Source of the DNA: Actomonas aquatica
GTDB lineage: Bacteria > Verrucomicrobiota > Verrucomicrobiia > Opitutales > Opitutaceae
Direction of reading: 5' to 3'
DNA: 64,000 nucleotides
Assembly: GCF_019679435.2 (NCBI RefSeq)
Contig: NZ_CP139781.1
Span: 2,480,001 to 2,544,000, forward strand
Positions within the stretch are counted from its first letter, which is position 1; each line of letters opens with the position of its first letter. Below, one piece after another: positions 1 to 64,000 of this stretch. Both the position numbers and the translations under genes were made by a program. The notes beneath the pieces were generated by a model. It did no database searches, was not told the origin of the DNA, and saw only the letters and a program-made list of their open reading frames with translations.

Positions 1-12
1 TCCTGCTGCCGC

Positions 13-2232
13 TCAATACGACCAGCGGTAGCCGAGTCGTGCTGAGCGGCCTGCCCCCACCCGACCGGCCCGCACGAGCAGGTCTTCGTCCAACGCGTTC
101 TGCACCCGCAGCGAGAGATCGTGCCGTTGTTTACCGTCTCCGGTGCGCCATTGGTAACCCAATCCCAGCGCCAGGGTCACGTAACCCGGGTAATCCAACT
201 CGGCGTATCGAGTATCTTCATACCGCTGCACATACGACCCCATGTAAACGAGTGAGGTCGACGCGTTCCATCCCGCCAACGCCCCGTCCTGCCAAGCCAG
301 CCGCCCCGACAGCGCTCCCGTCCAACGCGGCACCCGCGCGATCGCGCGCCCTTCCTCCTGCGGCAGATCCGGCGAACGCTCCGTGATCGAGTCCGTAAAC
401 GCCACCTTGCCCTGCACCTGCCAAACACCGGCCGGCTTCAACCGCACATCCAGCGTCGCCCCCTGAAAACGTTCCCGCCCCGCCGCGATCAACTCCGGCT
501 GGGTCTGATCCGCATCCGCGATCGGATCGCGGTAGAGCGGGTTGCGCCGCGAGATGTTGCGGTTGACGAACGAAAACCCGTGCAGCGTGAAACTCAGCCG
601 CCGGTCCCAGCCCATGCCTTTCAACCCGGCCTCCACCCCGCCCGTGGTTTCGTTGCCCTGAATGTCTCCCGTGCGCCGGTCCACCCGCGTCGAAGGTTCA
701 AACGCCGTGCTGGTATTCGCATAAACCAGCAACCGTCCCGGCACCGCGATGACGTTGCCCCCCACGTGATAGGTCAGCTCGTGCGTCGTCGCCGACACCG
801 CCGGCTGCGGCGCATTGGGCGCCTCGTCCGTGAGTTCGAGATCCACGCGATCGTGGCGCAGGCCCGCCGTGAGCACGACCCGACCACTGCCGATCGCCGC
901 GCGCTCGCTAATCGCGTTGCCCCAATACCGCGTGACTTCCTCGCGGTCGTTGATGATGCGCCGATAACTCGCGGCACTCAGCGCCGGCCGAAACCAATCC
1001 GGCGCCGCCGGATCAAACCGCCGCACGCTCAAGGGCAACGCCGAGAGCTCCTCCGCGTCGAGGCCTCGCTGCAGACGCGAACTGTCGGCGCTGACCAACT
1101 CGGACGACACGAGCAGTTTGTGACTCACGTCGCCGACATCAAAACGCCAGGTCAGGTCACCATCCACCGCTAGCGCTCGCAGCGGCTGCGCAATATGCTG
1201 CGGCTGGCGCGTGCCGGCGAAGCGCCCCTGATCGAGCAGATAATCGCCCCGCGTAAACCGATCCTCCTCGAGCTCGCGCACCAAACCTTGCACCGACGCG
1301 CGCGTGCTCAGCGCCTTCGAGGTCTGGCCTTCGTATTGAAAACTGAAATTCGCCGTATGGCGCGACACCCCGGCGTTCGGTCCATACGTATGAAAATCCG
1401 CCATTGGCAGATAGGGGCCGAGCACCAGGCCGTTCGCCGATTCACGATAGCCGGGGACACCCGGCGACGGGTTGCCGTCGTAAGCCGCATAGTCGATCTG
1501 CCACAGGGTGCTGTGCGCCCGCGAGTGGCGCAGAGTCAGCGCGCCGCTCAACGTGAGATTATCGCGGTAGGCGAAGGCCTCCGACCCTTCCCGTCGCTCG
1601 TAGCTGAGCGCCACGCGTTGAAACACCTTCGTTTTGCCCCACTTCGCGACCGGTCCGCCCTTCTCCACCCGCACCCGCCAGATGTCGTCCGTGCTAGCGC
1701 TGGCATCCCAGCGCGTCATCGCCCGCCCCGGCGGCCGCGCCGTCATGTAGTTTTGGATGCCGCCCGGAGCCGCCCGACCCGTGACCGAGGTCAACGCGCC
1801 TTGAATCGTCTCCCGCCGCTTCACTTCCAACACCTCCGGAATGCCCGTCTGCACAAACGCGTTGCGCAGGCGCGGCGTCGGAAACCCGCGCAGGTTGAGC
1901 CGATCGGATCCGGTGGCCAAATCCGCCGCACTCGTCACCGCGATCTGCCCGAGCTCCGCCTCCACGTCGCTGCCCAGTTCGTCCTCCTCGTCGGCATCAA
2001 AGATCAGGTCATTGGAAAACGGCGGATCGCGTCGCTCCGCGTCCAGGTAGCCCATGCCGGTTTCGTCGAACGCGTCCTCCAACTCATCCGTGCGCACCTC
2101 AAATGCGTCCAGCGTCTGCACCGGTTCGCCCTCCTCGGGCGTAAGCGAAGCAGGCACTTGGGCAAATCCGGACTGCCAGACTGTGAAGGCACAGATCCAG
2201 ATCGTCCAGCGGGGTAGCATGGGGCCGAGCAT
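13..2232 (-). CDS. TonB-dependent outer-membrane receptor
   Basis: Outer-membrane beta-barrel transporter that would import a ligand using TonB energy. The protein (about 739 residues) starts with a hydrophobic signal peptide ([15 protein letters not shown]), then a plug domain with the typical pattern of a ligand-gated receptor ([23 protein letters not shown] at about residues 110-165), and a long barrel with alternating aromatic strands ending in an aromatic residue (GYRWSY), the usual signal for barrel assembly. The start is uncertain: GTG 2235, ATG 2232 or ATG 2220 all give a signal peptide and none has a clear ribosome site. It is divergent from the polyol dehydrogenase at 2348. The substrate cannot be told from sequence; the plug resembles siderophore-type receptors more than the BtuB at 36347. 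The family is certain, the substrate unknown. Confidence 0.88.
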
Positions 2233-2347
2233 CACGCCGTTGACGCCTATTCCAAGCTTCAGGTTTCTCCGTCACCCGCAATTTGCGCTGCTATTTGACT
2301 GCTTCCGGGATCGACCCGACCGACCGTTTCGACGATCAATATCACTC

Positions 2348-3379
2348 ATGCAAGCACTGGTCCTGGAACGTCAAAACGAACTCTCCCTCCGCGATATCGA
2401 CATCGTTGAAGAACTCGGTCCGCACGATGTGCGCATCGACGTCAAAACGGTCGGCGTTTGCGGCAGCGACGTCCACTACTACACCCACGGTCGCATCGGC
2501 CCCTTCGTGGTTGATGCCCCCATGGTGCTCGGTCACGAGGCCGCCGGCGTGATCGCCGAGGTCGGCTCGGCCGTCACGCACCTCGCCGTCGGCGACCGGG
2601 TGTGCATGGAGCCGGGCATTCCCAATCCCCGCGGCCGCGCCACCCAACTCGGGCTCTACAACCTCGACCCCGACGTGCGCTTCTGGGCGACCCCACCCAT
2701 CCACGGCGTGCTGCGCCCCTCCGTCGTCCACCCGGCCCAGTTCACCTTCAAAGTGCCGGATAACGTAAGCCTCGGCGAAGCCGCCCTTGTTGAACCTCTC
2801 GCCGTCGGCATGCACGCCGCCACCAAAGCCAAGGTAAAACCCGGTGACGTCGCCGTCGTGCTGGGCGCCGGCACCATCGGCATCGTCACCGCCCTCAGCG
2901 CTCTCGCCGCCGGTTGCAGCCGCGTCTTCATCACCGACGTCGCCCAACCCAAACTCGACCTCGCCGCCACCCTCGGCGCCATCACTCCGGTCAACATCGC
3001 CACAGAGAATCTGGCCGACGTCATCAACGCCGCCACGGCCGGTTGGGGCGCCGACATCGTGCTCGAAGCCAGCGGCAACGCCAAAGCCGCCGCCTCCGTC
3101 TTCGACGTGCTCTGCCCGGGTGGTTGCGTGGTTTACATCGGCATGCCCGGCGGTCCCATCGCCTACGATGTCGTCGCCGCGCAAATCAAGGAAGCGCGCG
3201 TCGAACACGTCTTCCGCTACGCCCATGTCTACCCGCGCTGTCTCGCGCTCATGGGCAGCGGCCAACTCAACGTGAAACCCCTCATCACCGAGACCTACGC
3301 CTTCGCCGACAGCATCGCCGCCTTCGACTACGCCAAGGCCCCCAAGCCCACCTCAGTGAAGGTGCAAATCGAGCTGTAA
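2348..3379 (+). CDS. Zinc-dependent polyol (sorbitol/xylitol) dehydrogenase
   Basis: Medium-chain NAD-dependent dehydrogenase, probably oxidising sorbitol, xylitol or a related polyol to the ketose in the cytoplasm. The 343-residue length fits the family. Catalytic zinc ligands are visible as C38 in VCGSDVHYY and H63-E64 in GHEAAG, and the Rossmann dinucleotide motif GAGTIG is near residue 172. The structural zinc loop of yeast-type alcohol dehydrogenases is absent, replaced by a segment around EPGIPNPRG, as in the sorbitol dehydrogenase branch. ATG 2348 was chosen because the frame upstream is shared with antisense receptor sequence and this Met begins the family's usual N-terminus. No sugar operon surrounds it, so the true substrate is inferred only. 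Confidence 0.88.
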
Positions 3380-3707
3380 CAGGTTTTCTGTTACAAAAAG
3401 CAACAGAGGGGAACAGCACCGTCAGCCAGTTGGTTTTTAACCACGGATGACCACGGATAGCTTCGCCTACCGGCTACGCACCGAAGTGCGTGGGCTCGGG
3501 GAGCGGCTCTATTCCTCCCTGTTTCCTTTTGTAAGATTTTTCAGGTAGCGACTCCACCAGCCGACGCACTGCTCTTGGAAGAAGCCGCGAGACCCATGGC
3601 GCGTTCACAACTGTTTTCGGCTCAATAGCTAACTTTGTTACTGCGATCGTCGCCTCCAAGCAATTCGATCCGGCCACTGGCCCCCAATTCTAAGTCGCTA
3701 CCCCGCC
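3380..3707. repeat. Intergenic region with two dispersed repeat types
   Basis: No gene is supported here. It holds a copy of a repeat in minus orientation (3389-3417) and one in plus orientation (3510-3545, core CTGTTTCCTTTTGTAA), related to copies beyond the next gene at 5373-5450. Between them, 3428-3485 is a diverged copy of the element found again at 32981-33039, beginning AGTTGG, a T run and AACCACG. The region marks the left edge of the low-GC island gene at 3708. Confidence 0.6.
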
Positions 3708-5243
3708 ATGAATATTGCCAAAGCCGTCGAGATTTGCAGCACGAGCCTGATCCTCAAGCGCATCGCGAGCGCCTATGTCATCGACTACCGAAATCTGACC
3801 GATGACGAACTAAAGGCAGCTCTGATTAAAACAGCCCCCCAATACTATTACCCTGCCAATCTATCCGTTGCCATCAACGACGTCTTCCATACCGGCGATC
3901 GGCAGCATCGCATTTTGGGTCGGGTCATCCTCAAAGAAATCCTCCTCAATCAGGATGGATTCATCTCCTGCGAAAAGGAGACATTCGAGTCGGTCGTAGC
4001 TTACGAACAGACGATCATTGATGCCGCGAACGAGAGTCTCCTCCAAAACGCCGCCGCCAGAAGCGATCATCTCGACTTGTTCAAATTCGTTGTCGAAACC
4101 GCGTGGCTCCAAAACGCCGACATCTCCGTCGACGAATTCAACCTCATCGAAAAACTTCGTGTGCGGATGAAACTGACGGAAAGGGAACACCGCGTGGTGG
4201 AAGCTTCGCTCAACCGCTTTCCCAAACCAAACAACGAACTCCACACTCGCACTGAAGTCGAAGAAACTCGCCGCCTCCTTCAGAGCAAAGGACTCCTTTT
4301 CTCGATTCGAAACGAGGACGGGACGGACTTCGATGTCGTCCCTGACGAGATCGCCGGTCAGCTCCGCCAGATCTTCGGAATTCGTCTAAAGCGCCACGGG
4401 TATGACGAACTGCTCAACTACAAAGCGGTGCGCTCCAAGAGCTATCTCACCACCGTGCTTCAGAAGTCCGAAATTGATCTGAACAAGGGGCTCTCACTAC
4501 CGAATCTGCAACACCTCGTCCAAGCTCACATTCGCCCCGAAGTTCTGCTCGGCGGTCTGACTCCCAGAGACGGACTTGAGCTTGAAACGCTCAAAAAATG
4601 GTGCGCAGAGCTCTCGTTGATGGTGTCCGGTTCGAAGGCAGAGATCATCGAGCGAATCATTGAATTCTACGATGGACTACTGGTGCGCACAGAGACGGAG
4701 GGCGACCCGCGAGCAATCTGGTATGAGCATTTCGAAAAACTAGCCGCTAGGGACCTCCATTTTCTCCGCAGCCAGCAACTCATCGAAAAAGACATCGAGT
4801 GCGAATCACACTTCGAGGATGCAACCGACTTCTTGTTTCAGAAGAGGCTGCTCCACAAGCCACTGAAGCTAATCGGATCGGCCCATGCTGACGGTGTGCT
4901 TTCTTTTCGGGACAAGGTCATCGTTTGGGACAACAAATCGAAAGAAAGTCCGGTCCATCTGAAAGACCACCTTCGTCAGTTTGAAACCTACATCCGTAAT
5001 TCTGAAAGACCCGTCGCTGGCTTTTGGGTGATCGGCCCAGACTTCACGACTGAATCCCAATCCCTCGCGATGCAGTTTACCGTCGACTGTGGTGCGACCA
5101 TCACGCTGGTGAAAGCCTGCGACCTCAAACACATCGCTGAGGCATGGGCCAAGCGGAACGAGAAGAAATCGGAAGAACCTTTCCCCCTCGGCTACCTTAT
5201 ACAACCGGGTTTGATGAACCCTGCGTTGATTGTGATAAACTAA
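3708..5243 (+). CDS. Lone SAP-domain protein with putative PD-(D/E)XK nuclease core
   Basis: Function not known; probably a DNA-acting enzyme. Seen directly: 511 residues, no signal peptide, markedly lower GC and different codon use from the neighbours. Around residues 125-170 a helical, acidic segment (ADISVDEFNLIEKLR) resembles a TerB-like domain. Residues about 290-325 form a SAP-type helix-turn-helix (LETLKKWCAEL then GSKAEIIERIIEFYD), a DNA-binding module. Residues 395-410 give D395, then D408-N409-K410 at the end of a hydrophobic strand (VIVWDNK), matching the D-Xn-(D/E)XK pattern of restriction-endonuclease-like folds, followed by an amphipathic helix (HLRQFETYI). It stands alone between short repeats, which suggests acquisition by transfer. 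A role in defence or DNA repair is inference; the nuclease call is moderate confidence. Confidence 0.7.
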   Translation: MNIAKAVEICSTSLILKRIASAYVIDYRNLTDDELKAALIKTAPQYYYPANLSVAINDVFHTGDRQHRILGRVILKEILLNQDGFISCEKETFESVVAYEQTIIDAANESLLQNAAARSDHLDLFKFVVETAWLQNADISVDEFNLIEKLRVRMKLTEREHRVVEASLNRFPKPNNELHTRTEVEETRRLLQSKGLLFSIRNEDGTDFDVVPDEIAGQLRQIFGIRLKRHGYDELLNYKAVRSKSYLTTVLQKSEIDLNKGLSLPNLQHLVQAHIRPEVLLGGLTPRDGLELETLKKWCAELSLMVSGSKAEIIERIIEFYDGLLVRTETEGDPRAIWYEHFEKLAARDLHFLRSQQLIEKDIECESHFEDATDFLFQKRLLHKPLKLIGSAHADGVLSFRDKVIVWDNKSKESPVHLKDHLRQFETYIRNSERPVAGFWVIGPDFTTESQSLAMQFTVDCGATITLVKACDLKHIAEAWAKRNEKKSEEPFPLGYLIQPGLMNPALIVIN

Positions 5244-5465
5244 CCAGCAAGGGCACGGGATGGTTCGTAACCTGGAAACCCAGCCTGGCGTCACTTCCCC
5301 AGTCACCTCACCACTTCCTGCTCAGCGGTGAGCTGCCCCTAGGGGGGAACCAGTGCAGGCTGAAGGCTTCGCGCTCTTCGTTTCCTTCTGTAAGAAAATC
5401 AGCTGCCTCCCGGCCTCTGTTAACCTCCGTTTCCTCCTGTAAATTTTCCAACCAAGTGGCCGGTG
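5244..5465. repeat. Intergenic repeats at the right edge of the island gene
   Basis: Two copies of the same short repeat seen left of the island gene lie here in plus orientation: 5373-5400 (core CGTTTCCTTCTGTAAG) and 5414-5450 (core CCTCCGTTTCCTCCTGTAAA). No open frame of its own and no clear T-tailed terminator is seen. Confidence 0.55.
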
Positions 5466-6239
5466 TCACTCCGCCAGCCACCGCACCGCTTCCTGCGCGG
5501 CGGTGAGGCCCATCGCCCCCGTCACCCAGACCGCCGTGCCGAAGCCACTGGCGCAGTCGAGCTTCAGGTTGCTCCCTGGCTCGGCTTCCGTGCTGCAGGT
5601 GCCGTCCGCCCAAGGGTAAACCGGCTTCTCTGCCGACCACACACAACGCACGCCGTAGCGATTGCCTTCCCCGCGCGCGAAGCCGTGGTCTTTGCGCAGT
5701 TTGCGCCGCACCATCTTCAGCAGCTCGTCGCCGCCCGCTTCGCCCAAGTCACCCACGCGCAGCTGCGCGGCGTCACGTTTGCCGCCTGCCCCGCCCACGG
5801 TCACACACCGCTTGCCCAGACGGACGCAGGCCGCGATGAGATCGGCTTTGTTGGTCGTGCCGTCGATGGCATCGACCACGATGTCGAATTCCGGCGCCAA
5901 CAGACGGTCGGCGTTGCTGGCCGTGATGTATTCACTCACCGGTGACACGACGCAGCTCGGATTGATCAACCGCACACGCTCCGCCAACGCCTCCACTTTC
6001 GGACGGCCGAGATTGCCGTCCAGCGCCGGGAGCTGGCGGTTGGTGTTGGTGATGCACAGGTCGTCGAGGTCGATGAGCGTGAGGTGTCCCACGCCGCTGC
6101 GCGCCAGGCCTTCCACCGTCCACGAGCCGACGCCTCCCACGCCAATCACCACGACATGCGCAGCCTGCAAACGCTCAAGCGCCGCCGCCCCAAAGAGACG
6201 GCCCACGCCGCCGAAACGATCCGCGTAATCCGAGTTCAT
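5466..6239 (-). CDS. tcdA: tRNA threonylcarbamoyladenosine dehydratase
   Basis: E1-like ThiF/HesA-fold enzyme that uses ATP to cyclise the t6A37 modification of ANN-decoding tRNAs to ct6A. The 257 residues carry the nucleotide-binding glycine motif VIGVGGVGS (about residues 31-39), the following aspartate strand (LIDLDDLCITNTNRQ) and the family signature RFGGVGRLFG near the N-terminus, characteristic of the YgdL/TcdA branch rather than ThiF or MoeB. DAIDGTTNK at about 120 fits the catalytic region. A Cys (DGTCSTEAEPGSN, DCASGFGT) cluster near the C-terminus also fits. Single gene; its upstream side carries a palindromic repeat (6254-6302). Confidence 0.92.
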   Translation of the reverse strand: MNSDYADRFGGVGRLFGAAALERLQAAHVVVIGVGGVGSWTVEGLARSGVGHLTLIDLDDLCITNTNRQLPALDGNLGRPKVEALAERVRLINPSCVVSPVSEYITASNADRLLAPEFDIVVDAIDGTTNKADLIAACVRLGKRCVTVGGAGGKRDAAQLRVGDLGEAGGDELLKMVRRKLRKDHGFARGEGNRYGVRCVWSAEKPVYPWADGTCSTEAEPGSNLKLDCASGFGTAVWVTGAMGLTAAQEAVRWLAE

Positions 6240-6253
6240 TGATTTCGTTGGGT

Positions 6254-6302
6254 TGTAGCCGGCCTCGGTGAGGCCGGACCGGGGTCAGCGCCCCCGGCTA
6301 CA
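6254..6302. repeat. REP-like cloverleaf palindrome
   Basis: Outer arms TGTAGCCGG (6254-6262) and CCGGCTACA (6294-6302) are perfectly complementary and enclose two smaller hairpins (GGCCTC/GAGGCC and GGGG..CCCC). A similar two-hairpin element is at 56092-56136 and a shorter one at 57326-57356, so this is a dispersed family. It lies between the convergent ends or starts of tcdA and the channel gene. Confidence 0.7.
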
Positions 6303-6315
6303 GTTGGCCGGGTTT

Positions 6316-7599
6316 TCATTCGACGTCGCGACGGGCGGTGCTGAGCGCCGAGAGGCTATCACTGAAATCCGCGCCACTCGGTTGCTGATACACTTCGAGA
6401 TCAAACACCTTCGCGACCGCAAAGAGGTGATCAAAAATGTCGGCCTGAATGCCTTCGTAAACCGCCCACGCCGTGTTGTTGGCGAAGCAATAGATCTCCA
6501 ACGGCAGGCCGTGCGGCGTCGGCTGGAGCTGACGCACCAGCAGCGTTTTGCCCGTGTCCACACTCGGATGCGTTTTGAGGTAGTTGAGGCAATACGCGCG
6601 GAACGTGCCGATGTTCGTCAGACGCCGACCATTGCCGAGCACGTTGGCTTCGTCGCCAAGCTTCTCGTTGTCGGCCGCAATCTCCTGCCGCTTGCGGTCG
6701 AGGTGCTCCCGCACGTGGCCGATCTTCGACCAGCGTTCCAATTGCTCCGGGTTGGCGAAGCCGATCGAGCTGATGTCGAAGAAAATCGAGCGCTTGATGC
6801 GGCGGCCACCGGAGTCCGACATGCCGCGCCAGTTGCGGAAGGAGTCCGAGATGAGACTGTAGGCCGGGATCGTCGTGATCGTCTTGTCCCAGTTCTGCAC
6901 CTTCACCGTGGTGAGCGCGACGTCGATCACATCACCGTCCGCCCCGGCCTTCGGCATCTCGATCCAGTCCCCCACGCGCACCATGTCGTTGGCCGAAATC
7001 TGGATCCCCGCCACGAAGCCGAGGATGGCATCTTTGAAGACCAACAACAGCACCGCCGTGACCGCGCCCAGGCCGGAGAAAAGCAACACCGGCGATTTAT
7101 TGAGCACGACGGCCAGGATGAAGATCACGCCCACCACCACGGCGGTGAGTTTGATCGCCTGCACAAACCCTTTAACCGGCACGCCTTTGCGCGCTTTGCG
7201 TTTCTCGATTGCGATCTGGATGCCATTCAGCAGCGCAAACAACACCCCCAGCCAAATGCAGATCAGGTAGATCGTCACGATGCCGTGCACCACCGCCGAT
7301 AGCAGCGGCTCGTTGCCCAACACACTCGGACCAAAGGTATTGATCACAATCGCCGGCGCGAGGTGCGAGAGGCGCGTGAAGACCCCCGTCTCCTGCAATT
7401 GATCGTCCCAGGTGAAACGCGTGCGCTTCACCACCACGTGCACGACGTTCAGGATGACGCGCTTGGCGAGCACGTTGATCAGCACCGCCAGCAGCGCGAG
7501 CAACGTGAAACCGACCGCGGTCGTGATGACCTCACTCCAATAGTCGGAGAACTTGTGGGCCTCCAAAAAGGTCTGCAGGGATTCGAGAAGTGGGTTCAT
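6316..7599 (-). CDS. ybdG: MscS-family mechanosensitive channel, YbdG (MscM) type
   Basis: Inner-membrane channel of the MscS superfamily that would release solutes on osmotic downshift. The 427-residue protein has about five membrane segments in its first 190 residues, including the pore-lining helix (SGLGAVTAVLLLVFKDAILGF region), then the MscS beta domain with VRVGDWIEMP. The segment FRNWRGMSDSGGRRIKRS matches the insertion typical of the YbdG branch. Length and architecture fit YbdG (about 415 residues) rather than the shorter MscS. It is followed 34 bases upstream by the end of the glycoside-hydrolase-like gene on the same strand. The superfamily is certain; the YbdG assignment is probable. 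Confidence 0.88.
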   Translation of the reverse strand: MNPLLESLQTFLEAHKFSDYWSEVITTAVGFTLLALLAVLINVLAKRVILNVVHVVVKRTRFTWDDQLQETGVFTRLSHLAPAIVINTFGPSVLGNEPLLSAVVHGIVTIYLICIWLGVLFALLNGIQIAIEKRKARKGVPVKGFVQAIKLTAVVVGVIFILAVVLNKSPVLLFSGLGAVTAVLLLVFKDAILGFVAGIQISANDMVRVGDWIEMPKAGADGDVIDVALTTVKVQNWDKTITTIPAYSLISDSFRNWRGMSDSGGRRIKRSIFFDISSIGFANPEQLERWSKIGHVREHLDRKRQEIAADNEKLGDEANVLGNGRRLTNIGTFRAYCLNYLKTHPSVDTGKTLLVRQLQPTPHGLPLEIYCFANNTAWAVYEGIQADIFDHLFAVAKVFDLEVYQQPSGADFSDSLSALSTARRDVE

Positions 7600-7633
7600 G
7601 AATCGGCCAGCGAAGGCCAGCCCACCCGCCTCG

Positions 7634-9814
7634 TCAATCCACCGCCGTCGCTTTGGGTGTCGGCACCGCTTCGCGCGCCACCGTCACATCGGCCGCCACT
7701 TCATCGCGAATCAGCGCCCAGTGAAACAGGTTGTCGTCGTTGGCCGTGAAGACGTTGTGGTTGTAGTGCGTCAGCCGCATGTCGCGGTAAAGCGGTCGCG
7801 TGATGTCGATCACCTCATCCCACGCCACGAGCGCTCGACCGAGTTCCCGCACCGCTTCCTCCTGCCGCGCGCTTTCACCGGTGCGCCGGTAAGTCGCCAG
7901 CGCCACCGCTCCCCGCAGCTTCGCCGCCAGATGCCGCCCGAGCCACGCCCAGGTTTGGATGTCTGCCACTTCGAAACGCAGAGACGCGTTGGCGCTCGTG
8001 TCGATCCACTCCACCAAACGCAACGCCTCCGCACAGTCGCGTTCCAGCATGTCGGCCAGAATCGGCGGCGTGATCCGTCCCGCCCCAAATCCACCGCCCG
8101 CCAACGTCGTCTCCACGTAGTCGCGCACGGACACATACTCCGACGCCATCGTGCCCTGGTTGATCAACGCATCCACGCCGATGTAGCGCGTGTAGTCGCC
8201 CTGCAAGGCCAGGAATCCCTCGCTGTAGAGCGTAAAGTCCCAACGCGATTCGTAGAGCGATGCGAGTCGGAGCTGCGTCGACGACGCCAGCGACATCGCC
8301 GCCAGCAGATTGCGCCCCGCCACCCCATATCGCCGCTCATACTCCGCCGCAAACACCGCATCCGGCGTCTCTGGGTTGTAGAGCAGCCGCCCCCAAAGTT
8401 TGTAGAACAGCCACTGCCGCTCGAACGCCCAGGTCCAGTCGACCGGCTCGTCCACCGCCGTGAAATAATCCAGCGCCGGGATGTAGCACTCCGAGCCCAC
8501 AAAATAGCCACCCGCATACGCCGCCTGTCCGTTCAGCGCGATGTGTTGCCGAATGAACTCCGGCACGCCCCAACGCAGCGCAAAGAAGTCCTCGTTGCGC
8601 GCCTGCCACGTGACCCGGTAGTTGCTCGGCACCGGATCGAAGTAGGTGTCGCCGAGCTTGCCGCCGTGCACCTTCTCGAGCTTCGGCGTCGAATGGGCGT
8701 GCGACCAGTTGAACTTCATCTCCACCCAAATCGGTCCCTCAAACGTATCGCCCAATCGTTCCATCGCCTCGCGCGTCACGACTTCGACGTTCTTCGAGGT
8801 GCTGCCACCCGAATCGAGGTTGGCGGAAAACGGCACGCGGTGGATTAACTTCACCGGCCGCTCCGCCGTCACCTCCTGCATGCCCGCGATGATCACGTCG
8901 TCCATCCACTGCTGCCGCTCCAGCGGCGTCATGCCCGCCATGCCTTCGCCGTGCGAAAGCCCAATCCCGTCGAGATCCGGATACTCCGTCAGCACCTGTT
9001 TCACACTCTCGCGCAGGTAACGTCGCACCAACTCCGCCCGCTCACCTTCAACGTAGTAGTAGGGATAAAAATTGTCCTCCGCCAACCCGTGCGCCTCCGC
9101 CAATTCCCGACTCACAAAAATGCTCCAATGCACGATGTAGGTGTCGAGTCCGCGGTCCTTCGCCATCGCGAAAATCTGTCGGTAAAGCCCCTGCCATTCC
9201 GCAAACTCCGCCTCCGTCCAGGGACTCGCCTCCGGAAAACTCCGCGGCCGCACCATGAAGGTGTAGGGGTGCATGTTCCACAGGCTGATGGCGTTAAAAC
9301 GGTTATCCACCATCATGTCCAAAAACGCCGCCCAATACGCCGGGTCCTTCGCCGTCTCGATGTGCTGATCGAGTGCCGAGCTCGGCCGGTAGGTCTCCCA
9401 TGGCAGGTTAAACTTGATGCCTCGAAACGCCTGATCGGGTTTCTCCGCCTGAGCCGCGACGTCGCCCAACGCCGTGCCGTTCTGCAAAGCCTCCACCAAC
9501 GCCAACGCGCCATACACCATACCGAGTCCGTCGCCGCCATAGATCGTGATGACCTTGTCCTCTGGCAGGATCTCAAACGCTTCCTTGCGCAAGCGGGTCG
9601 GATGCGTCGCGAGGCTGATGAGAAAATCATACTCGCCCGACTCCGCGACCACCTCGTGCCCCGCCGCCGCCAGCGCCGCCGTCAACCGCGCCACCGCGTA
9701 GGCACTCGTGCGTTGTGTATCATCCGGGACAATACGCACCACGTCGGCCCGCAACACCGGCGCGAGCACGAGGACAACCAACAGAGCAAAAGCAGGGAAA
9801 CGACGATTCAGCAT
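7634..9814 (-). CDS. Secreted glycoside-hydrolase-like protein
   Basis: Probable periplasmic or secreted carbohydrate-active enzyme; no exact family is recognised. From ATG 9814 the 726-residue product begins with a clear signal peptide (MLNRRFPAFALLVVLVLAP, cleavage near ADV). The open frame extends a further 109 codons upstream, but that part is Gly/Arg-rich shadow sequence of the adjacent nadR gene, so 9814 is chosen. Residues about 25-110 look like the small N-terminal alpha/beta domain seen before TIM barrels in GH20/GH67-type enzymes (AGHEVVAES, YGALALVEAL). The central part has barrel-like strands (RGIKFNLPWETYRP, GIGLSHGEG, PVKLIHRVPF) and many aromatics; the C-terminal 200 residues are helical. 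The next gene upstream is nadR, 71 bases away. Substrate unknown. Confidence 0.65.
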   Translation of the reverse strand: MLNRRFPAFALLVVLVLAPVLRADVVRIVPDDTQRTSAYAVARLTAALAAAGHEVVAESGEYDFLISLATHPTRLRKEAFEILPEDKVITIYGGDGLGMVYGALALVEALQNGTALGDVAAQAEKPDQAFRGIKFNLPWETYRPSSALDQHIETAKDPAYWAAFLDMMVDNRFNAISLWNMHPYTFMVRPRSFPEASPWTEAEFAEWQGLYRQIFAMAKDRGLDTYIVHWSIFVSRELAEAHGLAEDNFYPYYYVEGERAELVRRYLRESVKQVLTEYPDLDGIGLSHGEGMAGMTPLERQQWMDDVIIAGMQEVTAERPVKLIHRVPFSANLDSGGSTSKNVEVVTREAMERLGDTFEGPIWVEMKFNWSHAHSTPKLEKVHGGKLGDTYFDPVPSNYRVTWQARNEDFFALRWGVPEFIRQHIALNGQAAYAGGYFVGSECYIPALDYFTAVDEPVDWTWAFERQWLFYKLWGRLLYNPETPDAVFAAEYERRYGVAGRNLLAAMSLASSTQLRLASLYESRWDFTLYSEGFLALQGDYTRYIGVDALINQGTMASEYVSVRDYVETTLAGGGFGAGRITPPILADMLERDCAEALRLVEWIDTSANASLRFEVADIQTWAWLGRHLAAKLRGAVALATYRRTGESARQEEAVRELGRALVAWDEVIDITRPLYRDMRLTHYNHNVFTANDDNLFHWALIRDEVAADVTVAREAVPTPKATAVD

Positions 9815-9885
9815 AGCGGGGAAAACGGGGTTGCGACCACCCCACCAAAAACCCGCGTCCGCCGCCATCCCCAACGCGCTGAACG

Positions 9886-10440
9886 TCAGCCACCCACCGG
9901 CAACCCGATCGCCGCCAGCGCCGCCAACGCGCTCGCCAAACGCGCCTCCCCCTCGCCCCGCACGACCGCCACCCGCGCATCGACGTCGTTGTAGGCCGCC
10001 CGCAACCGCCCCGCCGCCGCGCACCACTCCGCCGGATCCGCAAAACAGCGCTGCGGATCCGCCTCCCACACGAGGTCCGTATCGCACCACAGAAACAACG
10101 CATACGCCTGCCGCCGCCGCACCGCCTCCTCCCGCACCCACGGCGCAATCTCACCGTCATACAACGCGTCCGCCCAAAACACATTGGTCGTCAGATCCGT
10201 GTCACAAAACACCACCCGCCGCGCCTGCGCCGCCGCCACTTCTTCATTGGCCATCTGACCGCGTGCGATCGTAGCCAAATCCCACGGCGTAATGTGCCCG
10301 CCCCGTGCTTCCCAGAACGCCCGCACCGCTTCCTCCGCCCACGGTTCGCCGAAGTGCGCCGCCAACGCCGCCGCCAGCGCCGACTTGCCGGTCGACTCCG
10401 CCCCGATGACCGCCACGCGCAAGACCGCGTCGTCGCTCAT
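9886..10440 (-). CDS. nadR: NadR-type ribosylnicotinamide kinase (kinase domain only)
   Basis: P-loop enzyme that likely phosphorylates nicotinamide riboside to NMN for NAD salvage. The 184 residues hold a Walker A motif GAESTGKS near the N-terminus, the acidic region EEAVRAFWEARG and FCDTDLTTNVFWAD, all typical of the NadR kinase domain. The NMN adenylyltransferase and helix-turn-helix domains of enterobacterial NadR are missing. Its ATG (10438-10440) overlaps the pnuC stop (10437-10439) as ATGA, so the two are translationally coupled and the transport/kinase pair supports the assignment. The longer frame reading to 10938 is a shadow of pnuC. Confidence 0.85.
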   Translation of the reverse strand: MSDDAVLRVAVIGAESTGKSALAAALAAHFGEPWAEEAVRAFWEARGGHITPWDLATIARGQMANEEVAAAQARRVVFCDTDLTTNVFWADALYDGEIAPWVREEAVRRRQAYALFLWCDTDLVWEADPQRCFADPAEWCAAAGRLRAAYNDVDARVAVVRGEGEARLASALAALAAIGLPVGG

Positions 10441-11051
10441 GCGCTCGCTTCCTCCGTTTTCATCGCCCGCCACCAACTCAACCAGCCGGTGATGCCCATG
10501 ATCAAAAAGACCAGGTAAAGAAAGGAGGTATAGGTCAGCCCCGCTGCCCAATAGGTCGCCACCGCCACCGCATTCACCGCGACCCAGCCCGCCCAGTTTT
10601 CCAACCGCTTGCGCACCTGCAGCACCTGCGCCGCCATGCTGAACGATGCGATGAACGTATCGCGATAGGGCATGGCCGCATCGGTGTGGCCACTCTGCCA
10701 CCAGCCCCAGCCCAGCATCACCACCACCGCGCCGACCAGCCATGCCAACCGCGCCGACCAGCCCAGCGTCGTGATCGGCAGCTCCGGCGCGTTGCCCTTG
10801 TGCTTCACCCAATGCCACCAGCCATACGCGAGGCAGACGAAGAAAAACCCCTGCAGCTTGGCGTCCGCATAAAACGTCGCCTGCCAAAACAGCACGCCCT
10901 GCACCGTCACCGCCACCAGCCCCACCGGAAACGCCCACAAGCTGCGCCGAATCATGAGCGCCACCCCGGCGATCCCCAGCACCAGATTCATCTGATCCAA
11001 CGGGCTACCCGAGCGCAACCCGGTCAAAATCTCACTCATCCACGACGGCAT
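10437..11051 (-). CDS. pnuC: PnuC-type nicotinamide riboside transporter
   Basis: Inner-membrane facilitator for nicotinamide riboside, trapped after uptake by the coupled kinase NadR. About 204 residues with seven hydrophobic segments and the family's tryptophan-rich motif (AYGWWHWVKH) and C-terminal VATYWAAGLTYTSFLYLVF. ATG 11051 is preferred over 11111 and 11039 because GGGGGAAG lies about ten bases upstream. PnuC relatives can carry thiamine or riboflavin, but the downstream nadR kinase points to the NAD precursor. No riboswitch was recognised in the leader up to 11301. Confidence 0.87.
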   Translation of the reverse strand: MPSWMSEILTGLRSGSPLDQMNLVLGIAGVALMIRRSLWAFPVGLVAVTVQGVLFWQATFYADAKLQGFFFVCLAYGWWHWVKHKGNAPELPITTLGWSARLAWLVGAVVVMLGWGWWQSGHTDAAMPYRDTFIASFSMAAQVLQVRKRLENWAGWVAVNAVAVATYWAAGLTYTSFLYLVFLIMGITGWLSWWRAMKTEEASA

Positions 11052-11301
11052 TCCGTCACTCTTCCCCCATTTCCCGGGGTTTGAACAGCGTCTTATTGGC
11101 CTCAGCCACAATCGCTTGCACCAACCGCCACCTCGTCCGCTTCACTACCCCCATTAATTTCCCTGCAAACCTTTATCATTTTATCGAATAGGAGTATGCT
11201 TTCGGCATAGCTTTCGCTGCCTTTCCGCCCTGCACCGCCCCCGGCTTTCGCCCTCTATTTCGCCACCCGATGGCACCTTCTGCATCCGCAAACCGCACCT
11301 A

Positions 11302-14300
11302 GTGTCGATGCGCCCCCGTCCCACCCCCTCTCTGCTTCGCTCGAGCCTACCCTTGCTGGGAATGCTCGTCAGCGCAGCGATGGCGCCCGCCCAAACCGAC
11401 CGCACGTGGACAGGATCCAACGCCTCCCAAGATGATTGGAACCGCCGCCAAAACTGGTCTTCCAACAACGAACCAAACGGCTCCACCGAACGCGCCCGCT
11501 TCAACACCGACGGCCTGCTCACCAGCATCGAGGTCACGGCCGCCGACACCACCGGCGGCATCATCTTCACCAGCAACCTCTCCGATTCGATCACCTTCTA
11601 CGGTTCCGGCGACCTCACCCTGCTCAACACCTACGGGCTCAACACCGCCTCCGAGGGCACCCAGACCTTCTCCGTGCCGCTCTCCATCAGCAGCACCCAA
11701 ACCTGGTCCAACACCTCCACCTCCGGCTCCCTCATCCTCTCCGGCGGCATCAACCTCAACTCCGCCTCGCTCATCTTCCTGTCCAGCAACGCCGGAGCCG
11801 ACATCACCGCCGATAGCGTCATCTCCGGCACCGGCGGCCTCACCCAAAGCGGCTCGGGCACCCTCAATCTCTCCGGCATCAACACCTACGCCGGCTCCAC
11901 CAGCGTCTCCGCCGGCACGCTCTCCATCTCCTCCGCCAACGCCCTCGGCACCACCGGCTCCGGCACCACCGTCAGCTCCGGCGCCACCCTCGCCCTTGCC
12001 GGCTCCGGCACCACCTTCGCCGCCGAATCCCTGACCCTCAATGGCACCGGTGCCTCCGGCGCGGGCGCCCTCGCCAATACCAGCGGCAACAACACCTACA
12101 CCGGCAACATCAGCCTCGCTTCGGCCTCCACCGTCACCGTCGCCTCCGGCACCACCCTCACCACCACCGGCACCCTCTCCGGCACCGGCAACCTCACCAA
12201 ATCCGGCGCCGGTATCCTCGATCTCTCCAGCGGCAGCAACTCCTTCTCCGGCTCCACCACCGTCAGTGCCGGCACGCTCCGAGCCAGCGCCGCCGGCGCC
12301 CTCGGCAGCACCAGCGGCGTCACCGTCAACTCCGGCGGCACCCTCGCCCTCGCCACCTCCTCCGGCACCTACACCCCGTCCCTCACCCTCAACGGCACCG
12401 GCACCGCCAGCTCCGGCGCCCTCGCCAACACCACGGGCGCCAACACCTGGTCAGGCAACATCACCCTCGCCTCCAGCTCCTCGATCGACGTCGCCGCCGG
12501 CTCCTCCCTCGACCTCAGCGGCACCGTCTCCGGCAGCGCCGGCCTGACCAAATCCAGCACCGGCACCCTTACCCTCTCCGGCTCCAACTCCTACTCCGGG
12601 GCCACCACCATCAGCGCCGGCACCCTCATCGCCACCACCGACACCGCCCTCGGCACCTCCGCCGCTGGCACCACCGTCGCCAGCGGCGCGACCCTCCAGC
12701 TCGAGAACAACATCAGCATCACCGGCGAGGCTCTCACCAACAACGGCCAACTCACCAACGCCTCGGGCACCAATTCCTTCTCCGGCACCATCTCCGGCTC
12801 CGGCGATGTCCTCCTCAGCGGCGGCCAACTCACCCTCTCCGGCACCAACACTTTTTCCGGCGACGTCACCGTCAACTCCGGCTCCGTCCTCGTCGCCACC
12901 TCCGATGACGCCCTCGGCTCCGGCGGCGGCACCACCACCATCCAATCCGGCGGCACCCTCCAACTCACCGGCGGCATCGATGTCGACACCGAGACCGGCA
13001 TCACCCTCGCCGGCACCGGCACCTCCGGCCAGGGCGCCGTCCTTAGCTCCTCCGGCGACAACATCCTCGACTCCGTCTTCTCCCTTGCCGGTGACACCAC
13101 CATCTCCGCCACCGCCGACTCCCTCACCGTCGGCACCCAAGGCACCTCCCCCCTCTTTGAACTCAACGGCTACGACGTCACCTTCAACACCGACGGCGGC
13201 GACATCAACTTCGAGGCCGACTTCACCGACGCCGGCGACGTCTACAAAACCGGCTCCGGCACCCTCTCCCTCAATCACTCCGAAGCCTACCCCGTCCCGG
13301 TGCTCTCCGCCGATACCGACTTCTACCTCCAGGACGGCACCACCATCCTCAACACCTACAACAACGAAGACGTCGGCATTCTCGGCGACGTCGTGGTGGG
13401 TGACGGCATTGGTGCCGCCGGCTCCGCCGTCTTCCAGCAGGGTCACACCGAAAGCGGCAACGGTTACCTCTTCAATAACCTCATCTCCGACTCCTCCAAT
13501 ATCACCATCAACTCCGACGGTTACTGGGACCTCCAAGGCTACAAGGAGATCGTCAACGACGTCACCATGAACGGCGGCACCATCGAAGCCACCAATGGTT
13601 CCGGCACCGGCGACCGCCTCGACATCATCGGCACCCTCACGGCCACCGGCGGCACCACCGCCACCATCGAGGGCCGGCTCGGCATGAACAACGACACCGC
13701 CAAATCCATCGTCGTCGACTCCGGTGCCACCCTCGACATCAACGCCGTGCTCTCCAACGGCGGCTTCGACAAAACCGGCGACGGCACCCTCGTCCTCTCC
13801 GGCGCCAACTCCTTCACCGGCACCGCCAAGATCTCCGACGGCATCGTGCGCGTCGACAACGACTCCGGCCTCGGCGCTGTCGCCGGCGGCACCCAGGTCC
13901 TCTCCGGCGGTCAGCTCCAACTCGACGGCGTCACCATCGGTGCCGAGTCCCTCCAGATCGCCGGCTCCGGTCACAACAACGACGGCACCGGGGCCCTCCG
14001 CGCCCTCGCCGGCACCACCAACACCTGGGGCGGCAACGTGCTCATGACCGCCAACGCCCGCATCGTCACCGCCACCGGCGCCGACCTCACCATCGATGGC
14101 AACATCACCGGCTCCGGCACCACCCTCGACGTCGAGTCCATCGGCGACACCACCTTCAACGGTAACAACACTTTCAATACGCTCAACAAAACCGGCGCCG
14201 GCACCCTCACCGTCACCGGCAACAACACCTACGCCAACAACAACATCGACAGCGGCACCTACGCCCTCGGCGCGTCCAACATCCTCTCCGACACCATGGA

Positions 14301-15012
14301 TGTGAACCTCGGCGCCTCCGGCACCTTCAACGTCGGCTCCTACACCGACGTCATCGACGACCTCAACGGCAGCGGCACGCTCACCATCGCCTCCGGCGGC
14401 GACCTCACCATCGATCAGATCGGCAACAGCGGCGCCTTCACCGGCACCCTCAATATCGACGGCATCCTCACCCTCAACGGCGGCACCATCGGCGCAGCCG
14501 ACGGCTCGGCCTCCACCGGCACCATGGAGCTCACCGCCGGTAACACCCTCAACATCGTCGATGACTTCAACTTTGGTGGCACTCTCCTCCTCGCCGACAA
14601 TACCACGCTCAACCTCGTCAACGACGGCACCACCTTCGACCTCGGCACCCTCCGCGTCACCGGCGACAGCGTGATCGATTTCTCCGGCAGCGACGTCGGC
14701 ACCTTCAACATCGGCACCCTCGAGATCGACCTCGGCGGCACCATCTACGCCACCAGTTGGAACAGCTTCTACGACCTCTGGACCGCCACCAACTTCAACG
14801 GAGCCACGCTCGACGCGCGCAACAGCACCACCGCCCAAATCACCTTCGAAGGCTTCACCGCCTCCGACACCATCTGGCTCACCTACGACTACGGCGCCAA
14901 CGAGATCACCGTCCCCGAGCCCAGCACCTATGGCTTCCTGCTCATGAGCGCTCTCGGCGGCCTCTACGCCCTCCGTCGCAGAAAGCAGTCGAAGTCCAAA
15001 GTTGAAGCTTAA
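11302..15012 (+). CDS. Autotransporter-associated beta-strand repeat protein with PEP-CTERM signal
   Basis: Large exported, surface or matrix-type protein of unknown task. The 1,236 residues start with a signal peptide (SLLRSSLPLLGMLVSAAMA). The body is built of Gly/Ser/Thr-rich parallel-beta repeats of about 35-60 residues such as LTKSGAGILDLSSGSNSFSG, the autotransporter-associated strand repeat (PATR), from about residue 150 to 1150. No beta-barrel translocator follows; instead the end is a PEP-CTERM signal: VPEPSTYGFLL, a hydrophobic stretch, then RRRKQ. It would therefore be handled by an exosortase, not seen in this window. Start is GTG 11302 or ATG 11308. Codon choice is very uniform (GGC, ACC, CTC), which gives long spurious frames on the other strand. 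Confidence 0.9.
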   Translation: MSMRPRPTPSLLRSSLPLLGMLVSAAMAPAQTDRTWTGSNASQDDWNRRQNWSSNNEPNGSTERARFNTDGLLTSIEVTAADTTGGIIFTSNLSDSITFYGSGDLTLLNTYGLNTASEGTQTFSVPLSISSTQTWSNTSTSGSLILSGGINLNSASLIFLSSNAGADITADSVISGTGGLTQSGSGTLNLSGINTYAGSTSVSAGTLSISSANALGTTGSGTTVSSGATLALAGSGTTFAAESLTLNGTGASGAGALANTSGNNTYTGNISLASASTVTVASGTTLTTTGTLSGTGNLTKSGAGILDLSSGSNSFSGSTTVSAGTLRASAAGALGSTSGVTVNSGGTLALATSSGTYTPSLTLNGTGTASSGALANTTGANTWSGNITLASSSSIDVAAGSSLDLSGTVSGSAGLTKSSTGTLTLSGSNSYSGATTISAGTLIATTDTALGTSAAGTTVASGATLQLENNISITGEALTNNGQLTNASGTNSFSGTISGSGDVLLSGGQLTLSGTNTFSGDVTVNSGSVLVATSDDALGSGGGTTTIQSGGTLQLTGGIDVDTETGITLAGTGTSGQGAVLSSSGDNILDSVFSLAGDTTISATADSLTVGTQGTSPLFELNGYDVTFNTDGGDINFEADFTDAGDVYKTGSGTLSLNHSEAYPVPVLSADTDFYLQDGTTILNTYNNEDVGILGDVVVGDGIGAAGSAVFQQGHTESGNGYLFNNLISDSSNITINSDGYWDLQGYKEIVNDVTMNGGTIEATNGSGTGDRLDIIGTLTATGGTTATIEGRLGMNNDTAKSIVVDSGATLDINAVLSNGGFDKTGDGTLVLSGANSFTGTAKISDGIVRVDNDSGLGAVAGGTQVLSGGQLQLDGVTIGAESLQIAGSGHNNDGTGALRALAGTTNTWGGNVLMTANARIVTATGADLTIDGNITGSGTTLDVESIGDTTFNGNNTFNTLNKTGAGTLTVTGNNTYANNNIDSGTYALGASNILSDTMDVNLGASGTFNVGSYTDVIDDLNGSGTLTIASGGDLTIDQIGNSGAFTGTLNIDGILTLNGGTIGAADGSASTGTMELTAGNTLNIVDDFNFGGTLLLADNTTLNLVNDGTTFDLGTLRVTGDSVIDFSGSDVGTFNIGTLEIDLGGTIYATSWNSFYDLWTATNFNGATLDARNSTTAQITFEGFTASDTIWLTYDYGANEITVPEPSTYGFLLMSALGGLYALRRRKQSKSKVEA

Positions 15013-15015
15013 GGT

Positions 15016-15035
15016 AGGGTCGGCTTCAGCCGACC
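15016..15035 (+). terminator. Hairpin downstream of the beta-strand repeat gene
   Basis: GGGTCGGCTTCAGCCGACCC is a perfect eight-pair hairpin a few bases after the stop of the upstream gene. There is no following T run, so it may be a repeat-type palindrome or a processing barrier rather than an intrinsic terminator. Confidence 0.4.
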
Positions 15036-15096
15036 CAGTAGGGCCGCCACTCGCGGCGTGCCGCCCCCTTAACCTTAAACTTGCCCCTTAACCTCC

Positions 15097-15119
15097 GTAG
15101 CGCGGCTGCGCCGCGCTAC
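15097..15119. repeat. GTAG...CTAC palindrome containing the hslO stop codon
   Basis: GTAGCGCGG (15097-15105) and CCGCGCTAC (15111-15119) pair perfectly. The stop of hslO (15116-15118) lies in the right arm. The shape matches other GTAG palindromes of this window (for example 18716-18736 and 47702-47727). Confidence 0.55.
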
Positions 15120-15934
15120 GACGCCGCCACAAACGCTTCCATCGCCTCGCGCGTGATCACATGCCGGGCACTGCAGCGCGGACACCGGATCTCGATCGCC
15201 GGATCCTCGCCAAACAACGCCTCGCCCTGCGACTGAAACGGCACCGCCAGAACCTGCATCATGCGCTTTTGATTGCAGCCACAATGCCAGCGCTGAATCC
15301 GCCGCTCCATCAGATTGGTCGTCTCCGTTTCGTGGATACGCCCGACGTCCTCCGCCGTGAGCGCCTCAAACCACGGCATGTCGCAATCCGGGTGTTCACT
15401 CACCAGCGCAAACGTCTCCTCGGCCAACTGAAAATACCGCGCCCCGCGTTGTTCGCTCTGACCGTAAAACGCCTCCACCGCCACCAGCGGATCGTCGCCC
15501 GCAAACGTCACCGAGCTGCGCCGCTTCGGCTGCTTGCCCCGAATCACGTCGGCATAAAACAAATTGTCCGGCAGCTCCTTCACGTTCTCGTCAAAGACCC
15601 GCCCGGTCACCGCCCCCGTCTCGTTGTCTCCGGTCAGGAACAGGTTCACCAAGGGCTGCTGGAAATTGATCGTCCACGCCGTCATCTCATTCCACGGCCG
15701 CGAAGCGCAGTGCAGGACGAACCCCGCCAAGGCCCGCTTGAACATCGCGTCATGCTCCGGCGCCGGCTTGATGCCATGATCATTGAGGTGGAGGTAGTAG
15801 TCGACGAACAGCGGACCAAAGTCCGCCTGCGCCACCAACGCGTTGCGTTCGCGCACAAAAAACGTCCGGACCTCGAGGCCGGAATCCGCGTCATTCACCG
15901 GAGTGGATGCATCACTGCTCATGCGCGCCACCAT
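15116..15934 (-). CDS. hslO: Hsp33 redox-regulated chaperone
   Basis: Cytoplasmic holdase chaperone activated by oxidation. The 272-residue product ends with the zinc-binding redox switch: CGC at 218-220 (HCGCNQKR) and CPRC at 251-254, the CXC/CXXC pair of the family, separated by about 30 residues. The N-terminal part has the Hsp33 fold pattern (LHLNDHGIKPAPEHDAMFKR, LTGDNETGAVTGR). The start may be ATG 15934 or ATG 15922; no strong ribosome site separates them, though a G-rich run precedes 15934. Single gene, convergent with the beta-strand repeat protein. Confidence 0.9.
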   Translation of the reverse strand: MVARMSSDASTPVNDADSGLEVRTFFVRERNALVAQADFGPLFVDYYLHLNDHGIKPAPEHDAMFKRALAGFVLHCASRPWNEMTAWTINFQQPLVNLFLTGDNETGAVTGRVFDENVKELPDNLFYADVIRGKQPKRRSSVTFAGDDPLVAVEAFYGQSEQRGARYFQLAEETFALVSEHPDCDMPWFEALTAEDVGRIHETETTNLMERRIQRWHCGCNQKRMMQVLAVPFQSQGEALFGEDPAIEIRCPRCSARHVITREAMEAFVAAS

Positions 15935-16081
15935 TCACCCAACCCGCCCCCTGTCCACTCCCGATCGCACTTTCCCCTCACCACCTGTAGGGCCGGCGCT
16001 TGCGCCGCGCCGCCCTCCGACCTCCCGCCGCCCACCCGCTTTAAGCGTGCGCCCGCCGCCCCCACCTGCCCTCATCGCCCC

Positions 16082-16807
16082 ATGTCCGCCAACTTCGAGG
16101 AACTCGATTACCAGCCCACCCCACTCGGCCCCGTCAGCCTGCGCCGCCAGGTGCTCAAGATGTTCGACAACCGCGAGATCCACGAGGTGAAGCTCGGCAA
16201 CGACTACCTCATGTCCTCCCTCTTCACCAAGGTGGAGGAAGAGCTCGCCCACCTCAGCCTTGCCGAGGTCAAAGCCCCACAGGCCGATGTCGTCGTCGGC
16301 GGACTCGGTCTCGGCTACACCGCGTGGTCTGCCCTGCAACACGACCACGTCGCCTCGCTCATCGTCGTCGATTACCTCGCCCCGGTCATCGACTGGCACC
16401 AGCGCGGCCTCGCCCCCCTCGGCCCCAAACTCACCGGCGATCCACGCTGCCGCTTCGTCCACGGCGACTTCTTCGCCCTCTCCGCGGCCGACGGCGGCGG
16501 TTATGACCCCGCACAACCCGACCGCCGTTTCCACGCGATTCTGCTCGATATTGATCACTCGCCCGATCACCTCCTGCACGAGCGCCACGCCGCCTTCTAC
16601 AGCGAAGCCGGGCTGCGCGATTTTGCCCGCCTGCTCCATCCCGGCGGCATCTTTGGCCTCTGGTCCGACGATCCACCCGAAGCCCAGTTCCTCGCCAACC
16701 TCCGCGCCGTCTTCGCCACCGTCGAAAGCTACGTCGTCGCCTTCCCCAATCCCTTTCTGCACCGCGACTCGCACAGCACGGTCTACGTCTGCCAGCTGCC
16801 ATCCTGA
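16082..16807 (+). CDS. Spermidine-synthase-like Rossmann methyltransferase-fold protein
   Basis: Putative polyamine-synthase-like or methyltransferase-like enzyme. The 241 residues include a glycine motif at about 60-70 (VVVGGLGLGYTAWSA), an acidic strand end (IVVDYLAPVIDWH) and the later DILLDIDH-like segment (FHAILLDIDHSPDH), in the order expected for the spermidine synthase superfamily. The N-terminal beta domain typical of SpeE is short (LDYQPTPLGPVSLRR). It lacks an obvious full SpeE signature, so a distinct substrate is possible. ATG 16082 is chosen because the longer upstream frame is a shadow of hslO. Confidence 0.72.
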   Translation: MSANFEELDYQPTPLGPVSLRRQVLKMFDNREIHEVKLGNDYLMSSLFTKVEEELAHLSLAEVKAPQADVVVGGLGLGYTAWSALQHDHVASLIVVDYLAPVIDWHQRGLAPLGPKLTGDPRCRFVHGDFFALSAADGGGYDPAQPDRRFHAILLDIDHSPDHLLHERHAAFYSEAGLRDFARLLHPGGIFGLWSDDPPEAQFLANLRAVFATVESYVVAFPNPFLHRDSHSTVYVCQLPS

Positions 16808-16876
16808 CCCCGCGACAGCGGACTGCGTAATCCTACGCAGCGGCGACCCGGCATCCCCCCGATTCCTTCCAACGCA

Positions 16877-16895
16877 ACGAGTTCGCTATACTCGT
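16877..16895 (+). promoter_or_regulatory. Probable -10 box inside a small inverted repeat
   Basis: TATACT at 16887-16892 lies eight bases before ATG 16900 and would give an almost leaderless transcript. It sits within the inverted repeat ACGAGT (16877-16882) / ACTCGT (16890-16895), which could be an operator. No convincing -35 box was found. Confidence 0.35.
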
Positions 16896-16899
16896 CGCC

Positions 16900-17088
16900 A
16901 TGGAAACCGCGCACGCCCAAGTCCTCGCCCGACGTCAGGCCATCTACCAGACCCTCGTGCAGAAAGAATCTGCCGAAGTTCAGACTGCCCAAAAAGTCGC
17001 CGCCACCGAAGCCACCAAACTTCCGGTCCAGCAAGCCAATCCCTCCCTCCCCGACCACCTCGGCGGCACCGTCAACGTGCGCGTCTGA
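16900..17088 (+). CDS. Small hypothetical protein (62 residues)
   Basis: Unknown function. The sequence is hydrophilic and Ala/Gln-rich with helix-forming character in residues 1-45 (ARRQAIYQTLVQKESAEV), then a Pro/Gly end (NPSLPDHLGGTVNVRV). No signal peptide or membrane segment. Support for reality: a TATACT box immediately upstream, codon use like the neighbours, and a hairpin (GCAGCGGA/TCCGCTGC, 17104-17124) after the stop. It could still be chance. Confidence 0.45.
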   Translation: METAHAQVLARRQAIYQTLVQKESAEVQTAQKVAATEATKLPVQQANPSLPDHLGGTVNVRV

Positions 17089-17129
17089 ACCTACGAATGC
17101 CCGGCAGCGGATCCATTCCGCTGCACCCG

Positions 17130-17160
17130 TTGCACAATTTTCACACTTAATTGTGAGAAT
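17130..17160 (+). promoter_or_regulatory. Operator-like palindrome and promoter upstream of small gene 17215
   Basis: CACAATT (17133-17139) and AATTGTG (17149-17155) form an inverted repeat; overlapping it, TCACA and TGTGA half-sites also pair. TTGCAC at 17130 could be a -35 box with GAGAAT at 17155 as a weak -10. A TATATA stretch follows at 17189. The arrangement suggests repressor-controlled transcription of the next small gene. Confidence 0.4.
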
Positions 17161-17214
17161 ATCGGCAACTCGTGCCGCTCTTAGGTGTTATATATGCATA
17201 GTAAGAAGAACACC

Positions 17215-17373
17215 ATGGCAGCCGCTCAATTCATCTCCCTGATCCAACTCCGCGCCCGGCGCATCGCCGCTTGGCTGCGCGGCCAGTTCCAATTCACCTG
17301 GCTCGAAAGCCTCGATTCCGACTACCGCGAATGGAAGCCCGAGGGCCCGATTTACGAACGCCTGATTCGCTGA
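17215..17373 (+). CDS. Small basic hypothetical protein (52 residues)
   Basis: Unknown function. The product from ATG 17215 is MAAAQFISLIQLRARRIAAW and then QFQFTWLESLDSD, ending PEGPIYERLIR: a short basic amphipathic helix followed by an acidic aromatic part. AAGAAG lies about eight bases upstream as a ribosome site; upstream ATG 17194 and GTG 17185 are less well placed. It has its own operator-like palindrome before it and a strong intrinsic terminator after it (17402-17434), so it reads as an independent, regulated small gene. Confidence 0.55.
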   Translation: MAAAQFISLIQLRARRIAAWLRGQFQFTWLESLDSDYREWKPEGPIYERLIR

Positions 17374-17401
17374 AACATGCGAGCCACCGCTCACCCCTAA
17401 C

Positions 17402-17434
17402 AACCGCCACGGCCCACCCGCCTGGCGGTTTTTT
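17402..17434 (+). terminator. Intrinsic terminator of small gene 17215
   Basis: Arms AACCGCCA (17402-17409) and TGGCGGTT (17423-17430) pair perfectly and run directly into six Ts. It is one of the few classical intrinsic terminators in the window. Confidence 0.85.
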
Positions 17435-17470
17435 ATCGTCCGTTTTCCGGCGCCACGACTAGCTCGGCGG

Positions 17471-18619
17471 GTGCCCCTCCGCCTTCCGCCCGCGCTCTCC
17501 GTCCCCGCTCCTGCCGCCCGCCAGTTTGCCCTGCTCGCCACCGGGCTCACCCGTCCGCATCCCGACGTTGCCACCGCGCTCGTCCACCACGGTTTCATCC
17601 AGATCGACCCCATCAACGTCTGCGGACGCATGCACGAACACATCGCCCGCCCGCGCATCGCCGCTTACCGCGAGGGCGACCTGCACCTCCACCTCCACGG
17701 TCTCGCCGACTCCGCCCCGCACGGCGCTCCCACCCTGCCCGCCGAGTCCCGCACCGCCTTCGAACACTTTCACCCCGGCCGTATCGTGCTCTCGGCCTTC
17801 GACGTCGAAGCCTGGCCCTACCTGCAAACCCTCATGGCCCGGCGCTCCCGCATGCCCGGCTCCTGGGGCGGCAAACTCACCGCCGCCGAACGCCGCCTCG
17901 CCACCGACGTGCTCGCCGAAATCACCACTCGCGGCGCCCTCGCTTCCGAACACTTCGAACACGACGCCCGCGGCCACAACGGCTGGAACTCCACCCGCGT
18001 CGTCAAAGTCGTCCTCGACAAACTCTTCGCCCACGGCCGCCTGCTCATCGCCCGCCGCCTCAACGGCCGCCGGGTCTACGATCTGCCTGAGCGCATCCTG
18101 CCCGCCGCCGTCCTCGCTCAACCCCGCCCCTCGCCCCGCGCCACTCAGCGCTGGATCGCCCGTCTCAAGCTCCGCCAACACCGCCTCGTCACCCTCTCAC
18201 GCGCCGAACTCCCCCTCGTCGCCGACGAAATCCAACCGCTCGCCGTCCCCGACTGTCCCCCGCTCTACATCCTGCGCACCGACCGCCCCCTGCTCGAAGC
18301 CGCCCTCTCCAACAACGCGCCGCCCCCGCCCGAGCCCCGCCTGCTCGCCCCGCTGGATCCGCTCATTCTCGACCGCAAGGTCACCCAAAAACTTTGGGAC
18401 TTCGATTACACTTGGGAAGTCTACACCCCCGCCGCCAAACGCCAACGCGGCTACTACGCCCTGCCCCTCCTCGCGGGAGATCGTTTCATCGGCCACGCCG
18501 ACCTCAAAGCTGACCGCCCCACCAACCGCCTCAAAGTCATCGGTCGCCAATGCGCCCGCGGCCACCGCCTCGCCCCCGCCGTAGCCCAAGTAGCCACCTT
18601 CCTCGGCCTCAAACCGTAA
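17471..18619 (+). CDS. Winged-helix DNA glycosylase of the AlkX/YcaQ family
   Basis: Probable HTH_42-family DNA glycosylase, a group known to unhook interstrand crosslinks or remove bulky alkyl lesions. The 382-residue product from GTG 17471 has the catalytic QXD motif at Q44-I45-D46 (FIQIDPINV), a central winged-helix region and the family's conserved C-terminal block (LAPLDPLILDRK, LWDFDYTWEVYTP, GYYALPLL, IGHADLKADR). No partner genes. The family is clear; lesion specificity is not. Confidence 0.85.
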   Translation: MPLRLPPALSVPAPAARQFALLATGLTRPHPDVATALVHHGFIQIDPINVCGRMHEHIARPRIAAYREGDLHLHLHGLADSAPHGAPTLPAESRTAFEHFHPGRIVLSAFDVEAWPYLQTLMARRSRMPGSWGGKLTAAERRLATDVLAEITTRGALASEHFEHDARGHNGWNSTRVVKVVLDKLFAHGRLLIARRLNGRRVYDLPERILPAAVLAQPRPSPRATQRWIARLKLRQHRLVTLSRAELPLVADEIQPLAVPDCPPLYILRTDRPLLEAALSNNAPPPPEPRLLAPLDPLILDRKVTQKLWDFDYTWEVYTPAAKRQRGYYALPLLAGDRFIGHADLKADRPTNRLKVIGRQCARGHRLAPAVAQVATFLGLKP

Positions 18620-18761
18620 CCCGTTCGCCCCCACCCCGTCGGCCGCGAGCTAGCTCGCGCTAAGTTGCCCCACCGCGCCAACACGCGGACGACACCTCCG
18701 CCCAAATGTAGCAGCGGCCGTCTCGGCCGCTCCTCCATGCCCCTCCGCCCCCCGCATCAAC

Positions 18762-18780
18762 TGTCACGTATTACGTGACA
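18762..18780. promoter_or_regulatory. Perfect palindrome TGTCACGTA-T-TACGTGACA, copy 1
   Basis: Nine-base arms around a central T. It may be a protein-binding site or the tip of a repeat element. Copy 2 is at 19022-19038. Confidence 0.55.
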
Positions 18781-19021
18781 CTCTGCCCACCAAGCGTAGC
18801 CCAAAACGCCACCACGCTTGCTCCCGTAGCCGCCTTCACCGACGCGCCCGCCCCAAATAAAGCGTTCGCACCCGCAATGTAGGCTGCGAGCGAGCGCGCG
18901 CTACGTTGCCCCTCCGCGCCGCAAAGACCAACACACCCGCGGACGACACCTCCGCCCAAATGTAGCAGCGGCCGTCTCGGCCGCTCCTCCCTGCCCCTCC
19001 GCATCCTCCCCCGCACCAAGA

Positions 19022-19038
19022 GTCACGTATTACGTGAC
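19022..19038. promoter_or_regulatory. Perfect palindrome GTCACGTA-T-TACGTGAC, copy 2
   Basis: Same core as 18762-18780, with arms one base shorter on the left. It lies in the 3' end region of the DUF72 gene, so it is not an obvious promoter operator for it. Confidence 0.55.
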
Positions 19039-19234
19039 ACTTGTCCCACTCAGAGTAACGGAAAACGCTGCCCCGCTCGCGTCCCCCACGGTTCCTCGCG
19101 CCATCCTGACCTCCGTGCCTTCTGTGCCTCCTCTGTGACCTCTGTGTCCCAAATCCCCCTGCCTCCCGGCCCTTGCCCCTCCGCCACCTGGCTCCCGGTC
19201 GCCCGCCCCTCAGCCGCTCTCCGCCGCTCCGCCT

Positions 19235-20158
19235 TCAAAACAGCCCCAACTGCGCCCCGGGCAACTCGTCCTCCCCCGGCTCAGCTTCGCCCGGCCACAC
19301 CGCCGGGGCCGGCACGGCCGCCGGACACCGCGCATGCAACATCGCCTGAAATCGCCGCGCCAACGGCGGCGCATGCAGATCGTCCGCGTGGTGGATGAAC
19401 ACATACGGCTCGCGCCCTTCCTCCACCCAGCGCGCCACCACGTCCACCCACTCCGCCAGCCACGCGTCGTTCTTCACCACCTGCGGATCGCCCACCCAGC
19501 GCACAAACGGTCGCCGCCCCGTCGCCGTGAAACGCACCGGCACCCGCGGCTTCTTACTCAACGCCTCCTGCGCCGCGTCGTCCTCTCGATCCACCGCCGC
19601 CGCAAACAAAGGTCGCGTGTCAAAATTCACCCGGTCGACCCCCAACTCGCACAGCATCGCGTCCAACGCCGTCTCGTCTTTCCCGTTCGTAAAAAACGCC
19701 CGGTTCCGCACCTCCACCGCGTAACTGAACCCGCTCGGCAACCCCGCCAAATAGTCGCGCAACAGCTCCAGCCGCTCCGGCCCAAAATTCTGGTGCAGCT
19801 GTAGAAAAAACGGCCCGCACCGCTCCGCCACCGGCTCCAGTCGCGCAAAAAACGCCGCTGTGTCCCCCGCGCAGTTGAGCAGCGCCCGGTCGTGCGAAAT
19901 CACCCGCGGAAACTTAAAGGCAAACCGCCACCAATCCGGCGCCTCCTCCGCCCACCGCGCCACCGTCTTCTCGCTCGGCAACCCGTAAAACGTCGCGTTG
20001 CCCTCCGCCGTCGCAAACACGCTCGCATACTGCCCCAGAAACTCCTCCCGGCGCGCCTCCCGCGTGAAGAACGTCCCCCGCCACGGCGCATGCGCCCACA
20101 CCGGACACCCGATCCGCACACGCGTCGACACCGCACCTGCTGCACCAGCCTCACTCAT
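19235..20158 (-). CDS. DUF72 (YecE-like) family protein
   Basis: Function unknown; TIM-barrel-like family, sometimes proposed to act on nucleic acids. The 307-residue product shows the family hallmarks: IGCPVWAHAPWRGTFF near the N-terminus, NATFYGLPSEKTVARWAEE, WRFAFKFPRVISHDR and YAVEVRNRAFF, and the C-terminal YVFIHHADDLHAPPLARRF (in place of the more common YFNNH). ATG 20158 is chosen over 20179 because the G-rich stretch GTGAGGGGG precedes it and the family N-terminus starts soon after. Divergent from recQ. Confidence 0.85.
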   Translation of the reverse strand: MSEAGAAGAVSTRVRIGCPVWAHAPWRGTFFTREARREEFLGQYASVFATAEGNATFYGLPSEKTVARWAEEAPDWWRFAFKFPRVISHDRALLNCAGDTAAFFARLEPVAERCGPFFLQLHQNFGPERLELLRDYLAGLPSGFSYAVEVRNRAFFTNGKDETALDAMLCELGVDRVNFDTRPLFAAAVDREDDAAQEALSKKPRVPVRFTATGRRPFVRWVGDPQVVKNDAWLAEWVDVVARWVEEGREPYVFIHHADDLHAPPLARRFQAMLHARCPAAVPAPAVWPGEAEPGEDELPGAQLGLF

Positions 20159-20205
20159 CCCCCTCACCGAACCCCGCATTCCGCCTCAGCACAATCTTCC
20201 GCACC

Positions 20206-20246
20206 TTTTACTTCATACATCTTACTTCTTACTTCTCACTTCCCCC
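20206..20246 (+). repeat. Pyrimidine-rich simple repeat before recQ
   Basis: A run of ACTTC/TACTTCT words directly precedes GTG 20247. A tract of similar style (CTACTCGCTAC words) precedes the second methionine synthase gene at 39911-39950. No Shine-Dalgarno site is visible in either. Confidence 0.5.
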
Positions 20247-22085
20247 GTGCCTGAGCTCCTGGACACCCTTCGCACCACCTTCGGATACGATCACTTTCGC
20301 CCTCTCCAGCGCGAAATCATCGAGTCGCACCTGGCGGGCCGCGACGTCTTTGCCCTCCTCCCCACCGGCGGCGGCAAGTCCATGTGTTTTCAACTCCCCG
20401 CCCTCGTGCGCCCCGACCGCGGACTCACCGTCGTCGTCTCTCCGCTCATCGCCCTCATGAAGGATCAGGTCGATCAACTCTCGGCCGCCGGCGTGCCCGC
20501 CACCTACCTCAACTCCACCCTTTCCGCCACCGAGGCCCGCTCCCGCCTCGCCGGTCTGCACCGCGGTCAATTCCGCCTCCTCTATGTCGCCCCCGAGCGC
20601 CTCATGCTCGACAACTGGCAACAAAATCTCACCGGCTGGAAGGTCGCCGCCCTCGCCATCGACGAGGCCCACTGCGTCTCCGAGTGGGGCCACGATTTCC
20701 GCCCCGAGTTTCGCCAGATCGCCCAGCTCCGCGACCTGCTCCCCGAGGTCCCCGTCATGGCCCTCACCGCCACCGCCACCGAACGCGTGCGCGACGACAT
20801 CATCAACCACCTGCGCCTCCGCGACCCGGCCGTCTACGTCGCCTCCTTCAATCGCCCCAACCTCAACTACAAGGTCCTGCCCAAGGACGGCCCCACCCGG
20901 CAGATCATCGACTTCATCAAAACGCGCCCCGAGGAGAGCGGCATCGTCTACTGCGCCACCCGCGCCACCGCCGAACGCACCGCCGAAGCCCTCGCCGGTC
21001 GCGGTTACTCCGCCCGCCCCTATCACGCCGGCCTCTCCAACGACGAGCGCTCCGCCAATCAGGAATCCTTCCTGCGCGACGACACCCGCATCATCTGCGC
21101 CACCATCGCCTTTGGTATGGGCATCAACAAACCCAACGTCCGCTGGGTCATCCACTACGACCTCCCGAAAAACATCGAAGGCTACTACCAGGAAACCGGC
21201 CGCGCCGGCCGCGACGGTCTGCCCGGCGATTGCCTCCTGCTTTTCTCCGCCGGCGACGCCGCCAAACAGACGCACTTCATCGACGAGATGACCGACGAGC
21301 ATGAGCGCAACGTCGCCCGCGCTCAGCTCCGCCAGATGCTCCACTACGCCGAGAGCGCCGGCTGCCGCCGCGTCGACCTGCTCGGCTACTTCGGCGAAGC
21401 CTTCACCATCGACGGCTGCGGCGCCTGCGACAACTGCCTCGAACCGCGCGAAACCTACGACGGCACCATCCTCGCCCAAAAATTCCTCTCCTGCGTCTAC
21501 CGCATCCGCCAGGCCTCCCAATTCGGTTGCGGCGCCAACCACGTCATCGAGGTCCTCACCGGCGCCGACACTGAAAAGATCCGCCGCTGGGGCCACGACC
21601 GCATCACCACCTACGGCATCGGCACCGAACGCTCCCGCCCGCAATGGGCCGCCGTTTTCCGCGAACTCCTGCGCCTCGGCTACCTCATGCAGACCGACGG
21701 CAAATTCCCCACCGTCGAACTCACGCAGGAGGGCGTCGACGTCCTGCGTTCCCGCGAGACCATCATGCTCACCAAACCCCTCATCGTGCCCAAGGCCCAG
21801 AAAGTCCGCCGCCGCCGCGAGGGTGAGATCGCCTGCGACGAAATCCTCTTCGACGCCCTGCGCAAGCTGCGCAAAACCCTCGCCGACGAACGTGGCGTGC
21901 CCGCCTACGTCATCTTCGGCGACGCCACCCTGCGCCAGATGGCGCGCGAGTATCCAGAATCTCCCGACGCCATGCACGACATCTTTGGCATGGGCGCCAA
22001 GAAGCACGCCGAGTTCGCCGCCACCTTCGCCGACGCCATCCGCGCCTACCTCCGCGACCACGGCCGCCAAACCTTCAACGACTAG
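20247..22085 (+). CDS. recQ: ATP-dependent DNA helicase RecQ
   Basis: 3'-5' helicase in recombination and replication-fork repair. The 612-residue product has, in order: the FGYDHFRPLQ Q-motif region (about 12-21), Walker A LPTGGGKS (38-45), the DEAH box with AIDEAHCVSEWGHDFRP, helicase motifs IV-VI (QETGRAGRDGLPG), the RQC zinc-binding cysteines (CRR...CGACDNC) and a C-terminal HRDC domain (FDALRKLRKTLADERGVPAY). Length and domain order match full RecQ. Start is GTG 20247; the frame upstream overlaps the divergent DUF72 gene. The Lgt-like gene begins 17 bases after its stop, so they may share a transcript. Confidence 0.96.
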   Translation: MPELLDTLRTTFGYDHFRPLQREIIESHLAGRDVFALLPTGGGKSMCFQLPALVRPDRGLTVVVSPLIALMKDQVDQLSAAGVPATYLNSTLSATEARSRLAGLHRGQFRLLYVAPERLMLDNWQQNLTGWKVAALAIDEAHCVSEWGHDFRPEFRQIAQLRDLLPEVPVMALTATATERVRDDIINHLRLRDPAVYVASFNRPNLNYKVLPKDGPTRQIIDFIKTRPEESGIVYCATRATAERTAEALAGRGYSARPYHAGLSNDERSANQESFLRDDTRIICATIAFGMGINKPNVRWVIHYDLPKNIEGYYQETGRAGRDGLPGDCLLLFSAGDAAKQTHFIDEMTDEHERNVARAQLRQMLHYAESAGCRRVDLLGYFGEAFTIDGCGACDNCLEPRETYDGTILAQKFLSCVYRIRQASQFGCGANHVIEVLTGADTEKIRRWGHDRITTYGIGTERSRPQWAAVFRELLRLGYLMQTDGKFPTVELTQEGVDVLRSRETIMLTKPLIVPKAQKVRRRREGEIACDEILFDALRKLRKTLADERGVPAYVIFGDATLRQMAREYPESPDAMHDIFGMGAKKHAEFAATFADAIRAYLRDHGRQTFND

Positions 22086-22101
22086 CCCATTCCGGCACCT
22101 C

Positions 22102-22860
22102 GTGACCTTCCCCGCCTATCTGCCCGTCGGTCCTTGGTCGCTTCACCCTCACGCGGTGTTTGAACCGCTCGCCTACTTCGTGGGCGCACGTCTCTACTTT
22201 TATCGTCGTCGGCGCGATGCCACCGCGCCACGTCTCCCGCTTGAGGCCACTCTTTGGCTCTTCATTGGCTGCATCTTCGGCGCCTGGGCTGGCTCCAAGG
22301 TCCTCGCATGGGTCGAGTCCCCCTCCCACTATTTCCCACTCGCCGCGGATCCGCGTTTGCTACTCGGAGGCAAGACGATCGCCGGCGGCATTCTCGGTGG
22401 CTGGCTGGGTATCGAGATCGCCAAACGGGCGCTGCACATCACGCACTCCACCGGCGATGCCTTTGTCTGGCCACTGGCCGTCGGCACGGCTCTCGGTCGC
22501 ATCGGTTGTTTTCTGTCCGGCCTGGAAGATCACACCTACGGCATCGCCACGGACCTGCCATGGGCCGTCGATTTTGGCGACGGCTTGTCCCGCCATCCCA
22601 CGCAACTCTACGAATCCACCGTCGTGCTGCTCCTGGCCGCCGGACTCACCGCTCTCTCCCATCGTGCCCGTCATCCCTGGACCTCCGGCATGAGCTTTCG
22701 CCTCTACGTGGGCGGTTATCTCTTTTGGCGACTGGGTGTCGAATTCCTCAAACCGCGGGAGACGTGGTTCTTGAACCTGAGCGCCATTCAACTCGCCAGC
22801 ATCGTCGGTATGATCATCGTGCTGGTGAGTCTGCGCCGCCTGGCCCGCGCGCCGACCTGA
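22102..22860 (+). CDS. Divergent Lgt-family membrane protein
   Basis: Integral membrane protein of the prolipoprotein diacylglyceryl transferase fold, but probably not a working Lgt. The 252 residues have about seven hydrophobic segments and family marks: GGKTIAGGILGG (89-100), ALGRIGCFLSG (130-140) and RHPTQLYES (164-172). In Lgt the HGG motif histidine and the RIGNF...E residues are important; here the positions are Ala94, Cys136 and no matching Glu (SGLED). This points to a changed substrate or chemistry. GTG 22102 follows the recQ stop; the longer frame is a shadow. The radical SAM gene starts 16 bases after its stop, so the two likely work together, perhaps on lipids. Confidence 0.78.
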   Translation: MTFPAYLPVGPWSLHPHAVFEPLAYFVGARLYFYRRRRDATAPRLPLEATLWLFIGCIFGAWAGSKVLAWVESPSHYFPLAADPRLLLGGKTIAGGILGGWLGIEIAKRALHITHSTGDAFVWPLAVGTALGRIGCFLSGLEDHTYGIATDLPWAVDFGDGLSRHPTQLYESTVVLLLAAGLTALSHRARHPWTSGMSFRLYVGGYLFWRLGVEFLKPRETWFLNLSAIQLASIVGMIIVLVSLRRLARAPT

Positions 22861-22875
22861 GCCACTCCCTCGCGC

Positions 22876-24285
22876 ATGGACCGCCCCTACCTTTTCGCCG
22901 AACTCACCAACAGCCTCTGCTCCCATTGCCTCGGCAAAGTGGAAGCCAAAATCATCTTCGAAGGCGACAGGGTGATGATGCACAAACACTGCCCGGAACA
23001 CGGCGCCGAGCGCGTGCTCATCTCGACCGACGTCGAATACTACCGGCGTTGCCGCACTACCCTCAAACCCGGGCAGATGCCCGACGTGTTCAACACGCCA
23101 ACTCGCTGGGGTTGTCCCTACGACTGCGGCCTCTGCCCCGACCACGAACAACACTCCTGCCTGTCGCTCGTGGAGGTCACCGATGCCTGTAACCTCCAAT
23201 GCCCGATCTGCTATGCCGAATCTTCACCACATCGGGTCACGCATCGTTCGCTCGAGCACATCGAACGCATGCTCGACGCCGTGGTGCGCAACGAAGCCGA
23301 GCCCGACATCGTGCAGATCAGCGGCGGTGAACCCACCGTCCACCCCGAGTTCTTCGCCATTCTCGACGCCGCCAAACGCCGCCCGATCAAGCACCTCATG
23401 CTGAACACCAACGGTGTGCGCATCGCCCGCGAACCCGACTTCGCCGCTCGCCTCGCCGACTACCAACCCGGCTTCGAAATCTACCTCCAGTTTGACTCAC
23501 TGCGACCCGACCCCATCAAAGCCCTGCGCGGCGCCGACCTGCTCGACGTGCGCCGACGCGCCCTCGACCGACTCAACGAACTCAATCTCTCCACCACACT
23601 GGTCGTCACCCTCAAGCGCGGCCTCAACGACGACGAAATGGGCGACATCGTCGACTTCGCGCTCCAGCAACCCTGCGTTCGCGGCGTCACCTTCCAGCCG
23701 ATCCAAGATGCCGGGCGCACCGAGGGATTTGATCCCGCCACCGATCGCCTGACCCTCGGCGGCGTGCGCCAGCAGTTCCTGCAACAGACTTCCGTCTTCG
23801 CCCCCGATGACATCATTCCGGTCCCCTGTCATCCCGACTGCCTCGCGATGGGTTACGCGCTCAAACTCGGCGACCAAGTCACGCCGCTCACCTCCCTCAT
23901 TCCGCCAGAGCTGCTCCTGAAAAGCGAAGGTTCGACCATCGTCTTTGAACAGCACCCACAATTGCGCGAAGAGGTGTTTAATCTGTTTTCCACCTCGCAC
24001 TCGCCCGAGTCTTCGGCCGCCGCCCTGCGCCAACTACTCTGCTGCCTGCCGCTGGTCGACGCACCGCCGACGCTGAGCTACAACAACATCTTTCGGGTGC
24101 TCTTCATCCAGTTTCTCGACGCCCACAACTTCGATGTCCGCAGCGTCAAAAAAAGCTGCATTCACATCGTGCATCCCGATGGACGTATCATTCCTTTCGA
24201 TACCTACAACCTCTTCTACCGCGACGACCGTTCCCACCAACTGGAAGCACTGCGACGCCGTCAATCCACCTCGGTTAAATCCTAA
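22876..24285 (+). CDS. Radical SAM protein, Tes/MJ0619-like family
   Basis: Iron-sulfur radical SAM enzyme. The canonical cluster motif is C105-N-L-Q-C109-P-I-C112. Upstream, extra cysteines are seen at C15/C18 (LCSHC), C39 and in GCPYDCGLCPDHEQHSC (C80, C84, C87, C95), and the C-terminus has FIQFLDAHNFDV and CIHIVHPDGRIIPF. This combination is characteristic of the family containing MJ0619 and the archaeal tetraether lipid synthase Tes, which joins or modifies alkyl chains. SAM-binding features QISGGEPTVHPEF are present. The 469-residue length fits. The chemistry in this bacterium is inferred only, but the coupled membrane Lgt-like protein supports a lipid substrate. Alternative: a cofactor or pterin methylase-type activity. 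Confidence 0.85.
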   Translation: MDRPYLFAELTNSLCSHCLGKVEAKIIFEGDRVMMHKHCPEHGAERVLISTDVEYYRRCRTTLKPGQMPDVFNTPTRWGCPYDCGLCPDHEQHSCLSLVEVTDACNLQCPICYAESSPHRVTHRSLEHIERMLDAVVRNEAEPDIVQISGGEPTVHPEFFAILDAAKRRPIKHLMLNTNGVRIAREPDFAARLADYQPGFEIYLQFDSLRPDPIKALRGADLLDVRRRALDRLNELNLSTTLVVTLKRGLNDDEMGDIVDFALQQPCVRGVTFQPIQDAGRTEGFDPATDRLTLGGVRQQFLQQTSVFAPDDIIPVPCHPDCLAMGYALKLGDQVTPLTSLIPPELLLKSEGSTIVFEQHPQLREEVFNLFSTSHSPESSAAALRQLLCCLPLVDAPPTLSYNNIFRVLFIQFLDAHNFDVRSVKKSCIHIVHPDGRIIPFDTYNLFYRDDRSHQLEALRRRQSTSVKS

Positions 24286-24343
24286 GTCGCAGATCCCCCC
24301 GAGGTAGCCGACCGCAACTCACCCCGGACGACAAACTCCCCCC

Positions 24344-24655
24344 ATGGACACGCCTCCTGACCTTTCCGAAAAAGCCAAGCTTCAGCTCAATTCCGAGGTC
24401 GAGAAACTCAAACCTCGCGGCCTCGGCTGCGGCTCCATCATCGCCGGAGTCGCGATCGGTGGAGTTACCTGCGTTTTTTTCCTCGTGCTACTCGGAAAAC
24501 ACCTGGGTCTCGGGGCATTGATCCTCTCGCTGGCCATCGGGATCGCCTTAAGCGTGCCGCCCCGCACGCGTTATATCGGAATCGGTTTCATTCTAGCCAA
24601 CGGTTTGGCCCTGCTCGGTCTGGGTGTTTGCTTCAATATTCTGAAAGACCTCTGA
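24344..24655 (+). CDS. Small membrane protein (103 residues)
   Basis: Unknown function. After a short charged N-terminus (residues 1-25, KLQLNSEVEKLKPRG) come three hydrophobic segments: about 29-48, 53-68 and 77-98 (IGIGFILANGLALLGLGV). No recognised domain. It follows the radical SAM gene by 58 bases on the same strand and may belong to that operon. Confidence 0.6.
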   Translation: MDTPPDLSEKAKLQLNSEVEKLKPRGLGCGSIIAGVAIGGVTCVFFLVLLGKHLGLGALILSLAIGIALSVPPRTRYIGIGFILANGLALLGLGVCFNILKDL

Positions 24656-24715
24656 GGGCAGCTAATTCCCCAAGGCCCCCCGACTCCGTCACGCCTGCAT
24701 TCTGGAACTCGCCGT

Positions 24716-25543
24716 TCACCCGAACAGCAGGTTCAGCAGCACGACGGAGAGCAGCACCCATACGACGATGCTGGCGAGCTTGGCGGCACCGGCCACCGCC
24801 ACCGCGCGTTGCCACGAACTCGCGTGCGTGAACTTCATCAGGACCACCAGCAGGCCCAAATACGACAGGCCGTGGTCGACATAAAACACGTCGGTGACGC
24901 CCCACATTTTTTGCGCCGTAAAACGCACCACCACCTTGATCGCCACCGCCACGAAGGCCGGGAAAAACATCTGCCCCCAATCCCCGTGGATATCGCTCCA
25001 CGCAAAGGCCAGTTTCAGGATCACCACCATCACGACGAGGCCCACCACGATCTCCACTCCGAGATAAAGTGCTTCCTGCCCCGGCGAGAGTTCCCAATCC
25101 GATTCATCTTCAGCCCCAAGCTCGCCGTTCAGAAACGCTTCCGTTTCCGACTCAAACTCTTCGCGCAGTTTCGCCATCTCGGCTTCAGACGCCTCTCGCT
25201 CGCGTTCGAGCTCCGCCTCCAACGCCGCCTCTTCCGCCGCCTGCGCCTCCGCCGCTGCCTCAGCCTCGCTTTGTTCCGAGAGCGCCACCGAGCGACGCTT
25301 GGCCCCATTCACGCCATCCACCGGCAAGTGCTGGATCGCACTCACTTTGCCTTCGCTGAAAACCACACGACCGTCCGCGTCATACATCCAGATGTCGCGC
25401 CCGCCGGCCGACATGGTGGAGCGCGGTCGTCCCAATTCCTCCAACACCTCCTCCGGCGTCATGCCATACTGCAACGCCTGACCGTGCGCCACGCCCACCA
25501 GCCACACAGCGAGGCAGACTCCGCAAAAGATCCAGCGCTTCAT
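24716..25543 (-). CDS. Exported coiled-coil membrane protein, function unknown
   Basis: 275 residues: signal peptide (MKRWIFCGVCLAVWLVGVAHG), then a small domain resembling the BamE/SmpA lipoprotein fold (LQYGMTPEEVLEELGRPRST, IWMYDADGRVVF), then a strongly charged coiled coil rich in Glu/Ala/Arg (about residues 88-140, AEAAAEAQAAEEAALEAELE), and four hydrophobic membrane segments at the C-terminus. The combination suggests a sensor or scaffold facing the periplasm. It lies just downstream of the small secreted protein (25562-26095) in the same orientation. No family is recognised. Confidence 0.7.
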   Translation of the reverse strand: MKRWIFCGVCLAVWLVGVAHGQALQYGMTPEEVLEELGRPRSTMSAGGRDIWMYDADGRVVFSEGKVSAIQHLPVDGVNGAKRRSVALSEQSEAEAAAEAQAAEEAALEAELEREREASEAEMAKLREEFESETEAFLNGELGAEDESDWELSPGQEALYLGVEIVVGLVVMVVILKLAFAWSDIHGDWGQMFFPAFVAVAIKVVVRFTAQKMWGVTDVFYVDHGLSYLGLLVVLMKFTHASSWQRAVAVAGAAKLASIVVWVLLSVVLLNLLFG

Positions 25544-25561
25544 CGCGACGCCCTCCGCAGC

Positions 25562-26095
25562 TTACCTGAAGTTAACCTTCGCTTCCGGAGCCGGGTGATA
25601 CACCGCGGTGTGCCCCGGAATCTTTTCGTCTCCGATGAGATACCATGACTTCACCGTGATCTCCTCGGCCGAAATGGTCGTCTCCGCCTCCACCGCGGTC
25701 ACGCCCCCGGCCTTCTCCGGATTCGCCACCGTCTCATAGCTGTAGAGCACGTCCCCCCGCGGCTCCAGATGCCCGCTGGTCATGAAACCTTCGGTCGTGA
25801 AGTAGTGAAACACGATCTTCTGCGCGTCGTCATCCCACCGCATCAAGGTCTCGCCGCCATAGTCGCCGTCATTGATGGAGTGAAACGACCGCACCGCCGT
25901 GCCATTGAGCGCCCGCTCATACCGCACCACATCCACCATCGGCTGCTCCGCGGTCGACTGCTTGATCTCCCCACTGAAGGTCTTGCCCAGAATCGGCGCA
26001 AACAACGCCAACTTCTCGTGCAACGGTCGCGCCTCCTCGGCCCCCGCCAGCAACACGCTCCAGCCCAACAACATTACGATACCCAAACGTTTCAT
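25562..26095 (-). CDS. Secreted hypothetical protein (177 residues)
   Basis: From ATG 26095 the product starts with a signal peptide (MKRLGIVMLLGWSVLLAGA) and continues as a beta-rich soluble domain (GKTFSGEIKQST, YERALNGTAVRSFHSIND, ETTISAEEITVKSWYLIGD). The pattern resembles small secreted domains that measure or bind a lipid- or sugar-like ligand (DUF1579-like), but this is not firm. The Met at 26116 would precede the signal peptide, so 26095 is chosen. It lies 21 bases after the cobC stop and may be the end of the cobalamin operon by position only. Confidence 0.7.
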   Translation of the reverse strand: MKRLGIVMLLGWSVLLAGAEEARPLHEKLALFAPILGKTFSGEIKQSTAEQPMVDVVRYERALNGTAVRSFHSINDGDYGGETLMRWDDDAQKIVFHYFTTEGFMTSGHLEPRGDVLYSYETVANPEKAGGVTAVEAETTISAEEITVKSWYLIGDEKIPGHTAVYHPAPEAKVNFR

Positions 26096-26116
26096 TGGCG
26101 GCTTGCTTACTGCCAA

Positions 26117-26692
26117 TCATCGGCATCCGCCAACAACTTCCTCGGGCCCTTCACCACTTTTCGCCAACTCATCCGGCCACACGCTGCCGAAGGGCACGGG
26201 CCAGGCCATCGCCTCCTCAAGCGTGGTCCGCCCCGTGAGGTGCCGCCACGCCCGCAACACGCCGGCGTGCGCCACCACCGCCACGACTCCATCCCCGCCG
26301 CGCGCCTCCGCCCAGATGTCCTCCCGCACCGCCGCCACTCGCGCCGACATCTCCGCGCCACTCTCGCCGCCCGGCGGTCGCCCATTCCACGGATCCACCG
26401 CCCACGCATCGCTGCGCGCGTCATGAAACGTTTCCCAACGCCGCCCTTCCCACTCGCCAAAATTCAGCTCCCACAGCCGCTCGTCCACCCGCAGTGGTCC
26501 GCCCAAGGACTCCGCCAGCCGCACGCAACGCGTCGCCGGACTCGTCCACACCAACCGCGGTCTGTCCGGCAACCCCGCCCGCACCGCCGCCGCTTCCTCG
26601 GCAAAGGTCTCCGCCACCGGCACATTCGTCCGCCCGTAACACACGCCTGGTTCCACCGCCACGCGCGTATGACGCACCCACCAAACGCTCAC
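26117..26692 (-). CDS. cobC: Alpha-ribazole phosphatase (histidine phosphatase)
   Basis: Removes phosphate in the last step of lower-ligand (alpha-ribazole) and cobalamin assembly. The 191-residue product has the phosphohistidine motif WWVRHTRVAV near the N-terminus and the second catalytic region VAVVAHAGVLRAW near the C-terminus. Start GTG 26692 overlaps the cobS stop (26689-26691) as GTGA, showing coupling and excluding the longer ATG 26725. Position after cobU-cobT-cobS matches the pathway. A general phosphoglycerate mutase-like phosphatase is the alternative. Confidence 0.87.
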   Translation of the reverse strand: MSVWWVRHTRVAVEPGVCYGRTNVPVAETFAEEAAAVRAGLPDRPRLVWTSPATRCVRLAESLGGPLRVDERLWELNFGEWEGRRWETFHDARSDAWAVDPWNGRPPGGESGAEMSARVAAVREDIWAEARGGDGVVAVVAHAGVLRAWRHLTGRTTLEEAMAWPVPFGSVWPDELAKSGEGPEEVVGGCR

Positions 26693-27459
26693 GCCGCACC
26701 TCCCAACGCCACCAGCGCGATCCATCCCGCCAACTCACTCAACTGCTGCGCCGCGCCTAAACAGTCGCCGGTGTAACCACCGATCCTCCGCTGTATCCAC
26801 AAAGCAAACACGGCCGTTACCGCCGCCATCGTCAGCGCCACTGGTATCACCGCCCCCGCCGGCAACAGCGCCAGCGCCGCCCCGCCAGTCACGATCACCC
26901 AGATCAAACGGCCTCCGCGCAACTGCGTCGCCAGCGGCTTCGCTTTGCCTTCCTCGGCCACGTAACACTGCACCGCCATCAACAGCCCCGACGCCACCCG
27001 ACTCACCACATGCAGACTCACCAAGGCCAGCGGCACCTGCGCAACCGACACCGCCGCCACCGCCTGCCATTTGAGCCCGAGCATCAGCATGATCCCGATC
27101 GCGCCAAACGCGCCCACCCGCGAATCCTTCATGATCTCCAGCACCCGTTCCTTGGTGTAGCCGCCACCAAACCCGTCGCACACATCGGCGAAGCCATCCT
27201 CGTGAAACGCACCGGTCACCAACACCGACGCCGCCAGACTCAAACCACTCGCCAACAACGGCGGCAGCCCCACCACCTCCGCCGCCAGCCACCACACCGC
27301 GGCGGCCACGCCGCCCACCACCACCCCGACCCACGGAAACCACGCCGCCGAGCGCTGCAGGTGCCCGTTCTCCCAGTGGCGCAACGAGGGCAGCGGCAGG
27401 CGGGTGAAGAACATCACCGCTGTCCACGCCGCCGCTGCTTCTCGTCGCCACCAGTTCAT
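26689..27459 (-). CDS. cobS: Adenosylcobinamide-GDP ribazoletransferase
   Basis: Inner-membrane cobalamin synthase joining adenosylcobinamide-GDP with alpha-ribazole(-5'-phosphate). About 256 residues with several hydrophobic segments and the family motifs GAFHEDGFADVCDGFGGG (aspartate-rich, about residues 85-101) and SRVGAFGAIGIMLML. ATG 27459 or GTG 27462 starts only a few bases after the cobT stop. It is followed by cobC with overlap. Confidence 0.93.
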   Translation of the reverse strand: MNWWRREAAAAWTAVMFFTRLPLPSLRHWENGHLQRSAAWFPWVGVVVGGVAAAVWWLAAEVVGLPPLLASGLSLAASVLVTGAFHEDGFADVCDGFGGGYTKERVLEIMKDSRVGAFGAIGIMLMLGLKWQAVAAVSVAQVPLALVSLHVVSRVASGLLMAVQCYVAEEGKAKPLATQLRGGRLIWVIVTGGAALALLPAGAVIPVALTMAAVTAVFALWIQRRIGGYTGDCLGAAQQLSELAGWIALVALGGAA

Positions 27460-27463
27460 CACG

Positions 27464-28519
27464 TCAGGGAGCCGTCGGCACCGTCACGCCGGCCGATTCA
27501 AAGGTCGCCATCTGCGCCAGGAAGTTGACCGAGGCCTCCAACAACGGCCATGCCAACGCCGCGCCCGTGCCTTCGCCCAAGCGCAGGCCGAGGTCCAACA
27601 ACGGCTTGCCGCCCAACTCCGCCACGAGCTGCGCATGCGCCTGCTCGGCCGAGCCATGGGCAAAGACCGTGTAGTCGAGCACCCGCGGATTCAGTCGCGC
27701 CGCCACCAGCAGCGCCGCTGTGATGATGAAGCCATCATTCACGATCAGCATCCGCCGCTCGGCCGCCGCCAACATGCCGCCCACGATGACCGCGATCTCC
27801 AGGCCGCCCACCGCCGCCAGCACGTCGAGCGGTTCGGGCTTCGCCCACACGTCGGCATGGCGCTCCACCACGGCTTCCAGGATGGATATCTTGTGCGCCA
27901 ACCCCGCGTCGTCGTGCCCGGCGCCCCGTCCGGTGCACGCCGCGATCGGCGTCCCGGTCAACGCACTCATCAGCAGCGACGCGCTCGCAGTATTGCCGAT
28001 GCCCATCTCGCCAAAAATCACCGCGTTCTTTCCCTCCGCCGCGATCTGCGCGACGAGGCTTTCGCCGCCCGACAAAGCCGCGTCCACCTCGTCCATCGTC
28101 ATCGCTCGCTCAAGGCGTGCATTGCGCGTCCCCGCCCGAATGCTCAGCGGCACCAGATCCGGGTGCGCCGGCAAGGGCGCCGCCACACCCGCATCGACGA
28201 CCTTCAACGGCAGGCCCATCTGTCGGGCAAACACATTGATCCCGGCGCCGCCCGCGAGGAAGTTGAGCACCATCTGCACTGTCACCGCCTGCGGACACGG
28301 GCTCACGCCGTCCTCCGCAAACCCGTGATCACCCGCGACCACAAACGCCGCGCCGGCCAGCTTCGGTTCAACCGTGGCCTGCATCAGCCCGAGCTGCAGC
28401 GCCAGCGCCTCCAAGCGGCCCAGCGACCCGATCGGCTTGGTCCGACCATCAATGCTCGCCCGCAACACGGGTTCGAGCTCTTTCGCCAACGGGGGGATTT
28501 CCGGAGTGTTCCAGTTCAT
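27464..28519 (-). CDS. cobT: Nicotinate-nucleotide:dimethylbenzimidazole phosphoribosyltransferase
   Basis: Makes alpha-ribazole 5'-phosphate from NaMN and the lower-ligand base. The 351-residue product has TKPIGSLGRLE near the N-terminus, the VVAGDHGFAEDGVSPCPQAVT block, and GEMGIGNTASASLL and GRGAGHDD later; the catalytic glutamate lies near LGLRLGEGTGAALA at the C-terminus. ATG 28519 overlaps the cobU stop (28516-28518) as ATGA; the longer frame to 28732 is a shadow of cobU. Confidence 0.95.
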   Translation of the reverse strand: MNWNTPEIPPLAKELEPVLRASIDGRTKPIGSLGRLEALALQLGLMQATVEPKLAGAAFVVAGDHGFAEDGVSPCPQAVTVQMVLNFLAGGAGINVFARQMGLPLKVVDAGVAAPLPAHPDLVPLSIRAGTRNARLERAMTMDEVDAALSGGESLVAQIAAEGKNAVIFGEMGIGNTASASLLMSALTGTPIAACTGRGAGHDDAGLAHKISILEAVVERHADVWAKPEPLDVLAAVGGLEIAVIVGGMLAAAERRMLIVNDGFIITAALLVAARLNPRVLDYTVFAHGSAEQAHAQLVAELGGKPLLDLGLRLGEGTGAALAWPLLEASVNFLAQMATFESAGVTVPTAP

Positions 28520-29049
28520 GAGAGTGTCCTGCCCTTCAACGGCACCGCGCAGCCGCTCACCATGAGCCACGCTTCCGTGGCCGCCGCCGCCGCCCGTTGC
28601 CCCATCCAGCCCGCCAGATCGCGAAACCGGCGCACCGCCGGATTCTCCGGCACCGGCGCCCAGCCGATTTCGTTGCCCACGATCACCATCGGCCACGGGG
28701 CCGCCCGCGCCGCCGCCAACAGCGCACTCCACTCCGCCAAAATCTCCTCGTCTCCACGCTCAAACCGATCGCCCAGCCACAGGGTCGCACAATCCAGCAC
28801 CACCCCCGACGGCCCCGGATCCAACGCCGCCAGCTCCGCCACCACATCCCGCGGCGCCTCCAGCGTGCGCCAGCTCGCCGGCCGCTCCGCCCGATGCCGC
28901 GCCAAGCGCGCCGCCATTTCGTCGTCGTCACCAGAATCCCGATACGTCGCCACAAACACGACGTCGTCCCCCCAGCCTTTCGCCAGCTCTACCGCCCGCG
29001 AACTTTTGCCGCTGCGCACCGGCCCGGTGAGGTAAATCAGGTCACTCAT
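28516..29049 (-). CDS. cobU: Adenosylcobinamide kinase / guanylyltransferase
   Basis: Phosphorylates adenosylcobinamide and attaches GMP, feeding CobS. The 177-residue product has a Walker A motif GPVRSGKSS (9-17) and the family motif VFVATYRDSGDDDEMAARLARHR, plus VVLDCATLWLGD and VIVGNEIGWAPVPENP. ATG 29049 overlaps the stop of the kinase-like gene (29046-29048), so all these genes are coupled. Upstream Met 29088 is rejected because it falls inside that gene. Confidence 0.94.
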   Translation of the reverse strand: MSDLIYLTGPVRSGKSSRAVELAKGWGDDVVFVATYRDSGDDDEMAARLARHRAERPASWRTLEAPRDVVAELAALDPGPSGVVLDCATLWLGDRFERGDEEILAEWSALLAAARAAPWPMVIVGNEIGWAPVPENPAVRRFRDLAGWMGQRAAAAATEAWLMVSGCAVPLKGRTLS

Positions 29050-29573
29050 GCCGCATCCTTTCGCAACGCTCCGCGCGCCTCCAGCCATTCCTCCACCCAG
29101 TCGGCCCTTTCCGGCACGGAGCCCAACGGCACTTCATGCAAGGTAAACCCGGCCTCCGCATACACCTCCCGCAACCGGGCATCCAAGGCCACCGCATCGG
29201 CCCAACTCTGCGGCCGACTCGGCTCCTGTTGAAAGATGTCCGGCCACAACGGAGCGATGAGCGCATCCGCCGCATAACCCATCAACGCGGACTCCACCGT
29301 GACCTCAATCTGCGCGTGCCGCAGATACGCCCACAGGTCCATTTCCGCCCGATCAAAGAGAGTGCTCCGCAACGTCGTTGCCGCCGCGCGATTCCGCCCC
29401 ATCCGTTCCGCGCAGGCGAGCGCCCACGTCGCCGGGTGATCCCACGGAGTGAGCCCCTCCCCCGCGATGACTTGGCGCGACACTTCCTCCCGCACGTCCC
29501 ACCCCCGCGTCGCGAGCTCGGCGATCAGCGCACTTTTCCCCGTCCCCGGGGCTCCCGTCAGAATCACCTGCAT
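29046..29573 (-). CDS. P-loop (NadR-like, AAA_28-type) kinase-like protein in the cobalamin operon
   Basis: Function unknown. The 175-residue product has Walker A GAPGTGKSALIAE, followed by the NadR-kinase-like segment DVREEVSRQVIAGEG and DHPATWALACAERMGR, then FDRAEMDLWAYLRHA. Start ATG 29573 overlaps cbiB by ten bases and its stop overlaps cobU's start, so it is translated within the cobalamin operon. That position suggests a nucleotide-dependent step, for example supplying a phosphorylated aminopropanol arm (L-threonine kinase role otherwise absent here) or a ribazole kinase. These are inferences; no specific substrate residue is recognised. Confidence 0.75.
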   Translation of the reverse strand: MQVILTGAPGTGKSALIAELATRGWDVREEVSRQVIAGEGLTPWDHPATWALACAERMGRNRAAATTLRSTLFDRAEMDLWAYLRHAQIEVTVESALMGYAADALIAPLWPDIFQQEPSRPQSWADAVALDARLREVYAEAGFTLHEVPLGSVPERADWVEEWLEARGALRKDAA

Positions 29574-30508
29574 ATCCACATCCTCAGGCCTCCGGCCATT
29601 AACAGCATGGTGAAGCAAACGGCCTGATTCAGCCGCGCCCACCCATGAATTTCGTGGCGACCAATCGGGCGCGCCTCGTCTCCGATCCAGGGCTTCTCCA
29701 CCCACTCACCGTCATAACGCGTCGGGCCTCCGCAGCGCAGTCGGAAGATGCCCGCCATCGCCGCCTCCGGATAACCGGCGTTCACGCTCTCATGCGCCCG
29801 GCCGTCGCGCCACACGATACGCGCCGCGCCCCAGCGTCCGCTCAGCAAAACCATCAACCCCGCGGTGAGCCGCGCCGGCACAAAGTTGGCGACGTCATCC
29901 AAACGCGCCGCCCACTTGCCGAAAAACTCATAGCGCGCATCGCGATGCCCGATCATCGAATCGAGCGTGTTCACCATCTTGTAGGCCATCATGCCCGGCA
30001 CTCCCGCGATGCCCCAAAAGAACAGCGGCGCGACCACGCCATCACTCAGGTTCTCCGCCATCGTTTCGGCCACCGCCGTGCGCACCTGCTGCGCGTCGAG
30101 ATCCGCCGTGTCGCGCCCCACGATCCACGCCAGTCGCGCCCGCCCCGCCGCCAGACTCTCGTCCAACGCGACGAACACCGCCCGCCCTTCGGCGATCAGG
30201 GTGCGGTTGGCCAAACCAAAAAACACGCCGGTCGCCCCCACCGCCCATAACCAGCCCGCGCCGGCCCACGCCGCCACCTGCTCCAGCCCGGCCCACAACG
30301 CCGCCGTGCCCGCCACCAGAACCGTGGCCATCACCGCGCCGCGCACGAAACGCGCGCGGGCGTCGCCCCGATTCAACCAACGCTCCCCAACACGGATCGC
30401 CCGGCCGTATCCAACAATCGGATGCGGCAGCCAGCGCGGATCGCCCAACAGGAGATCCAGCGCATAACCGGTGCCCAGCGCGGCCCAAGCGATCGTCACA
30501 ACATCCAT
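29564..30508 (-). CDS. cbiB: Adenosylcobinamide-phosphate synthase
   Basis: Membrane enzyme that amidates adenosylcobyric acid with aminopropanol (phosphate); also called CobD in some schemes. The 314-residue product has LDLLLGDPRWLPHPIVGYGR at the N-terminus and the conserved blocks IVGRDTADLDAQQVRTA, ENLSDGVVAPLFF and DSMIGHRDARYEFFGKWAA, with several membrane segments. ATG 30508 is preferred to GTG 30514. It overlaps the aminotransferase stop by 13 bases. Confidence 0.94.
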   Translation of the reverse strand: MDVVTIAWAALGTGYALDLLLGDPRWLPHPIVGYGRAIRVGERWLNRGDARARFVRGAVMATVLVAGTAALWAGLEQVAAWAGAGWLWAVGATGVFFGLANRTLIAEGRAVFVALDESLAAGRARLAWIVGRDTADLDAQQVRTAVAETMAENLSDGVVAPLFFWGIAGVPGMMAYKMVNTLDSMIGHRDARYEFFGKWAARLDDVANFVPARLTAGLMVLLSGRWGAARIVWRDGRAHESVNAGYPEAAMAGIFRLRCGGPTRYDGEWVEKPWIGDEARPIGRHEIHGWARLNQAVCFTMLLMAGGLRMWICR

Positions 30509-31518
30509 CGCCACACGGCCTCCACCAAGGTTTGATCATCGTCTTCGCCGCGCGCCGCCACCCGCGCCCAATGTGCGTCCAGTCCGTCGAAGTTGCCCGC
30601 GTCACGAATCAGGATGCCGTGCTCGCGCACCAGGTCGGCCTTCAGCCGCGCCGCCGGCGCCTTGTTGTTACGCCACAGGAAATAATGCGTGCCACTCGGC
30701 CGCACGGTGATGCCCCGCACCTGCGCCAATACCCCCGCCAAGGTCCGCGCCTCCCGCCGCCGCTGCGCCATCTCGTCTGCCGACGGGCCTGACCGCCCCA
30801 ACAGAAAACGCCCCGCCGCCAGCGCCAATCGGTTCACCGCCCACGGCACCGCGCGTTCCCGCAATCGCTCCACCAAAACCGGCGCGCCCACCACATAACC
30901 CAACCGCAAACCTGGCAGCGCGTGCAGTTTGGTCATCGAACGCACCAACAACAGATTGGGTCGGACCACCGCGTCCGCCGCACTCACCGCAGGCTCAGCG
31001 GCAAAGTCGGCGTAGGCCTGATCCACGACAAACAGACCATCCGGCGCCGCATCCACTCGCGCCAACACCTCGTCCCGCGGCGTCACCGTCCCGGTCGGAT
31101 TGTTGGGATTGCACCACCACACCAAGGCCCCGGGAGTGGCGTCCGGCGCGTCACCGTCACCGGCATCCATCACGACCTGCCCGTGCCGCCGCGCGGCTTC
31201 GGCGTATTCCGCAAAGGTCGGCCGACCGATGGCGGCCGGACGCTCGCGCCAAATCAACGCGATGCGGTCGATCGCATCCGCCGCGCCATTGCACACCCAC
31301 ACCGCCTCGGCCGGCACCGCCAGTTGCGCCGCCAACTCCGCGGTGAAGGTTTCCGCCATTGCTTCCGGATAATGATCGATCCGCGTCAGCTCCGCGGCGA
31401 GATGCGCCTGCAAGGCCGTTTGCGTCGCGACCGCCGGCGTCGGCCATACGTTGGAACTGAAGTCCAAACGCACCGGGTGCGCCTGCCGATAGGCATCATC
31501 TCCGTGGGCGTGATGCAC
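30496..31518 (-). CDS. cobD: L-threonine-O-3-phosphate decarboxylase (PLP enzyme)
   Basis: Class I/II aminotransferase-fold enzyme that would make (R)-1-amino-2-propanol phosphate for CbiB. The 340 residues show VRLDFSSNVWP at the start, CNPNNPTGTVTP, VVDQAYADF and the PLP-lysine region SMTKLHALPGLRLGY. It resembles HisC, but the location between cobQ and cbiB supports the cobalamin role. Seven bases separate its GTG/ATG start region from the cobQ stop. Confidence 0.87.
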   Translation of the reverse strand: MHHAHGDDAYRQAHPVRLDFSSNVWPTPAVATQTALQAHLAAELTRIDHYPEAMAETFTAELAAQLAVPAEAVWVCNGAADAIDRIALIWRERPAAIGRPTFAEYAEAARRHGQVVMDAGDGDAPDATPGALVWWCNPNNPTGTVTPRDEVLARVDAAPDGLFVVDQAYADFAAEPAVSAADAVVRPNLLLVRSMTKLHALPGLRLGYVVGAPVLVERLRERAVPWAVNRLALAAGRFLLGRSGPSADEMAQRRREARTLAGVLAQVRGITVRPSGTHYFLWRNNKAPAARLKADLVREHGILIRDAGNFDGLDAHWARVAARGEDDDQTLVEAVWRWML

Positions 31519-31524
31519 CTCCGC

Positions 31525-32979
31525 TCAGATCCCCAGGTAGCGTCGCACCGGCGCCAGATTTACGTGCTCCACCAAGTGATCCGCCATTGCGCGGTAGATC
31601 GCCTGCCTTCGCTCACTCCAAGTCTGCGGGTGCGCCGCATACGTTTCGCCAAAGCCCGCCTCCGCCGCCACATGCTGCCGCAATTCCGGCGCCTCAAACC
31701 ATCCGTGCAGGTAGGTGCCCCATACCCGGCCGTGACGACAACCTTCGTCGACCGTCACCCCGTCGCGCACCACCCGTTGTAAGGCTTCGCCGCCACGTCG
31801 CGTGGTGCGTCCCATGTGAATCTCGTAGGCCGTCCACGTCCGCTCGCCCCACGTCGCCGTCACCGGCGCCACCACTTTTTCGGCCACAAATTCCGTCTCC
31901 ACCGGCAACAGCCCCAGCCCCGCCACTTCGCCGGCGTCACCGGCCAATCCGGTTGGGTCACGCAACGTTTCGCCCAAAGCCTGATAACCGCCACACACGC
32001 CAATCACCAGCGCCCCGCGCGCCGCCGCGCCGCGGATCGCGTCCGCCAAGCCGGTTTCGTGCAACCATCGCACGTCGGCGATGGTGTTCTTCGAGCCCGG
32101 CACCACCACGACCTTGGCCCGCGCGATCAACGCCGGATCTTTCGTCCAGACCGTGCGCACGCCCCGATCGTCCCACCACGGCTGACAATCGGTCAGATTG
32201 GCCGCGTGCGGCCAACGTATCCACGCCACCATGTCACCGCTGCCGCGGTCGGCATCCTCCTCGCGCAGGCCGTCCTCCTCCTCCGGTTGCAGGTCCGGCC
32301 GGAACGGTAACGTGCCGAGCACGTCAAAACCCGGCGCATGCGGCGCCAGCCAATCCTGCGGATTCGGAAACAGCCCGATGTCGCCGCGAAACCGATTCAC
32401 AATCGCGCCCAGCGACCGCGCCCGGTCGGCTTCCGGCAACAGCGCCCAGGTGCCCGCCAACTGCGCGTAGATGCCGCCCCGATCGATGTCGCCCACCAGG
32501 ATCCACTTGCCGTCGAGGTGCCGCACCGGCCGCAGGTTCACCAGGTCGCGCTCCATCAGGTTGAGTTCCACCGGACTGCCCGCGCCCTCCATCACCAGCA
32601 CGTCGCAACGGTCGCGCCAGCTTTCGAGCACGTCGCGCACGACGCCCCACAGTCGGTCGAACTCGCGATAGTAATCCTTGCCCGCCTGATGCGTGATCGC
32701 GCGGCCGTTGAGCACGAGCTGCGAGCCCATCGGACCGGTGGGTTTGAGCAGGATCGGATTCATCGCGATGTCGGCCGCCAGTCCGCAGGCCTCCGCCTGC
32801 ACCGCCTGCGCTCGTGCCATCTCGGTGCCATCGGGCATGGCCCACGCGTTGTTGGACATGTTCTGCGCCTTGAACGGCGCCACCCGCACGCCCTCGCGAT
32901 GCAGCCACGCGCAAAACGCCGCCGTCACCCACGACTTCCCCGCCCCCGACGACGTGCCTAAAATTCCGAGCGCCTTCAC
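31525..32979 (-). CDS. cobQ: Cobyric acid synthase
   Basis: Glutamine-dependent amidation of adenosylcobyrinic acid a,c-diamide at four side chains. The 484-residue product has the N-terminal P-loop LGTSSGAGKSW, the KAQNMSNNAW motif, VMEGAGSPVELNL, DIDRGGIYAQ, and a C-terminal class I glutamine amidotransferase domain with the nucleophile in VIGVCGGYQALG and the histidine near GTYLHGWFE. Start is GTG 32979. The 138-base gap to cobO upstream is filled by an inverted-repeat element, the only large gap within the operon. Confidence 0.96.
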   Translation of the reverse strand: MKALGILGTSSGAGKSWVTAAFCAWLHREGVRVAPFKAQNMSNNAWAMPDGTEMARAQAVQAEACGLAADIAMNPILLKPTGPMGSQLVLNGRAITHQAGKDYYREFDRLWGVVRDVLESWRDRCDVLVMEGAGSPVELNLMERDLVNLRPVRHLDGKWILVGDIDRGGIYAQLAGTWALLPEADRARSLGAIVNRFRGDIGLFPNPQDWLAPHAPGFDVLGTLPFRPDLQPEEEDGLREEDADRGSGDMVAWIRWPHAANLTDCQPWWDDRGVRTVWTKDPALIARAKVVVVPGSKNTIADVRWLHETGLADAIRGAAARGALVIGVCGGYQALGETLRDPTGLAGDAGEVAGLGLLPVETEFVAEKVVAPVTATWGERTWTAYEIHMGRTTRRGGEALQRVVRDGVTVDEGCRHGRVWGTYLHGWFEAPELRQHVAAEAGFGETYAAHPQTWSERRQAIYRAMADHLVEHVNLAPVRRYLGI

Positions 32980-32980
32980 A

Positions 32981-33106
32981 AGTTGGTTTTTTTAACCACG
33001 AATGGACACGAATGGCTTCGGCTACCGCCTACGCACTGAAAACATAGTAAGGACTCCTCTGTCTCCGCCGAACGGTAGTGAGGCTCATTCGTGTCCATTC
33101 GTGGTT
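32981..33106. repeat. Inverted-repeat element between cobO and cobQ
   Basis: Arms AACCACGAATGGACACGAAT (32994-33013, continuing one base) and its exact reverse complement at 33086-33106 enclose a centre of about 70 bp. The left portion (32981-33039) is similar over about 55 bp to 3428-3485, which shows it is a mobile or dispersed family. It lies in the middle of the cobalamin operon and could affect transcript stability or continuity. Confidence 0.8.
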
Positions 33107-33117
33107 TAATAAGTTCC

Positions 33118-33732
33118 TTAAAACTCGATGCCGCGTTGGGCTTTTACGCCTTGGGCGAAGGGATGTTTGATTTCCTTCATCTCGGTGACGAGATCGGCCA
33201 GCTCCACCACCTCGGGCGCTGCGTCGCGGCCGGTGATGATGACATGAAGATCCGGACGTTTCGTGCGCAGTTTTTCCAGCACGCGCTCGAGCGGCAGGTA
33301 GTCGTAGCGCAGCACCACGTTGAGCTCGTCCATCATGACGAGGTTCACTTCGGGATCATCCATGGCGGCCGTCGCCAACGCCCAACCCTGCTCGCACAGC
33401 GCGATGTCACCGTCGCGGTCCTGCGTGTCCCAGGTGAAACCGCCGCCCGTGGCGTGCCACGTGAGGTTGTCGCTCTTGAGCAGCTTGGCCACCGCATCGG
33501 GCGAGCTCTTGATGAACTGCACCACGACCGCCTTGCCGCCGTGGGCGAGCGTGCGCACCACCACGCCAAAGCCGGCGGTGGTTTTGCCCTTCCCGTTGCC
33601 GGTGTTCACGATGATGAGCCCCTTCTTCTCCTTCGCCGCGCGCATCTTCGCCCGCATGCTTTCCTGCATGTCCTGCATGGCTTCTTTGTGTTCGGTGGGA
33701 TCGGTAATCTTGCGGTTTTCGTTATCGTTCAT
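33118..33732 (-). CDS. cobO: Cob(I)yrinic acid a,c-diamide adenosyltransferase
   Basis: ATP:corrinoid adenosyltransferase of the CobA/BtuR type, attaching the 5'-deoxyadenosyl group. The 204-residue product has the atypical P-loop VNTGNGKGKTTAGFG after a charged N-terminal tail, then AVVVQFIKSS, DLHVIITGRDAAPEVVE and KHPFAQGVKAQRGIEF at the C-terminus, matching the family end to end. ATG 33732 overlaps the btuD stop as ATGA. Confidence 0.95.
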   Translation of the reverse strand: MNDNENRKITDPTEHKEAMQDMQESMRAKMRAAKEKKGLIIVNTGNGKGKTTAGFGVVVRTLAHGGKAVVVQFIKSSPDAVAKLLKSDNLTWHATGGGFTWDTQDRDGDIALCEQGWALATAAMDDPEVNLVMMDELNVVLRYDYLPLERVLEKLRTKRPDLHVIITGRDAAPEVVELADLVTEMKEIKHPFAQGVKAQRGIEF

Positions 33733-34442
33733 GGCAGTTCCAAAATCATTCCGGGCGCGGTGCGTAGTTTAACGCCGAATACATGCTCCAGGTGTCCCGC
33801 ACTGAGCACCTCCGCCGGCGGTCCCTTCGCCCGCAACTGACCGCGGTCCAGCATCACCACCTGATCCAGGCAGTGCGCCACGCGCAAGTCGTGCAGCGAC
33901 AACAGGACCGCTGCGCCTTGGTCCGCCAGCTCACGGGCCAGCACCAACACCTCGAGCGCATGCCGCACATCGAGCGCGGCCAGCGGTTCATCCCAAAAAT
34001 GCAGCCGCGGTCGCACCGCCAGAGCCCGCGCCAACATCACGCGATGACGTTCGCCGCCGGACAGCCGATCCACTGGCCGATCCGCCAGCTCCATGAGGTC
34101 GAGGCGTTGCAGCGCTTCCTCCACGCCGTTGCCGTCGTCGCCATGCGCAAAGCGACCCTGCGCGACCACCGAACGCACGGTGAAACCAAAGGAAAAATGC
34201 GCCTCCTGCGGCACCCACGCCGCCATCCGGCCCCGTTCCATCACGGCCAGTTCATCCAGCTTCCGCTCCTGCCAGCACACCTGTCCTGAGGCCGGCAACA
34301 ACCCCGCCGCGGCCGACAGCAACGTCGACTTCCCGCTGCCATTGGGCCCCACCAAGCCGACCAATTGCCCGGCCTCCACACTCAGGTCCAAAGGCTGCAA
34401 CCGCCCCGCAACACCAACGTCTTTCAGCTCCAGCGCCTTCAT
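33729..34442 (-). CDS. btuD: Cobalamin ABC transporter ATP-binding protein
   Basis: Cytoplasmic ATPase of the corrinoid importer. Walker A GPNGSGKST near residue 33, the signature LSGGERHRV, Walker B LHFWDEP and the switch histidine in SLHDLRV are all present in 237 residues. Position between the permease and the adenosyltransferase, with ATGA overlaps on both sides, supports cobalamin rather than iron-siderophore transport. Confidence 0.92.
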   Translation of the reverse strand: MKALELKDVGVAGRLQPLDLSVEAGQLVGLVGPNGSGKSTLLSAAAGLLPASGQVCWQERKLDELAVMERGRMAAWVPQEAHFSFGFTVRSVVAQGRFAHGDDGNGVEEALQRLDLMELADRPVDRLSGGERHRVMLARALAVRPRLHFWDEPLAALDVRHALEVLVLARELADQGAAVLLSLHDLRVAHCLDQVVMLDRGQLRAKGPPAEVLSAGHLEHVFGVKLRTAPGMILELP

Positions 34443-35428
34443 GACTGCCTCCTTAACATCCAGAGGAAGAACGGGCCGCCGACCAGGGCGGTGACGATGC
34501 CGAGGCGCAGGCCGCCGGCCGCGCGGCCCATCAGGTCACACAGGAGCACAAAGCCGGCGCCGCCGATCAGCGCGAGCGGGAGGAGTCGTTTGTGCTCTGG
34601 TCCAAAGATGAGGCGGAAGAGATGCGGCACCACCAAGCCTACGAAACCCACCGTGCCCGCGACCGCCGTCGCCAGCGCGGTCATGACCGTCGCCAGCGCC
34701 AGCATGCGCCGGCGCACCGACTTCACATCCACGCCGAGACTTTGCGCTTCGGTTGCACCGAGGCTCAACAGGTCCATCGCCCGGCCCATCGGCCAGGCCA
34801 GTCCGGCACAACCCACTACCGCCGCCGCCATCCAGACGTGCTCCCAGGTGCGATCCTCCAGGCCACCCAAGAGCCAAAAAATGATCTGCGCGTTGCGTTC
34901 GTAGGTGAGCGTGAAATTCGACAACACGTAACTGGTCACCGCACCCAACAACGCGTTCAACGCCACACCAGCGAGGAGCAGGCGCTCCGTGCTCGCACCA
35001 CGTTTGGCGAGTCCGATCACCGCCACCGTCGCGCCCAGCGCACCGATCACCGCCGCGATGGGCAGCACCCAGAACGAGAGCACAGTCCACCCCGCCCCGA
35101 TCGCCACCACGGCACCGGCCGAGCCGCCCGCACTCACGCCGAGGAGTCCCGGACTCGCGAGGCTGTTGCGAAAGTAAGCCTGCATGATCACGCCGCTCGC
35201 CGCCAGCGCGGCGCCGATCTCGATCGCCACCAACGTGCGCGGCAAACGGATGTTCCACAGGATGATCGCCACGACCTCATCGGTCTTCGTGAAACCCGCC
35301 CAAAGTTTGGCGGGCGATAGCGCCATGTCGCCCACGCTGAGCGACAACAAAGTCAGGACGGCCAGTGCAAAACTGCACAGGCTCAGGGCGTGACGTTGCG
35401 GCCAAGGCAGTGCCCGCTCACCCGTCAC
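34439..35428 (-). CDS. btuC: Cobalamin ABC transporter permease (FecCD family)
   Basis: Inner-membrane permease with about ten helices in 329 residues. Family motifs include RLPRTLVAIEIGAALAASG and GLVVPHLFRLIFGPEHKRLLP, the latter the BtuD-coupling region. Start GTG 35428 overlaps the btuF stop by 11 bases, and its stop overlaps btuD. Specificity is inferred from the operon. Confidence 0.92.
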   Translation of the reverse strand: MTGERALPWPQRHALSLCSFALAVLTLLSLSVGDMALSPAKLWAGFTKTDEVVAIILWNIRLPRTLVAIEIGAALAASGVIMQAYFRNSLASPGLLGVSAGGSAGAVVAIGAGWTVLSFWVLPIAAVIGALGATVAVIGLAKRGASTERLLLAGVALNALLGAVTSYVLSNFTLTYERNAQIIFWLLGGLEDRTWEHVWMAAAVVGCAGLAWPMGRAMDLLSLGATEAQSLGVDVKSVRRRMLALATVMTALATAVAGTVGFVGLVVPHLFRLIFGPEHKRLLPLALIGGAGFVLLCDLMGRAAGGLRLGIVTALVGGPFFLWMLRRQS

Positions 35429-36299
35429 TAAACACCTCCGGGTGCAACTCTCGCGCGAGTGCTTCGTAAGCTTTGATGCGATGATGCGACACGCTGCTCA
35501 GCATGTAGGGCGCGATCAGGGCGACACGCTTTTCGCGGATGGAGGCCATGAACGCATAAGGCGGCAACTTCGCGTAAGGCGCGAGGGCGTCGTCCACGGA
35601 ATCCGCCGCGAGCACCACTTTCTCAATCGGCCAGGTAAGCATGCTCTCCACCGGCGGTGGCGCGTGGCCTTCGAGTCCGCCGAGCGTCGTCGCCAAATTC
35701 TCCGCGCCCGCATGGTCGCATAAATCCTGGAAGGTCGTGCCGGCTCCGCCGATCACACCGTAGGTCGAGGGTGCGATCACCTTCACCGGTTCCACGTTGG
35801 CCAAACGCGCCTCCAGCGCTGCCACGCGCGCTTCGCCGTCGGCGATGATGCGTTCGGCTTTCGCTTCGGCCTCCGGACCGATGGCCGCCGCGATCATGCG
35901 GAGATTGTGGTAGGCGTCGGTCAGCGTGCCGTAGTGCTCGATCTTGATAACCTTCACGCCGGCGCGCTCGATTTGCTCCAGCAATTCGACGCGGCTGTAG
36001 TCGGCGCCGATCACGAGCGTCGGACGATATTTGAGAATCGTTTCGGCGTCGCCGCGTTCGATTTTCGGGTAGGCCTTGGCCTCCTCCGCCACGGCCGAAT
36101 ACACCGGCTCGTAGGCGAGGTGGCTCAGGGCCGCAATCTGCTCGGGCTCGGCGAGCGCGAGCACGATTTCATCGGTGCCCACCGTCTGCGAGACGATGCG
36201 CACGGCTTCGGCCCGGGCCACGCCCAGGCCACCGGCAAACAAACCCACTCCCCCCGCCAGGAGGCGGAAGCCCAGGTGCAACAGTCGGAACATTTCCAT
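35418..36299 (-). CDS. btuF: Corrinoid-binding periplasmic protein (BtuF-like)
   Basis: Helical-backbone substrate-binding protein of the TroA/BtuF fold that delivers corrinoid to BtuC. From ATG 36299 the 293-residue product has a signal peptide (LLAGGVGLFAGGLGVARA), then RIVSQTVGTDEIVLALAEPEQ and KYRPTLVIGADYSRVE in the first lobe, and a long linking helix (AKAERIIADGEARVAALEARL). No lipobox Cys is seen. ATG 36299 is preferred over 36359 because it leads into the signal peptide; the btuB stop lies just upstream at 36347. Confidence 0.88.
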   Translation of the reverse strand: MEMFRLLHLGFRLLAGGVGLFAGGLGVARAEAVRIVSQTVGTDEIVLALAEPEQIAALSHLAYEPVYSAVAEEAKAYPKIERGDAETILKYRPTLVIGADYSRVELLEQIERAGVKVIKIEHYGTLTDAYHNLRMIAAAIGPEAEAKAERIIADGEARVAALEARLANVEPVKVIAPSTYGVIGGAGTTFQDLCDHAGAENLATTLGGLEGHAPPPVESMLTWPIEKVVLAADSVDDALAPYAKLPPYAFMASIREKRVALIAPYMLSSVSHHRIKAYEALARELHPEVFSDG

Positions 36300-36346
36300 G
36301 ATTCTGGTGGGGAAAGTGCGGTCCGTTTGCCGGAGGCGGGAGAGCG

Positions 36347-38191
36347 TTAGAAGGACCAATCGATGCCGCCAAAGACACCCAGCGGCAACGCGGGATAACC
36401 GCTGATCGGCTCATAGGCCTTGTCGAAGGCATTCTCGATCCGTGCCTTCACGCGCAGACCGTTGCCGAGGTCGTAGGAACCGAAGAAGCGGAAGACCGTC
36501 CAGCCCGGCACCGCGACCGGCGCGCTGGAGCTGCCGTCGAAGCCACCGTCGACGCCTTCAAAACCGGCACCCACGATCAGCTCGTCGGTCGGGCGGAAAA
36601 TCACCTGACCGGAGAAGCGGTGCTCGGGGCGACGCAGCAGCGGCACATCGAGCTCGTCGTTATCCGCATTGAGCTGCGTGTAGGCGAAACGCAGGGACAC
36701 GCGCTCGGTGGCGTTGATCAACAACGCCGCTTCCACGCCGTCGCTGCTGGCGATGCCGGTGTTGAGCATGCCGGGAACGGTGAAGTCGTAGACCAACAGG
36801 TTTTCGAAATCGTTGGTGAAGTAGGTCAGGCTCGCGACCGCGACACCGTTACCGAACTCTTGGTCGATGCCGAAGTCCCAGCCTTCGGATTCTTCCGGCA
36901 GGATGTCCGGGTTGGCGTTATACCACGGGCCACCCTGCACGTAGATCGGACGCGGCGCGGCGAAGCCGGTGCCGTAGTTGACGCGCAGCTTGGTGCCGGT
37001 GGCGAAGACCTGCGAGGCTCCGGCCTTCCAGGTGGTGGCGTCACCGAACTGGTCGTAGTCGTCGTAACGCACACCACCGAAGAGCGTGGTGCCCTCGGCC
37101 GGCGTGTAGTTGACGAGTGCATACGCGGCGTTGGAGTCGTTCGCGAAACGGTCGTTGTCCGTCGGGCTTACGGTGGCGATGTCCTCGGTCTCGACGGTGA
37201 TGCCTCCCACCACGGACACGCTCGAGGCGGGATCCCAGTTGGTCTGCCAATCGATCACGTTGCGCGTGTCGCGGCTGTAATAGTCGGTGTCCCAGGCGTT
37301 GCCCACCGGCGGCGGCACCGGGGTGTAAACATACTCCTGCTGCACCCAGCCGTAGGTCAGGCGGGAGCTCAGCTGGTCGGACGGTTGCCACAGCGCGTAG
37401 ACCGTGGAGAGGTTCTCGCGGGAATCGACTTCACCCACGTAGGTGGAACCAACGCTGCCCGGCGAGCCGGTGTCGACGTCCTGACCGCGCAGGGTCCAGC
37501 CGACCGTCAGGCGGTCGTTCAACTGGGTCTCCAGACGCGCGGTGTAGGAGAACTGGTCGTAGGTGTTGTAGGCACGGTCGTTGTCGCTCGACACGCCAGA
37601 GAGCGAAGCGGCGTAATTGAGGCCGCTGGTCGCGCCCCGCCATTCGACGGAGCCGCGGTAGGTGTTGAACGAACCGGCTTCGAGGCTCACTTGGCCGCGG
37701 TTGTCACCGCCGCCCCGCGCCGACTCGAGCACGATCACGCCGCCCATCGCGCTGGCGCCGTAGAGGGTGCCTTGCGGACCGCGCAGGACTTCGGCGCGAT
37801 CGAGACCGCAAATGCCCGCGGCGCCGAGGTAGTTGTTGTAGCTGGCGTCGCTGGTGTTCATGCGCACGCCGTCCACCATGAAGAGGGTGTGATCGGCGCC
37901 ACCGCCGCGGATGAAGACGGAGGTCGGTCCGCCCGGCGCGCCGGTTTGCATGACGCTCAGACCGGGCACCTCACTGAGGGCGCTGGCCAGGCTGTCGACC
38001 TGCGCCGCGGCGAGGTCCGGCAGATCCATCACCGTGACGGAGGACGTCACGGCGGCGGCATCGGTGGGCGTGCGGTTGGCGGACACCACGAGCGTATCGA
38101 GCTCGGTGACCAAACTGGATTGGGCCAACGCGGCGACCGCGCTGGAAAGGAAAATACCCGTGAGAGAGGAACGGGCAGACAGGAGGTTCAT
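36347..38191 (-). CDS. btuB: TonB-dependent cobalamin receptor
   Basis: Outer-membrane receptor for corrinoids. The 614-residue product starts with a signal peptide, then a TonB-box-like stretch (DTLVVSANRT), the plug domain with VFIRGGGADHTLFMVDGVRM and RAEVLRGPQGTLYGASAMGG, and a barrel ending in an aromatic residue (DWSF). The size matches BtuB, and the following btuF-btuC-btuD genes support it. It is the first gene of the minus-strand cobalamin locus and is divergent from methionine synthase at 38829. Confidence 0.92.
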   Translation of the reverse strand: MNLLSARSSLTGIFLSSAVAALAQSSLVTELDTLVVSANRTPTDAAAVTSSVTVMDLPDLAAAQVDSLASALSEVPGLSVMQTGAPGGPTSVFIRGGGADHTLFMVDGVRMNTSDASYNNYLGAAGICGLDRAEVLRGPQGTLYGASAMGGVIVLESARGGGDNRGQVSLEAGSFNTYRGSVEWRGATSGLNYAASLSGVSSDNDRAYNTYDQFSYTARLETQLNDRLTVGWTLRGQDVDTGSPGSVGSTYVGEVDSRENLSTVYALWQPSDQLSSRLTYGWVQQEYVYTPVPPPVGNAWDTDYYSRDTRNVIDWQTNWDPASSVSVVGGITVETEDIATVSPTDNDRFANDSNAAYALVNYTPAEGTTLFGGVRYDDYDQFGDATTWKAGASQVFATGTKLRVNYGTGFAAPRPIYVQGGPWYNANPDILPEESEGWDFGIDQEFGNGVAVASLTYFTNDFENLLVYDFTVPGMLNTGIASSDGVEAALLINATERVSLRFAYTQLNADNDELDVPLLRRPEHRFSGQVIFRPTDELIVGAGFEGVDGGFDGSSSAPVAVPGWTVFRFFGSYDLGNGLRVKARIENAFDKAYEPISGYPALPLGVFGGIDWSF

Positions 38192-38828
38192 GGGAACGTG
38201 TAACTGACTCTTGTTTCAGGTAAGAGCAGTGGCACGGCCACCCACCCCGATCTCGATCGGTGATGGATTTCGCTGAGCTGCTCTCACGCTTCATTTTTGC
38301 GATGAAGATTTCACGTCGGTTGCGCGCAAAAGATTCGCAGCCGACGCGTGAGCACCTCGAGACACCGTGTTCGGACTTCTCACGTCCCAGCTCGCTTCGC
38401 TCGCAAGTAAAAGAAGCCAAGTAACAAGTAGCAGGATAGAGACTTCATCCTGGCACTTCATTTCTTGGACCTTGGAACCTGCGCGCATCGCGCGAGCCTG
38501 CCTCCACTCCGCCTTCACCGCCGGCATTCGCCGAACGATTGGCTTTGCTCCAGACTCGCGGAGTGCGACCTGGATGGAGCTTTGGACTGGTGAGTTACCG
38601 CAGCGCAACTGTAGCCGAGTTTCACGGCTTTCCCTGCGCCTCGTGGCCTATGCGAAAGAACGGACGAGCACTCTCCGCTCCATCCCGCCCCCAAAGCAAT
38701 GCTCAAGCTTGCGCAACTTTTGCTGCGGCCTGTCGGGATATTGGCCGACCCATTCGACATATCATCGCATTTTGATGTAATGATATGTTTCTTGCGTCCG
38801 ATACTGATATTTCATTCAACCGACCTTC
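38192..38828. promoter_or_regulatory. Divergent btuB-metH regulatory region
   Basis: No gene is supported in this 637-bp stretch; short frames look like chance. On the btuB side the leader has GCCACTG and AGTCAG words about 20 bases apart near 38210-38250 (minus strand), which are pieces of the B12-box region, but the full cobalamin riboswitch consensus is not visible. On the metH side an inverted repeat is present (separate entry). The middle (38380-38520) has repeat-like, low-coding text. Confidence 0.45.
38757..38788 (+). promoter_or_regulatory. Operator-like inverted repeat upstream of methionine synthase
   Basis: ACATATCAT (38757-38765) and ATGATATGT (38780-38788) pair perfectly around a 14-base centre, about 40 bases before ATG 38829. 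The AT-rich site stands out in the GC-rich region and resembles a repressor operator. Regulation of the methionine cycle by an ArsR-type protein is a possibility, not shown by the sequence. Confidence 0.5.
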
Positions 38829-39902
38829 ATGCCGACCGCCGACCACGATTCTGATTCCACCTCCGCCCTCCGTGCGCTTTTCGCCGAACGCATCGCCGTG
38901 CTCGATGGCGCCATGGGTTCGGTCGTCCAGGGCTACGGCCTCAGTGAGGATGATTTTCGCGGAGAACGCTTTGCCGACCACCCGCAGGACCTGAAGGGCA
39001 ACAACGACCTGCTCTGCCTCACCCGGCCCGACATCGTGGAGGAGATCCACGCCCGCTACTTCGCCGCCGGGGCCGACATCGTGGAAACCAATACCTTCAG
39101 CGCCACCACCATCGGCCAGGCCGACTACGCGCTCGAGTCCGCCGTCACCGACATCAACACCGCCGCCGTCGCCTGTGCCCGCCGTGCCGCCACCGCCGCC
39201 GAAGCCGCCACGCCCGGCCGCCGCTGTTTTGTCGCCGGCGCCATGGGTCCGCTCAACCGCACCCTTTCGATGTCGCCCGACGTCAACCGCCCCGACTACC
39301 GCGCCGTGACTTGGGATCAGGTCGTCACCGCCTACACCGAACAGGTGCGTGCGCTCGTGGCCGCCGGCGTCGACGCCATTCTCGTCGAGACCATCTTCGA
39401 CACCCTCAACGCCAAGGCCGCGCTCTTCGCCCTCGAGACCGTGTTTGAGGAAACCGGCACCCGCCTGCCGGTCATGATCAGCGTCACCATCACCGACGCC
39501 TCCGGCCGCACCCTCTCCGGCCAAACCATCGCCGCCTTCTATCACTCCATCCGCCACGCCCGCCCCTTCAGCGTCGGCATCAACTGCGCACTCGGCGCCA
39601 AGGAAATGCGCCCCTACCTCGAAGAGCTCGCCGGCCTCGCCGAGTGCGCCGTCACGTGCTACCCCAACGCCGGCCTGCCCAACGCCTTCGGCGGTTACGA
39701 CGAGACGCCCGAACACATGGCCCACGACCTCGGAGGTTTCGCCAACGCCGGCCTCGTCAACCTCGTCGGCGGCTGCTGCGGCTCCACCCCCGACCACATC
39801 GCGGCCATCGCCAAGGCAGTCAAAACCCTGCCCGCCCGCGCCATCCCGCAACGCTCCAACGCCCTCCGCCTCTCCGGCCTCGAACCCCTCGTCGTGGCTT
39901 AA
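38829..39902 (+). CDS. metH: Methionine synthase part 1: homocysteine S-methyltransferase domain
   Basis: First of two genes that together make cobalamin-dependent methionine synthase. The 357-residue product carries only the homocysteine-binding barrel: [21 protein letters not shown] at the start, [15 protein letters not shown], and zinc-binding cysteines C253 (GINCALGA) and C316-C317 ([11 protein letters not shown]). In E. coli MetH this is the N-terminal third of one 1,227-residue chain. It ends 48 bases before the second part; the gap carries a simple repeat. Confidence 0.93.
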
Positions 39903-39910
39903 GCCACCCT

Positions 39911-39950
39911 GCCTACTCGCTACCCGCTACTCACTACTCGCTACTACTCA
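39911..39950 (+). repeat. Simple CTAC-rich repeat between the two methionine synthase genes
   Basis: Words of the type CTACTCGCTAC are repeated between the stop of part 1 (39902) and GTG 39951 of part 2. The tract lies where single-chain MetH has an interdomain linker, and so may mark the split. Confidence 0.5.
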
Positions 39951-42707
39951 GTGAACGCTGCCTCCTCTTTCCTCGTCGTCGGTGAACGCACCAACATCAC
40001 CGGCTCCCCCCGCTTCGCCAAACTGCTCAAGGCCGGCGATTGGGATGGCTGTCTCGCCATCGCCGCCCAACAGGTCGAAAACGGCGCCAATATCATCGAC
40101 ATCAATGTCGACGAGGCGCTCATCGACGGCGATGCGACCATGGTCAAGTTCCTCAACTTGATCGCCGCCGAGCCCGACATCGCCCGCGTGCCCATCATGC
40201 TCGATTCCTCGAAATGGAGCGTGCTCGAAGCCGGCCTCCAATGCCTCCAAGGCAAGGGCATCGTGAACTCCATCTCGCTCAAGGACGGCGAAGAGACCTT
40301 CCTGCAGCGCGCCCGCCTGCTCATGCGCTACGGCGCCGCCGCCGTCGTCATGGCCTTCGACGAGGACGGTCAGGCCGCCTCCCGCGATGACAAAGTGCGC
40401 ATCTGCACCCGCGCCTACCAACTCCTCACCGGCATCGGCTTCCCGCCCGAGGACATCATTTTCGACCCCAACATCCTCACCGTCGCCACCGGCATCGAGG
40501 AGCACAACAACTACGCCCAGGACTTCTTTCAGGCCACCCGCATCATCAAGGAAACCCTGCCCCACGCCAAGGTCTCCGGCGGCGTCTCCAACGTGTCGTT
40601 TTCGTTCCGCGGCAACAACCCGGTCCGCGAAGCGATGCACACGGCCTTCCTGTATCACGCCATCCGCGAAGGCATGGACATGGCCATCGTCAACGCCGGC
40701 ATGCTCGGCGTATACGACGAGATCGAGCCCACGCTGCGCGACCTCGTCGACGACGTGCTCCTCAACCGTAGCGACGACGCGACCGAGCGCCTCATCGAAC
40801 ACGCCGAAGCCCTCAAAGCCAGCGGCGCCAACAAGACTTCATCTTCAACTTCCAACCTAAACTCCGACGCGTGGCGCAAGCTCTCCGTCGAGGAGAGATT
40901 AAGCCACGCGTTGGTCAAAGGCATCGATACCTTCATCGAAGCCGACACCGAAGCCTGTCGCACCGACCCGCGATTCCCGCGCCCACTCGACATCATCGAG
41001 GGGCCGTTGATGGACGGCATGAAGGTCGTCGGCGACCTCTTCGGCGCCGGTAAGATGTTCCTGCCGCAGGTGGTCAAATCCGCCCGCGTGATGAAGAAAG
41101 CCGTCGCCTACCTCACCCCCTTCATGGAGGAGGAAAAAGCCCGCACCCTCGCCGCCGGTGGCACCGCCCGAACGCAGGGCAAATTTTTGATCGCGACCGT
41201 TAAGGGCGATGTCCACGACATCGGCAAAAACATCGTCGGCGTGGTGCTCGCGTGTAACAACTACGAGGTCGTCGACATGGGCGTGATGGTGCCCTGCGAC
41301 AAGATCCTCGCCAAAGCCAAGGAGATCGGCGCCGACGTCATCGGCCTCTCCGGTCTCATCACCCCGTCGCTCGATGAGATGGTGCACGTCGCCCAGGAGA
41401 TGAAGCGCACCGGCCTCGACGTCCCGTTGCTCGTCGGCGGCGCCACCACCAGCCTCGCCCACACCGCGGTCAAGATCGCGCCCGAATACGACCACGGCGT
41501 CGTGCACGTCCTCGACGCCTCGCGCGTCGTCAACGTCGTCAGCGCCCTGCTCAGCGACACGCAAAAGCCGGTCTTCCTCGCCGAAAACACGACCAAGCAG
41601 GACAAACAGCGCGCCGACTTCGCCGCCCGCCAAAACCGCAAACCCCTGCTCCCCTACGCCACCGCCCGGACACGCGCGCAGACCTTCGATTGGGACGACG
41701 TCGACATCCCCACGCCGGCGTTCCTCGGCACGAAAACCTTCGGGAGCGATCAGCGGTCAGCGATCAGCTCTCAGCTGCCCCAAGCACCAAAAGCTGACAG
41801 CCGACCGCTGAACACTGAGAGCTTCGACGGCGAAGCCATCCGCCTCGAGGACATCATCCCCTACATCGACTGGCGGCCGTTCTTCTCCACGTGGGAACTG
41901 CATGGTCGCTTCCCCGACATCCTCACCGACGAGGTCGTCGGCACCGAAGCCACCAAACTCTATGCCGACGCCCGCGCCATGCTTGATCGCATCGTGGCCG
42001 AGCAACGTTTCCGCCCGCGCGCTATCATGGGTTTCTACCTCGCCAACGCCGTGGGCGATTCCGTGGAAATCTACCGCGACGACTCGCGTAACGAGGTTCT
42101 GGATACTTTCCACTTCCTCCGCCAGCAACAGCCCAAGCCCGACGGCCAGTCCAATCACTGCCTCGCCGACTTCATCGCGCCGCGCCACAGCGGTCGGCTC
42201 GACTACCTCGGTGGTTTCGCGGTCACCGCCGGTCCGGAAGTCGAAGCCTGGTCGGCCGAATTCAAAGCCGCCGGCGACGACTACAACGCCATCATGGTGC
42301 AGGCCCTCGGCGACCGCATCGCCGAAGCCATGGCCGAGCTCTGCCACAAAAAGGCCCGCGACTTCGCCGGCTTCGGCCAAAGCGAGACACTGACGATGGA
42401 CGAAGTCATCCGGGAAAAGTATCGCAGCATCCGCCCCGCGCCGGGTTATCCGGCCTGCCCCGATCACACTCAGAAGCGTCAGCTTTGGCAGCTCATGGAC
42501 GTCGAGGCCGCGACCGGCATCGCGCTCACCGAAAGCTGCGCCATGACGCCGGGCAGCAGCGTGAGCGGCTTCTACTTCGCGCATCCAGATTCCAAATACT
42601 TCGCCATCGGCCGCCTCGGCAAAGACCAGGTCACCGACTACGCCGACCGCAGCGGCCGACCGCTCGCCGAAGTCGAGAAGTGGCTCGGACCGTATCTGGA
42701 TTATTGA
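39951..42707 (+). CDS. metH: Methionine synthase part 2: folate, cobalamin and activation domains
   Basis: The 918-residue product has the pterin (methyltetrahydrofolate) barrel ([20 protein letters not shown]), the helical cap, the cobalamin-binding Rossmann domain with the D-X-H-X-X-G motif (GDVHDIGKN, lower-axial ligand H422), and the C-terminal activation domain ([36 protein letters not shown]). Start GTG 39951. Between the cobalamin and activation domains is an extra linker of about 26 residues (41743-41821) derived from a palindromic repeat, translated in frame. All catalytic motifs are intact, so a two-chain enzyme is likely functional. Confidence 0.94.
41743..41821 (+). repeat. Palindromic repeat inserted in frame within the second metH gene
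   Basis: CAGCGGTC (41751-41758) pairs with GACCGCTG (41803-41810), and TCAGCT (41771-41776) with AGCTGA (41792-41797). The unit adds a linker (peptide [14 protein letters not shown]...) without breaking the frame. Confidence 0.7.
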
Positions 42708-42763
42708 ACGAAAACGCCCTCCCCGCATTGCGCTTCACGTAACGCTCGCCCTCACTGCGCCGC

Positions 42764-42931
42764 ATGGACCTCGTCTTGCCCATCTACGTCGCGTTGTGCG
42801 CGGGCGTCGGCTTCTTCGGCCGCGACCGTAAACTGGGCTTCTGGGGCTACGTCTTGGTATCGCTGCTCTTCAGCCCCCTAATCGGCGCCATCGTCGTCGC
42901 CGCCTCCGCCCCCCGCGCCCCCAGCAGCTGA
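42764..42931 (+). CDS. Small membrane protein (55 residues)
   Basis: Unknown function. Two hydrophobic segments are seen (MDLVLPIYVALCAGVGFFG and LGFWGYVLVSLLFSPLIGAI) around a short charged turn (RDRK), ending AASAPRAPSS. The codons match neighbouring style. The last 31 bases of the gene, with a few more after the stop, form the left copy of a 37-bp direct repeat whose other copy lies at 45481-45517 without the gene. Confidence 0.6.
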   Translation: MDLVLPIYVALCAGVGFFGRDRKLGFWGYVLVSLLFSPLIGAIVVAASAPRAPSS

Positions 42932-42937
42932 CGCGGC
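42901..42937 (+). repeat. 37-bp direct repeat, left copy (3' end of small membrane gene)
   Basis: Identical to 45481-45517 (begins CGCCTCCGCCCCCCG, ends CTGACGCGGC). It includes the stop codon of the small membrane protein gene. The 2.5 kb between copies holds the DUF418 and AraC genes. Confidence 0.85.
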
Positions 42938-43032
42938 GGCAAGGACTGATTCGAGATTCTAGTCACCGATTGCGCCAAACGTTGTGGCCGTGACTTGGCC
43001 AACGCCGAAAATGGGCTCGGCCCCTACTTCGA

Positions 43033-44223
43033 CTACGACAGTGGGCGACCGTAGGAAAGCCGGCGAAACACCCACTCGATCGGCCCACGCTCGAACCGCT
43101 TGAGCCAGATCCAACTGAATACCGTGAACGCCAGGTAGACGGCGATCGCCAAGCCGATCTGTTGAGGCTTGTTCAGCTGCGCATACCACCCGAGCCCCGG
43201 GTGACAAAAGATCAGCGCGTAGACTCCCGCGCCGCCCATATATCCGGTCAGCGACAACCGCCCGTTATTGGCGAGCGCCCGGGACACCACGTGATTCGGC
43301 CCCAACTTTCGACTCAATGCCGCCAACAGGAACACGTAGGCAAAAATCGTCGCCAGCGTGAACACCGCATGCAGGACCGAAAGCACCAGCGAATCGGTGA
43401 TCAGAAACTCGGGCCTCCCCTGCTGCCAGGCAAGCAGACCGAATCCCACGGAATAGAGCAACGCGAACCCAAACAGTTTCCTATACTTCTCCAGCTCGCT
43501 CATGAATGTGCGATGCCAGCCGTTGCTCCCGGCGAGGTATCCCACCAGAATCATCGCAAACGACATCCCGAGGTGAAATCCATTGTCGGCGTAGATCGTG
43601 CCATACTCGATCCAGCGCAACTTGGCCGCTGCCCAGAAAGGGCCCTGCGAATAGATCTGGCGCAGCTGGTCACCGGAATAGTCCTGCACAAACCAGCCGA
43701 ACAGCTCGATCCAGCGCGGACGACCCACTACCTCGTAGAGCGACCCCCAGACAAAAAACGCCAAGCCCGCCAGGGTCAGCAGCAGACCACGGGGCCAACG
43801 CGAGATCAGATAGACCACGGTGCCAAACACCGCGTAGACGAGCAGGATTTCGGTCCAGAAAAAGAAGGTCGTATTAATCACCCCCAACAGGGCGAGCATT
43901 GCCATCCGACGCAGGAAGTAACCGGTGAAGGGCACCCCGCGGCTGGCAAAATTCTGTTGCTGGATCGCAATCCCGATACCGAAGAGCAGTGAGAAAATGG
44001 CGATGAACCGCCGGTTGATGATGAGCGGCATCCAAAAGCCCAGCACCTCATCCCACGAACTCGAAGGGGAATGCACTTCGTTCCCAAACGCCAAAGATCC
44101 GCCGTAGCTGTCGATGATGGAAACGAGGATCCCCAGCAGCACAAAGCCACGCACAAAGTCGAGGGTGGTGGTCCGATCCCGGACCGGATGCACCGAGCCG
44201 TTGGTAATGGATGAATTGGTCAT
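43033..44223 (-). CDS. DUF418 (YeiB-like) membrane protein
   Basis: Multispanning inner-membrane protein of unknown function. The product of about 396 residues has an N-terminal LDFVRGFVLLGILV motif typical of DUF418/YeiB and related acyltransferase-like proteins, RRFIAIFSLLFGIG, about ten hydrophobic segments, and the C-terminal family mark GPIEWVFRRLSYGRP. Start ATG 44223 is chosen over GTG 44229. It is next to a membrane AraC-family regulator on the same strand (85 bases away), and both sit between direct repeats. Confidence 0.85.
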   Translation of the reverse strand: MTNSSITNGSVHPVRDRTTTLDFVRGFVLLGILVSIIDSYGGSLAFGNEVHSPSSSWDEVLGFWMPLIINRRFIAIFSLLFGIGIAIQQQNFASRGVPFTGYFLRRMAMLALLGVINTTFFFWTEILLVYAVFGTVVYLISRWPRGLLLTLAGLAFFVWGSLYEVVGRPRWIELFGWFVQDYSGDQLRQIYSQGPFWAAAKLRWIEYGTIYADNGFHLGMSFAMILVGYLAGSNGWHRTFMSELEKYRKLFGFALLYSVGFGLLAWQQGRPEFLITDSLVLSVLHAVFTLATIFAYVFLLAALSRKLGPNHVVSRALANNGRLSLTGYMGGAGVYALIFCHPGLGWYAQLNKPQQIGLAIAVYLAFTVFSWIWLKRFERGPIEWVFRRLSYGRPLS

Positions 44224-44307
44224 GCGCACCCAGCGTGCATTGTTGTCCGCTTGTCGGGGAAGCGGGGTCGGGTCTCATATCGCCATGTGAGACTCCGTTT
44301 CGCCGGC

Positions 44308-45426
44308 CTACGCCCCCGTGGCCCCACTCGCCGCAGGAGAAATCGCGGCGGTATCCACAAACTCTCGCGGGGTTTGACCGCAGTGTTTTTTGAAGGTGCG
44401 GTGAAAGGAAGCCTTGGACGCAAATCCCACTTCCTGGGCCAAGCCGAAGAGAGACATGCGCCGTGCTCCCGGTTCCTGTGCGAGTTGTTTGAACGCATCC
44501 ACCCGCAACTGGTTGACCAATTCGCTAAAGTTGCCGTGACCGCCTTCCAGCACCGCTTCGGTCAACGCCCGCTGGGCGAGTCCCAGCTCAGCCGCCGCTT
44601 GCGCCAGAGTTAGTTTCTGTTTTCGAAACAGACCGGTATCACGCAGCCGACCAATCACCGCAGTGGCCTCGGGACGGGTCATGGGTTCCTTCGGCCTCGC
44701 GAGGGGACTCGCCAGCAACCGCATGAACTTTGCCCGCATCTGCAGGATGAAGGAAAACCCTGCACCGTAGATACTCACAATGGCCGCACCATGCACGAGG
44801 TAAGAGACTGCGTAGCCCAGCGGATTCCATTTGCCGATAAACTTCACCAGCACCCAGCTCACCCAAAACGTTATCAAGGTGGGCAACAGACGCCGCAGCC
44901 AAACCCGCAGGACGTGATCCTCTGATTTGGACGCCAACTGCCGGCCCACCTTGACCAGCACGATGGTGTAGAAAAAGAAATGGAGACTGAAGATAAGGTC
45001 GTAGGTCCGAAAGAACTCCCGCACCGCTTCCGGGCTCTGAATGAGCACAAATCCACCGTAAATCCCCTCGCCCGGCACCAAGTAATACGCCGCAAATTCC
45101 ATCAGCACCGCCGGCGTAAAATGCCACAACTCCGACCAACGAAACCGCTCTGCTGGAGCCATCAGATGGCGCAGGTGCAGGTAGATCGCGGGCAGGTAAG
45201 CCAAAGGAAAAGTGAACGGGATCGGCAACTCCCCGGCGCCCGGCGGATAGAAGATGCCTTCAACCGCTTTCTCGCCGCAACCGAGGGACATCAGGACAAA
45301 AAACAGCGCCAGATAACCGAATGAAACATGGCGAGGTCGTTGGGCCGCTACGATTCCCCCCAACACCAGTCCCTGGCCGGCAGTCACCAATAACACATAA
45401 AGGAGAATCAAGGTCGGCAGATCCAT
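44308..45426 (-). CDS. Membrane-anchored AraC-family regulator
   Basis: 372 residues: an N-terminal half with about seven hydrophobic segments (LILLYVLLVTAGQGLVLGG, YLALFFVLMSLGCG, IVSIYGAGFSFIL) and a C-terminal AraC DNA-binding domain with two helix-turn-helices (LTLAQAAAELGLAQRAL, SLFGLAQEVGFASKASFHRTFKKHCGQTPREF). It probably senses something at the membrane and regulates the adjacent DUF418 gene, inferred from adjacency and shared orientation. Confidence 0.88.
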   Translation of the reverse strand: MDLPTLILLYVLLVTAGQGLVLGGIVAAQRPRHVSFGYLALFFVLMSLGCGEKAVEGIFYPPGAGELPIPFTFPLAYLPAIYLHLRHLMAPAERFRWSELWHFTPAVLMEFAAYYLVPGEGIYGGFVLIQSPEAVREFFRTYDLIFSLHFFFYTIVLVKVGRQLASKSEDHVLRVWLRRLLPTLITFWVSWVLVKFIGKWNPLGYAVSYLVHGAAIVSIYGAGFSFILQMRAKFMRLLASPLARPKEPMTRPEATAVIGRLRDTGLFRKQKLTLAQAAAELGLAQRALTEAVLEGGHGNFSELVNQLRVDAFKQLAQEPGARRMSLFGLAQEVGFASKASFHRTFKKHCGQTPREFVDTAAISPAASGATGA

Positions 45427-45480
45427 AGGCTCGTGAATTCAGCAAAAGAACTCCGCCATGCTGGGTCCACCGTCGAAATT

Positions 45481-45517
45481 CGCCTCCGCCCCCCGCGCCC
45501 CCAGCAGCTGACGCGGC
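45481..45517 (+). repeat. 37-bp direct repeat, right copy
   Basis: Identical to 42901-42937 but not part of a gene, so it is the derived or orphan copy. It lies about 54 bases upstream of the toxin-antitoxin operon. Confidence 0.85.
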
Positions 45518-45570
45518 CCCCTTCACTATAGACCTTGCCCCGGTATTACTTTTGATGCTTTTTCTTACTC

Positions 45571-45801
45571 ATGAAGCTCACCAGTAAGGGTCAGGTCACC
45601 ATCCCGCAACGACTGCGGAAGCGCTACGCTTTGACCCCAGATACTGAGGTGGTTTTTGAGGAGACCCCGGAAGGCGTCTTGATCAGACCCGCCAATATCG
45701 AGCGCCTGCAGAAGCTGCGCGTTGCGCTGCGGCGTTCCAAGGGATCGGCCGCCATCCAGCGTTCGGCTGAGTTACTGGACCTGACCCGGGGCGAGGACTG
45801 A
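45571..45801 (+). CDS. AbrB/MazE-type antitoxin
   Basis: 76-residue SpoVT/AbrB swapped-hairpin DNA-binding protein (KLTSKGQVTIPQRLRKRYAL, then EETPEGVLIRPA), with a helical C-terminus that would wrap the toxin. It is three bases before the PIN gene and would repress the operon and neutralise the toxin. The VapB name is by position. Confidence 0.87.
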   Translation: MKLTSKGQVTIPQRLRKRYALTPDTEVVFEETPEGVLIRPANIERLQKLRVALRRSKGSAAIQRSAELLDLTRGED

Positions 45802-45804
45802 TCG

Positions 45805-46203
45805 GTGATTCTGGTCGATACCAACGTCCTCATCGACGTGCTGGCCGACGACCCGGATTGGGCCGAGTGGTCAGAGGCCCAATTGATAGCGGCCATCAAG
45901 CAAGAGGAACTCGCCATCAATCCGATCATCTACGCGGAGCTAGCCGTCGCCTATCGCACCGCCGCCGGACTGGAAAAGGCTCTAAAACACTGGCCCTTGA
46001 CCCGCTTGGAGCTGCCATATGATGCGGGATTTCTAGCCGCCCATGCCTTTCGGGTCTATCGCCAGCGGGGCGGAACGAAACATCGCCCATTGCCCGATTT
46101 CTACATCGGCGCTCATGCCCAAACGTCCGGTCTTCGTCTGCTGACGCGCGACGGCAGCCGCTATGCCAGCTATTTCCCGCGCGTCCCGCTGATTACCCCC
46201 TGA
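45805..46203 (+). CDS. PIN-domain ribonuclease toxin (VapC-like)
   Basis: 132-residue PIN nuclease. Acidic residues of the active site are seen as D5 (ILVDTNVLIDVL), E46 in NPIIYAELAV, D98 in PLPDFYIGAHA and the D116-containing TRDGSRYASYFP. Start GTG 45805. The antitoxin directly precedes it; together they form a type II toxin-antitoxin module. Confidence 0.9.
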   Translation: MILVDTNVLIDVLADDPDWAEWSEAQLIAAIKQEELAINPIIYAELAVAYRTAAGLEKALKHWPLTRLELPYDAGFLAAHAFRVYRQRGGTKHRPLPDFYIGAHAQTSGLRLLTRDGSRYASYFPRVPLITP

Positions 46204-46324
46204 CGCGCCGAGCACACAAATCGTTCCCGATACATTGCGTCGCGTCCCCGGCCCGCTCAACTGAGAGCAGCTTGCCGCTCGTCCCTTCCCGCCCACGCCG
46301 CCACGGTCCCATCTGCCCATCCCC

Positions 46325-47680
46325 ATGAACCGACGCACCTTTGTTTCCCATCTCGCCGTTGCCGGCGCCGCCACCGCCGCCTCCTCCCGTCTCTACGGCG
46401 AATCCTCCGTCAAACGTCCCACCCTCGGCATCATCGGCTGCGGCTGGTATGGCGGCGTGAACTACAACGTCTTCACCCGCTGCGGAGACTTCCTCGTCAC
46501 CGGCCTGGCCGACGTGAACACCAAGAATCTGCAGAAAACCCTCACGCAGGTGGCCGAGCATCAAAAGGAGGTGCCGCAAACCTATGCCGACTACCGGCAG
46601 ATGTTGGCCGAGAACGCACCCGACATCGTCATCATTGCCACGCCCGATCATTGGCACGCCCTGCCGACGATCGACGCCATCAAAGCCGGTTGTGATGTCT
46701 TCCTCGATAAACCCATCGGCGTCGACGTGATCGAGGGCGAGGCCATGGTCGCCGCCGCCCGCAAATATGATCGGGTCGTGCAGATCAACACCCAGCGGCG
46801 CAGCAACCCGTTGTATCAGGAAGCTCGTGACGCCTACATGCGCAGCGGTCGTCTCGGGCAGATCGCGCTCGTCGAGGCCTACAGTTACTTGAGCATCGAG
46901 GGCTACTCCACCGGACCTCGTCCGGTCGTGCCGGTGCCCGACCACCTCGACTACGAAGCCTACGCCGGGCCGGCCGAAAAGCAGCCCTACCGGGAGATCA
47001 TTGAGAACCGTGGTTGGCGCTCCTTCATGGCCTACGGCAACGGCGTCATCGGTAACGTGGGGGTGCACACGCTCGACAAGGTGCGTTTCCTGCTCGATCT
47101 GCGCTGGCCGGACTACGTGCAGTCCACCGGAGGCATCTACGTCAACAAGGACTCGTTCTCCGACGTCTACGATACGCAGCACAGCACCTTCCATTACCCG
47201 GATCTCGACGTGAGTTGGGAACACCGCCTGTGGGGCGGCTCCCCGATTCCGCAGCGCCATTGGAGCGACCAGTGGGGAGCCCGCTTCCTCGGCGAACACG
47301 GCACGCTCAACCTGACCATGTATGACTACACCTTCACCCCGGCCGACGGCGGACCGGTCGAAGGGCGTCACATGATGTCGAAGAGCGGTGACCTCGAGAA
47401 CATCGACTTCGGCAACGCCGGCGTCTTCCAAGTCGCCGAGGACAACCACGTAAAGGACTTCCTCGCCGCGCGCGAAACCCGCAGCCGGCCGATCGCCGAC
47501 ATCGAGGAAGGTCACATCTCGAGTTCCATGTGTGAGCTCGCCAACCTGTCCGTCGCCCTCGGCCGCCCCATCGCCTACGACCCGACGACGCGCACCGTCC
47601 CCGGCGACCCCGAGGCCACCGCCCGCCTCGCCCGCCCCTACCGCCCCCCCTACGTCCACCCGGATCCGGAGAACGTGTGA
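46325..47680 (+). CDS. Tat-exported Gfo/Idh/MocA family oxidoreductase
   Basis: NAD(P)-binding sugar or polyol oxidoreductase exported folded. The 451-residue product starts with a Tat signal (MNRRTFVSHLAVAGAATAAS), then the Rossmann glycine motif LGIIGCGWYGGVNY, the DKPIGVD-type motif (FLDKPIGVDV) and IATPDHWH. The C-terminal domain matches the family. Such proteins are abundant in Verrucomicrobia; substrate unknown. Single gene. Confidence 0.9.
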   Translation: MNRRTFVSHLAVAGAATAASSRLYGESSVKRPTLGIIGCGWYGGVNYNVFTRCGDFLVTGLADVNTKNLQKTLTQVAEHQKEVPQTYADYRQMLAENAPDIVIIATPDHWHALPTIDAIKAGCDVFLDKPIGVDVIEGEAMVAAARKYDRVVQINTQRRSNPLYQEARDAYMRSGRLGQIALVEAYSYLSIEGYSTGPRPVVPVPDHLDYEAYAGPAEKQPYREIIENRGWRSFMAYGNGVIGNVGVHTLDKVRFLLDLRWPDYVQSTGGIYVNKDSFSDVYDTQHSTFHYPDLDVSWEHRLWGGSPIPQRHWSDQWGARFLGEHGTLNLTMYDYTFTPADGGPVEGRHMMSKSGDLENIDFGNAGVFQVAEDNHVKDFLAARETRSRPIADIEEGHISSSMCELANLSVALGRPIAYDPTTRTVPGDPEATARLARPYRPPYVHPDPENV

Positions 47681-47701
47681 GGCGCGGCGTCCCAATCCCG
47701 T

Positions 47702-47783
47702 TGTAGGACTCGACCTCGTGTCGAGCCGCCGCGAAAAGGCAACGCACCGGCCTCACACGAGGCAACGCACCGGCCTCACACGA
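47702..47783. repeat. GTAG palindrome and 23-bp tandem repeat
   Basis: 47702-47727 has a CTCGAC/GTCGAG hairpin (TGTAGGACTCGACC...GTCGAG). A 23-bp unit beginning GGCAACGCACCGGCCTC is present twice in tandem at 47738-47760 and 47761-47783. The stretch lies between convergent genes. Confidence 0.65.
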
Positions 47784-47813
47784 GGTGAGGCCCTTGTTGC
47801 TACACTTCGGAGT

Positions 47814-49055
47814 TCATTGCAGATGATCCGCTTCGCCGGCGTAGGCGACGCCGTCGATCAGGGTGCCGACGCAGTGCGTGGTGTATTCGAAGGGGTCGCC
47901 GTTGAAGAGCGCGAGGTCCGCGTCCTTGCCGACTTCGATCGTGCCCACGCGGTCGGCCAGACCGAGGATCTCCGCCGGCGCGCGCGTGATGCTCGCCATG
48001 GCTTCGTCCCAGCTCAGCCCGCGCGCCACCAGCAACCCGGCTTCAAACAATACCGTGCGCGTTTTGGGCGCATACGCTTCGTAGCCACTTTGGATCGCAA
48101 ACGGAATGCCCGCGGCCTGCAGCTTCGCCGCCGTCTCCATGCTCAGGTTCTCCAACTCACCCGCCGCCCGCGCCATCGTGGGATGCAGGATTACCGGGAA
48201 ACCGGACGCCTTGATTTGATCGAGCACCAGATGCGCCTCGGCGCAGCCATCGAGGATGATCTCGAGGTCAAACTCTGCCGCGACGCGCAACGCGCCGAGA
48301 ATGTCGACCGCTCGTTGCGCGGTGATCAGCAGCGGCTGCTCACCAGACAGTGCACGGCCCAAAGCCTCGAGATGCAGATCGCGGCCGGGGCGTTTGGACT
48401 CGTCCTCGAGCGCGCGCTTGGTCGCGTATTCCTGCGCTTTGATCAGATCGGCGCGCAGCATGGCGATCGCCTTGGGGCGGGTGCCCGGCGCTTTGCCTTT
48501 GGCCGCATCACTGGCGATCGCATCCATGCCCAACGACACCGTCACCATGCGCTGCGGCAGGATCACGTCCTCGTCGGCGGTGCGACCGTGGAGCTTCACC
48601 ACCATGGTTGAACCGGACACCAGGGTGCCCGGACCGTGCCCGGTGTTGATCGTGGTCACACCCAGTCCGCGCGAAAACGCGACAAACTCCTCCTTGGCGT
48701 TGTAGGCATCGATCGCGCGCAGGTCCGCCTGCAGCGGCGCACTTTCATCGAGCATGTCCTGATCGTGCGGTTGGTTGAGAATACCCGACAGGCCCACCAC
48801 CGAATGCGCGTCGACGAGTCCCGGCACCACCACCGCCACCTCGAGCGTGCGGATGCCAGCCGGCAGGGTCATGGCCGCAGCCGGGCCGACTTGGACGATT
48901 TTGCCGTCCTCGACGAGCACGATGGCGTTCTCAATCGGTTCGCCGGCCATGGTGTGCAGGGTGTCGGCGTGCACCGCGATGGTCTCCGCCGAGGTCGTCA
49001 GCGCGCCGCCCGCCACGGCCGCCAGTAACAGAATTTTTGATACAATGGTCTTCAT
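47814..49055 (-). CDS. Amidohydrolase-like protein with degenerate metal site
   Basis: Exported protein of the imidazolonepropionase-like amidohydrolase fold. The 413-residue product from ATG 49055 has a signal peptide (KILLLAAVAGGALTTSAE) and the family shape (DTLHTMAGEPIENAIVLVEDGKI; GLVDAH). The HXH metal motif is altered to HSV (VDAHSVVG), and other ligand regions seen in the adjacent gene (GFHTDD, HHTHRHDD, LHHVSEG) are absent (FAIQSG, LLITAQR, LDGCAEA). Likely an inactive partner subunit of the upstream enzyme; 10 bases separate them. The longer frame to 49175 overlaps the neighbour and is rejected. Confidence 0.85.
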   Translation of the reverse strand: MKTIVSKILLLAAVAGGALTTSAETIAVHADTLHTMAGEPIENAIVLVEDGKIVQVGPAAAMTLPAGIRTLEVAVVVPGLVDAHSVVGLSGILNQPHDQDMLDESAPLQADLRAIDAYNAKEEFVAFSRGLGVTTINTGHGPGTLVSGSTMVVKLHGRTADEDVILPQRMVTVSLGMDAIASDAAKGKAPGTRPKAIAMLRADLIKAQEYATKRALEDESKRPGRDLHLEALGRALSGEQPLLITAQRAVDILGALRVAAEFDLEIILDGCAEAHLVLDQIKASGFPVILHPTMARAAGELENLSMETAAKLQAAGIPFAIQSGYEAYAPKTRTVLFEAGLLVARGLSWDEAMASITRAPAEILGLADRVGTIEVGKDADLALFNGDPFEYTTHCVGTLIDGVAYAGEADHLQ

Positions 49056-49065
49056 GGCGTGTTCC

Positions 49066-50397
49066 TCAGTGCGTGTGTTCAAAGTCGATCTGGCTGGAGT
49101 AGCAGCACAGGTAGGGAGCGACCGGCGAGCTCGCGCCGAATCCGCCCACGGCAAACAAATGATCCTCCGGATCACTGCGATCGAAGACGCGTTGGCCTTC
49201 GACGAAGGTTTGTTCGACCACCGTGTAAACGCTCAGCGGGTCGCCGGAGAGCACGAGGAAATCGGCGTCTTTGCCGGCCTCGAGCGAACCGACGCGATCA
49301 TCGAGCCCGAGGATCTTGGCGTTGTTGATGGTGAGGCCGCGCAGGGCGCCCTCGGGGGTCATGCCGCCGCGCACGGCCAACGCGCCGGTGCGCAGGAAAA
49401 GGCGTGAATCGGTGATGTAGTCGTCGGTATGAAAGCCGACCATCACGCCCGCCTTTTCGAGCGCCGCGCCGGTGCGCCAGGCGAAGTCGGCTGCCTCCAG
49501 TTTTCCGCCCGGACTGTCGAGCACGATGAGCGAACACGGCACACCGGCGGCAGCAATTTGGTCGGCCACCTTCCAGCCCTCGCTAACGTGATGCAGCACG
49601 ACATTGAAGCCGAACTCCTGCTTCAGGCGCAGCACCGTGATGATGTCATCGTGGCGATGGGTGTGGTGTTGCACCACCCGCTCGCCGTCGAGGACTTCGA
49701 CGAGGATCTCCATACCGAGATCACGCGCCGGTTTTTTCTCCGGGTCGTCACCGGCGGCGGCGAGTTTGTCGCGATACTCCTGCGCGGCGATGTAGGCCTC
49801 GCGCACGAGCGCGGCGGACTTGGCGCGGGAACCGGGGAACTTGGCCAGTTTGTCCTGGCGGATCGAGTTGGTGCCATTGGCCATCTTCAGGCCACCGGCG
49901 GTGCGGCCGTTCGGCAGCGTAATGAGCATCTCGTCGACCGTGCCCACGTCACGCAGCTTGGCGTAAATGGTTTGGCCGCTGATGAGGTGGCCGGAGCCCG
50001 GCATGAGATTGGCCGTGGTGATCCCGCCGGCTTGCGCGCGCTGCACCGTGGCGTCGCGGGCGTCGATGCCGTCGAGGGCCCGCATGCTGGGTTGGATGGC
50101 ATCGGAGTTGTCGGCGGAAAAGCCCGGCCAACCGCCGATGTGGGAATGCGAATCGACCAACCCCGGCATAATGACCTTGCCGCCGACATCAATGGTCTGT
50201 GCATCGGCCGGAATCTCGACCGAACCCTCCGCGCCGACCGCGAGAATTTTACCGTCTTGAATGACCAGGACGCCCGTCTCAATGGGGTCCCCCGTGATGG
50301 GCAGAATCCGGGCCCCCGTATAGGCCACCGGCGATTCCTGCGCAAAGAGCGTCGCCACCGAACAAACCAGTGCGACGAATGTAACAGGTTTGAGCAT
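49066..50397 (-). CDS. Exported amidohydrolase
   Basis: Metal-dependent hydrolase of the imidazolonepropionase-like group, probably acting in the periplasm on a peptide or cyclic amide. The 443-residue product has a signal peptide (MLKPVTFVALVCSVATLFA), the HXH motif (VDSHSHIGG), further histidines in QHHTHRHDD and VVLHHVSEG, and the aspartate segment GFHTDDY. Start ATG 50397; the longer frame to 50535 is a shadow region. Immediately upstream of and co-directional with the degenerate paralogue. Confidence 0.88.
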   Translation of the reverse strand: MLKPVTFVALVCSVATLFAQESPVAYTGARILPITGDPIETGVLVIQDGKILAVGAEGSVEIPADAQTIDVGGKVIMPGLVDSHSHIGGWPGFSADNSDAIQPSMRALDGIDARDATVQRAQAGGITTANLMPGSGHLISGQTIYAKLRDVGTVDEMLITLPNGRTAGGLKMANGTNSIRQDKLAKFPGSRAKSAALVREAYIAAQEYRDKLAAAGDDPEKKPARDLGMEILVEVLDGERVVQHHTHRHDDIITVLRLKQEFGFNVVLHHVSEGWKVADQIAAAGVPCSLIVLDSPGGKLEAADFAWRTGAALEKAGVMVGFHTDDYITDSRLFLRTGALAVRGGMTPEGALRGLTINNAKILGLDDRVGSLEAGKDADFLVLSGDPLSVYTVVEQTFVEGQRVFDRSDPEDHLFAVGGFGASSPVAPYLCCYSSQIDFEHTH

Positions 50398-50570
50398 GCG
50401 GGCAGAAAACCGGTCTGGGCACAGAGCGCAACGCACCACTGCCCGCGGGACGGTTTTTTGGAGACCAAAGCCACGAGGCATTCGGTCGCGCTGCCGGTAA
50501 ATTTCGGCGTGCGCTCGGTGGACCGTGTTGCACATGCTGCGGTGAAGCTGGCCGCTTAGATCGTTTCTTA

Positions 50571-53342
50571 ATGCCCCTAAAACCCCTCGCCCGCATCAGC
50601 ACCGCCATCGCCATGGCCTGGGTGCTGACCACCGCATCGTTTAGCTCCGCCCAAGGTATCTCCGCACTGTGGAATCACTACTCGGGTGACCGCCACCACG
50701 CTGGCTACGTCGATGGACCGGGCGACCTCGCTCGCTTCTCCTCTCCTCAAGCCCTGGATGTCGACGCCGCGGGCAACATCTATGTCGCCGACCGCGGCAA
50801 TAGCGTGATACGCAAAATCACCCCGCAAGGCGTCGTCTCCACCATCGCCGGTAAAGCCGGCGAAGGTGGCCTGACCGATGGCCCGGCCGACGTCGCCCGT
50901 TTCAGCAATCTGATCGCGCTGGCGGTCGCTCACGACGGCTCGATCTACCTGATCGATAACTTGTGGCTGCGACGCATCTCCCCCAACGGCGTCGTATCCA
51001 CCATCGGAGGCACCACCAGCGGCGGCCAATCCCTGATTTCCCTTGGAGACTCCGCCCCCGCCCGCTCCACGTTCATGTTCAGCTCCACCGGTGTCGCCGT
51101 GGACCAAGACCTGAATGTCTTCGTCTCGGCGAATGGCAACATTCTGAAAGTCACGCCCGATGGCATCGCCACGGTCTGGGTGAACAACTCGTCTCCCGGA
51201 GTCGAGCACAACCCGACTCTGGTCAACGACCTGCAGGTCGGCGCCGACGGCTACCTATATTTCGGCATACCGTTTTCCGGGGTGGTCTATCGTATCTCTC
51301 CAACCGGGGAAGGAGAGCAGATTGGTCCTCCGCAATATTCCCTCCCGATTTTCCAGACCAATTTTCAAGGCATCGCCGTGCACGACAACGGTGAGGTGTG
51401 GCTGAGCCAGATGACGTCCCGCATCATCAGCACCGTGACCGATGACCACAACCTGCAGATCGTCAATGAGCCCGACCCCCGCTTGGGATATCCGGGGCTT
51501 TTTCTGCGCGCCAACGACATCGCCCCCGCCCCCAATGGCGGCGTCTACCTGGCCGACCCGCTCACTCACTCCATCCAGCACCTGACCAAGGACGGGACCT
51601 CGACGGTGATCGCTGGCCTCGGCATCCAACCCGTCGCTGATGGGCCCAGGGAGGATGCCGGCTTTTTCGAAGCCAGTTCGTTGAGCGCCATCTACAACGA
51701 CACCCTTTATGTATCCGACTTGGCCCGCATCCGTGCGATCGACCTTCGCACCGGCGACGTCGCGACCGTATTGGATCGCGCGGATACCCCCTACCCCGAC
51801 GCGTTCTTCAATCGCATCGATGCCGATCAGGCCGGAAACCTCTACTTCTGCAATTTCCCGGAAAATTGTATCAGCAAACTCACTACTGACGGCCAATGGA
51901 GCATATGGGCCGGATCGCCCGACGAGGCTGCAATCCGGGACGGCACCGCCGCCGAAGCACGTTTTCGTGGTCCTTCCCATTTTGCCGTTAGTCCCGCCGG
52001 CACGGGCTACGTGATCGACTACAACGGCGGCTACGTGGTGCGCGCCATCGCCCCGGACGGATCCGTGAGCTCCTTGGCCGGGTCGCACACCGAAGGCGGC
52101 GGATACTCCGATGGCACGGGGAGCGACGCGCGTTTCGTGCTACCCCGATCGCTCGGCGTCGCCCCGGACGGCTCGATCTGGGTGGGAGATCATTTATGGA
52201 TACGACGCGTCGCGACCGACGGCACCGTCACGACCATTGCCGGCGGCAACACCTACTATCCTCCACCCGACGGCATCGGTGCCGAAGCTGGCTTCAATTC
52301 AGTGCAGGACATCGCGTTCCTCCCCAACGGCGTGGCAATCGTATCGGAGTTTAATCCCCATCGCCTGCGGGAAGTGCGCCCGGACGGCACCGTCACGTCT
52401 CTCGACATCACCGGCACCTTTGCACCAGCGCCATATGGGACCGCAATTGCGAGTCTTGCGATTTCCCCGACCGGCGAGATCTACGGCGCGGATCCCTATA
52501 ACCACCGCATCATGGTCGGATTTGCGACGCCCGACGCCGGACGTCTGGCCAATCTCTCCGTGCTCAAGCGCGTGGGCGATGGCGGCTCCACGCTCACGGC
52601 CGGCTTCGTCGCCGAGGGCGATGCGGCCAAACCCGTGCTGGTGCGTGCGGTCGGTCCGCAGCTCGCCGCCCACGGCGTCACCAGCGGCTTCATGCCCGAC
52701 CCGCTGCTGGAGCTCTACGACCGCAACGGCCAACTCGTTGAAACGGCCGACAACTGGTCGGACGCCGACAACCTTGCCGGCACTGCCCAACGCCTCGGTG
52801 CCTTTCCCCTCACCGCCGGTTCCACTGATGCCGCCACGACGCGCGCCATCCCCGGCGGTCCGCTCACCGCCACCATCTCGGCCGCCGACGGCGTCGCCGG
52901 GCAGGTGCTCGTCGAGGTCTACGATGCCGATCTCGATGGCGTTTCCCGCCTCACCAACGTGTCCACCCTCACAACCGTATCGCCCGGCGATGGGCGTTTG
53001 GTGGCGGGCTTTGTCATCACCGGCACCGGCCAAAAAACCGTGCTCATCCGCGGCGTCGGCCCCTCGCTCACCGGCGTCGGCGTGCCGGGGGGCGCCGTGC
53101 TGGACGATCCACGCCTGCGGCTCTTCCGCGGCAGCACGCTCATTAATCAAAACGATGATTGGGCCGGCGCCCCGTTGATCGAAGCGGCCGGGACCGCAGT
53201 GGGCGCATTCCCCCTGCTCGGGTCCGACACGACCGACGCAGCGCTGCTGGTGCAACTCGAGGCCGGCAACTACTCGGTGCACCTGGAGTCGGCGAGAGGC
53301 GATGCTGGTCTGGCGATCATCGAGGTCTACGAGGTGAAGTGA
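50571..53342 (+). CDS. Secreted NHL-repeat protein with tandem C-terminal module
   Basis: 923 residues with a signal peptide (TAIAMAWVLTTASFSSAQ). Residues about 45-690 are a series of NHL beta-propeller repeats, seen as recurring DAAGNIYVADRGNSVIRKIT- and GSIYLIDNLWLRRISPNGVVS-like lines ending in VSTIAG. The last about 250 residues hold two copies of a beta module (LVRAVGPQLAAHGV and LIRGVGPSLTGVGV, each with a TAGFV/VAGFV and IEVYE-type end), a type frequent at the ends of secreted proteins in Opitutaceae. Binding or scaffold role inferred; substrate unknown. Confidence 0.87.
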   Translation: MPLKPLARISTAIAMAWVLTTASFSSAQGISALWNHYSGDRHHAGYVDGPGDLARFSSPQALDVDAAGNIYVADRGNSVIRKITPQGVVSTIAGKAGEGGLTDGPADVARFSNLIALAVAHDGSIYLIDNLWLRRISPNGVVSTIGGTTSGGQSLISLGDSAPARSTFMFSSTGVAVDQDLNVFVSANGNILKVTPDGIATVWVNNSSPGVEHNPTLVNDLQVGADGYLYFGIPFSGVVYRISPTGEGEQIGPPQYSLPIFQTNFQGIAVHDNGEVWLSQMTSRIISTVTDDHNLQIVNEPDPRLGYPGLFLRANDIAPAPNGGVYLADPLTHSIQHLTKDGTSTVIAGLGIQPVADGPREDAGFFEASSLSAIYNDTLYVSDLARIRAIDLRTGDVATVLDRADTPYPDAFFNRIDADQAGNLYFCNFPENCISKLTTDGQWSIWAGSPDEAAIRDGTAAEARFRGPSHFAVSPAGTGYVIDYNGGYVVRAIAPDGSVSSLAGSHTEGGGYSDGTGSDARFVLPRSLGVAPDGSIWVGDHLWIRRVATDGTVTTIAGGNTYYPPPDGIGAEAGFNSVQDIAFLPNGVAIVSEFNPHRLREVRPDGTVTSLDITGTFAPAPYGTAIASLAISPTGEIYGADPYNHRIMVGFATPDAGRLANLSVLKRVGDGGSTLTAGFVAEGDAAKPVLVRAVGPQLAAHGVTSGFMPDPLLELYDRNGQLVETADNWSDADNLAGTAQRLGAFPLTAGSTDAATTRAIPGGPLTATISAADGVAGQVLVEVYDADLDGVSRLTNVSTLTTVSPGDGRLVAGFVITGTGQKTVLIRGVGPSLTGVGVPGGAVLDDPRLRLFRGSTLINQNDDWAGAPLIEAAGTAVGAFPLLGSDTTDAALLVQLEAGNYSVHLESARGDAGLAIIEVYEVK

Positions 53343-53411
53343 GCGTCCTGGCCGCCCTCGCCCCCAAATTTTCCCAGCTTCAGCACGGGGCCTGCTTAGC
53401 TGCGGGCACGC

Positions 53412-53750
53412 ATGAAACTCATCAAAGCCGTCATCAAGCCGTTCAAAGTCGAAGCCGTGCGGGAAGCGTTGGAGGCGACGGACGCGCAGGGCATGACGGT
53501 GAGCGATGTGCGCGGCATGGGACGACAAATGGGGCACTTCGAGATCTACCGCGGCAGCGAATACGTGGTCGGCTTCCTGCCCAAATCCATGTGCGAAATC
53601 GTGCTGCCGGGGGATGATATGGAATCGATCATTCGGCTGATCTGCGACTGCGCTTCCACCGGCCGCATTGGCGATGGCAAGGTGTTCGTCATCCCGGTCG
53701 AGCAAGCCGTCCGCATCCGCACGGGCGAAACTAGCCACGACGCGTTGTAG
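53412..53750 (+). CDS. PII signal protein, copy 1
   Basis: 112-residue trimeric sensor of 2-oxoglutarate and ATP/ADP. KLIKAVIKPFKVEAVREAL start, T-loop GRQMGHFEIYRGSEYVV with the uridylylation tyrosine (Y51) and K58 in FLPK, and the nucleotide loop TGRIGDGKVFV are all present. It differs from copy 2 at 55662 in having Met for Lys in the T-loop (GRQM instead of GRQK). No ammonium transporter is adjacent. Confidence 0.92.
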   Translation: MKLIKAVIKPFKVEAVREALEATDAQGMTVSDVRGMGRQMGHFEIYRGSEYVVGFLPKSMCEIVLPGDDMESIIRLICDCASTGRIGDGKVFVIPVEQAVRIRTGETSHDAL

Positions 53751-53781
53751 CGGACCCGCCACACCGGCCCCACGCCCGCCG

Positions 53782-54816
53782 ATGGCACCAAATCCGGCTG
53801 AACCGGTCCATGGACGCGGTATGCCCGCTTCCTCCCCTCGCGCCAGCCCCGCTCCCACTGCTGCAGCCGCCCCGCGTTGGCGGCGGCTGGGTCGCGCCCT
53901 CGGTCGAAGCGCCGTCCGTGGGAGCACCAGCTCGTTGATGCTCGGCATGACATTGGCCCTCTACGGGCTGCTCACCCACTACGTCGAAGCCGCCCGGGAC
54001 CGCCTGCCCTTTCGGGTCGCCGGCTGGTTCGATGTGAAGGCTCAGCTCGGCAACGTCTTCTATGCCGCGGCGCACAACACGGCGGAGTTTTTCCCCAACC
54101 TGCTGCACGGCCGTTGGGGCGACGCCGTCACCAATCTCACTAACATGGCCGGCATCCGCTCCACGGTTTACACTCAGGTGCTGCACGCCGGCGCCACCAA
54201 CCGCGCCGAAGCCTACGTGCTATGGGCGCCGGCGCTGCTGCTCGGGCTGCTGCTGGTCGGCCTGTGGTGGAGGGCCCGGTGCCAACGGGCGCTGTTGCCC
54301 TACGTGGCGCGGATCGGCGTGGCGTCCGCCGCCGGCACCAGCCTGCTCCTCAACGTCGTGGCTTATTACCAAGGTGTCACCGGCGGGGTGGCGGGCTTCA
54401 TCGGCTACCTCGGCTCCGGGGTGGCCCAGACAATCGATCTTGTCGTGCGGGTCGGCACCGGCGTGGTGAAAGAGATCGCCTGGCATCTCTTCTTCCTGCT
54501 CACCGACGGTAAGGAAAAGACCATCGGCTGGCTGACCGACAGCCGTCCGGCCGAAGACCTCAGTCACTACCTTGCCCACTTTCCGGATCACCAGATCAAC
54601 GCCGCGCTGCACACCGCCGTGTATCAAGCCCTCGTCGCCTGCGGCCTCCTGCTGCTGGCGCACGCGCGGCAGGAGCGCAAAGCCCGACACGCCGAGCTGA
54701 AGCCGACACCATCAACGCGGCGGAAACAGAAACGTGCCTCGCTTCGAACCTCGCGACGCCGCAAGGCACACACCGGCCCTCGCCTCAGAAGATCGCGCCC
54801 CGCCAAGCAGGCCTGA
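53782..54816 (+). CDS. Multispanning membrane protein, function unknown
   Basis: From ATG 53782 (or 53821) the product of about 344 residues has a Pro/Ala-rich basic N-terminus, about five to six hydrophobic segments (TSSLMLGMTLALYGLLTHY, VLWAPALLLGLLLVGLWW, GVASAAGTSLLLNVVAYY) and a strongly basic C-terminal tail (RRKQKRASLRTSRRRKAH). No family is recognised. It lies between two PII genes and before a sirtuin, in the same direction, so it may be a PII-related or NAD-related membrane protein; that is inference. Confidence 0.6.
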   Translation: MAPNPAEPVHGRGMPASSPRASPAPTAAAAPRWRRLGRALGRSAVRGSTSSLMLGMTLALYGLLTHYVEAARDRLPFRVAGWFDVKAQLGNVFYAAAHNTAEFFPNLLHGRWGDAVTNLTNMAGIRSTVYTQVLHAGATNRAEAYVLWAPALLLGLLLVGLWWRARCQRALLPYVARIGVASAAGTSLLLNVVAYYQGVTGGVAGFIGYLGSGVAQTIDLVVRVGTGVVKEIAWHLFFLLTDGKEKTIGWLTDSRPAEDLSHYLAHFPDHQINAALHTAVYQALVACGLLLLAHARQERKARHAELKPTPSTRRKQKRASLRTSRRRKAHTGPRLRRSRPAKQA

Positions 54817-54862
54817 TCCGCGCATTGCGGTGGCGACCCCAGCAGGCCACAAACACCGGCGC

Positions 54863-55549
54863 ATGAAGATCGTCGTTTTGACCGGAGCCGGCATCAGTGC
54901 TCCCAGCGGAGTGCGGACGTTTCGCGACGCCGGAGGTTTGTGGGAAAATCATCGGATGGAGGACATCGCCACGCCTGAGGCCTGGCACCGCGATCCGGAT
55001 CTGGTGCTGCGATTCTACAACGACCGCCGGGCCCAGCTCGCCCAGGTGGAGCCGAACGCCGCCCACCGCACCTTGGCCGCTTGGGACCGAGACCACGACG
55101 TCACCGTGATCACCCAAAACGTCGATAATCTGCACGAGCGGGCCGGCTCGCACCACATTGTCCATCTTCACGGTGAGCTCACCAAAGCCCGTAGCACCCG
55201 CTATCCGGCGGACGTGATCGACATCGGCTACGCACCGATCGCGCGGGGCGATGTTTGCTCGCGCGGGGCGCAGTTGCGGCCATACATTGTGTGGTTTGGG
55301 GAGGCGGTGCCGGCCCTCGAGGAAGCGGCCGCGATCATGGAAACTGCGGAGCTGGTGGTGGTCATCGGCACCTCGCTGCAAGTCTATCCAGCGGCCAGCC
55401 TTACCCAATTTGCGCCCCCGGCGGCGGCCTGTTATTTGGTCGATCCGCGGCCCCAAAATGTGCCTCTCGGCTACGAGGTGGTGACAGAATCTGCGGAGCG
55501 GGGTGTGCCGCATCTGGCCGACCTTTTGGGACTCCCTCAGAGCGAATAA
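54863..55549 (+). CDS. cobB: Sir2-family NAD-dependent protein deacylase
   Basis: 228-residue sirtuin. NAD-binding GAGIS (LTGAGISAPSGVRTFR), the catalytic histidine in VHLHGELTKARSTR preceded by VITQNVDNLHERAG, and IVWFGEAVP are all visible. The four zinc cysteines of many sirtuins are not conserved; this occurs in a known bacterial subgroup with the sequence HGELTK. It removes acyl groups from lysines using NAD. Frame extends upstream into the previous gene; ATG 54863 follows the family N-terminus. Confidence 0.92.
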   Translation: MKIVVLTGAGISAPSGVRTFRDAGGLWENHRMEDIATPEAWHRDPDLVLRFYNDRRAQLAQVEPNAAHRTLAAWDRDHDVTVITQNVDNLHERAGSHHIVHLHGELTKARSTRYPADVIDIGYAPIARGDVCSRGAQLRPYIVWFGEAVPALEEAAAIMETAELVVVIGTSLQVYPAASLTQFAPPAAACYLVDPRPQNVPLGYEVVTESAERGVPHLADLLGLPQSE

Positions 55550-55595
55550 CACGGCGGAACGTGCGCCAAATCTCTCAACAAGTGCGCAGGGTTAA

Positions 55596-56000
<405 letters not shown>

Positions 56001-56052
56001 ATTCTCAGCGTCGACGCTTCCTACCCCTCTTTACACCCAGCAAAGAAAACCG

Positions 56053-56082
56053 AAGGCGCTCCGGCAACGGAGCGCCTTTTTG
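56053..56082 (+). terminator. Intrinsic terminator after PII copy 2
   Basis: AAGGCGCTCC pairs with GGAGCGCCTT around GGCAAC-like loop bases, followed by Ts. Core GCGCTCC...GGAGCGC. Confidence 0.85.
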
Positions 56083-56091
56083 GTTGGGTTA

Positions 56092-56136
56092 TAGCCAGGG
56101 TCATTGACCCCGGACCGGGCTCAACGAGCCCAGCTA
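56092..56136. repeat. REP-like two-hairpin palindrome
   Basis: Begins TAGCCAGGG and ends CCAGCTA-like sequence, with hairpins GGGTCATTGACCC and GGGCTCAACGAGCCC. Same family as 6254-6302. Confidence 0.65.
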
Positions 56137-56174
56137 CAGCTGGCGGACCAAGGTGACGCCGCTTTGCCTGACTT

Positions 56175-57128
56175 CTAGTCGGTCAACCTACGCCGCTGAA
56201 GGCGTTGGCGGTAGACCAATCCCAGGCAACCAAGGCCCAAAACAAGGGCAGTGTGGGCAGGCTCGGGCACGGGCGTCAGTGCCGCGGCATTTATGGAGAA
56301 ACCCAAATCCTCCAGGATGCCCACTTCCAGCGCACTTAAGTTTCGTGGCCCCGCTCCATAGCCGGTCATCGGGGTCATGAGCAGTTCCCCAAAGACGGTC
56401 TCATCCAGGTGGCCCATATCCGCCGACAGCAGCACCGGCCCTCCGTAGGCGTTCACCGCATTCGGGCCCTCAAAATAGAACTCACCGGAAACCAAATCCA
56501 TGTCCGCATAGGTGCCATCGGCATGGATTACGAAGTCGCTGCCGTTGGTGATGAACGACGTGAACAGCGGAAAGCTATCCGCGCTGCCCGGAGTGGCGTC
56601 CAAATCGATGGCGGAGGCGAAGCCCAGGATATGCAGCGCCTCATGCATCACCGTCGTTTTGAAATCGAAACGGGAGGCCCCCACGTCGTCGTCGAAATCC
56701 CAAGGTTGGTTGGGATTTATTCGAAGCATCCCGTCAAAAGAGGCGACACGAGGATCGACGCCAGTGAAGACGTGTTCCGCCGCACGGACATTATGGAATC
56801 CGTCCTGCGGCGGGAAGTAGCACGTCCCCACCGCCAAAACCCCCGCCTCAAACTCAGCGGGCTCCGCATAAATGTCCAAGGTCGCGGTATGATTAAACCA
56901 AGTTCCGACCGTGGAGAACGCATCCTCGATCGAGGACATGATGGGTGCATACATCGGATCGGCCAAAACGTAGTCCGGATAGCAGACATTAAAACTAACC
57001 ACCCCTCGCCCGGTGGGACACGTCAACGCGAACAGCGGCAGGAGGAGCCACCGGAGAGCGTCCGCAAGCCGGGAGAGCGATTGGACGCGATCTTTCCGCG
57101 AGTAGATCCCATAAGACAGATGCGACAT
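56175..57128 (-). CDS. Secreted PEP-CTERM zinc metalloprotease
   Basis: 317-residue exported protein. The N-terminus has a hydrophobic signal (LRWLLLPLFALTC). A zinc-protease motif HEALHILGF (an HEXXHXXG pattern) is seen in the middle, followed by a region ending in LLMTPMTGYG (Met-turn-like), as in metzincins. The C-terminus is a PEP-CTERM signal: VPEPAHTALVLGLGCLGLVY then RQRLQRRR. Substrates unknown; it is one of three PEP-CTERM proteins in the window. Confidence 0.83.
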   Translation of the reverse strand: MSHLSYGIYSRKDRVQSLSRLADALRWLLLPLFALTCPTGRGVVSFNVCYPDYVLADPMYAPIMSSIEDAFSTVGTWFNHTATLDIYAEPAEFEAGVLAVGTCYFPPQDGFHNVRAAEHVFTGVDPRVASFDGMLRINPNQPWDFDDDVGASRFDFKTTVMHEALHILGFASAIDLDATPGSADSFPLFTSFITNGSDFVIHADGTYADMDLVSGEFYFEGPNAVNAYGGPVLLSADMGHLDETVFGELLMTPMTGYGAGPRNLSALEVGILEDLGFSINAAALTPVPEPAHTALVLGLGCLGLVYRQRLQRRRLTD

Positions 57129-57371
57129 ACAGGCATATCCAAATTAGTGCTGTTCATACCCGCAAATCTGGAGTCGCCCCTAGCCCGAAGAAGGGACGCG
57201 TTGTCGCGAAAGTTCCGCCGAAAGGGGTCACACTTCGGCACATGTAGGGGACCGACGCGCTACGCCCCCTGAAGAACTCCCTACGAAAAAGGCGCTCCAT
57301 TGCGGGAGCGCCTTTTCGGAATTGAAGCCGGTCACCGGGCTCAACGAGCCCGGCTACTACAGCGAGAAGTT
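57129..57371. terminator. Intergenic region with a bidirectional terminator and REP-like repeat
   Basis: Arms AAAAAGGCGCTCC and GGGAGCGCCTTTT (57287-57317) form a strong hairpin with T runs on both strands, ending the minus-strand sdh operon. 57326-57356 is a shorter copy of the palindrome with GGGCTCAACGAGCCC. No further gene is seen. Confidence 0.8.
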
Positions 57372-58169
57372 TTACACCGAGCTCTTGGGGGTGAGCGACT
57401 GGCGGAAACTGGCCGCGAGGTAATCGCGGTTCATACGGGCGATGAAGTCCGGGCTGATCATCTTCGGGCAGGCGGCGGAGCACTCGTATTGGTTGGTGCA
57501 GTTGCCGAAGCCGAGTTCGTCCATCTTGGCCACCATCGCGAGCACGCGTTTGTCGCGCTCGGGTTGGCCCTGCGGGAGGAGCGAGAACTGCGAGACCTTG
57601 GCGCCCACGAAGAGCATGGCCGAGGCGTTCTTACAGGCCGCCACACAGGCGCCGCAACCGATGCACGCGGCGGCGTCCATGGCGAGGTCGGCGTTTTCCT
57701 TCGGGATCGGCGTGGCGTTGGCGTCACAGGCGGCGCCGGTGCGCACGCTGATGAAGCCGCCAGCCTGCTGGATGGCGTCGAAGGCGGCACGGTCGGTGAT
57801 GAGGTCCTTCTGCACCGGGAAGGGTTTGGCGCGGTAGGGTTCAACGACGATGACGTCGCCGTCCTTGAAGCTGCGCACGTAGGTCTGGCAGGAGGCGATG
57901 CCTTCGTGCGGACCGTGCGGCTTGCCGTCGATGACGAGCGAACAGGTGCCGCAGATGCCCTCGCGGCAATCATGAGCGAAGGCGATGGGCTCCTCCCCCT
58001 TGCGCTCGAGGTCGTCGTTCACGACGTCGAGCATTTCGAGGAAGGACATGTTCGGGTTGAGGTCGGTCGCCTTGTAATCGACGAACTTGCCCTCGGAGTT
58101 GGGCCCGGATTGCCGCCACACGCGGAGGGTGACGGAGATATTCTGGGTGGAAGATTTATCGGCTACCAT
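57372..58169 (-). CDS. sdhB: Succinate dehydrogenase iron-sulfur subunit
   Basis: 265-residue electron-transfer subunit. [2Fe-2S] ligands are in [15 protein letters not shown] with a later Cys, and the [4Fe-4S]/[3Fe-4S] ligands in [15 protein letters not shown] and [13 protein letters not shown]. It passes electrons from SdhA to the membrane b subunit. Gene order is sdhC-sdhA-sdhB, 31 bases after sdhA. Confidence 0.95.
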
Positions 58170-58200
58170 GGTGGTATTTCGAATTGGAGGGTTCCGTTGA

Positions 58201-60123
<1,923 letters not shown>

Positions 60124-60135
60124 GTCGGGAAGAGC

Positions 60136-60960
60136 TTAGTGGGTTGAGGGAGCAGCGGTGGCGGCGGCGTCCTCGAGAGAGGCGCCCTCGACCAGGACTT
60201 GGTGCGCGAGGGTGTCTTCGGCGGGCTTGGCGATGCCGGCCAGAATCGTGCCGGGGATCAGCAGGTTGCCGAGGAAGTAGACGATGCAGTAGATCGCCAC
60301 GATGCGGCGCAGACAGCCGTTCCAAGAGTTGTTGCGGAGGCCGAAGGTCTGGAAGACCGAATCGATGCCATGCCACATGTGCATCGCGAGCAGACCGACC
60401 GCGACGATGTAGAAGAGCGAGACCAGCGGGTTGGCGAACCCGAGGAAGATCATCGAGTAGACGTCGTGCACCACATCGCCGGCATCGGCCAGCGGCATAC
60501 CGAACTCACGCACGTCGTGCTGCATGGTCCAGTGCGGCAGACTCGACTTGAAGGTGTCAGCTCCGGCCAGACCCACCGTGAAGTGGAGGATGTGGTAGAT
60601 GAGGAAGGCCAACACGACCACGCCGGTCATGCGCATGTAGCGAGAGGCGACCGAAGCCCGCAACCAGCGGTGCACGCCGTATTTTTCGGGCCCGCGGGCG
60701 GATTTGCTTTCCAAGGTGAGCGCCACCGCGGCCCAGATGTGGATACCCACACAGGCCAGTAGAAAGAGTCGAACGCCCCATAAGGCAGGTCCGAGGCCCT
60801 GAAGGAAATGCGCATAGCCGTTGATATGGTCGGGCTTCAGAAAGATCTGGAGGTTGCCCACCAAGTGGCCGGTTACAAAACCGACCAAGACCAAACCAGT
60901 TACGGCCATCAGGATTTTACGCCCGATGGAGGACGTGAACAAGTTGCGGAACAGGTTCAT
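60136..60960 (-). CDS. sdhC: Succinate dehydrogenase cytochrome b subunit (single fused chain)
   Basis: 274-residue membrane anchor from ATG 60960, with about five hydrophobic segments and several histidines in helices (GHLVGNLQIF, GIHIWAAVA, YHILHFTVG, MHMWHGIDS), consistent with a B-type, two-heme cytochrome b where C and D subunits are one chain. Typical for Bacillus/Wolinella-type enzymes. The longer frame to 61071 adds no hydrophobic or conserved sequence. It starts the sdhCAB operon. Confidence 0.92.
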   Translation of the reverse strand: MNLFRNLFTSSIGRKILMAVTGLVLVGFVTGHLVGNLQIFLKPDHINGYAHFLQGLGPALWGVRLFLLACVGIHIWAAVALTLESKSARGPEKYGVHRWLRASVASRYMRMTGVVVLAFLIYHILHFTVGLAGADTFKSSLPHWTMQHDVREFGMPLADAGDVVHDVYSMIFLGFANPLVSLFYIVAVGLLAMHMWHGIDSVFQTFGLRNNSWNGCLRRIVAIYCIVYFLGNLLIPGTILAGIAKPAEDTLAHQVLVEGASLEDAAATAAPSTH

Positions 60961-61242
60961 CGAGAGAGAGAAGAGGGTCCATGTGCCGGCCGGGCAGAGA
61001 GCCCGGGCCGTGAGGAGGCGAACCCTGAGGGGCGAAGTGCGGCTTGTAAACGCCTCAACCCCCTGAGGCACGGCCTATTAGGTAACCTGTAAGGCCCAAA
61101 AAGATTAGCAGCGCTAAACTCTAAACAAAATTTGAGGAGCGAATTACTAATATCAAGAAGCCAGAAAATTAGCTGCCAAAAGGTCTCAAGTAAGCCTCCC
61201 CCCGGCCGATCTTGCGAAGAGGGGTGCGGCCGCGCCCCGACC
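60961..61242. promoter_or_regulatory. Divergent AT-rich region between sdhC and a PEP-CTERM gene
   Basis: About 280 bases. From 61080 to 61195 the sequence is clearly AT-richer than its surroundings (TAACCTG, AAAAAGATTAG, AAATTTGAGGAG, AATTACTAATATC), as expected for divergent promoters. No specific -10/-35 pair or operator could be picked with confidence. Confidence 0.4.
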
Positions 61243-62301
61243 ATGAAAGTCGCTTCAACTGTCTCCATCGCATTAGGACTCCTCGCCATCGGCGCCGGAG
61301 TGCACCTGCGTGCGCAGGTTGCGGTCACCTCGATCAACTACGGCGACAGCACCAACTACTGGAACAGCTACCAAGGCGGCATCAGTTTCCGCAATGAGAG
61401 CTACACGGTCGATTCGGTGGGCACGGCCGCCGGCGACTACCAGTTCAATGGCCCGCTCGCGCAGGACGTCTACATCCGCCGCAATCAGTCGTGGTGGACC
61501 GGGCCCAACAACACGACTTTGTTCTACCAGGTCGATTCCTACGATCGCGTCTGGGGCTCAGCTCCCTCCACGGCCAGCGAGGTGTTTACGGATGGCAACC
61601 TCTTCACCGGTCTGCGTGACCCCTTCGCCAATACCGGCAGCTCCAGCTCCAGCCAGAACACCAACATCGAGCGCATCGATTTTTACTTTGGCGACTACGT
61701 GGTGCAGGAGGGCGCGGGCATCGTGCTTTTCGACCTCGAGAACTTCGGCAACCAAGGCGATGCCTTCCGTATCGCCGCCTTCGACGGTTGGGACTCCAGT
61801 GCGGCGGCCCCGGACTCCTTTGCCAACACCGGCCTGCTCATCGGCGCCGATTCCTTCGGTGAAGCCCTGCTCTCCCCCACCGACAACGGCAGCCTCGAGT
61901 TTGCCCGCGCCACCTATGACGACGGCGACGACCTGACCGGTTACGCCAATAATTTCACCCAGCTCGGCTCCGACCTCAACCTCGTCGGCATCCTGATTCG
62001 CTTCACCGATTTGGGCATGCAGGTTGGGGACACCATTCAGGGGTTTTCGTTGATGGCCGCGGATGTGAACGCCGGCTCCGCCAACGATCTGGTTAATTGG
62101 AACAACAGTTCGGTCTACCGCACCGACACCGACCGCAACCTCTACGGCAACGTCGACTTCATGGGCTTCGGGGCGCAGATGGCTAATCCGATCCCGGAAC
62201 CGTCGACCTACGGCGCGGTGCTCATGCTGACACTTCTAGGCGTCTACGGTCGGCGGCGTTGGCTGCTACCCCGCGCCCGAGCGCTCAAGCGAGCGGCTTG
62301 A
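61243..62301 (+). CDS. PEP-CTERM exported protein
   Basis: 352-residue protein with signal peptide (STVSIALGLLAIGAGVHLRA) and C-terminal sorting signal IPEPSTYGAVLMLTLLGVYG then RRRW. The middle is a beta-rich Asn/Thr/Gly domain (YRTDTDRNLYGNVDFMGFG, QGFSLMAADVNAG). No function recognised. ATG 61243 leads into the signal peptide. Its 3' end overlaps the convergent ligase-like gene by 17 bases. Confidence 0.86.
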   Translation: MKVASTVSIALGLLAIGAGVHLRAQVAVTSINYGDSTNYWNSYQGGISFRNESYTVDSVGTAAGDYQFNGPLAQDVYIRRNQSWWTGPNNTTLFYQVDSYDRVWGSAPSTASEVFTDGNLFTGLRDPFANTGSSSSSQNTNIERIDFYFGDYVVQEGAGIVLFDLENFGNQGDAFRIAAFDGWDSSAAAPDSFANTGLLIGADSFGEALLSPTDNGSLEFARATYDDGDDLTGYANNFTQLGSDLNLVGILIRFTDLGMQVGDTIQGFSLMAADVNAGSANDLVNWNNSSVYRTDTDRNLYGNVDFMGFGAQMANPIPEPSTYGAVLMLTLLGVYGRRRWLLPRARALKRAA

Positions 62302-63547
62302 GCAGGGCAAACTTACCACTCGCCGCTGGCGGGATGTGGCGACGGCGAAACGGCACCACGCGAGCGCCATCACCGAGAACTTGGGCGATCGCGGCCGTCA
62401 CGCTATCGGGCGCGGTATGATCCGCCACGTAGTGAAAGTCCCAACGGTCCGCCTTGGCCTGCACCAGCGAGTAGTGCCAGCACTTGAAGTCCTCCGGCAG
62501 GACCTGATCGATATCCGTCGGCGAAACCAGCGAACCATCGGCCCGGAAATGCAGCCCGCCCTCGCGACCGAGCAGACGGTAACCTTGCGGAAAACGCTGC
62601 ACGATATCGCCGGTGTGGTAACGCAGCAGCGGCATGGCTTCGCGGCCTCGAGTGGTGACGATGATCTGAAACACTTCGTCGAGCCCCCGGTAGGGCACCA
62701 ACTCCACGAAGGCGTTGGCGTCGATCACCTGGGAGTTGTCGGCAAAAGCGTCCCCCACGAAAAGATAGCCCGCTTCGGTCGAACCATAGAGGTCGACCTG
62801 CGGCGCAGGGAACACTTCGGCAATGCGGCGACTGTGCTGCAGACTCGCTTTACCATAGGTCAGGATGACGGCCTTGACGCTCGGCACAGTGACGCCGCGC
62901 TTGGAGACCTCACGCGCCAACAACGAAAGGTAGATCGGCTCCCCCTCGATCACGTCCGGTTTCACGGCTTGGAGCTCCACCACGATGCGATCCCATTCCG
63001 CCTCGCGAAACACAAACGGATCGCTGGTGAGGTTCAGGTAGTGCGTGCCGTTTAAATAGCGGTGCGGGAAGGGGTGGTCCTCGTAGGGACACAAGTTGCT
63101 CGAACAGCCCACCGGCGCGAGGATGCACTTGCGGTAGGCTTTACCCACAAACTGGCGCAGAATCGGGGAGGCCTCGTAGGCGCGCGCGGTCTGTTCGTCC
63201 CACCAACCGTCCTCCATGATCACGGTCATGGGTCCGGACGTCGTGCCCGAGGTGCTCTCGTATTCGAAACGCGACTCCTCGAGACCGCGCTCGATTTCGC
63301 TGTAATCGGCGAAGAAGGACTGATGGCCGCGTTCCACGATCTCGCGCTTGGTCAGCCGCGGGATCTCTTCATAGCAACCCCAGCGCAGCGGTTCCTCATG
63401 CAGCGGGAAACGTTGGGCGTAGAGCGGACTGCGCTCGTAAATACGGCGGATCTCACTCTCCAGCGGCGCGGGCACGCGCTCGGCATCATCGGAGGTCGGG
63501 TTGACCCCAAGTTGGGCGGGATCGTTGGCAAACTGGGGAGCGGACAT
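62285..63547 (-). CDS. PaaK/CapK-like adenylate-forming enzyme
   Basis: 420-residue AMP-binding protein related to phenylacetate-CoA ligase and CapK. Seen: the phosphate loop STSGTTSGPM (about residue 97), VDLYGSTEAG (ATP/substrate motif) and RYHTGD (hinge region). The alignment lacks a standard C-terminal lid extension of about 100 residues, so the last step may differ. Substrate unknown. Start ATG 63547 is preferred to the TTG at 63553. Confidence 0.82.
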   Translation of the reverse strand: MSAPQFANDPAQLGVNPTSDDAERVPAPLESEIRRIYERSPLYAQRFPLHEEPLRWGCYEEIPRLTKREIVERGHQSFFADYSEIERGLEESRFEYESTSGTTSGPMTVIMEDGWWDEQTARAYEASPILRQFVGKAYRKCILAPVGCSSNLCPYEDHPFPHRYLNGTHYLNLTSDPFVFREAEWDRIVVELQAVKPDVIEGEPIYLSLLAREVSKRGVTVPSVKAVILTYGKASLQHSRRIAEVFPAPQVDLYGSTEAGYLFVGDAFADNSQVIDANAFVELVPYRGLDEVFQIIVTTRGREAMPLLRYHTGDIVQRFPQGYRLLGREGGLHFRADGSLVSPTDIDQVLPEDFKCWHYSLVQAKADRWDFHYVADHTAPDSVTAAIAQVLGDGARVVPFRRRHIPPAASGKFALLKPLA

Positions 63548-63585
63548 CTTCAAGGTCGGTCAGCTAATGAGCGTCCTGCCCCAAG

Positions 63586-64000
63586 TCAAATTCCAGCCCA
63601 ACCCCGCTTTTTGCCCTGCTCCCGCCACCACGGCTCGAGCAGGAAGAGTCCGTTGAGCATGAGCGCGTGGGTCACTTCCCCTGCCCGCGCCCGCTGCAAC
63701 ACCTCCTGCACCGGCACGAGCGCAATGCTCATTTCCTCATCCGCATCCCACTTGAGGTCCGCCGTGAGTTGCACCTCCGGCACGAGGATGACGTGGGCGC
63801 GATTGCTCTGAATGGCCGGATTCGGGTGCACCGAACCCAGGACTGTCGGTGCGGCTCCGGTGTAGCCTGTTTCCTCCGCCAACTCCCGCACGGCAGCCTG
63901 TGCCGGATCTTCGCCGCGCTCGATCACCCCGCCGGGAAGTTCCAGGGACAAACCCTCCATGCCGAATCGAAACTGCCGCACCATTACCAGTTCGCCCTGC
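63586..64000 (-). CDS. NUDIX hydrolase (5' part beyond the right edge)
   Basis: Partial gene: the frame is open to the edge, and codons upstream of ATG 63984 read QGELV, continuing the usual RQFRFG beta strand, so the start lies outside the window. The NUDIX box is complete: LPGGVIERGEDPAQ followed by RELAEETGY (GX5EX7REUXEEXGU). The type is ADP-ribose pyrophosphatase-like. It follows the ligase-like gene on the same strand. Confidence 0.9.
   Translation of the reverse strand, partial: QGELVMVRQFRFGMEGLSLELPGGVIERGEDPAQAAVRELAEETGYTGAAPTVLGSVHPNPAIQSNRAHVILVPEVQLTADLKWDADEEMSIALVPVQEVLQRARAGEVTHALMLNGLFLLEPWWREQGKKRGWAGI

Follow-up and report, generated by a model that had tools for sequence, protein, structure and literature searches.

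A radical SAM protein of the Tes/TrsS superfamily is linked in bacteria to an altered Lgt homologue and to small membrane proteins with a helix-end cysteine

What does a radical SAM protein resembling the tetraether lipid synthase Tes do in a bacterium, when its gene closely follows that of a membrane protein of the Lgt family? The question is raised by a stretch of 64,000 nucleotides of Actomonas aquatica (contig NZ_CP139781.1, positions 2,480,001 to 2,544,000), hereafter called the window; the host genome measures 6.1 Mb and consists of one contig. As many as 456 bacterial Tes homologues have been retrieved (PMC8941075), and their proposed activity is described as unconfirmed (PMC11868695). 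Such homologues are taken as hints for the makers of bacterial tetraether-like lipids, which are used as paleoclimate proxies. An earlier note on this DNA had described the two genes as a close pair on the same strand. Both reading frames are in place (Table 1), and 15 bases separate the stop codon of the Lgt-like gene from the start of the radical SAM (rSAM) gene. A third reading frame, absent from the earlier note and encoding a small membrane protein, begins after a gap of 58 bases. The host genome has a canonical Lgt at another place, which scores 207.9 bits versus 95.4 for the Lgt-like copy. Rfam elements were not found in the window at gathering scores.

Table 1. Features of the locus (positions refer to the window)
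Feature	Positions	Strand	Basis
Lgt-like integral membrane protein, 252 aa, GTG start	22102..22860	+	Pfam LGT, residue table, AlphaFold model, fold match
Tes/TrsS-superfamily radical SAM protein (rSAM), 469 aa	22876..24285	+	Conserved sites, fold match, NCBIfam scores
Small 3-TM membrane protein, 103 aa, candidate substrate	24344..24655	+	Cys96 ends the last TM (GLALLGLGVCFNILKDL)
Codon of Cys96 of the small protein, proposed modified cysteine	24629..24631	+	Position profile, 69 cassette-linked ORFs of other genomes

The association of the two genes is not peculiar to the window. Six aligned rSAM proteins served to search 84,980 species genomes for relatives of the rSAM protein; at least 571 were found, and the best 80 of these have been analysed. 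They are 58-71% identical to the window rSAM in the best segment, and by record title belong to 12 phylum-level groups, Bacteroidota (25) and Bacillota (24) being the most represented. An Lgt-like gene is found on the rSAM strand in 71 of these best 80 loci. In 68 of the 71 it lies upstream, within 1.5 kb, and in 58 its stop codon falls from -40 to +100 bases from the first aligned rSAM residue, the two genes usually abutting. The figure of 71 distant loci is far past chance, and the pair is thus a real one; the functional link of the two proteins surmised earlier is supported. Several of the 9 loci without an adjoining Lgt-like gene are at or near a contig end. In 7 of these 9 genomes a strong Lgt-like match, judged by score alone, is found elsewhere (E 1.6e-99 to 3.2e-50; one is cut at a contig end), and in the remaining 2 no such match was found. 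Apart from the small proteins, the commonest other recurrent non-shadow families listed near the cassette reach at most 10 of the 80 loci, and look generic by eye (ABC-transporter, response-regulator and similar). A RecQ-like ORF was found in only 1 of the best 80 loci, more than 3 kb from the rSAM gene, and a chance operon with the recQ-like gene lying upstream in the window was rejected on this ground.

The survey of the neighbourhood was extended to 387 genomes of the same phylum, 13 of which gave an rSAM match with an E value of 1e-25 or lower. Ten of the best 30 Lgt matches in the 387 genomes lack a histidine or aromatic residue at position 103 (E. coli Lgt numbering), and all 10 come from genomes included in the 13. 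In two of the 10 the genes are unlinked, a distance of 334 kb separating them in genome G360 and each lying on a contig of its own in G319. Of the other three rSAM-positive genomes, G397 has a more distant Lgt-like neighbour, and G106 and G386 feature other neighbours in the stretch around the rSAM gene. Searching 57 genomes of relatives (G000 included), a close rSAM copy was found in G000, G029 and G031 only, and none of seven same-genus genomes, two of which are incomplete, carries one. Such patchy distribution suggests that the cassette either spread horizontally or was frequently lost. Carriage by viruses was discarded, because viral contigs were searched for close relatives and none was found.

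The rSAM protein matches the radical SAM core and the HMPTM zinc ribbon of Pfam. The top curated family is TrsS (NF045646), hit with 319 bits, below the cut-off of 490; the score versus NCBIfam Tes is 277 bits, again below the equivalog cut-off of 450. Among solved structures, Tes is by sequence the sole strong relative (E 3e-66; next 5e-4), and similarly the fold search places Tes 7tol far ahead of any other entry (E 4e-38, TM 0.78; next 2e-10). Residues were compared in 70 aligned proteins, the window rSAM and 69 of the 80 relatives. Three metal sites, defined by the ligands given for Tes in PMC9433317, are identical in all 70: a rubredoxin-type site (C15/C18/C39/H42), with the same C-X2-C-X20-C-X2-H spacing as in Tes; an N-terminal [Fe4S4] site (C80/C84/C87/H90, C-X3-C-X2-C plus His); and the SAM cluster (C105/C109/C112, CX3CX2C). 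Conservation of the C-terminal cluster of Tes does not extend to each residue. By alignment with 7TOL, isoleucine replaces both Met439 and Tyr459 of Tes in the window rSAM, Cys455 is replaced by Ser and Cys470 by Asp; at the Tyr459 position the 70 proteins have I (67), M (2) or F (1). Met439, a ligand of the C-terminal cluster, and Tyr459 are conserved in 1,000 archaeal homologues, and the Tes variants M439A and Y459F/L are reported to be still active (PMC9433317), so that the losses observed leave a Tes-like chemistry possible. C318, C389, C390 and C428 are invariant in 70 of 70, and are candidate ligands of a C-terminal cluster, possibly one with ligands unlike those of Tes. C322 was rejected as a ligand, being a cysteine in just 31 of the 70 proteins. 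Residues 348-397 of the rSAM model have a pLDDT below 50. No membrane segment was detected in the protein.

These data bear on the assignment made in the earlier note, which had placed the rSAM protein in the Tes family on the ground of an extra cysteine block and of a terminal FLDAHNFD...PDGRIIPF tract. Both are present and align with Tes 7TOL, yet a similar end is found in relatives that score below the Tes cut-off too. Membership of the Tes clade is not supported: the Tes score is below cut-off and exceeded by that of TrsS, Met439 and Tyr459 are both Ile, and the tree sets the protein weakly apart. In this tree, which has long branches and a partial Tes row, the M. jannaschii Tes clusters with a haloarchaeal protein apart from the rSAM clade, a weak separation; the nearest named relative of the window rSAM is from a Verrucomicrobiota assembly. 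By curated cut-offs the protein is neither a Tes nor a TrsS, and judging from aligned residues keeps three of the four metal sites of Tes.

The Lgt-like protein belongs to the Pfam LGT family (PF01790; 95.8 bits, cut-off 24.9, 3.4e-27), and falls below the cut-offs of the NCBIfam lgt equivalogs (best 54.9 bits, cut-off 334; TIGR00544 41.3 bits, cut-off 118.9). A pseudogene or a broken Lgt copy was ruled out, because the reading frame is open and the fold model is confident (AlphaFold pLDDT 94.3). The sole PDB fold match of the model at E <= 0.001 is E. coli Lgt (5azb, E 3.6e-7, TM 0.64). Residues R133, C136, Y206, R210, E214 and K217 correspond to R143, N146, Y235, R239, E243 and R246 of the E. 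coli enzyme, and A94 occupies the H103 position. In E. coli Lgt, R143 and R239 belong to the catalytic pocket for phospholipid, H103 to the proposed site for the lipobox peptide, and the active site faces the outer side of the membrane (PMC4728403). Y26, H103, R143, N146, G154 and R239 are all required (PMC13251419). When 74 Lgt-like proteins, the window copy included, are aligned to E. coli Lgt, R143, G154, Y235 and R239 are each found in 74 of 74. N146 is replaced by Cys in 74 of 74 and Y26 by His in 71, among which the window copy; H103 is kept in none. Alanine at this last position, reported previously for the HGG histidine, is confirmed and peculiar to the window copy, the other 73 proteins having V, L, I or M. 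The RHPTQLYE tract is kept, as had been reported. The alleged lack of a matching glutamate depends on the alignment, because an acidic ED pair adjoins that position. The protein thus retains the phospholipid-handling arginines and has lost the acceptor-side histidine; the phospholipid side of Lgt is kept, and the acceptor side altered. Since Y26, H103 and N146 are all changed, a transfer activity is not assured.

The replacement of RIGN by RIGC, already noticed before, is real, but does not distinguish the cassette. The RIGC cysteine is read by pattern in 29 of the best 30 Lgt matches of the 387 phylum genomes, and the thirtieth, the gene of locus L037, has it in the alignment. Twenty of these 30 are other Lgts, and the 18 in which the motif is readable show FYGG or YYGG in place of the FHGG of E. 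coli. Distant Lgts, as well as MSMEG_5408 of M. smegmatis, are also recorded with N146C (PMC13251419). Being common to other Lgts of the phylum, most of those inspected having Tyr at 103, N146C alone is undiagnostic, and was rejected as a mark of the cassette. This weighs on the view that the Lgt-like protein has ceased to be a transferase, and that its Cys136 pairs with the cysteine of the small protein in a redox or stabilizing membrane complex served by rSAM. The invariance of the cysteine at N146 (74 of 74) and the alteration of three residues required in E. coli Lgt would fit such a complex. The invariance of R143, G154, Y235 and R239 speaks against it, as does the presence of the N146 cysteine in other Lgts, of which the majority inspected carry Tyr at 103 (PMC13251419), where it is no mark of function loss; we consider this view quite improbable.

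Small membrane ORFs are the third part of the cassette. They are located after the rSAM stop, between the two genes or before the Lgt-like gene, and cassettes have one to three of them, up to three copies being found in a row. In the window protein the sequence around C96 is GLALLGLGVC96FNILKDL, and a second cysteine, C43, is at the end of the first TM. A strict scan, requiring a hydrophobic stretch closed by a cysteine and preceded by K or R, identified 74 helix-end-Cys ORFs on the cassette strand in 59 of the 80 loci (best 80 of at least 571), corresponding to 0.63 per kb, versus 5 ORFs (0.04 per kb) on the opposite strand and 26 (0.047 per kb) on the same strand further out. From 21 of the 80 loci, some of which are contig ends or near misses, the strict scan yielded no small Cys protein; a looser union of scans, which includes some spurious ORFs, found none in 14. 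In 51 of 78 loci (the window, L007, L008 and 75 of the 80, five having too little sequence) the rSAM stop has a small-Cys ORF beside it, versus 6 of 535 stops of other long ORFs.

Among small ORFs with at least two TM, a helix-end Cys is found in 69 of 81 beside the cassette and in 18 of 77 far away. Figures beside and far from the cassette are 66 and 44 for S, 52 and 26 for T, 78 and 37 for G, 74 and 45 for A. The excess is 3.7-fold for Cys versus 1.4- to 2-fold for S, T, G and A, in ratios drawn from related loci, which are not independent samples, with criteria shaped after the examples inspected. Residues S, T, G and A are commoner at helix ends beside the cassette because small ORFs are there more hydrophobic. 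The cysteine is located in the second half of the protein, mostly after the last helix, in 60 of the 69 ORFs. In several Acidobacteriota (SLGLCG) and in L137 the cysteine comes after the first helix instead, the module made of helix and cysteine remaining constant while its place within the small protein shifts. N-terminal parts vary, being proline-rich, zinc-ribbon-like by eye (L058, L084, L094) or short. None of 17 small proteins compared to Pfam, 10 of which were also compared to NCBIfam, matched a curated family over cut-off, and for the window protein too both databases gave no match over a cut-off.

On which side of the membrane is the cysteine? According to the positive-inside rule, the positively charged flank of a TM helix stays inside. 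In the 69 ORFs, taken from a scan made without a charge rule, the mean net charge is +1.80 before the Cys helix and +0.25 after it; the charge before is higher in 57, equal in 6 and lower in 6. The cysteine is hence predicted to lie outside, at the side faced by the Lgt active site. The consensus before the cysteine is G/L, N/F, A/S/G and then a varied residue, and after it F/G, then G. In the usual lipobox G, A or S precede the Cys. In the 69 ORFs, all from other genomes, the cysteine is immediately preceded by A (19), T (12), L (11), I (10), V (6), S (4), G (4) or others, so that the lipobox rule fits 27 of 69; the window protein, with V before C96, does not conform to it. Taken together, rSAM, Lgt-like and small proteins form a well supported three-part cassette, in which the small proteins are the probable substrates.

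What is made by the cassette may be read in more than one way. The retention of the phospholipid side of Lgt, the occurrence of a small-protein cysteine at the right face of the membrane and the presence of a Tes-fold enzyme suggest the loading of a radical-modified lipid. The reading that we tentatively prefer, giving it somewhat less than an even chance, is that of a dedicated lipidation cassette, in which rSAM modifies the tail of a lipid that the Lgt-like enzyme loads onto the small-protein cysteine. A 5'-deoxyadenosyl radical would act on a phospholipid tail and lead to a C-C or C-S bond; the diacylglyceryl part of the altered lipid would then be transferred by the Lgt-like enzyme to the Cys at the outer end of the small-protein TM helix. 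The cassette, its spread, the residues kept and lost and the charges flanking the cysteine helix are observed; we infer the substrate role of the small protein, a thioether to diacylglyceryl as the bond formed, and the action of the radical on the lipid. The radical step plausibly precedes the transfer, an order favoured because rSAM has no membrane segment and the cysteine is outside. The same circumstances count against the scheme, as the rSAM product would need to be a lipid able to flip, unless the steps follow another order. In the case of Tes, the enzyme binds two phospholipids and abstracts H from the tail end, and when SAM is limiting gives a sulfur-bearing lipid, which the authors interpret as pointing to a substrate-cluster intermediate (PMC9433317). 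The more specific notion that the cassette is a separate, horizontally mobile lipidation route, placing a chain-coupled or sulfur-bearing lipid on the helix-end Cys to yield an uncleaved radical-tailored lipoprotein, is doubtful.

Alternatively, rSAM and the Lgt-like protein might make a free unusual lipid, as a chain-coupled or thiolated phospholipid, the small proteins being structural helpers or sensors. Tes works on free lipids, and phospholipid-handling residues are retained in the Lgt-like enzyme. Five species of Paenibacillaceae have Mss and Ger homologues, and membrane-spanning lipids are thinkable there (PMC13274423). Tandem small proteins sharing little but a helix plus Cys look like substrates rather than helpers. 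To our knowledge, membrane-spanning lipids have not been reported from Paenibacillus, Chitinophaga or Flavobacterium, which also makes a free lipid rather unlikely. The earlier suggestion that the pair acts on a lipid or lipid-linked substrate is supported as the likeliest as to kind. A bulk membrane-spanning lipid is not the likeliest product, because the tiny Cys membrane proteins of the cassette, in two or three copies at some loci, suggest that what is modified is a protein.

The protein may also be modified directly, as in RiPP-like systems, if rSAM forms a C-C or thioether link near the small-protein cysteine, and the Lgt-like protein presents or lipidates the small protein. One to three small proteins adjoin an rSAM with auxiliary clusters, and fold matches 3 to 7, ranking behind two entries for Tes, belong to SuiB and to SkfB, a RiPP maturase; one of them, 5v1t, is by its title SuiB bound to a precursor peptide. 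The match to Tes is much stronger than that to SuiB/SkfB (E 4e-38 versus 2e-10), and the conserved residues are at the outer helix end, which would be beyond the reach of a cytosolic enzyme once the protein is inserted. Direct modification is judged unlikely, and a lipidation cassette is still the reading that we prefer.

More distant relatives of rSAM are found in similar company. In distant rSAM clades of the same phylum an Lgt-family gene and, by eye, small Cys proteins are located nearby, and the rSAM of a Mycobacterium branderi plasmid has an Lgt-family gene and, by eye, small Cys proteins alongside. In G360 and G319 no small Cys protein was found in the stretches around either gene. Other relatives have a methyltransferase next to rSAM and no Lgt in view; the gene is annotated as such in Haloarcula and Mycolicibacterium plasmid relatives, and was recognized by eye in two genomes of the same phylum. 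Loci L134 and L135, from one distant genus, encode an ICMT/PEMT-family protein between the rSAM and Lgt-like genes.

Through the cassette, a large group of Tes-like proteins acquires a partner enzyme and, as candidate substrate, a protein; tetraether lipids hence need not be implied by Tes-like genes in such bacteria, and the role of Tes-like proteins becomes testable in ordinary laboratory species, since Paenibacillus chitinolyticus, Chitinophaga niastensis and Mucilaginibacter gilvus are among those carrying the cassette. Should the small proteins be truly lipidated, a second, radical-assisted lipoprotein pathway would exist. A description of the pair or of the small proteins was not found in the open-licence literature, by which their absence elsewhere is not proven.

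Each component may be compared to systems already known. The rSAM protein resembles Tes (GDGT-MAS, MJ0619, PDB 7TOL/7TOM) in the fold over most of its length, in the rubredoxin-type site, in the N-terminal [Fe4S4] with a His ligand and in the SAM cluster. It differs in having other invariant cysteines (C318, C389, C390), in the replacement of Met439, Cys455, Tyr459 and Cys470, and in being partnered with an Lgt-like protein and small proteins. The match to TrsS (NF045646) spans nearly the whole length, but no methyltransferase gene follows the window rSAM; one is present in L130 and L131, where it is annotated, and in L009 and L147, by eye. The Lgt-like protein shares with Lgt (PF01790, 5AZB) family, fold, the R143, G154, Y235, R239 and E243 positions and the RHPxQLYE tract, and differs in lacking a His or aromatic residue at 103 and in the changes Y26H, N146C and R246K. 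Mss, compared by description, is a bacterial system for lipid-chain coupling said to keep the Tes catalytic architecture, and is described with neither an Lgt-like nor a small-protein partner in the part of the source considered (PMC13274423). Skillet-1 Lipocone proteins are reminiscent of the cassette, since a lipobox-like motif and a dedicated phospholipid-acting enzyme have been proposed for them instead of Lgt; the acceptor is there a serine, the enzyme belongs to a different superfamily, the system is a prediction only, and the term "radical SAM" is absent from the text of the paper (PMC12419801). As far as seen, the parts of the cassette are all of known kinds, and their combination and the probable substrate are new.

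The small membrane proteins linked to the cassette, candidate substrates carrying a Cys at the end of a transmembrane helix, vary both ahead of this residue and behind it. Those with a zinc-ribbon-like N-terminal part had Pfam matches that all fell below cut-offs, and at the L058 locus three of them lie in tandem. Short tails following the Cys include a His in 18 of 68 cases, and this residue can close the tail, as in NFH or GFH (L090, L091, L112, L121, L128 and others). Two genomes from a single distant genus encode an ICMT/PEMT-family membrane protein between the radical SAM and Lgt-like genes, possibly a further lipid- or cysteine-directed enzyme of the cassette.

Features of the window and of loci from other genomes (L-numbers; coordinates local to each locus)
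Feature	Location	Strand	Remark
Methionine-synthase-like gene, two ORFs	window 38829-42707	+	function assigned by eye
Long repetitive protein	window 11302-15012	+	by eye
ICMT/PEMT-family membrane protein	L134:5353-5955; L135:5590-6246	-	
Small Cys proteins, zinc-ribbon-like N-terminal part	L058:7208-8749; L084:3897-4166; L094:3792-4274		by eye

Elsewhere in the window, the methionine-synthase-like gene is split into ORFs of 357 and 918 amino acids, both in the same frame, divided by a single in-frame stop that is followed by 16 open codons and the next start. The repeats of the repetitive protein look autotransporter-like by eye, and its end PEP-CTERM-like (PEPSTYGFLLMSALGGLYALRRRK).

A TrsS/Tes-like radical SAM gene is followed by a methyltransferase gene at L130, L131 (annotated), L144 (which contains L009) and L147 (by eye). 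No Lgt-like gene is in view at these four loci, which represent a distinct system within the same superfamily.

Among the best 30 Lgt hits in 387 genomes of the phylum, 20 are other Lgts (L155, L160, L161, L163-L179). In these, the GN..GE motif of the E. coli enzyme is replaced by GC..GCC(Y/F)G, possibly denoting cysteine chemistry or a metal site in Lgt; E. coli FHGG is visibly replaced by FYGG or YYGG in 18 of the 20.
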